Source: Bacteroidota bacterium
Lineage (GTDB): Bacteria > Bacteroidota > Bacteroidia > Bacteroidales > CG2-30-32-10
Assembly (NCBI GenBank): GCA_013377115.1
Contig: JACAAW010000012.1
Span: 1-41,980 of the forward strand
Length of the DNA stretch: 41,980 nt
Direction: 5' to 3'
The translations under genes were made by a program, and so were the position numbers. The stretch's first letter is position 1. Every line of letters starts with the position of its first letter. The notes below the pieces were generated by a model. The model was not told the DNA's origin, did not search any database, and was given only the letters and a program-made list of their open reading frames with translations. Positions 1 to 41,980 of this stretch are shown piece after piece.

Positions 1-41
1 CCTTTCAAAACAACAAAGGGTTAACCAACAAAATATAAGGG

Positions 42-125
42 TCACTGAGCCGATCACTGAGCGGAGTCGAAGTGGAGCCGAGGTGCCCACCAACGAAATA
101 TCAACGGTAGTTTCGACTCCGCTCA
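42..125. repeat. Intergenic repeat: 12-bp tandem TCACTGAGC(C/G)GA x2 and an exact 14-bp inverted repeat TGAGCGGAGTCGAA (58-71) / TTCGACTCCGCTCA (112-125)
   Basis: Direct reading; the arms are exact reverse complements separated by 40 nt. Confidence 0.8.
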
Positions 126-229
126 ACCACCGGACATCTTCAAATCACCCTGTAACCAATTACTTTGTCACCCTGTCACCAATAACAAATCACAAATTCA
201 CAAATTGTCAACCTCACAACTTCACAAAT

Positions 230-284
230 GTATTGATGGTATATGGATGGTGTATAGATAGTGTATGAGGAGTGTATGAAATGA
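230..284. repeat. Degenerate tandem array, 5 units of exactly 11 bp (GTATTGATGGT ATATGGATGGT GTATAGATAGT GTATGAGGAGT GTATGAAATGA)
   Basis: Direct reading; no indels between units. Confidence 0.8.
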
Positions 285-458
285 GTACCAAAACTTCCAA
301 TTGCAAAATCAGATAATAATGATCATAAAAGCTTCAGCAAACGATAATAAACAAAGGCATTTGGACGAAAAAACAGTCAAAAAATAATCATTTCAACATA
401 TTTAATCCTGTCAAATCAAACCACTTTGTCTAAAAAATTTGGAAGTAATAAAAAAGCT

Positions 459-1457
459 TTATTTCTTTTCTTTATCTGGAGCCTTATAAGGATCTTTCTT
501 CGAGCTCTTACCAAATAAAGAAAAATGAACATAACGCTTTGGATGCAGTTTTACATCCAACAACAATTCGTCAAGTTCTTTCGAAGCTGATTTCAAATTA
601 TTGTAAAGCGAATCATTATTTAAAAGCAAGGATATAGAACCCGTACCATTATTAATTTTATTGGTAATTTGAGAGAATTGCTCCAATGCATTATCCGCTT
701 TCTTAATGGTTTTCGAAATATTTGCTTTTGCCAACGAATCACTTATTGCAGAGAAATTATTTAAAATGGTGGTAATTTTTTGGTTATTATCTTTCAAATT
801 TCTGGTCAATGACTCAACATTTCCAATAATTGCAGCCAGCCTATTTTTTTGTGTACTTACCAAGGTATCAATATTATAGGTAAAATGTTTCAAGTTATCT
901 AAAGTAAATTTAATATTCTCGAAACTCTTGGCTAAATTATCGCGGGTTTCTTTATTAAATACATATTGAATAACGGCCATTACCGAATCCATAGAAAGTA
1001 ACAAACTCTCCGCTTTTTTCTTGAAGGGTAAAATCTGTTTGCTCACCTCATCCTGCAAACTTCCTTGAATTCCTGATAATAAAGTATCTCCGCTATTGGC
1101 AAAACTTGTTGAATTTCCAAGTTTCAATTCAATAGCTTTGGAGCCAAGTAAATCAGAACTAACAATTTTTGCTATGGTATTTTTTGGTATGTTGATTTCA
1201 TTGTACATTGCAATTCGTACAACAATTTTTCCATTGGTTGGTGATAAAAAATACATTTTGTCAACCTGTCCAACTTTAAATCCATTAACCAAAACTGGGT
1301 TGGCCTCAGTTAATCCGTCAATTTGCTCATAAATTGCATAAAACTCCCTTTGCGAAGTAAATACATTTTTCCCTCTTAGGAAATTAAAACCCCAAAAAAG
1401 CAAGGCCAATGCAACAGTAACAATAATCCCTATTTTAACTTCACGCTTAATTTTCAA
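459..1457 (-). CDS. MCE/MlaD family protein (lipid transport periplasmic component)
   Basis: N-terminal TM followed by an MCE-domain-like segment (YAIYEQIDGLTEANPVLVNGFKVGQVDKM...), coiled-coil C-terminal half. Confidence 0.9.
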   Translation of the reverse strand: MKIKREVKIGIIVTVALALLFWGFNFLRGKNVFTSQREFYAIYEQIDGLTEANPVLVNGFKVGQVDKMYFLSPTNGKIVVRIAMYNEINIPKNTIAKIVSSDLLGSKAIELKLGNSTSFANSGDTLLSGIQGSLQDEVSKQILPFKKKAESLLLSMDSVMAVIQYVFNKETRDNLAKSFENIKFTLDNLKHFTYNIDTLVSTQKNRLAAIIGNVESLTRNLKDNNQKITTILNNFSAISDSLAKANISKTIKKADNALEQFSQITNKINNGTGSISLLLNNDSLYNNLKSASKELDELLLDVKLHPKRYVHFSLFGKSSKKDPYKAPDKEKK

Positions 1458-1486
1458 AACACTATAATTTTATATATGCAAATTTA

Positions 1487-2710
1487 TTACTTTTTTTGAT
1501 GCTTTTTAGCTTCTTCAACAGAAATTCTTTCACCATTGTAAAAACCAATGACAAAAGCATCTTTATACCCTTTTTTTACCATTTCACTCAAAAGTTGATT
1601 TGCCGAGCTCAGGCTTTGTTCATCCCCAACAGTAAATTTATACGAACCTTTATGGAAATACACGTTCACATTTTGCAATCCTTTAAAATCCGAAGAATTT
1701 GTTGATTTTTTTGTAGGTGATGTGGCAAATTGTACTCGATAAGTGGCAATATCAGACGAAGGATTGGTATTGGTATTATTATTCTCGTTATTGTTCTGAT
1801 TTACATCTTCGTTTTGTTTAACCACATTGTTATACTTAACTGTGGTCGTTCCTTTCTCAACTTCTTTTTTATACTCCGAAAAAGCATTGAAAATACAAGA
1901 TGCAATCAAGTCTTGTCCCAACGAAGAAGTGATAATTCCTTCATCTTTTTGATTACTCAAAAACCCTGTCTCAATAAGAACTCCAGGAACTGTGGTTTTG
2001 TATAGCACTAAAAAACCAGCTTGTTTAACGCCCCTGTCGGTCATTCCTGTTTGCAACATATAATTCTGAACTTTCGAAGCAAAACTCAAACTCTGGTCAA
2101 GGTGTGCATTTTGATACAATGAAAATATAATATTGGCTTCCGAAGAATTGGGATCAAATCCATCATATTTCGCAGAATAATTTTCTTCCATTAAAATTGA
2201 AGAGTTTTCCTTTTTAGAAACGTCGATATTGGCTTGAGATTTATTCAAACCCATCACATAAGTTTCGAAACCATCGGGGTTTGAAGAAGGATTGGCATTG
2301 CAATGAATGGAAATAAACAAGTCGGCTTTATTTTCATTGGCAATTTGTGCTCTTTTATACAATTCGATAAATTCATCGGTTTTTCGGGTGTAAATCACCG
2401 AAATTTCAGGAAAATTCTTTTGAATATACCCACCCAATTTTAATGCTATTGAAAGCGCTACATCTTTCTCTTTGCTCTTTGAAGTGACGCATCCGGGGTC
2501 ATGTCCGCCATGGCCTGCATCAATTACAACTTTCGTAATTCCATATTTATTGAAACCAAAACTATTAAAAGATGTTAAAAAGAAAATTGAAATTATACCA
2601 AAAATTGCAGTTAATCGTTTCACCTTAACAAGTATTTTAGTTAGTTTTGCTCTTTTAAAAGAATAAGAATTTTTACAAAAATAATACATATTAAATTGTC
2701 CGCCAAACAA
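1487..2710 (-). CDS. N-acetylmuramoyl-L-alanine amidase (Amidase_3)
   Basis: VVIDAGHGGHDPGC, SIHCNA, GVLIETGFLSN motifs. The ORF-track start is TTG; a GTG at 2623 giving MKRLTAIFGIISIFFLTSFNSFG (a good signal peptide) is a more likely start. Confidence 0.9.
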   Translation of the reverse strand: MFGGQFNMYYFCKNSYSFKRAKLTKILVKVKRLTAIFGIISIFFLTSFNSFGFNKYGITKVVIDAGHGGHDPGCVTSKSKEKDVALSIALKLGGYIQKNFPEISVIYTRKTDEFIELYKRAQIANENKADLFISIHCNANPSSNPDGFETYVMGLNKSQANIDVSKKENSSILMEENYSAKYDGFDPNSSEANIIFSLYQNAHLDQSLSFASKVQNYMLQTGMTDRGVKQAGFLVLYKTTVPGVLIETGFLSNQKDEGIITSSLGQDLIASCIFNAFSEYKKEVEKGTTTVKYNNVVKQNEDVNQNNNENNNTNTNPSSDIATYRVQFATSPTKKSTNSSDFKGLQNVNVYFHKGSYKFTVGDEQSLSSANQLLSEMVKKGYKDAFVIGFYNGERISVEEAKKHQKK

Positions 2711-5296
2711 GTTACGAATCTTTTTTCAATAGCCATAATGTTTTTGCTATTTTCAAGCAGTGCTATTGGACAAAATTTAGCTTCAAAAGACAGCTTGGCA
2801 TCTAAACCTATTACTGATAGTTTGTCCGTAAAAAAAGACTCTACAGTAAAAACCATTCCAAAAAAATCAAAATTCGCATTTTCCTCAAAAGTAGAATACA
2901 CAGCAAAAGATTCCATTCGTTTTGATATTGTTGCCCAGAAAGTTTATTTGTATGGAAGTGCCGAAATTAAATACGAAAACATCAATTTAAAAGCTTCCTA
3001 CGTTGAAATTTCATTTCAGGACAATCAGATTTTTGCCAAAGGAACCGAGGATTCTTTAGGTAAAAAAATTGGCGAACCTATTTTCAGTGAAGGCTCTCAA
3101 ACTTTCAATTCAAAAGAAATTACCTATAATTTTCAAACAAAAAAAGGTTTAATTAAACAAGTAATTACAAAACAAGGCGAAAATTTTTTACATGGAACTA
3201 CTGTAAAAAGACTACCATCAGAAGAGGTAAATATTAAAAACGGGCAATTCACCACTTGCGATTTAGAGCATCCGCATTATTCAATAAAATTTGGGAAGGC
3301 AAAAGTTATTCCCGACAATAAAATTGTAACCGGTCCGGCTTACCTGGTTATCGAAGACATTCCAACACCAGTTGCACTTCCCTTTGGCTTTTTCCCAAAC
3401 AAAAAAGGACAAAGATCCGGAATTTTGATGCCAACTTACGGCGAATCCGATGCCAGAGGGTTTTATTTAGAAAACGGTGGCTATTACTTTGGAATAAACG
3501 ATTATTTAGACTTGGCGCTTCGTGCTGGTATTTTCTCAAGAGGAAGTTGGTCGGCCAGTGCTTCTTCAAACTATAATTATAAATACCATTATAGCGGAAA
3601 TGTAAATCTTTCTTACGCAGTTAACGTTATTGGAGAAAAAGGCTTGCCTGGTTACAATAAATTACCAGATTTTAAAGTCCTTTGGACGCATACACAGAGC
3701 CCCAAAGCTCGCCCAAACAGTCGTTTTTCTGCAAATGTAAATGCCGCAAGCAACACTTATAATCAATACAATCCAAGTAGCACTCAGGATTATATCACCA
3801 ATACCCTTTCTTCAAATATTTCTTATTCCACCACAATTGCCAATAGTTTAAATTTAAGCATGAATTTGGGGCATTCTCAGAACACTTTAACAAAAAATGT
3901 CACCGTTACATTGCCAACCATCGAACTTTCGGCAAATCGCTTCTATCCATTTCGAAAAAGAGAAAAAGTGGGCGCTCTCAAATGGTATGATAATATCAGC
4001 GTTGGATACAATATGAACTTAAAAAACACATTAAGCACACCAGATTCTTTATTATTCACTTCTGAATCTCTAAACCGATTCTCTAATGGGATGAATCATA
4101 CAGTTCCTATTTCGAGCACGATTAAATTATTGAAATATTTCAACATGACCAATTCAATCAATTTGAATGAAAGTTGGTATTTAAAAAGCATCGAAAAACA
4201 TTGGTCCAATACTTATCTTACCCCAAACGATACCAGTTATTTAAGGATTGATACCATTAACGGATTTAAAGCGGCTCATAACTTTAGTTTCAACTCTTCA
4301 ATTAGCACCAGATTGTACGGAATGATTCAATTTAAAAGAGGCCCGATAAAAGCAATCAGACACGTATTATCGCCAAGTGTTGGTTTTAATTATGCTCCCG
4401 ATTTTAGCAAACAATTTTGGGGATTTTATAAATACTATGCTGATTCCACTTACAATCCTCAGCTAAATAATCTCAAAAAGTATTCAATTTTTGAACAATC
4501 GCTTTACGGAAGTCCTCCTGGTGCGGAATCTGGAAATATTTCTTTCGCCATTACCAATAATTTAGAAATGAAAGTCAGAAGTAAAAAAGACACCATTTCT
4601 GGAACGAAAAAAATAGCTCTAATTGAAAACTTCACCATCAGTGCTGGTTATGATATTGCCAAGGACACTTGTAATTGGTCACTTATAAGCATGTCTGGAA
4701 AAACCAAATTATTTCAAAATCTTGATTTAAATTACCGTGGTGTTTGGGATCCATACGTTCATAATAGCGCTGGAACCAGAATCAATGTTTACGAATGGAA
4801 TCAGAACAAACGCATAGCAAGTTTGCAAAACACAAGCTGGCAAGCTAGTTTTAGCTATAGTCTTCAATCAAAAAAAGCGAAAAAAGGCACTACTGAAAAA
4901 GGTTCGGAACAAGAACGGAATATGATTGAATCAAATTACAACGATTATGTAGATTTTAATATTCCATGGAGTTTCAATTTCAATTACAATTTCTCATTCT
5001 ATAATGATTATAAAAGCGTTAACGTAACAAATACAATAATTCAAACGCTTTCGTTTAGGGGTGATATCAATATCACACCCAAATGGAAAATTGGTTTTTA
5101 TTCAGGATATGATTTTACAAATAAACAATTATCACCTACCTCGGTTGATATATATAGGGATTTACATTGCTGGGAAATTCGCTTTAACTGGATTCCAATT
5201 GGAGCCAGAAAAAGTTATAATATGACTATCGGAATAAAATCGGCTGTTCTTCAAGATTTAAAACTGACAAAGAAAAAGGATTGGAGAGATTATTAA
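2696..5296 (+). CDS. lptD: LptD/OstA-like outer membrane protein (LPS assembly)
   Basis: OstA-like N-terminal domain (AEIKYENINLKASYVEISFQDNQIFAKG) followed by a large beta-barrel; divergent from the amidase gene. The ORF start is TTG. Confidence 0.8.
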   Translation: MSAKQVTNLFSIAIMFLLFSSSAIGQNLASKDSLASKPITDSLSVKKDSTVKTIPKKSKFAFSSKVEYTAKDSIRFDIVAQKVYLYGSAEIKYENINLKASYVEISFQDNQIFAKGTEDSLGKKIGEPIFSEGSQTFNSKEITYNFQTKKGLIKQVITKQGENFLHGTTVKRLPSEEVNIKNGQFTTCDLEHPHYSIKFGKAKVIPDNKIVTGPAYLVIEDIPTPVALPFGFFPNKKGQRSGILMPTYGESDARGFYLENGGYYFGINDYLDLALRAGIFSRGSWSASASSNYNYKYHYSGNVNLSYAVNVIGEKGLPGYNKLPDFKVLWTHTQSPKARPNSRFSANVNAASNTYNQYNPSSTQDYITNTLSSNISYSTTIANSLNLSMNLGHSQNTLTKNVTVTLPTIELSANRFYPFRKREKVGALKWYDNISVGYNMNLKNTLSTPDSLLFTSESLNRFSNGMNHTVPISSTIKLLKYFNMTNSINLNESWYLKSIEKHWSNTYLTPNDTSYLRIDTINGFKAAHNFSFNSSISTRLYGMIQFKRGPIKAIRHVLSPSVGFNYAPDFSKQFWGFYKYYADSTYNPQLNNLKKYSIFEQSLYGSPPGAESGNISFAITNNLEMKVRSKKDTISGTKKIALIENFTISAGYDIAKDTCNWSLISMSGKTKLFQNLDLNYRGVWDPYVHNSAGTRINVYEWNQNKRIASLQNTSWQASFSYSLQSKKAKKGTTEKGSEQERNMIESNYNDYVDFNIPWSFNFNYNFSFYNDYKSVNVTNTIIQTLSFRGDINITPKWKIGFYSGYDFTNKQLSPTSVDIYRDLHCWEIRFNWIPIGARKSYNMTIGIKSAVLQDLKLTKKKDWRDY

Positions 5297-5297
5297 A

Positions 5298-5330
5298 AAA
5301 ACCTTGTAACCAGCTCAATTACAAGGTTTT
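5298..5330 (-). terminator. 12-bp-stem hairpin terminator, probably bidirectional (tRNA-Gln on - / lptD on +)
   Basis: AAAACCTTGTAA (5298-5309) / TTACAAGGTTTT (5319-5330), with a T-run in the minus-strand direction. Confidence 0.75.
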
Positions 5331-5333
5331 GTG

Positions 5334-5406
5334 TTGTCCGACTAGGGTTCGAACCTAGAGTCTACAGATCCAGAGACTGTCGTGTTGCCAATTACACTAT
5401 CGGACA
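5334..5406 (-). tRNA. tRNA-Gln(CTG)
   Basis: Minus strand TGTCCGA-TA-GTGT..ACAC-G-ACAGT-CTCTGGA-TCTGT-AGACT-CTAGG-TTCGAAC-CCTAG-TCGGACA: cloverleaf with anticodon CTG; one T-T mismatch at the bottom of the anticodon stem. Confidence 0.93.
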
Positions 5407-5416
5407 ATTATGTGTG

Positions 5417-5424
5417 CAAATTTA
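5417..5424 (-). promoter_or_regulatory. Bacteroidetes-type -7 element TAAATTTG upstream of tRNA-Gln
   Basis: Matches TAnnTTTG on the minus strand, 10 bp before the tRNA 5' end; no clear -33 TTTG seen. Confidence 0.45.
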
Positions 5425-5470
5425 TTAAACTTTTATTGAGTAGCTATAAATTATTTCGAAAAAATTTCAT

Positions 5471-6841
5471 TTATCCAAAAAGCATCGAAAACACTTCTTC
5501 TATTTTACGAACAGGAGTAATCGCAATTTTATAGTTTGAAGTGTCAAGCCCCTTTTTATTATATTTCGAAATAAATATTTGTTCAAAACCTAATTTTTCG
5601 GCTTCAGAAATTCTTTGTTCAACGCGGTTCACAGGTCTTATTTCTCCCGACAATCCAACTTCCGCAGCAAAACAAACTTTTGAATCAATAGGAATGTCTT
5701 CGTTAGATGAAAGTACAGCGCAAACTACTCCTAAATCAATTGCTGGATCGTCAACTTTAATTCCACCAGCTATATTTAAAAAAACATCTTTTGCGCCTAA
5801 TTTAAATCCACATCTTTTTTCTAAAACAGCCAAAAGCATACTCAATCTTCGTAAATCAAAACCTGTGGAAGATCTTTGAGGGTTTCCATAGGCGGCAGTA
5901 CTCACCAAAGCTTGTGTTTCAATTAATATTGGTCGCAAACCTTCAATTGTAGCTGAAATGGCAACACCACTCAATTGTTCGTCGCGTTGAGAAATTAAAA
6001 GTTCGGATGGATTCGAAACCTCTCTTAATCCAGTGTTTTGCATTTCATAAATTCCAAGTTCGGAGGTAGAACCAAAACGATTCTTCATTGACCTTAAAAT
6101 ACGATAGCCGTGATTTCTGTCGCCTTCAAATTGCAAGACTGCATCAACCATATGCTCCAATACTTTTGGTCCTGCTAAACTGCCATCTTTTGTAATATGA
6201 CCAATCAGAAATACTGGAGTTGAAGTTTCTTTTGCAAAGCGATTTAATTCAGTAGTGCATTCTCTGATTTGTGAAACACTTCCTGCCGAAGACTCGATAC
6301 TTGCAGTGGATAAGGTTTGAATTGAATCAATAATTACAATGTCAGGATTTAATTGTTCAATATGCCTGAAAATATTTTGTGTAGTGGTTTCTGTTAAAAC
6401 AAAAAGCTCCGTATTCAAGGTGCCAATGCGTTCAGCGCGCATTTTAATTTGCATTTCACTCTCTTCACCAGAAACGTAAAGAATCTTTAGTTTTTTCATT
6501 TTCAAACCCACTTGCAGCATCAAAGTAGATTTTCCTATTCCGGGTTCGCCACCAATTAAAATCAAGGAACCAGGTACAATGCCACCTCCCAGAACTCTGT
6601 TTAATTCTTCATCATAGGAATTGATTCGCTGTTCTTCAGAGATTTGAATTTCAGAAATAAGATGAGGTTTGGCTACACGTTTTACAGAAGAAGCGCTTTC
6701 CCATTGTTTGCTATCATCAGCCTTTTGAATTACTTCTTCAACGTAGGTATTCCATTCATTGCATGAAGGGCAATTGCCTATCCATTTTGCCGATTGTGTA
6801 CCACAATTTTGGCAAAAATAGGCTGTTTTAAGTTTAGCCAT
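5471..6841 (-). CDS. radA: DNA repair protein RadA
   Basis: N-terminal zinc finger CxxC..CxxC, Walker A GGEPGIGKST, KNRFG motif, Lon-like C-terminal domain. Confidence 0.97.
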   Translation of the reverse strand: MAKLKTAYFCQNCGTQSAKWIGNCPSCNEWNTYVEEVIQKADDSKQWESASSVKRVAKPHLISEIQISEEQRINSYDEELNRVLGGGIVPGSLILIGGEPGIGKSTLMLQVGLKMKKLKILYVSGEESEMQIKMRAERIGTLNTELFVLTETTTQNIFRHIEQLNPDIVIIDSIQTLSTASIESSAGSVSQIRECTTELNRFAKETSTPVFLIGHITKDGSLAGPKVLEHMVDAVLQFEGDRNHGYRILRSMKNRFGSTSELGIYEMQNTGLREVSNPSELLISQRDEQLSGVAISATIEGLRPILIETQALVSTAAYGNPQRSSTGFDLRRLSMLLAVLEKRCGFKLGAKDVFLNIAGGIKVDDPAIDLGVVCAVLSSNEDIPIDSKVCFAAEVGLSGEIRPVNRVEQRISEAEKLGFEQIFISKYNKKGLDTSNYKIAITPVRKIEEVFSMLFG

Positions 6842-6865
6842 TAAGTAAAAGTAAAAAGAAGTAAA

Positions 6866-7279
6866 CTATTGAAGTTTGGTAAATTCGATTGTGTAAAGAC
6901 CATGACCATTGGGGCCAGGCAAAACAATAACCAGCTTGTCTTTTTTCAGAGTAATTATTTGCCAGGTTCCAACATAATAAGATTTGCCACTGAACCCACT
7001 TAATTTCATTTCTGTTTTATCAATTTTTGCAAGAATCTCGTAAGAACCTTTATCAGTAGGAATAAACTCATCATTTGAATTACGATTGGAAACTGTTAAT
7101 GTCCTATCAGAATTAAAAAGCCATTGTTCATTAATGATTCCATTTTCATCAACAACGTTTACCTTATTCCAAGTTCCTTCAATTTTAGAATATTTATTTT
7201 TGGCACATCCTCCAATTAATGCAATGAATAAAACAAAAACTGCAATTGTGGTTATTTTAAGTATTGATTTTTGATTCAT
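6866..7279 (-). CDS. Lipocalin-like lipoprotein, function unknown
   Basis: Lipobox ALIGGC; IEGTWNKVNVVDENG... typical of Bacteroidetes lipocalin-like proteins. Confidence 0.65.
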   Translation of the reverse strand: MNQKSILKITTIAVFVLFIALIGGCAKNKYSKIEGTWNKVNVVDENGIINEQWLFNSDRTLTVSNRNSNDEFIPTDKGSYEILAKIDKTEMKLSGFSGKSYYVGTWQIITLKKDKLVIVLPGPNGHGLYTIEFTKLQ

Positions 7280-7367
7280 AGGGGGTTAATTTTAACAAAC
7301 AAAGATATTAAAAAAATTTAAAATTGCAATTTTTCTCCGTTTTTTTGAAAAAAAAATCCGTTAAGAA

Positions 7368-9065
7368 TTATTTATTTTTATTCCAAGAATCTCTAAGAGA
7401 AACGGTTCTATTAAAAACCAATTTGCTTTCAACAGAATCTTTATCCACGCAAAAATAACCTATTCTTTCAAATTGAAATTTCTGATCGAGTTTAGAACCC
7501 ATCAAAAATGGTTCAACAAATGCAGTAATTTTCTCCAAGGAATTATTATTTAAATTTACTTTATAATCCACTCCTTCTTCAACATTTTCAGGAAATTCGT
7601 TTACAAATAATCTATCATATAATCGAACTTCAGCTTCTACAGCAGTCTCAGCAGCAACCCAATGAATTGTTCCCTGAACTTTTCTTCCATCAGGAGAGGA
7701 ACCACCTTTTGTTGCAGGATCATAAGTGCAATGTAATTCCAATATTTCGCCAGTATTTTCATCTTTAATAACGCTATTACAAGTAATATAATAGGCATAC
7801 CTTAAACGAACTTCAGCGCCTGGAGAAAGTCTGAAATATTTTTTTGGAGCATCTTCCATAAAATCATCTTTCTCAATATAAATTACTTTTGAGAAGGGAA
7901 CTTTTCTGGAACCCATCGTTTCATCTTCAGGATTGTTAATGGCATCAAGCTCTTCTGTTTGATTCTCTGGATAATTGTCAATTACCACTTTTAATGGACG
8001 CAAAACCGCCATTACCCGCATGGCTTTTTTATTCAAATCCTCTCGAACACAATGCTCCAAAAGTGCAACATCAATAACATTATCTCGTTTTGCAACACCA
8101 ATCGTTTCGGCAAAATTCCTGATTGATTCAGGTGTAAACCCTCTTCTCCTCAAACCACAAATTGTAGGCATTCGTGGATCATCCCAGCCATTAACCAAAC
8201 CTTCCTGAACCAATTGCAAAAGTTTTCTTTTGCTCATTACGGTGTAGTTGAGATTCAATCGGGCAAATTCAATCTGTTGTGGGGCAAAAATCCCAAGTTC
8301 TTTAACAAACCAGTCGTATAAAGGACGGTGCACTTCAAATTCTAAAGTACAAATTGAATGCGTAATTTTCTCAATAGAATCTGATTGACCATGCGCAAAA
8401 TCGTACATCGGATAAATGCACCATTGGTTTCCGGTTCTATGATGTTCTGTATGAAGAATTCTATATAAAATAGGATCTCTCATATGCATATTTGGAGATG
8501 CCATGTCAATTTTTGCTCTCAATACTTTTACTCCATCGGCGAATTCCCCAGCACGCATTCTTTGAAACAAATCAAGGTTTTCCTCAACTGTTCGGTTTCT
8601 ATAAGGGCTTTCTGTTCCAGGTTTTGTTGGAGTTCCTCGATTACTACCAATTTCTTCGGCCGTCATATCGCAAACATATGCCTTTCCTTTTTTTATTAAA
8701 TCAACTGCATATTGAAATATCTGTTCAAAATAATCAGAAGCATAATACATTCTATCTCCCCAATCAAACCCAAGCCATTTTACATCTTCTTGAATTGAGT
8801 CAACATATTCTACATCTTCTTTTACAGGATTGGTATCGTCGAAACGCAAATTGCATAAACCATTATATTTTGCAGCAGTACCAAAATTTAAACAAATTGA
8901 TTTGGCATGACCAATATGAAGATATCCATTTGGTTCCGGAGGAAACCTTGTATGAACACGGCTTTCATTTTTATTGTTTTTAATATCTTCCTCAATAATG
9001 GCATGAATAAAATTTAACGGGGTTTTCACCTCGTTTTGAGGATTATTATTGTTCTCGTTTCCCAT
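7368..9065 (-). CDS. glnS: Glutaminyl-tRNA synthetase
   Basis: [29 protein letters not shown] and MSKRKL motifs. Confidence 0.97.
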
Positions 9066-9202
9066 GGTTCTTTTTTTGAAATTATCGGCTTATTATCTGC
9101 AAAAATAATAAATCTGAATGATTAATTTTTAGGAAATTAATTGATTCCTCATTTTTTATTGTAAAACAGAACTCAAATTAGAACAATTGCTCTAATGAAA
9201 AA

Positions 9203-10117
9203 TTATACTCGAGTATTTCGGTTGGCATCTCTTGCTTCAATAAAAATTTCTTCGATTTGATCGTTTATTTTTAAAATATCGAGTTTTATTTCTTCGATTG
9301 AGTCTTCCACCTCGCTACTCGTTAGTTTTTCAATAAAATCTAAGGAAAGAATAATGATGTATTTTTTTCCCATAGCCATGGTAGCAAGTCGATTGATGTG
9401 TTTAATATTTCTATCTTTTGCAACAATGGCTTTTATTTGATTATGATCCTCGCGCGACATACCTTCTCCAATAATTAAGTTTCTTAATTCATTTGCCAAA
9501 ATAACGGAAACAACCGCCAAAATTAATCCAATGCAAATACTGCCAAAACCATCAAAAATAGGATCTACGGTTGAAGCCAAAATCATAAAAACAAAGGCCA
9601 TAATTAATCCCAATAAGGCGGCTGCATCTTCAAGTAAAATTACAATTAAACTGGTGTCAACGGACTTTACAATTCCTTTATACAAACTTCCTTTGGTTGT
9701 TTTTTTAAATTCTATGAATGCAACTCTAAAAGAATTTCCTTCAATGATAATCGCAGCTCCTAAAATCACCAATGACCAACTAAGATAATGAATTGGTTCT
9801 GGGTTCATGACTTTATGGATTCCTTCGTAAATCGAAAATACAGCACCTCCACAAAACAATAGTACCGCTACCATAAAACCCCAGAAATATTCTTCGCGTC
9901 CATGACCAAAAGGATGCATCTCATCTCTTGGTTTTGCGGCCCGACTGCTTCCAATCAACAGAAATATTTGATTGAAACAATCCGCAACACTATGAATTGC
10001 CTCTGCAAGCATGGAAGTACTTGTAGTAAAAAAAGCCGCAATAAATTTTAGGATGGCAATTGCAGCGTTTCCAGCCAATGCAAAGAACACTGCTTTGCGA
10101 GTATTTGATTTACTCAT
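9203..10117 (-). CDS. Cation diffusion facilitator (CDF) family transporter
   Basis: AEAIHSVADCFNQ, HPFGHGREEYFWGF, multiple TM segments. Confidence 0.9.
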   Translation of the reverse strand: MSKSNTRKAVFFALAGNAAIAILKFIAAFFTTSTSMLAEAIHSVADCFNQIFLLIGSSRAAKPRDEMHPFGHGREEYFWGFMVAVLLFCGGAVFSIYEGIHKVMNPEPIHYLSWSLVILGAAIIIEGNSFRVAFIEFKKTTKGSLYKGIVKSVDTSLIVILLEDAAALLGLIMAFVFMILASTVDPIFDGFGSICIGLILAVVSVILANELRNLIIGEGMSREDHNQIKAIVAKDRNIKHINRLATMAMGKKYIIILSLDFIEKLTSSEVEDSIEEIKLDILKINDQIEEIFIEARDANRNTRV

Positions 10118-10224
10118 TGATAAATAAAATTGGTTTTAATTAAAATGCAAAAGTAATCAATTATTGAATTTAAATTTTACATTCACAAGTTCTTCAAATT
10201 CCATATTGGGAAAAAAATTTTACT

Positions 10225-10232
10225 TAATTTTG
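10225..10232 (+). promoter_or_regulatory. -7 element TAATTTTG upstream of folB
   Basis: Matches TAnnTTTG, 20 bp before the ATG; TTG at 10206-10208. Confidence 0.45.
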
Positions 10233-10252
10233 CTTCACTAAAAATATACAAA

Positions 10253-10609
10253 ATGGGATTAATCCAAATTGAAGGAATGGAATTTTTTGCTTACCACGGT
10301 TGTTTTTCCGAAGAGCAAATAATTGGGAATAAATTTATTGTCGATATTGATTTAGAAATAGAAACTTCCAAGGCAGAGATATCAGATGATTTGTCAGAAA
10401 CTGTCAATTATCAAGCAGTTTACAATTTGACAAAAGTCGAAATTGAAAAAAAATCCTATTTGTTAGAACATATTGCAAAAAGAATTACGGATTCTATTAT
10501 TTCAAATTTCGGACAAACACAATCTTTAAAAGTAAGAATTTCAAAAATAAATCCACCACTTGGAGGAAAAATTGAAAAAGTGAGTTTCACAAAAACGTAT
10601 AAAAAATAA
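10253..10609 (+). CDS. folB: Dihydroneopterin aldolase
   Basis: IQIEGMEFFAYHGCFSEEQIIGNKFIVDIDLE..., LEHIAKRI, PPLGGKIEKVSF. Confidence 0.95.
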   Translation: MGLIQIEGMEFFAYHGCFSEEQIIGNKFIVDIDLEIETSKAEISDDLSETVNYQAVYNLTKVEIEKKSYLLEHIAKRITDSIISNFGQTQSLKVRISKINPPLGGKIEKVSFTKTYKK

Positions 10610-10779
10610 TGAAAGAAAAAATATGCCCGAAATGTGGAAAAACATTTGAATGTGCGCATTCAACTGATTGCTGGTGCATGAATATCAAACTTTCAAAAGA
10701 GGCCATTGAAAAAATCAAACAACTTTATCCAGATTGTTTGTGTGAAATATGCTTGAAAGAGTTTGAATCTGCAAATTAA
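10609..10779 (+). CDS. Cysteine-rich CWC family small protein (56 aa)
   Basis: ATG overlaps the folB stop (TAATG). Translation MKEKICPKCGKTFECAHSTDCWCMNIKLSKEAIEKIKQLYPDCLCEICLKEFESAN; below the size cutoff of the ORF track. Confidence 0.85.
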   Translation: MKEKICPKCGKTFECAHSTDCWCMNIKLSKEAIEKIKQLYPDCLCEICLKEFESAN

Positions 10780-10832
10780 ATAAATCTTTTTCGAGTTTTC
10801 TACCCAAGATTTTTTGAAAATTTAATTTTGCA

Positions 10833-10863
10833 TTTGCGTATTAAAAAAATTTAGGTAATTTTG
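10833..10863 (+). promoter_or_regulatory. Bacteroidetes-type promoter TTTG-N19-TAATTTTG for tRNA-Cys
   Basis: TTTG at 10833-10836, TAATTTTG at 10856-10863, spacing 19 nt; tRNA starts at 10881. Confidence 0.75.
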
Positions 10864-10880
10864 CATTTCAATTCAGAAAA

Positions 10881-10951
10881 GGTTTCTTGGCCGAGCGGCT
10901 AGGCACCGGTCTGCAAAACCGTCTACTCCGGTTCGAATCCGGAAGAAACCT
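10881..10951 (+). tRNA. tRNA-Cys(GCA)
   Basis: GGTTTCT/AGAAACC acceptor, T73 discriminator, anticodon loop CTGCAAA, TTCGAAT T-loop. Confidence 0.96.
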
Positions 10952-10959
10952 CGCAAAAC

Positions 10960-11005
10960 AACCCATAACTCCTTTACAAATAAGGTTTTATGGGTTTTTT
11001 ATTTT
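10960..11005 (+). terminator. Hairpin terminator after tRNA-Cys
   Basis: AACCCATAA (10960-10968) / TTATGGGTT (10988-10996), inner CCTT/AAGG stem, then T-rich tract. Confidence 0.75.
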
Positions 11006-11173
11006 TCAACAATACCTAATACGGTACCAAATCTTTTAAAATATAGGTTGAATTATGATTAAATTTGACCCAAATAAAGCGGATCTTAGATATTACTTAT
11101 CTATATAGTTATAAAAAGAACTGAAAGATGCCTTCAATTTAAAGTCATCAAATAATAATCAACAGATTCGCAA

Positions 11174-11689
11174 TTATTTGCTTTTTGGTCTGGCAAACAA
11201 AAACTGACTAATCAAAACAAAAACAATTGTAAAAATCGCACTTAGGAGCGTTTTTAGAATGGTGTGAAAAAAACCATTAAAACTAAATACTTCTAAAAAG
11301 AAGAAAAGAAAGTGATGGGTAAAAACCAAAATGGTTGTATAAGATAAAAACCATGTCAACCCTAAATCTCTAACAGAAGGCGCTTCTAGTTGCTCATAAT
11401 CTTTATTTGATGAAACACTGCTTATAACAGATGGTCTGATAAAGGCAATGAAAAGACATGCTATAAGATGCATTCCAACAGTATTTAAAAACATGTCTAT
11501 TGATATTCCCAGAAAAAATGCTGACAATAACAATAACCACTTAGGAGTTTCGAATGGCAATAATAAAATAAATAAAATATAAAAATAGGGATTTATCAGA
11601 CCTCCAAGTTGAATATTGTTTAATATTAAAACTTGTAATAAAATTACCAAAATCAACCTTCCGAAATTCCTTAAAACCAAACTAATCAT
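11174..11689 (-). CDS. mreD: Rod shape-determining protein MreD
   Basis: Small multi-TM protein directly downstream of mreC with an 8-bp overlap. Confidence 0.85.
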   Translation of the reverse strand: MISLVLRNFGRLILVILLQVLILNNIQLGGLINPYFYILFILLLPFETPKWLLLLSAFFLGISIDMFLNTVGMHLIACLFIAFIRPSVISSVSSNKDYEQLEAPSVRDLGLTWFLSYTTILVFTHHFLFFFLEVFSFNGFFHTILKTLLSAIFTIVFVLISQFLFARPKSK

Positions 11690-12512
11690 TTGGAACTCCT
11701 TCCTCGAGCAATCGTTGTTCGTCTTTTAATAAATTTTTAATCACATAAACGTAGGTAATGTTATTATAATCAACCTCAAACTTAATTTTTAAAGTATAAA
11801 AATTATCTCCTTTATTCACGTAATAATCATAAATTTTACCGATAAAAATGCCTTCAGGAAAAATACCAGAATAACCACTTGTTATGATAGTATCACCAAC
11901 CAAAGGTTTCACATGTGTTGGAATATCCTTTAAGAAACAAAATCGATAATCGTCACCTTCCCAAACAATAGTACCAATTTGTCCGTTTTTCTTAATTTTT
12001 GCAGAAATTTTACTGTCTTTATGTAATACAGAAATTACAGAACAAAAATTGGAAGTTACTTCTTTTACAATTCCCATCACTCCATTTGGGGTGATTACCG
12101 CCATGTCTTTCCTGATCCCTTGTCCAAAGCCTTTATTTAGGGTAATGTAATTATTTCGTTTATTTACCGAATTGCTGATTACTTTAGCGCTGATATATTC
12201 ATAATGCTGACGATATGTGGTATCGTTCTTTGTAAAAACTTTCTTGTCAGTAATAAGAAAAGAACTCTGCAACTGACTTCTATACCTAGCATTTTCTTCG
12301 GCTAAGTTTTTATTGATGGCTTTTAAAGAAAAGTATTCTGAAATATCTGCGTATCTGGAATATATTCCACCTGAAATTGAATTTGCAGAATTAATAAAAA
12401 ATGCTCTTTGGTAGGCATTATTTTGAAAAAACAATGCAAAGGCAATAAATTCAAGTATTATAAAAAGAAAGAAAAAGTATTGCTTCCAAATATATACAAA
12501 CAGATTACGCAT
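11682..12512 (-). CDS. mreC: Rod shape-determining protein MreC
   Basis: Single TM, coiled coil, NKGFGQGIRKDMAVITPNGVMGIV; follows mreB. Confidence 0.93.
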   Translation of the reverse strand: MRNLFVYIWKQYFFFLFIILEFIAFALFFQNNAYQRAFFINSANSISGGIYSRYADISEYFSLKAINKNLAEENARYRSQLQSSFLITDKKVFTKNDTTYRQHYEYISAKVISNSVNKRNNYITLNKGFGQGIRKDMAVITPNGVMGIVKEVTSNFCSVISVLHKDSKISAKIKKNGQIGTIVWEGDDYRFCFLKDIPTHVKPLVGDTIITSGYSGIFPEGIFIGKIYDYYVNKGDNFYTLKIKFEVDYNNITYVYVIKNLLKDEQRLLEEGVPND

Positions 12513-12570
12513 AAAAAAGTGATCGGTTTTGTTTTTTTAAATTGTAAGCAAAAGTACAGATTTTAAATTT

Positions 12571-13593
12571 CTATTTTATTAAGAAAGTAAACTTATCAAA
12601 GTTTTTAAGTGCGATTCCTGTTCCTCTAGCAACTGCTCTTAAAGGATCATCGGCAATATGAACTCTTAGTTTTGTTTTAATAGAAATTCTTTTATCCAAT
12701 CCTCTTAACATTGAACCACCACCAGCTAAATAAATTCCAGTATTATAAATGTCAGCAGAAAGCTCTGGAGGAGTCATTTCTAATGCATTTAAAATCGCAG
12801 CTTCAATTTTTGTGATTGATTTATCTAGAGCGTGGGCAATTTCAGCATAATTTACCAAAATTTCTTTTGGAATACCTGTTAGCATATCTCTTCCGTGAAC
12901 AGCATAGTCGGGTGGAGGATTATCTATATCAGCCATCGCTGCACCAACTTCAATTTTGACTCTTTCTGCAGTTCTCTCTCCAATATGAATGTTATGTTGT
13001 TTACGCATATATTCTTCAATATCGCTATTAAAATCATCACCAGCAATACGAATAGATTTATTACAAACAATTCCTCCAAGAGCAATAACAGCAATTTCGC
13101 TGGTACCACCACCAATATCAATAACCATATTACCTGTAGGCTCTAGAACATCGATTCCAATACCAATCGCAGCTGCCATAGGTTCGTGAATTAATCGTAC
13201 TTCTTTTGCTCCAGCTTGCTCGGCAGAATCTCTAACGGCACGTTCTTCAACTTCGGTAATACCAGAAGGAATACAAATTACCATTTTCAATGAAGGTGGA
13301 AATAATGACTTTTTTGGCGAAATCATTTTAATAAGTTCTCTAATCATGTGCTCTGCTGATTGAAAATCTGCAATAACACCATCTCTTAAAGGACGAACTG
13401 TTTTTATATTTTCGTGAGTTTTTCCATGCATCATCATCGCTTTTTTACCCACAGCGATAATTTTTCCAGAAGAACGCTCAATAGCAACAATTGAAGGCTC
13501 ATCCACAACTACTTTATCATTATGTATAATAATGGTATTGGCTGTTCCTAAGTCGATTGCGATTTCCTTAGTTAAAAAAGAAAAAAGTCCCAT
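12571..13593 (-). CDS. mreB: Rod shape-determining protein MreB
   Basis: EIAIDLGTANTIIIHND, IHEPMAAAIGIGIDV, GNMVIDIGGGTSEIAVI actin-fold motifs. Confidence 0.98.
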   Translation of the reverse strand: MGLFSFLTKEIAIDLGTANTIIIHNDKVVVDEPSIVAIERSSGKIIAVGKKAMMMHGKTHENIKTVRPLRDGVIADFQSAEHMIRELIKMISPKKSLFPPSLKMVICIPSGITEVEERAVRDSAEQAGAKEVRLIHEPMAAAIGIGIDVLEPTGNMVIDIGGGTSEIAVIALGGIVCNKSIRIAGDDFNSDIEEYMRKQHNIHIGERTAERVKIEVGAAMADIDNPPPDYAVHGRDMLTGIPKEILVNYAEIAHALDKSITKIEAAILNALEMTPPELSADIYNTGIYLAGGGSMLRGLDKRISIKTKLRVHIADDPLRAVARGTGIALKNFDKFTFLIK

Positions 13594-13610
13594 CTTTTTT
13601 TTATTAAATA

Positions 13611-15140
13611 TTAATGTTTAAAATGTCTAAAACCTGTTGTTACCATTGCCATATTGTTATTATCGCAATAGCTTATTGAATCTTTATCATTTATTGAGCC
13701 GCCTGGCTGTATTACTGCTTTTATTCCAGATTCTTTTGCTATTTCCACACAATCAGGAAAAGGAAAAAATGCATCCGAAGCCATAACTGCTCCTTTTAAA
13801 TCAAAATTAAATTGATTTGCTTTTGCTATTGCTTGTCTTAATGCATCAACCCTTGACGTTTGTCCAACTCCACTGGCAAATAATTGCTTATTCTTTGCCA
13901 AAACAATTGCATTCGACTTTGTATGCTTCACTAAAATATTTGCAAATTGTAAATCAATTTTTTCTTGCTCACTTGGCGAAAGCTTGGTAACTACCGTCAT
14001 TTCTGACAAATCCTCTACTTTTGTATCCTTTGCCTGTTCAATAACTCCGTTCAATAATGACTTGAATTGTCTATTTGGCAGAATGTCAAATGATTTAGAT
14101 TGCAAAATTATTCTATTTTTCTTTACTTTCAGTATTTCTAAGGCATTATTTTCATATCCTGGTGCAACAATTATTTCGAAAAATAATTTATTGATCTCTT
14201 CAGCAGTTTTTTCATCAATAATTGCGTTGGTAATTATCACTCCTCCGAAGGCTGAAATTGGGTCTCCAGCAAGTGCATCAAGCCATGCATCTATTAATTT
14301 AGGGCGACAAGCCAATCCGCAAGCATTGTTGTGTTTAATAATTGCTAAGGTGGTTTCACTGAAGTCTGCGATCAAATTCATGGCAGCATCAACATCCAGT
14401 AAATTATTATAAGAAAGTGCTTTTCCGTGCAATTGTTCAAACATTTCATTAATGTCGCCATAAAAAACGCCTTCCTGATGAGGATTTTCGCCGTATCTTA
14501 AAACTGTTCCATTACCAAGGCTTTGTTTGAAACACTTTTCTTCTTGGTCTTTATTGAAATAGTTAAAAATTGCGGTGTCATAATGTGAGGAAACATTAAA
14601 AGCTTGTTTGGCAAAATATCTTCTATCAGAAATTTCAGAATTTCCTTGTTTTTCATTTAATAGGTTAAACAAATCTGAATAATATTTTGAAGATGGAACA
14701 ATTACAACGTCGTTATAATTTTTTGCTGCTGCTCTGATTAATGAAATGCCACCAATATCAATTTTTTCAATAATATCTTCATCTTTTGCTCCCGAAGCAA
14801 CGGTTTCCTCGAAAGGATATAAATCAACAATTACCAAATCAATTCCAGAAATATCGTATTCTCCAATTTGAACTTTATCTTGCTCATTATCTCTGCGATA
14901 TAATATTCCACCCATCACTTTTGGATGTAATGTTTTTACTCTGCCACCTAAAATTGAAGGGTATGAAGTTAAGGATTCCACGGTTATTGCAGGAATTCCT
15001 AAATTTTTAATAAAATCATAAGTTCCGCCTGTTGAAATAATTTCAACTCCCAAATCATTAAGTTTTCTAACAATTCCCTCTAAATTATCTTTGTAAAAAA
15101 CCGAAATTAATGCCCTCTTAATTTTTCTTGCGTTTTCCAT
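13611..15140 (-). CDS. purH: Bifunctional AICAR transformylase/IMP cyclohydrolase
   Basis: RALISVFYKDNLEGIVRKL, GGRVKTLHPKVMGGIL, RYGENPHQ, NNACGLA, ASDAFFPFPD. Confidence 0.97.
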   Translation of the reverse strand: MENARKIKRALISVFYKDNLEGIVRKLNDLGVEIISTGGTYDFIKNLGIPAITVESLTSYPSILGGRVKTLHPKVMGGILYRRDNEQDKVQIGEYDISGIDLVIVDLYPFEETVASGAKDEDIIEKIDIGGISLIRAAAKNYNDVVIVPSSKYYSDLFNLLNEKQGNSEISDRRYFAKQAFNVSSHYDTAIFNYFNKDQEEKCFKQSLGNGTVLRYGENPHQEGVFYGDINEMFEQLHGKALSYNNLLDVDAAMNLIADFSETTLAIIKHNNACGLACRPKLIDAWLDALAGDPISAFGGVIITNAIIDEKTAEEINKLFFEIIVAPGYENNALEILKVKKNRIILQSKSFDILPNRQFKSLLNGVIEQAKDTKVEDLSEMTVVTKLSPSEQEKIDLQFANILVKHTKSNAIVLAKNKQLFASGVGQTSRVDALRQAIAKANQFNFDLKGAVMASDAFFPFPDCVEIAKESGIKAVIQPGGSINDKDSISYCDNNNMAMVTTGFRHFKH

Positions 15141-15310
15141 AAATTAACTAAAATACATTTTAACCAAATAACCTAATAAAATATTACGTTATTAATTGTT
15201 TATTACTAATTTTACAACTCCTTTTAGTTAAGGATTTTTTTACGAACAAAGATTCGTTTTTGTTACCAAAAACTTAACTAATTTTTTTTTGCAAAATTAG
15301 ATAAAATAAA

Positions 15311-16555
15311 ATGTTGTTTATAAGATTATTACGAGAAAGTTATTTATTTGCGTTAAACGCAATAATAGTAAATAAATTAAGAACTATTCTTTCTCTATTA
15401 GGCATTACAATTGGAATTTTTGCAATTATTTCCGTCTTCACCATTGTTGATTCTATGAAAACTTCCATTCAAACAAGTATAGAATCTCTTGGAAATAATG
15501 TTTTATATGTGCAAAAATGGCCATGGTCATTTGGGTCGGATTATCCTTGGTGGAAATATATGAATCGACCAGTTCCCTCATTAGAAGATTTAGATGAAAT
15601 TCAGAAAAGAAGCAGCTATACTGATGTTGCAGTTTTTATGATCAATACTTCCAAAACAGTTGAATATCAAAACAACAGTCTTGAAAACGCTGCAGTTGTT
15701 GCTGCAACACAAGACTTTGATAAAGTTTCTGCTTTTGAACTTAGCGAAGGACGATATTTTTCCAATTCAGAATCGAATGGTGGAAAACCTGTGGCAATTA
15801 TTGGAAGCGACATTGCAGAAAATTTGTTTCCAAATATGGATCCTTTAGATAAGGACATAAAAATGTTTGGAAGAAAACTAAATGTTGTTGGTGTTTTTAA
15901 AAAGGAAGGTTCTAATTTTTTTGGTAATTCTTCTGATAATCAAGTTTTGGTTCCTTTAAGTTACGCTCGTAATGTAATTGATATCAAATTCGAAGGTTTC
16001 GATCCAATGATTATGGTCAGAGCAAAAAAAGGAATTTCCAATGAAGAATTAAAAGATGAACTTACTGGAATTATGCGTTCTATTAGGAAATTGAAACCTG
16101 CAGCTGATGATGATTTTGCCCTCAATGAAACCAGTTTATTATCTAAAGGATTTGAAGAATTATTTGGCGTTATTGCCCTTGCTGGTTGGATAATTGGTGG
16201 TTTCTCTATTCTGGTTGGAGGTTTTGGAATCGCGAATATTATGTTCGTCTCAGTTAAAGAACGTACAAGTATCATCGGAATTCAGAAATCTCTAGGGGCT
16301 AAAAACTATTTTATTTTATTCGAATTTTTATTTGAATCAATTATCCTTTGTTTATTTGGTGGTGCACTTGGTTTGTTTATCGTTTATATGGGAACCGTTG
16401 TTGTCTCAAGCATGTTAGACATGGATTTGGTTCTTACCCAAGGCAACATTCTTTTGGGACTTTTTGTTTCAGCAATTATTGGACTGGTTTCTGGATTCAT
16501 TCCTGCATATTCTGCATCAAGATTGGATCCAGTTGAAGCCATTCGTGCCAATTAG
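15311..16555 (+). CDS. ABC transporter permease (MacB/FtsX family)
   Basis: LRTILSLLGITIGIFAIISVFTIVDSM, periplasmic MacB_PCD domain, C-terminal FtsX domain ending in ASRLDPVEAIRAN. Confidence 0.93.
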   Translation: MLFIRLLRESYLFALNAIIVNKLRTILSLLGITIGIFAIISVFTIVDSMKTSIQTSIESLGNNVLYVQKWPWSFGSDYPWWKYMNRPVPSLEDLDEIQKRSSYTDVAVFMINTSKTVEYQNNSLENAAVVAATQDFDKVSAFELSEGRYFSNSESNGGKPVAIIGSDIAENLFPNMDPLDKDIKMFGRKLNVVGVFKKEGSNFFGNSSDNQVLVPLSYARNVIDIKFEGFDPMIMVRAKKGISNEELKDELTGIMRSIRKLKPAADDDFALNETSLLSKGFEELFGVIALAGWIIGGFSILVGGFGIANIMFVSVKERTSIIGIQKSLGAKNYFILFEFLFESIILCLFGGALGLFIVYMGTVVVSSMLDMDLVLTQGNILLGLFVSAIIGLVSGFIPAYSASRLDPVEAIRAN

Positions 16556-16572
16556 TTTAAATTTCAAATATT

Positions 16573-18090
16573 ATGAGTAAAAAAGCACTTTTAATTATCA
16601 TGGATGGTTGGGGCGAAGGAAATAAATCCAAGTCTGATGTTATTGCCAATGCTGATATTCCATTTATAAAAAGTTTATATAAAACCACACCCCACTCTCA
16701 ATTATTAACTTGTGGTGAAGATGTTGGATTACCCGACGGACAAATGGGAAATTCAGAAGTTGGACATTTGAACATTGGTGCGGGAAGAATCGTTTATCAG
16801 GATTTGGTGAAAATCAATCTTGCTTGTCGTGACAATTCAATTTCTTCAAATCCAGTTTTAGTTGAAGCATTCAATTACGCTAAAGAAAATAATAAAGCAG
16901 TCCATTTTTTAGGATTGATTTCTGATGGTGGCGTTCATTCCCAGACCCAGCATTTGATGAAACTTTGCGATGTTGCAAAAGATTTCGGATTGGAAAATGT
17001 TTTTATTCACGTTTGCACAGATGGAAGAGATACCGATCCCAAAAGTGGTTTGGGATATGTCGCCGAATTGGAAAAACATCTGGAAAATTCAACTGGAAAA
17101 ATAGCCACACTTATTGGAAGGTATTATACCATGGATCGCGATAAACGCTGGGAAAGAGTAAAATTTGGATATGATTTGATGGTACATGCTATCGGGAAAA
17201 AAGCCAATCATGTTCAAAATGCAATTCAAGAATCTTATGATGAAGGAATAACTGATGAGTTTATTAAACCGATCGTTTTCACTGACGAAAAAGGAAATCA
17301 CCTCACAAAGATTCAGAAAGATGACGTTTTTATTTGTTTCAATTTCAGAACTGATAGATTGAGAGAAATCACCACCGTCCTCACCCAAAAAGACATGCCA
17401 GATTTTCAAATGGAAACCATTCCACTTCATTATCTTACCATGACTCGTTATGATGAATCTTTTAAAAATATTAACATTATTTTCCCTAATCATGATGTCA
17501 CCAATACTTTGGGAGAAGTGATTTCAAATGCAGGCAAAAAACAAATCAGAATTTCTGAAACTGAGAAATATCCTCACGTTACATTTTTCTTTAATGGTGG
17601 ACGTGAAGAACCTTTCGAAGGCGAAAGCCGAATAATGATTCCTTCACCAAAAGTAGCAACTTACGATTTAAAACCATCAATGAGCGCTATCGAGGTAAAA
17701 GACGCCATTATCCCTGAAATAATAAAAGGAGAAGCTGATTTTATTTGTTTAAATTTTGCAAACTCTGATATGGTTGGTCATACCGGAATTTATCCTGCAA
17801 TCAAAGAAGCGGTTGAAACAGTTGATAAATGCATTCATGAAATCGCTAACATTGCGTCCAAAAAAGGATATTCGATTTTAATAACCGCAGATCATGGAAA
17901 TGCAGATTATGCAATAAATGATGATGGCTCACCAAATACTGCACATTCTTTAAATCCAGTTCCCTGCTTTTTAATTGATCCTGATTATAAAACAATCAAA
18001 AATGGCAGACTATCTGATTTAGCTCCAACAATTCTTACAATTCTTGGAATTGAAATTCCCAAAGAAATGGACGGTAATGTCTTGATTTAG
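16573..18090 (+). CDS. gpmI: 2,3-bisphosphoglycerate-independent phosphoglycerate mutase
   Basis: LLIIMDGWGEG, GQMGNSEVGHLNIGAGRIVYQDL, TADHGNAD. Confidence 0.97.
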   Translation: MSKKALLIIMDGWGEGNKSKSDVIANADIPFIKSLYKTTPHSQLLTCGEDVGLPDGQMGNSEVGHLNIGAGRIVYQDLVKINLACRDNSISSNPVLVEAFNYAKENNKAVHFLGLISDGGVHSQTQHLMKLCDVAKDFGLENVFIHVCTDGRDTDPKSGLGYVAELEKHLENSTGKIATLIGRYYTMDRDKRWERVKFGYDLMVHAIGKKANHVQNAIQESYDEGITDEFIKPIVFTDEKGNHLTKIQKDDVFICFNFRTDRLREITTVLTQKDMPDFQMETIPLHYLTMTRYDESFKNINIIFPNHDVTNTLGEVISNAGKKQIRISETEKYPHVTFFFNGGREEPFEGESRIMIPSPKVATYDLKPSMSAIEVKDAIIPEIIKGEADFICLNFANSDMVGHTGIYPAIKEAVETVDKCIHEIANIASKKGYSILITADHGNADYAINDDGSPNTAHSLNPVPCFLIDPDYKTIKNGRLSDLAPTILTILGIEIPKEMDGNVLI

Positions 18091-18167
18091 AAAGTTATCT
18101 ATTTTTTTTAAGATTTGTTGAATTTTTGTACTACTTTTTATACCTTTACCACTAAATTATTTTTACT

Positions 18168-19931
18168 ATGCAGAAAAGGTGGGTGGTTAAAAACCAGGGA
18201 GATAGCGAGCTTGTCAAACAATTAGCATCAGAATTAAACATCAATTATATTCTTGCCAATTTATTGGTGCAACGAAATATTAAAACTTATCAAGAAGCAA
18301 AGTCTTTTTTCAGACCACAATTAGCCGACTTACACGATCCTTTCTTAATGAAGGACATGGATAAAGCAATTAAGCGAATTGAACAAGCAATTCTTAAAAA
18401 AGAAAAAATTCTTATTTATGGTGATTATGATGTTGATGGAACAACTGCTGTTGCTTTAGTTTTTTCCTTTTTTAAAAAATTATTCAAAAACAATATCGAT
18501 TATTATATCCCAGACAGATATAAAGAAGGTTATGGTATTTCAATTGCAAGCATTGATTTTGCTGAAGAAAACGACTTCAAACTTATTATTTCCCTAGACT
18601 GTGGAATAAAAGCCGTTGAACAAGTTAAATATGCAAATAGTAAAAAAATTGATTTTATTATTTGTGATCATCATCGTCCAGGCGATGAACTTCCCCCTGC
18701 TGCAGCAGTTTTGGATGCAAAAAGACATGATTGTACTTATCCGTTTAAAGAATTATCTGGTTGTGGAGTTGGATTTAAACTAATTTGTGCTTTTGCAGAA
18801 AAAAATAAAATCCCATTTTCAGAAGCTGAACAATATCTTGATTTAGTAGCGATATCAATTGCTTCCGACATTGTTCCAATTTTAGGCGAAAACAGAATTC
18901 TTGCTTACTATGGTTTAAAACTTGTGAATACTGTTCCAAGACCTGGAATTGAAGCTATTTTAGAATTTTCAAACATAAAAAGAAAAGTTGAAACTCCTGA
19001 AACTCTCAAAAATCCTAGCAACTGCATTTTTAATCGCGAATTATCAATTAACGATTTGGTTTTTCTTATTGGACCTAGGCTCAATGCTGCAGGCCGAATT
19101 GAAAATGGAAAAAGCTCCGTTGAACTTCTAATTTCAGAAGAATTTAGCTTGGCTGCTGAACTTGGTCTGGGCATTAATTCAAGCAATAACGAACGCCGAA
19201 ACCTTGATACTTCAATAACTCAGCAAGCAATTAATATGATTTTGGCAGATTCTTCATTGATGAATGGAAAATCTACAGTTATTTTTCACCCTGACTGGCA
19301 TAAAGGTGTTGTTGGAATTGTTGCTTCCAGACTTACGGAAACTTATTATCGTCCAACCATTGTTCTCACTCAATCCAATGGCTTAATTACTGGCTCTGCC
19401 CGTTCAATTAAAGATTTCGACATTTACGATGCCATTGACGAATGCAGCGATTTGCTCGAACATTTTGGTGGTCATAAATATGCCGCAGGACTTTCTCTTA
19501 AACCTGAAAACCTTGCAGCTTTTAGGAAGAGATTTGAAGAAATCGTTATTAATACCATTACTGACGAGATGCTTACTCCAGAAATTGAAATTGACGAATG
19601 TATCAATCTAAATGAAATTACTCCCAAATTCTACGACGTTCTGAAACAATTTGCTCCTTTCGGACCAGAAAATATGGCACCTGTTTTTCAAACAAATACC
19701 GTAATTGATAAAGGCTATGCCAGATTGGTTGGTAGTAATCATTTAAAATTAAGCGTTTCTCAACCAGGTTATACCGAAAAATATTTCGGAGCCATTGCTT
19801 TTCAACAAGCAGAACATTTGCCTTATATTTCTAAAAAAATCCCTTTTAACATCTGTTATCATATTGATGAAAACGAATGGAATGGCATGACCTCCCTTCA
19901 ACTGAATGTTAAAGACATAAAACTTCACTAA
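18168..19931 (+). CDS. recJ: Single-stranded-DNA-specific exonuclease RecJ
   Basis: YGDYDVDGTTAVAL, DHH motif (ICDHHRPG), GPRLNAAGRIENG, FGGHKYAAGLS. Confidence 0.96.
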   Translation: MQKRWVVKNQGDSELVKQLASELNINYILANLLVQRNIKTYQEAKSFFRPQLADLHDPFLMKDMDKAIKRIEQAILKKEKILIYGDYDVDGTTAVALVFSFFKKLFKNNIDYYIPDRYKEGYGISIASIDFAEENDFKLIISLDCGIKAVEQVKYANSKKIDFIICDHHRPGDELPPAAAVLDAKRHDCTYPFKELSGCGVGFKLICAFAEKNKIPFSEAEQYLDLVAISIASDIVPILGENRILAYYGLKLVNTVPRPGIEAILEFSNIKRKVETPETLKNPSNCIFNRELSINDLVFLIGPRLNAAGRIENGKSSVELLISEEFSLAAELGLGINSSNNERRNLDTSITQQAINMILADSSLMNGKSTVIFHPDWHKGVVGIVASRLTETYYRPTIVLTQSNGLITGSARSIKDFDIYDAIDECSDLLEHFGGHKYAAGLSLKPENLAAFRKRFEEIVINTITDEMLTPEIEIDECINLNEITPKFYDVLKQFAPFGPENMAPVFQTNTVIDKGYARLVGSNHLKLSVSQPGYTEKYFGAIAFQQAEHLPYISKKIPFNICYHIDENEWNGMTSLQLNVKDIKLH

Positions 19932-19932
19932 A

Positions 19933-21120
19933 ATGAACGAGATTATTTCAAAAATTAACGAATTATCACAAAAATACAGTGATTATACGGCGGAAAACCT
20001 ATCTAAATTAGTTAAAATTAAATCCGTCAGCCTACAAGAAAAAGATGTTCAGCTCGAACTCAAAAGACAAATGGAAGAAGCTGGATTTGACGAAGTTCGC
20101 ATTGATGGACTCGGAAACGTTATCGGCAGAATTGGCAATGGAAGCCGCATTCTCGCAATCGACGGTCATATGGATACCGTTGATGTTGGAAACATCGATA
20201 ACTGGGATTTCGACCCTTTCTCTGGCGAAATTAAAGACGGATTTGTTCATGGCAGAGGAACCGTGGACCAAGAAGGCGGACCTGCTGCCGCTGTAACCAG
20301 TGGTAGAATATTAAAAGAACTTGGTTTCGATAAAGACCTTACAGTTTATGTTGTTGGAAGCGTTATAGAAGAAGATTGCGACGGACTTTGCTGGAAATAC
20401 CTTATTGAAGAGGAAAAGTTAAAACCAGATTTTGTAATCAGCACCGAACCAACCAACCTCAACATTTATCGTGGTCACAGAGGTAGAATGGAAATTGTTG
20501 TTAAATTTAAAGGCATCTCTTGTCATGGTAGTGCGCCAGAACGTGGTAAAAACGCCATTTATATGGCCGCAAAAGCTGCTCTAGAAATCGAAAAATTAAA
20601 CGAAAGAATTCAATCTGATGATTTCCTTGGAAAAGGAACTGTTACCATTTCAGAAATTAAATCTGGTAGTCCTTCTTTATGTGCTGTGGCTGATTATGCT
20701 CAATTTCATCTTGACAGAAGATTAACCTGGGGCGAAACTAAAGAATCTGCTGTTGCCGAAATAGAAGCTATTGTTAAAGAATTTGATGCAAAAGTTGAAG
20801 TTCTTTATTACGAAGAAACTGCTTATACCGGACTAAAATACGGTATGGAAAAATATTATCCAACCTGGAAAATTGAAGAAAACAATCCTGCAGTCGTTGC
20901 TGGAGTTCAAGCTTTCGAAGCTTTATTCAACAAAAAACCGATCATTGATAAATGGACTTTTTCAACCAATGGAATTGCAACCAATGGAATTCATAAAATT
21001 CCTACTATTGGATTTGGACCAGGAAATGAAGTTTTGGCTCATGCACCAAACGAAAAAGTTCCAGTTAGCGATTTAGTTGCTGCATCAGCATTTTATGCTG
21101 CTTATGCATATTTAATTTAA
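19933..21120 (+). CDS. ygeY: YgeY family M20 hydrolase of the selenium metabolism-linked type
   Basis: M20 metal-binding motifs (AIDGHMDTVDVG, EEDCDG), ISTEPTNLNIYRGHRGRMEI; adjacent ygeW-, xdh- and ygfK-like genes. Confidence 0.88.
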   Translation: MNEIISKINELSQKYSDYTAENLSKLVKIKSVSLQEKDVQLELKRQMEEAGFDEVRIDGLGNVIGRIGNGSRILAIDGHMDTVDVGNIDNWDFDPFSGEIKDGFVHGRGTVDQEGGPAAAVTSGRILKELGFDKDLTVYVVGSVIEEDCDGLCWKYLIEEEKLKPDFVISTEPTNLNIYRGHRGRMEIVVKFKGISCHGSAPERGKNAIYMAAKAALEIEKLNERIQSDDFLGKGTVTISEIKSGSPSLCAVADYAQFHLDRRLTWGETKESAVAEIEAIVKEFDAKVEVLYYEETAYTGLKYGMEKYYPTWKIEENNPAVVAGVQAFEALFNKKPIIDKWTFSTNGIATNGIHKIPTIGFGPGNEVLAHAPNEKVPVSDLVAASAFYAAYAYLI

Positions 21121-21144
21121 AGAATTATTATAAAATTTACGATT

Positions 21145-22332
21145 ATGAAACAATTTGAAAACATTATTAGCGAACTTATAAAATTAAAATCTTCCTTATT
21201 TGGAAAAGATTTTTTATTAACCTGGGATAAATCAACCGACGAATTAAAACAAACACTTTTTGTTGCTGAAGCATTGAAACTTTTGAGAGACAATAATATC
21301 TCTGCAAAATGCTTCGATTCGGGCTTGGCAATTTCTAATTTCCGCGACAATTCAACACGTACTCGTTTTTCTTTTGCTTCTGCTTGTAATCTTTTGGGAT
21401 TGGAAGTTCAGGATTTAGATGAAGGAAAATCACAAATTGCACATGGCGAAACCGTTCGTGAAACAGCAAATATGATTTCATTTTTAACTGACGTTATTGG
21501 TATTCGCGATGATATGTTTTTGGGAGCTGGTCACACTTATATGGTTGAAGTTGGTGATGCTTTGGATGATGGATTTAAAGAAGGTGTATTACCTTCACGT
21601 CCAAGTATTGTAAATCTACAATGTGATATTGACCACCCAACGCAATCTATGGCTGATTTGCTTCATCTTAAAACGCATTTTGGTTCGTTGGAAAACTTAA
21701 AAGGAAAAAAAATCGCTATGACTTGGGCATATTCTCCAAGTTATGGAAAACCACTTTCTGTTCCACAAGGAATTATTGGATTAATGACACGTTTCGGAAT
21801 GGAAGTAGAATTGGCATTCCCAGAAGGTTATGGTTTAATCCCTGAAGTTCTCGAAATTGCAAAGAAAAATGCTGCCGAAAGTGGTGGTAGTTTCAAAGTT
21901 GTAAATTCAATGGACGAAGCATTTAAAGATGCCGATATCGTTTATCCTAAAAGCTGGGCACCATTTCATGTAATGGAAAAAAGAACAGCCTTATTGCAAA
22001 ATAATGACAGTGCTGGTTTAAAAGAACTCGAACAACAATGTTTAGCAAATAATGCGAAATTCAAAGACTGGGAATGCACCGAAGAAAAAATGAAACTCAC
22101 AAAAGGTAGTGAAGCTCTTTATATGCATTGTTTACCTGCAGATATCTCTGGAGTTTCTTGTAAAGAAGGCGAAGTTGAAGCCAGTGTTTTTGAAAAATAC
22201 AGAATTGCAACTTATAAAGAAGCTGGTTACAAACCCTATATTATTGCTTCGATGATTTTGAATAGTAAGTTTGCAAACCCTGCAAAATTATTGGAAGATT
22301 TGAAAAACAAAAACATAAAAAGAGTCATTTAA
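21145..22332 (+). CDS. ygeW: YgeW-type knotted carbamoyltransferase
   Basis: NSTRTRFSFASACNLLG, CDIDHPTQSMADLLHL, MTWAYSPSYGKPLSVPQG, HCLPADI. Confidence 0.9.
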   Translation: MKQFENIISELIKLKSSLFGKDFLLTWDKSTDELKQTLFVAEALKLLRDNNISAKCFDSGLAISNFRDNSTRTRFSFASACNLLGLEVQDLDEGKSQIAHGETVRETANMISFLTDVIGIRDDMFLGAGHTYMVEVGDALDDGFKEGVLPSRPSIVNLQCDIDHPTQSMADLLHLKTHFGSLENLKGKKIAMTWAYSPSYGKPLSVPQGIIGLMTRFGMEVELAFPEGYGLIPEVLEIAKKNAAESGGSFKVVNSMDEAFKDADIVYPKSWAPFHVMEKRTALLQNNDSAGLKELEQQCLANNAKFKDWECTEEKMKLTKGSEALYMHCLPADISGVSCKEGEVEASVFEKYRIATYKEAGYKPYIIASMILNSKFANPAKLLEDLKNKNIKRVI

Positions 22333-22342
22333 ATTCATTACC

Positions 22343-22978
22343 ATGAAAATAAAAACCGGTTTTCTGATTTTAGTAATTTTATTAGGATTATTTTTATTGA
22401 ATAAACCGCTTTATTCTCAGAGTTTTCATGGCGGACCATTATTAGGGTTTTCGGCAACTCAAGTTGATGGTGATACCCAGTCTGGATTTAATAAATTTGG
22501 AGGCATAATAGGTGGTTTTGTAAACCAAAAACTTTCGGAAAACATAAAACTTCAATTTGAATTAAAATACATCCAAAAAGGGAGCAGACAATCTGCCAAA
22601 CCAGCAAATGGATATCAAAGTTGGAAAATTGCTTTAAATTATGTAGAAATTCCTCTTTTAGTGAAATATTCTTTTAATGAAAACAGAAAGAAACTTAAGA
22701 ATTTTGTTCCTGAAGCAGGGTTGGCAGTGAGTTATTTAACTAATTATTCCTATAGTGACCAAAATGGCCAGTATAATAATTTAATTAAGGATAATTATCA
22801 CAAATTTGATTACGGTATTTTGGCAGGAATTTCTTATAAACTTGGCGAAAAGCTTTCTGTTAATTTAAGATATTCCTATTCTATTTTGTCGGTTTATGAA
22901 CCCAAATACCCCATTAATCCAATTTACAAAGGACAATTTAATAAAGTACTTGCTTTCACTGCAAACTATCAATTTTAA
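22343..22978 (+). CDS. Outer membrane beta-barrel protein (PorT-like family)
   Basis: Signal peptide ending YSQ, alternating amphipathic strands, C-terminal FTANYQF (terminal Phe). Confidence 0.8.
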   Translation: MKIKTGFLILVILLGLFLLNKPLYSQSFHGGPLLGFSATQVDGDTQSGFNKFGGIIGGFVNQKLSENIKLQFELKYIQKGSRQSAKPANGYQSWKIALNYVEIPLLVKYSFNENRKKLKNFVPEAGLAVSYLTNYSYSDQNGQYNNLIKDNYHKFDYGILAGISYKLGEKLSVNLRYSYSILSVYEPKYPINPIYKGQFNKVLAFTANYQF

Positions 22979-22981
22979 GCA

Positions 22982-25543
22982 ATGGTTAATTTTATTTTAA
23001 ACGGTGAAAAGATTTCCCTTGAAATAATAGAAGATATTTCATTGTTAGAATATCTCCGACTCATCAAAGGAATTATTTCTGTGAAAGACGGCTGCTCCGG
23101 ACAAGCCGCTTGTGGCGCTTGCATGGTAGAAATCAACGGTGAAGCAAAATTATCTTGTACAACAAAAATCTCTTCACTCGAGGGAAAAGAAATTACCACT
23201 ACTGAGGGAATTCCTGAACCAATCAAAAAAATTCTGGGCGAGGCTTTTGTTGGAAAAGGCGCCGTTCAATGTGGATTTTGCACCCCAGGGTTTTTAATGA
23301 GAACCAAAGTTTTGCTTCAAAAAAATCCATTACCTAGCCGGGAAGAAATTGCCCATGCATTAACACTCAATTTATGCAGATGCACTGGTTTTGTTAAGAT
23401 TATTGATGCAATCGAAGCTGCCTCAATTTCTTTGAAAGAAAACAAAACAATAAAAACTCCTGAATACACTGGTAAAGTGGGAACTTTTTTGCCAAAATAC
23501 CAATCTTACGAAACAGCAATTGGCACTCGACCTTTTGTTGATGACTTGAAATTTGATGGAATGCTTCACGCTGCTTTAAAATTTAGCGACCATCCAAGAG
23601 CAAAAGTTTTAAAAATTGACATTTCAAAAGCCCAAGAATTAGAGGGTGTGAAAAAAGTTTTTACAGCCAAAGACATTCCCGGAAATCATCAAATCGGTTT
23701 GATTTTTAAAGACTGGTCATTAATGATTGATGAAGGCGAAACAACACATTATATTGGCGATGTAATTGCAGGAATTGTGGCTACTTCCGAAAAAATTGCC
23801 AGAAAAGCAGCTTCCTTAATTCATATTGAATATGAAATTTTAGAACCAGTCATCGATCCTTATAAAGCATTAGAAAAAGAATCACCTACTCTGCATGGCA
23901 ATTCTAATTTGCTGGAGAATTGTGTAATTCGCCGTGGTGAATTTGAAAAATCCTTTGAAAATGCTGCATACACTGCAAATGGTTTTTTTCAGACACAAAG
24001 AATTGAACATGCTTTTTTAGAAACAGAAACCGCTGTTGCAATGCCCGACGAAATTGGCGGAATTAAAATATACAGCCAAGGACAAGGCGTTTATGTTGAC
24101 CGAAAACAAATTTCGGAAATTCTTTCACTTCCGGAAGAAAAAGTTGAAGTCATTTTAGTACCAAATGGTGGCGGTTTTGGTGGAAAAGAAGACATGACGG
24201 TTCAAGGGCATGTTTCCCTTTTTGCATTTCTTTTACAAAAAACGGTAAAACTTCATTTGAGTCGTGAAGAATCAATAACCATGCATCCAAAACGCCATCC
24301 CGTATTTATGGACATGGCTTTATGTTGTGATAACAAAGGAAAACTAACGGCAATTAAACTTCGTGCAGTTGGAGATTCTGGAGCTTACGCTTCTGTTGGA
24401 ACAAAAGTTTTAGAAAGAGTCGCAGGCCATGCTACTGGAGGTTATTACGTTCCGGCAGCTGACATAGAAGCAAAAACAGTTTATACCAATAATATTCCTT
24501 CTGGTGCTATGCGCGGTTTTGGTGCCAACCAAGTTGCATTTGCTCTGGAAACTTTAATTGATGAGCTTTGCGAAAAAGGAAATTTCGATAGGTGGCAATT
24601 CCGCTACGACAATGCTTTGGTAGAAGGACTTTCAACCTCAACAGGTCAGATTTTAAAAGGTGGTGTTGGAATTAGAGAAACATTATTGGCTGTAAAAGAT
24701 GAATTTTACAAAGCAAAATACGCTGGTTTGGCTTGTGGAATAAAGAATTCGGGTGTTGGAAATGGAATGGCAGATTTTAGCGATGTAAAAATAAAAATCA
24801 TTTCTGAAGAGAAAATTTTGATCGAACACGGCTGGACAGAAATGGGACAAGGAATTCACACCATTGCAATACATGCACTTTGCGAAGAAACGGGTCTCAA
24901 TCCCTCAATGATGGAAGTTAAAGTAGAAACCTCAGCAGGAATTGTTACAGGAATGACTACTTCTTCCAGAGCCACAGCATTGCTCGGAAATGCAATTATT
25001 GATGCAGCAAAAACCTTAAAAAAAGATTTAGAAACAAAAGGAATAAAAAATATTATTGGAAATACCTATACCGGCCGATGGATTTGCGATTGGACCACAA
25101 AACCCGGCGCCGATGTTAAAGAAATTATTACCCATTATTCCTACGGATATGCAACGCAATTGGTGGTTTTAAATGATGAAGGTGAAATTGATACTGTTTT
25201 TGCAGCCCACGATGCCGGAAAAATCATGAACCCAATTATGTTCGAAGGCCAAATTGAAGGTGCCGTTCATATGGGATTGGGCTATGCTTTGAGCGAAAAT
25301 TTACCAATGGAAAATGGAAGATTGAAAAGCACCAAATTAAAAGATTGCGGAATCATTCGTGCAAAAGACCTTCCCAAAATCAAAGTAATTGGCGTTGAGA
25401 AAAAAGACCCTGTTGGACCTTACGGTGCAAAAGGAATTGGTGAAATTGGTTTAGTTCCAACTGCTGCTGCTGTGGCCAATGCGTTTTATCAATTTGATAG
25501 AATCAGAAGGTATGAGCTACCGTTAAAACGGAAAAAAGATTGA
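22982..25543 (+). CDS. Molybdenum hydroxylase, selenium-dependent xanthine dehydrogenase type (2Fe-2S plus Mo domains in one chain, no FAD domain)
   Basis: 2Fe-2S motifs CSGQAACGACMVEINGEAKLSC and QCGFCTPGF..LCRCTGF; Mo-domain motifs GGGFGGKEDMTVQ, GAMRGFGANQ, GAKGIGEIGLVPTAAAVANA. Confidence 0.88.
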   Translation: MVNFILNGEKISLEIIEDISLLEYLRLIKGIISVKDGCSGQAACGACMVEINGEAKLSCTTKISSLEGKEITTTEGIPEPIKKILGEAFVGKGAVQCGFCTPGFLMRTKVLLQKNPLPSREEIAHALTLNLCRCTGFVKIIDAIEAASISLKENKTIKTPEYTGKVGTFLPKYQSYETAIGTRPFVDDLKFDGMLHAALKFSDHPRAKVLKIDISKAQELEGVKKVFTAKDIPGNHQIGLIFKDWSLMIDEGETTHYIGDVIAGIVATSEKIARKAASLIHIEYEILEPVIDPYKALEKESPTLHGNSNLLENCVIRRGEFEKSFENAAYTANGFFQTQRIEHAFLETETAVAMPDEIGGIKIYSQGQGVYVDRKQISEILSLPEEKVEVILVPNGGGFGGKEDMTVQGHVSLFAFLLQKTVKLHLSREESITMHPKRHPVFMDMALCCDNKGKLTAIKLRAVGDSGAYASVGTKVLERVAGHATGGYYVPAADIEAKTVYTNNIPSGAMRGFGANQVAFALETLIDELCEKGNFDRWQFRYDNALVEGLSTSTGQILKGGVGIRETLLAVKDEFYKAKYAGLACGIKNSGVGNGMADFSDVKIKIISEEKILIEHGWTEMGQGIHTIAIHALCEETGLNPSMMEVKVETSAGIVTGMTTSSRATALLGNAIIDAAKTLKKDLETKGIKNIIGNTYTGRWICDWTTKPGADVKEIITHYSYGYATQLVVLNDEGEIDTVFAAHDAGKIMNPIMFEGQIEGAVHMGLGYALSENLPMENGRLKSTKLKDCGIIRAKDLPKIKVIGVEKKDPVGPYGAKGIGEIGLVPTAAAVANAFYQFDRIRRYELPLKRKKD

Positions 25544-25558
25544 GAGACAACTAAAGTT

Positions 25559-25615
25559 TTTGAAAAGAACAGACTACAAAAGTTTCAAAAACTTTTGTAG
25601 TCTGTTCTTTTCAAA
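25559..25615. repeat. Perfect 27-bp inverted repeat with 3-nt loop; right arm overlaps the 3' end of mocA
   Basis: TTTGAAAAGAACAGACTACAAAAGTTT (25559-25585) CAA AAACTTTTGTAGTCTGTTCTTTTCAAA (25589-25615). Confidence 0.95.
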
Positions 25616-26187
25616 TCCTGTGGAGTATTGATATTGATAAGTATATTTTCGTTTTGCCAAGGATGTTCAACCCTCTTAAAAAGTTTCAAAATTTCATTCA
25701 ATTTTTCAATTTTTATATCTGCTTTTTTAATGAAATCAATTATTTCCTGGCTTAACAATACTGGGTGACCGCCTTTTCCATTAAAAACAGGCAACACGAA
25801 ACTATTTTCTTCTTTTAAATTGTAAAGTTCATTTAGTAAATCGACTTCAACGAAAGGATTATCAATATTTTGAATAAAACAATACGAATTTTCTAATTGC
25901 GTAATTCCGCATTGAATCGAATACAATCTGCCATAATCAACATGTTTATTTACTGCGATTTTTATTTGGCTTGAAATTGCCAGGTTTTTCTCAAAAAAAA
26001 TTTGATTGGTTTCTTCATTTAAAACCACGATTACCTCCTTACAACCAAATTTCAAATAAACTTCAACTATTTTTTCGAGAAATGTTTTCCCTTGATTCCA
26101 CTCCAAAAAAGCCTTCGGACTTCCCATTCTGGAAGAGTTTCCAGCCGCTAAAATAACAACACTTGTATTTATTTTCTCGAAAAGCAT
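25585..26187 (-). CDS. mocA: Nucleotidyltransferase, MocA/MobA-like molybdenum cofactor cytidylyltransferase
   Basis: VVILAAGNSSRMGSPKAFLEWNQGKTFLEKIV; NIDNPFVEVDLL; GGHPVLL; sits between molybdenum hydroxylase and ygfK. Confidence 0.85.
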   Translation of the reverse strand: MLFEKINTSVVILAAGNSSRMGSPKAFLEWNQGKTFLEKIVEVYLKFGCKEVIVVLNEETNQIFFEKNLAISSQIKIAVNKHVDYGRLYSIQCGITQLENSYCFIQNIDNPFVEVDLLNELYNLKEENSFVLPVFNGKGGHPVLLSQEIIDFIKKADIKIEKLNEILKLFKRVEHPWQNENILININTPQDLKRTDYKSF

Positions 26188-26208
26188 AGAAGTCAGTCAA
26201 CGAAAGTT

Positions 26209-26216
26209 TAAATTTG
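26209..26216 (+). promoter_or_regulatory. -7 element TAAATTTG in the mocA-ygfK divergent gap
   Basis: Matches TAnnTTTG, 31 bp before the ygfK ATG; no clear -33. Confidence 0.35.
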
Positions 26217-26247
26217 CACGAATTTAAGTCTTTTTTTACAAAATACC

Positions 26248-29200
26248 ATGAACGATAGATTTTCTCCAATCAGCATTACCCGTCTTTTTTCAATAATTGA
26301 AAAAGAATACTTTTCCAAAAAAGAAATTTTTGGAATACCTGAACAATTGTTTTTCAATCCACAAAACCATGAAAGTTTAAAAACTGAACATTTTTACCAG
26401 CCGCTGGAAACGCCAATTGGCTTAGCTGCCGGTCCGCACACTCAAATGGCGCAAAACATTATTTCTTCATGGTTATGCGGTGCAAGATATATGGAACTCA
26501 AAACCGTTCAAACACTTGATGAACTGGATGTTTCGAAACCTTGTATTGATATGCAAGATGAAGGCTATAATTGCGAATGGTCGCAGGAGTTAAAAATTCA
26601 CGAATCTTTTGATGAATATTTGAATGCATGGATCATCATTCACCTTTTGAATCATAAATTTGGCAGGACTTCCGGAAAAGAAATTGGAACCATTTTCAAT
26701 ATGAGTGTAGGCTATAATATGGAAGGCATTTTGAACGACAATATTCAATGGTTTTTTAGCAAAATGCAAAATTGTAAAGCCGAGAAGGAAATTAAAATTA
26801 AGGGACTTGTTCCGTTTTATCCTGAAATCGCAAAAATTGATATTCCCGATTGTATTTCGAACAATATTACGCTTTCTACAATGCACGGCTGTCCGCCCGA
26901 AGAAATTGAAAAAATTGCCAACTACCTGATTTCAGAAAAGAAATTGCATACCGTAATTAAATTAAACCCAACTTTACTCGGTTCCGAAAAGCTAAAATAC
27001 ATTTTAAATAAAACTCTGAACTTCGATACCATCGTTCCAGAAATTGCTTTTGAGCACGATTTAAAATACGATGACGCATTAAAAATCATCAAAACCCTTA
27101 CTGAAAATGCAAAAATAAATAATGTTTTTTTCGGTATAAAACTCACCAATACACTCGAATCGGAAAACAATAAAACCATTTTTCCTGCCAAAGAAAAAAT
27201 GATGTATATGAGCGGTCGCGCGCTGCATCCAATCAGTATTAATCTGGCTGCGAAATTACAAACAGAATTTAATGGAAGTTTAAACATTTCTTTTTCCGCT
27301 GGTGCCGATTGTTTTAATATTTCTGAAATTTTGAATTCAGGATTGTCGCCAGTTACCGTTTGTTCCGACATTCTAAAACCCGGTGGTTACGGTAGATTGA
27401 AACAATATATCGAATCCATCAAGAATAAAACAAAAGCCGAAAATTCCGTAAAGCATTTAAACGCTTACGCTGAAAAAGTGCTGGATGATAAAGCTTATGT
27501 AAAACCATTGTTTCACAATCCTTCCATAAAAACCGATCGGGAATTAAATTATTTTGATTGCATCCACGCGCCATGCGTTGACAATTGTCCTACCAATCAA
27601 GACATTCCTGATTATTTATATTATGCTTCGAAAGGAAATTTCGACAAAGCATTTGAAGTGATTATGAAAAAAAATCCATTCCCTACCGTGCTGGGATTGG
27701 TTTGCAATCATCTTTGTCAGACGAAATGTACTCGGATTAATTATGATAATTCCATTTTAATTCGTGATGTAAAACTTGCAATTGCTGAAAATGCTTCGCC
27801 AAATTTTGATGTAAAATTGCTGCCTTCAAATGGTTTAAAAGTGGCAATAATTGGCGCTGGTCCATCTGGGCTCGCTGCTGCTTATTTCCTGAAAATTGCA
27901 GGTTTCGTAGTAAATGTTTATGAAACAAAAAATATTGCTGGAGGAATGATTTCGCATGCGATTCCTGCATTCAGAATAAAAAATGAATCTATTCTAAAAG
28001 ATGTCGAAAGAATTAAAAATTTGGGCGTTAAAATTCATTATGAAACAAAAATAAGTCAAACTTCTTTCGAACAATTGAGAACCAGTAACAATTACGTTTA
28101 TGTTGCAGTTGGTGCGCAGGAATTTCAGAAACTGGGAATTGAAGGAGAATCAGTAAATGGCGTGATTGACGCATTTACTTTTTTATACGGAACGAAAAAC
28201 AATAAAAATTTTGAATTGGGTAAAAAGGTTGCAATTATTGGTGGCGGAAATACTGCAATGGATGTTGCCCGCACAGCAAACCGAATTGTAGGCCCCAACG
28301 GAAAAGTAATTGTTGTTTACAGAAGAACGATGAATGAAATGCCCGCCGACAAAGAAGAAATTGTGGCATTATTGCACGAAGGAATTGAAATCATTGAATT
28401 AACTGCACCTGAAAAAATTAAATCAGAAAACAATAAAGTCGTTTCCTTGATTTGCTCGAAAATGATTTTGGCAGATTTGGATAAAAAAGGTCGTGCCATT
28501 CCTATTAAAGTTCCAAATTCTGAATTTGAAATTGCTGTAGATACTATAATTCCTGCCATTGGACAAAGCATCAACATTGATTTTGTTGAAAAAGATTTAA
28601 AAATTGTAAATCAATCTACCGGTGAAACTGAACTGAAGAATGTATTTATTGGTGGTGATGCCTCGCGAGGAGCTGCCACGATTATTAAAGCTGTTGCCGA
28701 CGGTCGAAAAGTTGCGGATGCCATTATAAAATCGGCCAATTTAGATTTTGATTTCAATCCAGTTGTGGAAGCAAAAAATTTAAGCTATTCAGATTGTATT
28801 CTAAAAAAATCTGAAAGGGTAAAAGGCATTGAAATTGAAGAAACAAAAATTACTGAAAGGGGCGGTTTTGATTTGGTTGTAAAACCTTTAACCAAAGAAC
28901 AAGCCATCGAAGAAGCCGCCAGATGCATGAATTGCAATGATGTTTGTAGTGTTTGTGTTACCGTTTGTCCGAACAGAGCGAATTACACCTATCAAATTGA
29001 ACCCGTAAATATTCAATTGAAAAAGGTAATAAAAAAAGACGAGGAAATAATTGTTGAGAATGATATTATTTTCAAGGTTGAACAACAATTTCAAGTAATA
29101 AATATCAAAGATTTTTGCAATGAATGTGGAAATTGCACAACATTCTGTCCCACGAATGGCGAGCCATACAAAGACAAACCCAATTTCTATTTAAATATTA

Positions 29201-29472
29201 AAAGTTTCAACGAAGCAGAAAGCGGTTATTATTTAAGCAAACTCGAAACCTCAACAGTTTTAATTCATAAAAATAAGAAAGTTCTAAAAACGCTGACTTT
29301 AGAAAACGATGAATATACTTATGAAACAGAGCAATTCCGAGCAAAGTTTGAAAAAGAAAATTTCGAATTTAAAACGATTGAATTTTTAACGCCATGCGTA
29401 AAACAAGTTCATTTTAATAATGCAGCTGAAATGAGTGTGCTAATTAATGCAGCAGAATTCCTCTATATTTAA
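26248..29472 (+). CDS. ygfK: YgfK-type putative selenate reductase subunit / Fe-S flavin oxidoreductase
   Basis: FGIPEQLFF, PIGLAAGPHTQMAQNI, ELKTVQTLDELDVSKPCID, GltD-like FAD/NAD domains (VAIIGAGPSGLAAAYFLK, VAIIGGGNTAMDVAR), C-terminal ferredoxin clusters. Confidence 0.93.
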   Translation: MNDRFSPISITRLFSIIEKEYFSKKEIFGIPEQLFFNPQNHESLKTEHFYQPLETPIGLAAGPHTQMAQNIISSWLCGARYMELKTVQTLDELDVSKPCIDMQDEGYNCEWSQELKIHESFDEYLNAWIIIHLLNHKFGRTSGKEIGTIFNMSVGYNMEGILNDNIQWFFSKMQNCKAEKEIKIKGLVPFYPEIAKIDIPDCISNNITLSTMHGCPPEEIEKIANYLISEKKLHTVIKLNPTLLGSEKLKYILNKTLNFDTIVPEIAFEHDLKYDDALKIIKTLTENAKINNVFFGIKLTNTLESENNKTIFPAKEKMMYMSGRALHPISINLAAKLQTEFNGSLNISFSAGADCFNISEILNSGLSPVTVCSDILKPGGYGRLKQYIESIKNKTKAENSVKHLNAYAEKVLDDKAYVKPLFHNPSIKTDRELNYFDCIHAPCVDNCPTNQDIPDYLYYASKGNFDKAFEVIMKKNPFPTVLGLVCNHLCQTKCTRINYDNSILIRDVKLAIAENASPNFDVKLLPSNGLKVAIIGAGPSGLAAAYFLKIAGFVVNVYETKNIAGGMISHAIPAFRIKNESILKDVERIKNLGVKIHYETKISQTSFEQLRTSNNYVYVAVGAQEFQKLGIEGESVNGVIDAFTFLYGTKNNKNFELGKKVAIIGGGNTAMDVARTANRIVGPNGKVIVVYRRTMNEMPADKEEIVALLHEGIEIIELTAPEKIKSENNKVVSLICSKMILADLDKKGRAIPIKVPNSEFEIAVDTIIPAIGQSINIDFVEKDLKIVNQSTGETELKNVFIGGDASRGAATIIKAVADGRKVADAIIKSANLDFDFNPVVEAKNLSYSDCILKKSERVKGIEIEETKITERGGFDLVVKPLTKEQAIEEAARCMNCNDVCSVCVTVCPNRANYTYQIEPVNIQLKKVIKKDEEIIVENDIIFKVEQQFQVINIKDFCNECGNCTTFCPTNGEPYKDKPNFYLNIKSFNEAESGYYLSKLETSTVLIHKNKKVLKTLTLENDEYTYETEQFRAKFEKENFEFKTIEFLTPCVKQVHFNNAAEMSVLINAAEFLYI

Positions 29473-29575
29473 TAAAATGAGAATTCTTTTTCATGAGTTT
29501 ATTGAAAAATATTTTCAGATATGCTGAACAAAAACCAATTGATAAAAAAGGTGTAAAACAGTCTATTTCTAATAA

Positions 29576-32179
29576 CTATTTCACATTAATTTTACTAAAA
29601 CAATCATCCGAAGGATGTGAGACACCAAACAAATCAAAATAAAAAGGGCCTTTTTTACAATATTTAGTTTGCTGAACATTTAGAATTTGCTTTGTAATAA
29701 ATTCATTTATTTCTTGAAAACCATATTTCATGGCACAGTCAGCCATTCCACATGCGCATAAAGCATCGTCATACTTTTTATATTCATCGCTTGATTCGCC
29801 ATACTGTAGCTTTATCTCATTCACAGTTTCTTTAGTAACATGAACCCACCGTTTCACTACTTCATTAACTGTTTCTTCTGTTACAACGGCGTTCTTATTA
29901 TTTTCATCTTTCAATTTACCTTCTCCGTTAATATGATGGCCAATACCAATACCATGTCCAATTTCATGAATTACGGCAGCTATGTATTGATTTTGAGCAA
30001 TCGTATTTTCTTCAGAAGGAGTGAATAATTTGGTGCATTTTGTAATGGAACTACACTGAGGGCAAACAAACATTTCATGCATAGAAGTGCAGAAAAAATC
30101 ACAAGTAGCTGGATACTTCGAACAAAAAATACGATAAGGACATGCTTTTTTTATTGCATAATAGAATGGTCCTTCATTTTGAAAAGTAATTAATTCATTT
30201 TTTTCTATTGGAGTAATTTTTTCAACATTTACGTCGGGTGTCAACAATGATTGTCCGGCAGAGATAGTGCTATCAATAGCCGTTGAATATACCAAATATA
30301 AGCTATAATGTTTCTTGATTTGAAATGAGGCAGTAGTGTTATAGTTTAAAAAACGATTTTCATATTTATTAAGCTCATTTGCAAATCCAATACTAAGTCC
30401 TTTTGATTTCCCTAATTCGTTTTTTACTATTGCCGAATTATAATTTACAACTTGTGTTTCTGTTAGTGAATGCCAGTTAATTTCTGCAGGATTGTTAAGA
30501 GCATAATATTTTTCGAAAATTATTTGAGTATCGTCATAAAAGAAAACATCTTTATTCTTGGGATCAGTTCTAATATGATCACCTTTTCTGAAAACGTTTT
30601 CAGGTTTTTTACAAAAATCTTTTTTTGCATAGAACCCCCTATATTCTTCATACAAAGAGAAACCATCTCCGTTGTCTCCGGCTTTATATTCTGGAAAATT
30701 ATCAGAATCATCTAATGGGGGTAGAGATTTGTCATAAATACCAACATCTTTTTCCCATTTATCTGCAATAAAATTTTTATTAGCATCTTCAGGCAAAGTA
30801 AGGCCAATTCCTTGATCGTAATGGCTCAATGCTTTTACATTTTTCGTAGGGGCATAAGCTTCGAGTTTTCCATAAGCTGCAAAATCATTATAATCAATAT
30901 CAACAGAAATTCCGGAAACTTTTTCACTTGTTTTCACATGAAAACTATCGATATAAATAATGTTTTTATTTTCGGGATTATTTGGAAACCACATGTCTGC
31001 TGCATATTTCAAAATACCTTCTTGCTTACATGGAAAATTTGTACAAACACCAGGATAATGCGAAACATTTTTTAAATAAAAATGAATGGTATCTTTCGGA
31101 GAATCATCTTCTGATTTAAGTTCTACTTTTACCTTTAAGGTTTTATAATCACTACTTTCTTGAGATACTGGCAGCCAATTATGATATAATTCGTCTTCTT
31201 CAGTAGAAAGCAAAAGATCATTTTCAAATTTTCCAAAATTAATGGTTACTTCACAAAACTCGGTGGTTTCAACCACTTCTTTTGTCAAATTGTTTTTTGA
31301 AACAAAACGATAAGAACCCATTGCATTTAATGATTTGAAAGCAGGTTTATTCCTGATATAATCAAAAATTTGAGTGGTATCAATTTTTAGCAAATTGTAT
31401 TCTGTGATATATTCATTTTCAAATTCGGTTGCTGGTACTTCTTTAGAATAAAATCCCGGAGAAATTCTTTTAAAATTATCAGGCATTTCAGTACTATTCA
31501 AAAACATATTTGTTGTTAGAGGCGTTAGAAGACTATAAGTGAAATCATTTGAATTGATCCATTTGCATTTTCCATCATTTTCAGGATCGGGCTTAAATGT
31601 TTGTGCAGAAAGCTGCAAATCTTTAATATTACCCCAGCCACCGCCGCCAAATACTTTTAAAATGTAGTTTCCCTTTTCATCTTTGATACTTGAAATATAA
31701 ACTGTTACCCCGCGGTTTTCGTCTTTTACCATACCGTTTCCCGATAATTGTATCGTTTTTACCAATCCAGCATCTTGGTTATAATTACAGGGATCAGGCC
31801 CCCAAGTTTGGCTATCATAGGTTAAATCGGTTGGTGATCTTGGAATCTTTGCAGTTACGCGAGTTTCTGTTTCATTCAATGTTCTTGAAAAATTATTCGC
31901 AATCCCAACATTTGGCAGTCTTTTATCTGGATATTTTGATAAGTTTAAATTTTTTAATTTCTCTTCTGTTAGCGAAAAGGAAATTTTTAAAGCGGTATTA
32001 AATGTAACCTTAGTAACTTCTTTTGACGTCACCTTTCCATCAACTGTAGTAGTTTTGGTAGTGGTGGTTCGGCATACAATGCTACCATCAGTTAAACTAG
32101 GCTCGCCAAAAGCAAATTGGGCATAACTTTTTGCCGATAAACATAAAATACATGCCAGTAAGATGAGGGTTTTATTCAT
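29576..32179 (-). CDS. Secreted zinc metallopeptidase, metzincin-like (HExxHxxGxxH)
   Basis: Signal peptide MNKTLILLACILCLSAKSYAQ; AVIHEIGHGIGIGHH; Cys-rich segment before the active site; DANKNFIADKWE and DNGDGFSLYEEYRGF calcium-loop-like motifs. Confidence 0.8.
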   Translation of the reverse strand: MNKTLILLACILCLSAKSYAQFAFGEPSLTDGSIVCRTTTTKTTTVDGKVTSKEVTKVTFNTALKISFSLTEEKLKNLNLSKYPDKRLPNVGIANNFSRTLNETETRVTAKIPRSPTDLTYDSQTWGPDPCNYNQDAGLVKTIQLSGNGMVKDENRGVTVYISSIKDEKGNYILKVFGGGGWGNIKDLQLSAQTFKPDPENDGKCKWINSNDFTYSLLTPLTTNMFLNSTEMPDNFKRISPGFYSKEVPATEFENEYITEYNLLKIDTTQIFDYIRNKPAFKSLNAMGSYRFVSKNNLTKEVVETTEFCEVTINFGKFENDLLLSTEEDELYHNWLPVSQESSDYKTLKVKVELKSEDDSPKDTIHFYLKNVSHYPGVCTNFPCKQEGILKYAADMWFPNNPENKNIIYIDSFHVKTSEKVSGISVDIDYNDFAAYGKLEAYAPTKNVKALSHYDQGIGLTLPEDANKNFIADKWEKDVGIYDKSLPPLDDSDNFPEYKAGDNGDGFSLYEEYRGFYAKKDFCKKPENVFRKGDHIRTDPKNKDVFFYDDTQIIFEKYYALNNPAEINWHSLTETQVVNYNSAIVKNELGKSKGLSIGFANELNKYENRFLNYNTTASFQIKKHYSLYLVYSTAIDSTISAGQSLLTPDVNVEKITPIEKNELITFQNEGPFYYAIKKACPYRIFCSKYPATCDFFCTSMHEMFVCPQCSSITKCTKLFTPSEENTIAQNQYIAAVIHEIGHGIGIGHHINGEGKLKDENNKNAVVTEETVNEVVKRWVHVTKETVNEIKLQYGESSDEYKKYDDALCACGMADCAMKYGFQEINEFITKQILNVQQTKYCKKGPFYFDLFGVSHPSDDCFSKINVK

Positions 32180-32477
32180 AAAAATTTATAAGTTGAGTAG
32201 TGATCAAATTTTTAATACGAAAAAGGAAAATATTGTTATTAATTCTTAACGATTCTGCAATATTAGAAAAAATCCATCAAAAAAAAAACCCGAAAAATTT
32301 TGAGTTTGCAAATATGACATCAAAAATAATTAATCGAAACAAGCCAAAACAAAAGGTTTCAGAACATCTGTTTTTAAAATGACACATATTTCTGTTATTG
32401 AATTGAACTTAAATTTTGAAGTCGGTTTTTGAATTTTAAGACGTATATTTACCTATTAAATTAAAATCAAATGCTTT

Positions 32478-34436
32478 ATGAAGAAATTGATACTAACTGT
32501 ATTTACAATAATGTTGACTTTTTCTCTAATTGCTCAGACAAATGCAAGTTTTCGCCTTTATCCAGGCTCCGGACCAAAAAAAACCGAAATAAAGAAAAGG
32601 GTATTTTTCAAGGATAAAAATGAAAACTTTTTTTCTGGGGCACCCAAGCAATTGCCCATGACAAAGGATATTAATGTGGTTACCAAAAAATTAATTAGCT
32701 ATTCTCCAAATCCATTTTCCTATTTGGGCAACCAACAAACTGTTTTGTCAAGCAATCCCGATCTTAATTTAATAACATTTACGCATTTAAAAAGCCCGTT
32801 CAATATTATTCCAGGTTCAACAACAAATGCAAGCGGTGTGATACAAACAAGCTTCTCAGTAGATGGTGGAAATGTTTGGGATACGCTATTGGTTCCTTAT
32901 AGAGATTCTATAAATGCATTAAATGCTGGCCGCTATCCTTCTGGCGTTATTTATAATCCCACCGGAAACACCTCCGTTTCGAATGCCTATGCTGTAGTTT
33001 GTGGTCCTAAATTAACCAATGATTCATTACCTTGGGCTGGTAATTATTTTGCAAGCGAATCATTTAGTCATGCAAACAATAATATGCAAATAAATGTTGG
33101 TCCACAAGATTCAACTTTTGCAAGGAATTATCTTCAATCATGTGACGGGGGTAAATTTCACACAATTGGAACTCACACAAGTTTGAATAGCGACAGTAGC
33201 GCTTTTACTTCGATAAATACCTTTAAATATGATGGAAACTGGAATTCCACTACCAATAGTGTTGATTGGAATGTTAGTACGATTTCTCCACCTTTTTCTA
33301 CTGCGGCTAATGGAAACATCAATGGAAATGCAAATCCTGCTTATGCTTGGTCTAAAGACGGACAAGTTGGCTATCTCGTTTTTACAGGAGCCTCAAATAC
33401 AGCACCAGACCCGAAAGCCTACGCTCCAATTGTTTACAAAACCATAAATGGAGGGACAACATGGAGTTTAATGCCAAGTTTTGATTTTACGACATTAACT
33501 GATATTGATACAACCTTAATAGGAACTATCAGTAATCCAGCAATAAAACATGTTCATTTTTCTGATCCATCCGATGCTGTTGTTGATGCAAATGATAATT
33601 TACATATTGTAGGTTTTATTAGAAGTGGATATTACGACAATCCTGATTCTTTGGCATATTACTATTCCTATGAAAAAATAGAAGGTTATATGTTTGATGT
33701 TTTTACAACTCAGACTGGGGGTTGGAATGCTCTTTATTTAGATACTCAATATGGAAAAGACTTAAGTGCAGCGGACGATATTCAATGGGGATTAGGTTGG
33801 GATAACCGCCTTTCAGTTTCTAAATCTCCAGATGCAACTAAGTTATTTTATATCTGGACAGACACTGATACCGTTAATAATGAAGTTGATCATTTAAACA
33901 GGTATCCTGATATTTTGACACTTGGGTATGATGTAAATGTTCAAACATGGACAAACAATCATTCTGCTTGTAATTTAACAAAGGGAACATATTACGATGG
34001 AGCGAATCTATTCATGTGCGCCGGGGATTGGGCTTTTGGTAATTTTGGTACTTTCAGACTTAATCTTTCTACTGAAGTTCTCGGAGTCACAAGTGCAGAT
34101 CCGGCTGGCCATTATTATGTTCTAAATGCCAATTTTCCAACATGCAGTGTTGGAGTTAATGAAATTTTTGACAATTCTGTTTTCTCCGTTTCTCAAAACT
34201 ATCCAAATCCAGCAAATGGAAATACGGCCATCGATGTTAATTTAAAAAAATCATGCAAAATAAGTTTAGTCATTAGAAATTTAATTGGCCAAATCGTTTA
34301 TGAAGTTCCTGAAAAAAATGTTAATGCTGGAGTTCACTCTTTAACCATTGATGCCAATCGATTAAATTCTGGTATTTATTTCATTACGATAAATGCTGAT
34401 AATAGCTTCATCATCAAAAAAATGATTGTTGAATAA
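32478..34436 (+). CDS. Secreted protein with T9SS type A sorting domain
   Basis: Signal peptide; C-terminal SQNYPNPANGNTAIDVNL...GIYFITINADNSFIIKKMIVE. Body has exo-alpha-sialidase-like spacing (SVDGGNVWDT, TINGGTTWSL). Confidence 0.85.
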   Translation: MKKLILTVFTIMLTFSLIAQTNASFRLYPGSGPKKTEIKKRVFFKDKNENFFSGAPKQLPMTKDINVVTKKLISYSPNPFSYLGNQQTVLSSNPDLNLITFTHLKSPFNIIPGSTTNASGVIQTSFSVDGGNVWDTLLVPYRDSINALNAGRYPSGVIYNPTGNTSVSNAYAVVCGPKLTNDSLPWAGNYFASESFSHANNNMQINVGPQDSTFARNYLQSCDGGKFHTIGTHTSLNSDSSAFTSINTFKYDGNWNSTTNSVDWNVSTISPPFSTAANGNINGNANPAYAWSKDGQVGYLVFTGASNTAPDPKAYAPIVYKTINGGTTWSLMPSFDFTTLTDIDTTLIGTISNPAIKHVHFSDPSDAVVDANDNLHIVGFIRSGYYDNPDSLAYYYSYEKIEGYMFDVFTTQTGGWNALYLDTQYGKDLSAADDIQWGLGWDNRLSVSKSPDATKLFYIWTDTDTVNNEVDHLNRYPDILTLGYDVNVQTWTNNHSACNLTKGTYYDGANLFMCAGDWAFGNFGTFRLNLSTEVLGVTSADPAGHYYVLNANFPTCSVGVNEIFDNSVFSVSQNYPNPANGNTAIDVNLKKSCKISLVIRNLIGQIVYEVPEKNVNAGVHSLTIDANRLNSGIYFITINADNSFIIKKMIVE

Positions 34437-34492
34437 TTTTTTTATTCTTTTCCGGGCAGTTCGAGGATTCAAAACTTAAGGTAGTTTTTTTA

Positions 34493-34500
34493 TACCTTTG
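34493..34500 (+). promoter_or_regulatory. -7 element TACCTTTG of cysE
   Basis: TAnnTTTG; overlaps the TTG start used by the ORF track, so the true start is likely ATG at 34519. Confidence 0.6.
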
Positions 34501-34518
34501 CACACCAATTCTAAAAAA

Positions 34519-35385
34519 ATGGATGCTAAAAAATTTGAAAATATCGTTAATGATTTAAGCGATTTAAAAAAATACGAATCTCTTTATCATTTTGCAAAAA
34601 ATGAAGAACCCCTTCCTTCAATTGAAAACCTTACCACTATTGTTGAAGATATAAAAAAAGTTTTATTTCCTGGTTTTTTTGGTCAGTCGGAACTAAAAGA
34701 AGAAACCATCAATTACTATATTGGAACCAAACTGGATGTCATCAACCGTTCTTTGGCAGAACAAATCAGACGAGGATTTTGTTTTTCATGTAATAAGTCC
34801 GATTTAAATTGTATTGATTGCGAGAAACGGTCTAAAGAAATTTCAGACCAATTCATTTCGAATATTCCTAAAATAAAAAGTTTATTGGCAACGGATGTGA
34901 TTGCAGCATTTAATGGAGATCCTGCCGCCAAGAATTATGGTGAAACGATTTTTTGTTATCCAAGCATTGTTGCAATTACCTATTACCGAATCGCACACGA
35001 ACTTTTAGAATTGGGTGTTGAATTAATTCCACGTATCATTTCAGAGATGTCGCATTCAAAAACTGGTATTGACATTCATCCAGGCGCAACCATCGGCGAA
35101 TACTTTTTCATTGATCACGGAACCGGCGTTGTAATTGGAGAAACAACCATAATAGGGAAAAATGTTCGCATTTATCAAGGAGTTACTCTTGGAGCAAAGA
35201 GTTTTCCACTCGACGAAAATGGCAAGCCCATCAAAGGAATTGCCCGCCATCCAATTATCGAAGATGAGGTAACTATTTATTCAAATGCCACCATTCTTGG
35301 CCGAATTACCATTGGCGAAGGTGCCACAATTGGCGGAAACCAATGGGTAACAGAAGCTGTTGTTGCGAAAACGAAGGTGAATTAA
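34519..35385 (+). CDS. cysE: Serine O-acetyltransferase
   Basis: Left-handed beta-helix hexapeptides; IDIHPGATIGEYFFIDHGTGVVIGET, GVTLGA. Start moved from 34498 (TTG) to the ATG. Confidence 0.93.
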   Translation: MDAKKFENIVNDLSDLKKYESLYHFAKNEEPLPSIENLTTIVEDIKKVLFPGFFGQSELKEETINYYIGTKLDVINRSLAEQIRRGFCFSCNKSDLNCIDCEKRSKEISDQFISNIPKIKSLLATDVIAAFNGDPAAKNYGETIFCYPSIVAITYYRIAHELLELGVELIPRIISEMSHSKTGIDIHPGATIGEYFFIDHGTGVVIGETTIIGKNVRIYQGVTLGAKSFPLDENGKPIKGIARHPIIEDEVTIYSNATILGRITIGEGATIGGNQWVTEAVVAKTKVN

Positions 35386-35401
35386 TTTAATAAAAAATCA
35401 T

Positions 35402-35827
35402 ATGTCTTACACTCGAATACTTCTTCATGCTGTTTGGGCAACAAAAGACCGCAAAAAATATTTGATAAAAGAGAATAAAAACCTCTTATGTAATCACATC
35501 CACGAATATTGCAAAACAAAAGACATTCATTTGATTAATATTAATGGCTTTGAAAATCATTTACATTGTTTAATTTCAATGTCTTCTGGCCAAAATATTG
35601 CCACAATAATGAATTTGATAAAAGGAGAATCTTCGTTTTGGGCAAATAAAAACTTAATATTAAATGAAAAATTTGGTTGGCAAGATGATTATTTTGCGGT
35701 TTCTGTGAGTCAATCTCATGTTAATATTGTAAATGATTATATCAATAGCCAAGAAGAACATCATAGAAAAAAAACTTTTCAAGAAGAATATGATGAATTT
35801 ATTAAGAATTATCATTTTGAAGAATAA
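35402..35827 (+). CDS. REP-associated tyrosine transposase (RAYT) / IS200-IS605 Y1-HUH transposase
   Basis: YTRILLHAVWATKDRKKYL, HUH motif NHLHCLI, Tyr in VNIVNDYINSQEEHH. Confidence 0.9.
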   Translation: MSYTRILLHAVWATKDRKKYLIKENKNLLCNHIHEYCKTKDIHLININGFENHLHCLISMSSGQNIATIMNLIKGESSFWANKNLILNEKFGWQDDYFAVSVSQSHVNIVNDYINSQEEHHRKKTFQEEYDEFIKNYHFEE

Positions 35828-35828
35828 A

Positions 35829-35840
35829 GGGCTAAAGCCC
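35829..35840. repeat. Short palindrome GGGCT-AA-AGCCC right after the RAYT stop
   Basis: Direct reading. Confidence 0.75.
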
Positions 35841-35988
35841 TAAATTTATTAAAAATCCTCTAATAGCCCCGACCTTAAGGTCGGGGCTATTTTATTAACA
35901 ATACATTTTTGCAGGGCTTCAGCCCTTTAATCCTAAACTCAATACATTCCGATCTGAAAAGGTTGTTGCGAAAACGAAAGTGAATTAA
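35838..35988. repeat. 151-bp dispersed repeat, copy A (palindromes plus cysE tail)
   Basis: Gapless by-eye alignment to 41564-41714 with 8 mismatches. Contains the perfect 30-nt palindrome AATAGCCCCGACCTTAAGGTCGGGGCTATT (35862-35891) and hairpin AGGGCT-TC-AGCCCT (35913-35926). Confidence 0.9.
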
Positions 35989-36196
35989 ATTTTGAAATAA
36001 GGAAAAACACAAAGAAAAAAGATCGCAATAATACTTAAAAGGGACGTAATCCAAAACACCATTATTTGGAAATTTTTTATTGTTTCTAAAGGATAAAATC
36101 CAAGAGTTTTGGCAAGCTTTTTCAAAATAATCTTAAATATAAACGGTTCTTTCGGGGAATTTGCATCGTTAATGAATATTCTTATATCGTATTTTA

Positions 36197-37951
36197 TTAA
36201 AACAATAAGACCTTTTTTACAGATACTTTATTGTCTGTAAAAACTCTTACAAAATAAGTTCCCTTAGCAATATTTGACAAATCAAAACTTACGGATCCAG
36301 ATACATTTTGTTTGGAAGCCACAATAATTCCCATGATATTTATTATTGAAATATCTGCTTCCGAAACATTATCAATGTATATCATATCCATTGTTGGATT
36401 TGGATAAATCGAAAACAAACTATTTTTGTTATCAGTTAATTCATTATTGCCAGTTATAATAGAACAGGAGCCTTCATTATATTTAGCAATGAAAATATCA
36501 ATATCCCCGGCTGACACTAAATTCTGGGCCATCGCTCCTGGGTCAAAATCCGCGGTATTATTATACCCGCCTGTAATAATCATTTGTGTTGCAGTTAATG
36601 CAAGTCCGTTTAACCTATCATTACCGGTTCCACCATAATTACCGGCACATATAAAAACTCCATTGGAATCCAGCTCACATGTAAATCCATCCAAACCACC
36701 AGCAGTAGTTAAATTATATATCCCTCCATCTGGATCAAAATCATTTGTCCCGCTAAAAGTTCCGGCTAAAAAAATATTGTTATTATCATCCAGTTTTATT
36801 CTGTATGCTGCCTGATCGTACATTGCCCCTGCCGAGCCACCCATTTGTTTTGCAAAAATAAAATTTCCGGCAGCATCCAATTTGCTCACATAAATTGAAT
36901 AGCCTCCTAATGCAACAATATTTTGTGTCCCGCCATTTGGATCAAAATTAAGGGTACCAGAAAATTGTCCAGAAGTATAAATGTTGCCATGGTTGTCAAG
37001 TGTTATTCCATAACCTATTCCAACGCTCATTCCCGAGGCAGCAAGAGTTTTTGCAAAAATAAAATTACCTGATGCATCTAATTTGCTTATATATGACCCT
37101 CTAGGCAAATTGTAAGTAGCTCCACTGGGATCAAAATCAGTTGTGGCAAATGTATATCCTGTTGTATAAACATTATTTGTTGCATCGGTTGCAATTCCTA
37201 ATCCACGGCTCTCCTCATTGGGAACGACAGCATCAAATTGTTTAGCCCAAATCCATGCACCTGATATTCCATTGAGTTTTGCTACATATGCATTATTATT
37301 TACCCCTCCAGTAGCCTCTAAAATAATAGATACTCCAAAAAAATCTTTACCATCATGATAACCTGTTATATAAACATCACCCATTGCATCAGTTGCTATT
37401 GCCGCTGCATCCGTAAAACTGTTGCCAACAGCATAATTTGACCATATAAAATTACCTGAAGGATCTAATTTAACAACAAAGTTATTAAACAAAGTTCCAC
37501 CAGCTGTCATATTTTGTACAGTTGGACCCGGATCAAAATCACAGGTTCCGTAAAACCATCCACAGACTAAAATATTTCCCGATGCATCCAAGCAAAGGTC
37601 ACGACATAAACCTTGGCCTCCAGAGGGATTCCCAACACCAATAGCTTTTGCCCACACTAGACTCCCTGCTGCATCATATTTACAAACATAAGACGCAGCT
37701 GGCATTGTGCCCGTATGTATATTCGTGACTCCAGTTCCAGGATCAAAATCTATTACACCTGTAAAGGTGCCAGCGACATAAATATTTCCTGCCAAATCAG
37801 TTACAACTGATTTTCCTAAATCTAATCCACTGCCTCCATATGAATTCGCAACATTGTACGCAGGCTGTGCAAATAATCCTTGGGAGCAATATGCAATACC
37901 AGCAATAAAAAAACTCATTTTAATAATTTTTTTTAGAATGTTTGATTTCAT
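36197..37951 (-). CDS. SBBP/beta-propeller-like repeat protein with T9SS type A sorting domain
   Basis: Repeated G(N)IYxxGxFxGxxDFDPGG..N(I/L)..G blocks; C-terminal SIYPNPTMDMIYIDN...GTYFVRVFTDNKVSVKKVLLF. Confidence 0.85.
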   Translation of the reverse strand: MKSNILKKIIKMSFFIAGIAYCSQGLFAQPAYNVANSYGGSGLDLGKSVVTDLAGNIYVAGTFTGVIDFDPGTGVTNIHTGTMPAASYVCKYDAAGSLVWAKAIGVGNPSGGQGLCRDLCLDASGNILVCGWFYGTCDFDPGPTVQNMTAGGTLFNNFVVKLDPSGNFIWSNYAVGNSFTDAAAIATDAMGDVYITGYHDGKDFFGVSIILEATGGVNNNAYVAKLNGISGAWIWAKQFDAVVPNEESRGLGIATDATNNVYTTGYTFATTDFDPSGATYNLPRGSYISKLDASGNFIFAKTLAASGMSVGIGYGITLDNHGNIYTSGQFSGTLNFDPNGGTQNIVALGGYSIYVSKLDAAGNFIFAKQMGGSAGAMYDQAAYRIKLDDNNNIFLAGTFSGTNDFDPDGGIYNLTTAGGLDGFTCELDSNGVFICAGNYGGTGNDRLNGLALTATQMIITGGYNNTADFDPGAMAQNLVSAGDIDIFIAKYNEGSCSIITGNNELTDNKNSLFSIYPNPTMDMIYIDNVSEADISIINIMGIIVASKQNVSGSVSFDLSNIAKGTYFVRVFTDNKVSVKKVLLF

Positions 37952-38068
37952 TTTTATCTTTTTAGAATGAATTTAAGTGGGCCCTGATTATTTTTAGTGA
38001 AAAGTTGAAATAAATCGAAGAACCCGCTAATCGATTTCCCAACATCTGGTTTAAATTTTATTTCTAGC

Positions 38069-39835
38069 TTACTGTTTAATAAACTTTTTTTGCAATCCTC
38101 CATTCTTGTTTCCAACTTTTAAAAAGTAAAAACCTTTTGCAATTGTATTTACATCAACAGTGAATAAATTATTTCCTTCTGAAGCAATAGTTGGCTCATG
38201 ATAAACTAATTTACCACACACATCATAAACAGAAATGTTAATATTTTCTTCACTTAAAGTAGAATATTGAAAACCCAAATTATTTTCGACAGGATTATTT
38301 AGCAAAGTTAGTTCGGCAGGCGTATTTTCACCACAATCAGACTTTATTTGAATGGGTCCAAAATATTCAAATTTACCATCGTAATCTGTTTGTTTCAGAC
38401 GATAGAAATTAATTCCATGCAAGGGTGATTCATCAGTCCATTTATAATTTAAAACCTGATTGCTATTGCCGGCCCCATCAATTGTACTTAAAACATCAAA
38501 ATCCTTTCCATTCTTCGAACCTTCAATGGTAAAAAAATCATTATTTATTTCTGAAGCTGTTGACCACTCAAGCTTTATTGTATTTTCATTAATACAATCA
38601 CCATTAAATGATAAGAGTTCTATTGGCAGAACACCGCATAATGGAGCCGTTTGACAAGATGCATAATCGTTTACAACATGCCAATTAAATGGATTAGCTG
38701 AGGCGACAAATGTCATGTTGGTTGAAAGAGGACTGACAAAATAACCTTGCGCAGTTGAAGTATATACATTTCCTCCGATTACTGCAAATCCAGCACCACC
38801 TGCTGTAACTGGAGCCAATGTTAAAGTCCCAGAACATAATAATGATCCAGTTGGAGTAAAAACACGAATTTGCTGGGGAACATCAGTATTAAATATGTAA
38901 ATATTCCCATCCGTATCGACATTCAAATCAATTGGACCTGCAAAAGCTGTAAACCCTGGTATCGTCATCCAAAAAGTTGCATTTCCTGTTCCATTATACC
39001 TGTAAACATCTCCTGTGGAACCATTTAAATTATAAATATAACCACCTCCACCACCTGGATTAGTGTAAGCTGCGGTTGGACCTGCTGTATGACCTGTATT
39101 AATCCATGTATTAGTTACTGCATTCCACCACCAATAGGTCATTGTTGTTGAATTAATGGTATAATATGTGGGAGAAGTTGTTCCACCATTAATATTTGGA
39201 CAAAGAGTCAAACCTTTAAAAGTGCTATTTGTCAAAGGAATTGTATTTACCGGATTGGTTCCTGAAATTGGCAAACTAGGATCATAAAGACTTATCACAT
39301 TCCCGGATAATCCCGCTATTTGTGAACAACTAGCAATTGTGTTATTTAGAGCATTAGTTACACATACTGATGTTGGAGTAAAATCAGAATTTGCAAAATT
39401 CATCACTCTAAAATAATAAGTTGTTCCAATTGTCAAACCACTGCTGAAACCAACTGATTCTATTTGACCTGTTGTTGTGTATAAGTCTGCCTGAGCACAA
39501 CCTATTTCTGCTAAACCCGCACATGCACCAGAAAAAACTTGAATACCGGGTTCATTAGTTGCACCAGCAGGTGTGATGACGGTAATCGTTGCATTCGTGC
39601 TTGTGGCAACAAAACGATACCAACCTTCTCTTCGAATTATAGCTCCTGTGCATGAAGGTGCAAATCCTGCCGTAATTGTAGCATCATTAATAAGTCCTGA
39701 ATTGCATGCACCATTTACAGTTATTAAGGTTGCAGAGGCACATGTTGTTCCTTGTGCTTTAATATTATTAGAAAAGAATAAAAATAGAAATAGTATTAGC
39801 AAAACGCTTTTTATAATTTTTTTTGTTTTTTTCAT
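38069..39835 (-). CDS. Secreted protein with T9SS type A sorting domain
   Basis: Signal peptide; PIELLSFNGDCINENTIKLEWSTASEINNDFFTIEGSKNGKDF; C-terminal NPVENNLGF...GFYFLKVGNKNGGLQKKFIKQ. Confidence 0.85.
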   Translation of the reverse strand: MKKTKKIIKSVLLILFLFLFFSNNIKAQGTTCASATLITVNGACNSGLINDATITAGFAPSCTGAIIRREGWYRFVATSTNATITVITPAGATNEPGIQVFSGACAGLAEIGCAQADLYTTTGQIESVGFSSGLTIGTTYYFRVMNFANSDFTPTSVCVTNALNNTIASCSQIAGLSGNVISLYDPSLPISGTNPVNTIPLTNSTFKGLTLCPNINGGTTSPTYYTINSTTMTYWWWNAVTNTWINTGHTAGPTAAYTNPGGGGGYIYNLNGSTGDVYRYNGTGNATFWMTIPGFTAFAGPIDLNVDTDGNIYIFNTDVPQQIRVFTPTGSLLCSGTLTLAPVTAGGAGFAVIGGNVYTSTAQGYFVSPLSTNMTFVASANPFNWHVVNDYASCQTAPLCGVLPIELLSFNGDCINENTIKLEWSTASEINNDFFTIEGSKNGKDFDVLSTIDGAGNSNQVLNYKWTDESPLHGINFYRLKQTDYDGKFEYFGPIQIKSDCGENTPAELTLLNNPVENNLGFQYSTLSEENINISVYDVCGKLVYHEPTIASEGNNLFTVDVNTIAKGFYFLKVGNKNGGLQKKFIKQ

Positions 39836-39992
39836 CTCATAATAATTTTCAACAAAACTAAAGTGGTAGAATCCAGTTCACAAACCAATATTATTCTTAA
39901 GTAGTATGAGACAACAAGCACAATCTCTCCTATATACCTGTTTTTCTTGTCCTTATGTCTTTTTTAAAGGAAATTAATTCTATTGGTACTTA

Positions 39993-40023
39993 TTGCTATT
40001 TCAAAAAACAAATCTTATTTTTG
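39993..40023 (+). promoter_or_regulatory. TTG-N20-TATTTTTG promoter immediately before the ATG at 40028
   Basis: Matches Bacteroidetes consensus; predicted TSS falls at or next to the start codon. Confidence 0.45.
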
Positions 40024-40027
40024 CTTA

Positions 40028-41527
40028 ATGAAGAAACCATCTAATCAAGTATTTATTCTTGTTAAATCATTAGACTCGCATGAAAAAACCTTTATTAAGC
40101 GCTGTCTTCATAAAGAATCAAAATCATCCATAAATGAAGATTTATTTGATTATCTGTGTTCCCAATCAGAATACAATGAGAATAAAATGCTTTTGTCGGT
40201 TAAAAAAATTAAGAAAAGTACCGTTAAACATTGCAAACAAAATATTTTTGATTTCATTCTCAAATCACTTGAACTATATTACGCTGGGTCAACCACAGAA
40301 CAAAAACTAAATCGGGCGCTATTTCAAGTCAGGATGCTAAAAAAAAAGAAGATGTTTTCGAAAGCCAACAAACTAATCCTCTCATCAATAGAAATAGCAG
40401 AAAAGTCAGGTCACTTTTTATTGCAACTGCAGTTTATCGCAGAACAGCAGCTATTAGAAATTGAAAGTGAAAACATTGCAGATTACGAACAGTTTTTTTT
40501 GAAAAACTCATTTGCAAAGGAAAAATTGCTAAATTCATATATTAATGCGCAACAAAATCAAGAGAAAATTCATTTATTACGAAGGTTAAATATTAAGGAT
40601 GGTTGTTATCCGGAAAATGAAAAACATCAAATAACTAAAAAGATTAATTCAGATATCATCCTGAAATCAAATTCAAATGAAACTAGAAATACCTTCATTG
40701 TTTTACAAGAAAATTTTATTGAATACTATTGCCTTTTATTGCTAAATGAATATTCTAAATCAAAAGAATGTTTTAAAAGGTATTTAAATTTATATGAAAG
40801 GTTTAACGAAAAAATCGAAAACCCTGAAGAATATTTATGGCATTTACATGTGGGTATTACCATTAGTATTTTTACTGATGACAAGAATTTGCTTTGGGAA
40901 TTAGATAAAAAAGCTGATAATCTATTAACCGCGCTGCAGGTAAAATACAAAAATACTGAGGTATTGGTAAATTATATCATTGTAAAAAATAATGTAATTG
41001 CTTTTTTAACACATGATGAGGATTTTCAGGAAGCAAGCATTAGATCTGAAAGTTTAAAGAGTGTTATTCTTACAACTAAAGTAAAGCCTAGTATTAGAAA
41101 AATATTTTTAGCTAATTTATGTCAAACTTATTTGTGCAATGGTGAAACCAGAAAAGCTTTGCAATGCTATAATTTGCTAAATAATAACCATGAATATCAA
41201 AATATTCGGAATGATATTGATCCAGGTATGAACGTTTTGGGTTTAGCAATTTTCTTCGAATTAGATTCTCATGAAAATATTGAAAGTTTAGTCAGAAGTT
41301 GTAAAAGAAAGATAGACTTCAAATTGCAAAGCAAAATTTATCATCACCTTATTAGCTTCTTTTCTGAAGCAATAAAAACAAATGAAAAGCCAAAATTAAA
41401 ATTATTGTTTGAAGATATTTTACAAAAAATAAATTCTATTGAAACTAGCGATTCAGAATCCGTTTTCTTTCTTGAAAACACTTTGATTGGTGCATGGCTG
41501 AGAAAAAAATTCAAATTTCTAGTTTAG
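40028..41527 (+). CDS. Uncharacterised helical (TPR-like) protein starting MKKPSNQVFILVKSLDSHEKTFIKRCLHKES
   Basis: Long helical protein; N-terminus resembles a Bacteroidetes family of unknown function. ATG at 40028 preferred to 39983. Confidence 0.65.
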   Translation: MKKPSNQVFILVKSLDSHEKTFIKRCLHKESKSSINEDLFDYLCSQSEYNENKMLLSVKKIKKSTVKHCKQNIFDFILKSLELYYAGSTTEQKLNRALFQVRMLKKKKMFSKANKLILSSIEIAEKSGHFLLQLQFIAEQQLLEIESENIADYEQFFLKNSFAKEKLLNSYINAQQNQEKIHLLRRLNIKDGCYPENEKHQITKKINSDIILKSNSNETRNTFIVLQENFIEYYCLLLLNEYSKSKECFKRYLNLYERFNEKIENPEEYLWHLHVGITISIFTDDKNLLWELDKKADNLLTALQVKYKNTEVLVNYIIVKNNVIAFLTHDEDFQEASIRSESLKSVILTTKVKPSIRKIFLANLCQTYLCNGETRKALQCYNLLNNNHEYQNIRNDIDPGMNVLGLAIFFELDSHENIESLVRSCKRKIDFKLQSKIYHHLISFFSEAIKTNEKPKLKLLFEDILQKINSIETSDSESVFFLENTLIGAWLRKKFKFLV

Positions 41528-41563
41528 GTTTTTGCCATTGGGAAACCTCAAAATCTTCTAAAC

Positions 41564-41714
41564 CCCTAAATTCATTTAAAATCCTCTAATAGCCCCGTCC
41601 TTAAGGTCGGTGCTATTTTATTAACAATACATTTTTGCAGGGCTTCAGCCCTTTAATACTAAACTCAATACATTCCGATCTGAAAAGGTTGTTGCAGAAA
41701 CGAAGGTGAATTAA
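41564..41714. repeat. 151-bp dispersed repeat, copy B (no transposase)
   Basis: 8 mismatches, no gaps to 35838-35988 by eye; ends GTTGTTGCAGAAACGAAGGTGAATTAA (41688-41714). Confidence 0.9.
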
Positions 41715-41753
41715 AATATCTAATTGTCTTTTACATAATGTCATAGTGTGTGC

Positions 41754-41819
41754 CAAATCGATGGGAAATCCATGGGAGATCCAAGGTTAATCCATGGCTA
41801 ATGCATGAAGAGTGCATGA
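41754..41819. repeat. Degenerate tandem array, 6 units of exactly 11 bp (CAAATCGATGG GAAATCCATGG GAGATCCAAGG TTAATCCATGG CTAATGCATGA AGAGTGCATGA)
   Basis: Direct reading; no indels between units. Confidence 0.85.
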
Positions 41820-41825
41820 AAAACA

Positions 41826-41858
41826 AAAAGGGATTCTGCATAAAACAGAATCCCTTTT
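41826..41858 (-). terminator. 13-bp-stem hairpin terminator
   Basis: AAAAGGGATTCTG (41826-41838) / CAGAATCCCTTTT (41846-41858), T-rich on both strands; just past the stop of a minus-strand ORF. Confidence 0.8.
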
Positions 41859-41879
41859 CTTTTACAAAAGTATCTTAGA

Positions 41880-41980
41880 TCAAAAATATAATTTATAATA
41901 AACCATAGGCGAAAACCCAAGTTGATATTGGTTTTCAACAGTTTGCTTTTGTCTATTATAGGTTTGCATTAACACATTTT
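41880..41980 (-). CDS. C-terminal fragment of a probable outer membrane beta-barrel protein, truncated by window edge
   Basis: Minus-strand ...VLMQTYNRQKQTVENQYQLGFSPMVYYKLYF*, alternating pattern and terminal Phe. Confidence 0.5.
   Translation of the reverse strand, partial: NVLMQTYNRQKQTVENQYQLGFSPMVYYKLYF

Follow-up and report, generated by a model that had tools for sequence, protein, structure and literature searches.

A REP-like hairpin composite beside a Y1 transposase with the subclass 1.2 signature in Bacteroidota, and its second copy ending in a duplicated cysE tail

The REP, REPIN, and BIME systems with their RAYT (TnpA-REP) partners consist of short palindromes, dispersed mostly outside genes and in inverted pairs, around a single-copy Y1 HuH gene that palindrome number tracks. 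To our knowledge, the spread of REP palindromes is still unexplained. Mobility has been demonstrated for none of the REP transposases (PMC8266576). Subclass 1.2 of the TnpA-Y1 enzymes, as classified by Quentin et al. in 2018, occurs in Bacteroidetes and Cyanobacteria, is low-copy, generally lacks IS-type hairpins, and is tabulated with REPs absent (PMC6006769). IS200/IS605 elements such as IS608 and ISDra2 encode Y1 HuH enzymes, carry hairpins on either side of the gene, and are reported without target duplication (PMC7290912). The Helitron Helraiser offers a documented case of a HuH enzyme reading through a 3′ hairpin (PMC4778049).

The window analyzed here, a stretch of 41,980 nucleotides, is an entire contig (C24) of a 4.0-Mb Bacteroidota genome assembled in 296 contigs. 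It holds a Y1 HuH gene directly behind cysE, with the following features at this end of the locus:

34498 to 35385, forward strand: cysE (serine acetyltransferase), an intact ORF with an ATG-start translation from 34519 and a hexapeptide Pfam match
35359 to 35385, forward strand: native cysE tail of 27 bp, encoding VVAKTKVN and a stop, delimited by sequence comparison
35386 to 35401, forward strand: 16-nt leader ahead of the transposase gene, preceded by cysE here and by a left REP pair in relatives
35402 to 35827, forward strand: Y1 HuH transposase of 141 aa with the signature YINSQEEHH (Pfam Y1_Tnp, E 3e-26; motif survey)

The transposase carries the motifs NHLH, WQ, and YINSQEEHH, the last of which fits the Y---Q--HH signature of subclass 1.2, whereas the Y motifs known from RAYTs are absent. 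It also agrees with that subclass in its HuH motif, its presence in Bacteroidota at few copies per genome, and its length (141 aa, compared with approximately 145-148 aa). It resembles ISHp608 TnpA, the closest solved structure, and shares with IS200/IS605 a Y1 HuH enzyme and hairpins on either side of the gene; unlike in those elements, near-identical gene copies are absent, as the remaining Y1 genes in this genome are only 42, 35, and 29% identical. A survey with a slightly relaxed pattern found the subclass 1.2 signature in 151 of 155 relatives. Among the 70 relatives that are at least 42% identical, GC-rich hairpins lie on both sides of the gene in 46 and inverted similarity extends across the gene in 52. 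The usual order in relatives is large-small-gene-small-large; the window lacks the left pair and has cysE in its place. Inverted REP-like hairpin pairs likewise accompany the subclass 1.2-signature genes L061 and L062 and the relatives L075-L103 across Bacteroidota. The closest transposase relatives found (L304-L306, 62-66% identity) lie outside the class of the window, while the best match within its own order reaches 58%, which hints that the transposase may have been acquired by horizontal transfer.

The hairpins around this gene are not confined to it. An exact pattern search for the small hairpin returned 29 sites genome-wide, compared with none for a reversed control pattern, and the large-hairpin pattern has 14 further matches. 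Most of the inspected sites are single REPs in which a small and a large hairpin are separated by 20-30 nt. As in REP/REPIN families, the palindromes are short and GC-rich, form inverted pairs, are dispersed mostly outside genes, and flank a Y1 gene. In a comparison of 295 genomes from the order, small hairpins number 12 per genome in the median where a close transposase relative is present (n=40), 2 where the relative is weaker, and 0 where there is none; the Mann-Whitney p value of 2e-14 between the extremes overstates independence because the genomes are related by descent. Taken at the level of sequence, the hairpins look like a family of REPs for which the Y1 gene encodes the cognate transposase. 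The family differs from described REP/RAYT systems in having two different hairpins per unit, approximately 29 sites in place of hundreds, and no GTAG or CGTC tag beside either hairpin in copies A and B (described below) or at the inspected sites, as judged by eye. Subclass 1.2 in Bacteroidota has flanking and dispersed REPs, contrary to the 2018 description, in which the subclass generally lacks terminal hairpins and has no REPs. A literature search, which was not exhaustive, found no description of such a partnership, and that REPs in Bacteroidota are linked to transposases of subclass 1.2 is apparently undescribed so far. This link carries the wider interest of the locus and, if it holds, fills a gap in the 2018 classification.

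Downstream of the transposase lies a REP composite followed by sequence that is foreign to the family. This block, copy A, is repeated 5.7 kb away as copy B:

35828 to 35841, forward strand: copy A, first small hairpin AGGGCTAAAGCCCT (folding, hairpin survey)
35862 to 35891, forward strand: copy A, large hairpin AATAGCCCCGACCTTAAGGTCGGGGCTATT (folding, hairpin survey)
35913 to 35926, forward strand: copy A, second small hairpin AGGGCTTCAGCCCT, in left-end orientation (hairpin survey, pattern search)
35926 to 35961, forward strand: copy A, 36-nt spacer, unique to A and B (genome BLASTN)
35962 to 35988, forward strand: copy A, duplicated cysE tail with 1 mismatch (BLASTN, ungapped comparison)
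39983 to 41527, forward strand: gene upstream of B, intact, 514 aa (ORF; a relative aligns over residues 12-510)
41558 to 41715, forward strand: copy B, whole match to A, 158 bp at 94% identity
41588 to 41617, forward strand: copy B, large hairpin, its stem mismatched at two positions (alignment, folding)
41640 to 41651, forward strand: copy B, second small hairpin GGGCTTCAGCCC (pattern search)
41652 to 41687, forward strand: copy B, 36-nt spacer (alignment to A)
41688 to 41714, forward strand: copy B, duplicated cysE tail with 2 mismatches, encoding VVAETKVN and a stop (alignment)

Copies A and B share as their core a small-large-small hairpin composite of the same type as flanks the Y1 transposase. 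Copy B runs from the first small hairpin through the end of the tail, so that it includes 63 bp of flank that lie past the final hairpin of A and are not REP sequence, and leaves out the transposase; across the genome it matches A with an E value of 1.3e-65. The original prediction had noticed a gapless match between 35838-35988 and 41564-41714 with 8 mismatches, and ungapped comparison gives exactly 8 in 151 positions. An assembly artefact was considered and is unlikely, as A and B differ at these 8 sites and their flanks differ on either side. Copy B has decayed since copying: its hairpin stem contains mismatches and it folds no better than shuffled sequence (z-score -1.0, compared with -6.3 for A). 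A search for structured RNA found no Rfam family within 35300-41980. Unlike a MITE, B has no repeat in its flanks when the surroundings are compared, and apart from the hairpins it lacks terminal repeats.

Both copies finish, as had been proposed, in the 27 bp derived from cysE. This tail, GTTGTTGC..AAACGAA.GTGAATTAA, occurs three times in the genome, namely in cysE, A, and B. It is a genuine piece of cysE, since VPANTKV, VPPDSKI, and similar endings are found at the C-terminus of serine acetyltransferase relatives, and cysE is the source of the duplicated tail. Relatives of cysE are present in 46 of 60 genomes; none of those compared at this locus exceeds 70% protein identity, the downstream gene order is not conserved, and the search turned up no close relative whose site is empty. 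No match was found in plasmids, and viral contigs lacked exact matches to the spacer-tail pattern; a phage or plasmid origin was rejected on these grounds.

The tail stays outside the dispersed family. Of the 29 exact small-hairpin sites, those in A and B alone have the spacer and tail, and the flanks of the 17 sites that were inspected, 14 of them beyond A and B, contain neither. BLASTN of the A block against the genome likewise returned full copies at A and B alone, the remaining strong matches besides cysE being hairpins only; this is the outcome that the original prediction had itself set against a mobile unit ending in the cysE tail, and it applies to the entire family. With hairpins at 29 sites but the tail, outside cysE itself, confined to A and B, the repeat family is real and does not include the cysE tail. 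What endures of the proposed REP- or MITE-like unit is a REP palindrome core tied to the adjacent Y1 transposase, with B as a partial copy that has cysE sequence but no transposase; the tail as the end of the unit finds no support. A weaker form of the latter idea survives because the similarity of A to cysE and that of A to B stop at one shared point, directly after GTGAATTAA.

The right half of both copies is open in the cysE frame, AGLQPFN(P/T)KLNTFRSEKVVA(K/E)TKVN and a stop, exactly as first read. This frame, which crosses spacer and tail, lacks a start codon, and a frame of such length has a chance of approximately 12% at this base composition. The suggestion that the unit could supply genes with a ready-made C-terminus finds no counterpart in the genome: B is extragenic behind an intact gene, its first matching base lying approximately 30-31 nt past the end of the 514-aa gene, and neither it nor any other copy forms an in-frame fusion. 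The cysE tail shows no sign of a coding role in A or B.

Of the accounts that can be given for the doubled tail and copy B, the one preferred here stands at roughly an even chance. The right part of the transposase/REP cassette behind cysE would have been copied a second time, to B, and have decayed there, with the tail doubled first and then copied by HuH read-through. In a first step, arrival of the cassette behind the cysE stop codon would have duplicated the last 27 bp to the far side, and cysE would have remained whole because its tail was duplicated on arrival. The reappearance of REP composite, 36-nt spacer, and cysE tail 5.7 kb away without the transposase, which is seen directly, would represent the second step. 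In the third, the HuH transposase would have moved the REP composite, perhaps passing the right hairpin to reach the next acceptable site, GTGAATTAA at the end of the tail. Decay of B would have followed, as visible in its mismatched large-hairpin stem. In favor of this account, spacer and tail are confined to A and B while the hairpins recur at 29 exact sites, the layout of composite and transposase matches that of relatives, and hairpin numbers track close transposase relatives. If the third step is right, it resembles Helitron 3′ read-through as described for Helraiser (PMC4778049), in which a HuH enzyme passes a 3′ hairpin and carries flanking host DNA; the Helitron enzyme is, however, a eukaryotic Rep-helicase transposase, whereas the enzyme here is a 141-aa Y1 protein and no member of the Helitrons. 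Two published observations speak against this account: IS200/IS605 enzymes are reported to leave their target unduplicated (PMC7290912), and mobility has been demonstrated for none of the REP transposases (PMC8266576). The cassette here has the cysE tail on both sides, the second of which would have originated on arrival as outlined above.

The strongest competitor, which we consider possible although somewhat unlikely, is a plain local duplication in which template switching, illegitimate recombination, or palindrome gene conversion carried the 158 bp from A to B and the transposase was uninvolved. Palindromes provoke template switching, there are just two copies 5.7 kb apart on one contig, and the other REP sites lack the tail. 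Against this stand the edges of B, of which the left coincides with the edge of the REP composite and the right with the end of the cysE tail. That both fall at meaningful places favors a copy made by the enzyme over a random local duplication, yet one event cannot settle the matter, and a single copying event is no proof of enzyme involvement. The tail-bearing copy is a single hitch-hiking event, most likely the work of the neighboring transposase, and not a general carrier of gene tails.

Integration of a circle is improbable. Here a circular cassette that already contained a cysE tail would have recombined with the tail of cysE, leaving one tail per side. The order of cysE tail, leader, transposase, right REP, shared large hairpin, left-type small hairpin, spacer, and cysE tail is indeed a circular permutation of the order in relatives, and the 16-nt leader is similar to the start of the spacer. 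Such an event, however, requires prior capture of the tail, and 27 bp are short for homologous recombination; in other genomes, small-large-small composites also lie downstream of the transposase (L197 and L188), so that simpler explanations for the order exist. A standing non-autonomous mobile unit with the cysE tail as its right end is very improbable and largely refuted in this genome, as A and B do have the tail and right boundary in common but the other small-hairpin sites and REP-type matches lack both spacer and tail.

Returning to the preferred account, in which the arriving cassette doubled the tail, comparable duplications were sought as non-REP direct repeats bracketing the transposase gene at 161 loci, 152 of which are long enough. 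Such repeats were found at 7 of 152 loci, the window included, compared with 3 of 358 control windows (Fisher p = 0.01), figures to be read with thresholds set after the first cases, non-REP status assigned partly by eye, and controls mostly from other phyla. L194 was excluded from the count as ambiguous. The loci other than the window are:

L223 (G147:C114), 1090-1122 and 2213-2245, reverse strand: 33-bp repeat that covers one gene's stop and the following gene's start, bracketing transposase and REPs
L211 (G242:C119), 1058-1208 and 1952-2102, reverse strand: 151-bp repeat at 93%, including the tail of the upstream gene
L328 (942-1142 and 2364-3416) and the related L322, minus-strand gene: 3′ tail of approximately 170-200 bp on the far side of the transposase
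L292, 1155-1350 and 2182-2381: approximately 200 bp of coding sequence resembling YD-repeat proteins on either side of the transposase
L234: counted among the bracketing duplications

Gene tails are duplicated at four of these loci (L223, L211, L322, and L328), of which L322 and L328 probably reflect one event; their tail gene reads as glucose-6-phosphate dehydrogenase, a putative name taken from the translation. L223 closely parallels the doubling of the cysE tail. A stricter filter keeps 3 of 84 loci, namely the window, L223, and one REP match, which leaves two clear cases and makes the higher count threshold-dependent. Another Y1 gene of the window's genome, L063 (G000:C133), has on either side a weak 22-bp repeat at 86% (reverse strand, 1381-1402 and 2086-2107; ITKDYYL compared with VTKEFYL), which takes in the end of the upstream gene and was left out as possibly due to chance.

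A more general proposal, put forward tentatively and rather doubtful as it stands, is that subclass 1.2 enzymes of Bacteroidota move dispersed two-hairpin REPs, and that insertion at a junction duplicates 25-200 bp of neighboring sequence, often the 3′ tail of a gene. The gene would thereby be spared and a surrogate right end supplied, so that REPs would occasionally carry gene tails to new sites. The bracketing gene-tail duplications offer a testable hint of how cassettes may settle beside genes without breaking them, and a REP copy with a recognizable piece of a host gene, such as B, marks the position of one end of the copied DNA.

The interval between A and B is mostly occupied by two minus-strand genes with type IX secretion sorting tails (36197-39835). 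Close to the contig end and just past copy B, positions 41755-41797 hold 3.9 copies of an 11-bp tandem repeat, AAATCCATGGG, and a terminator-like hairpin lies downstream of B at 41825-41859.
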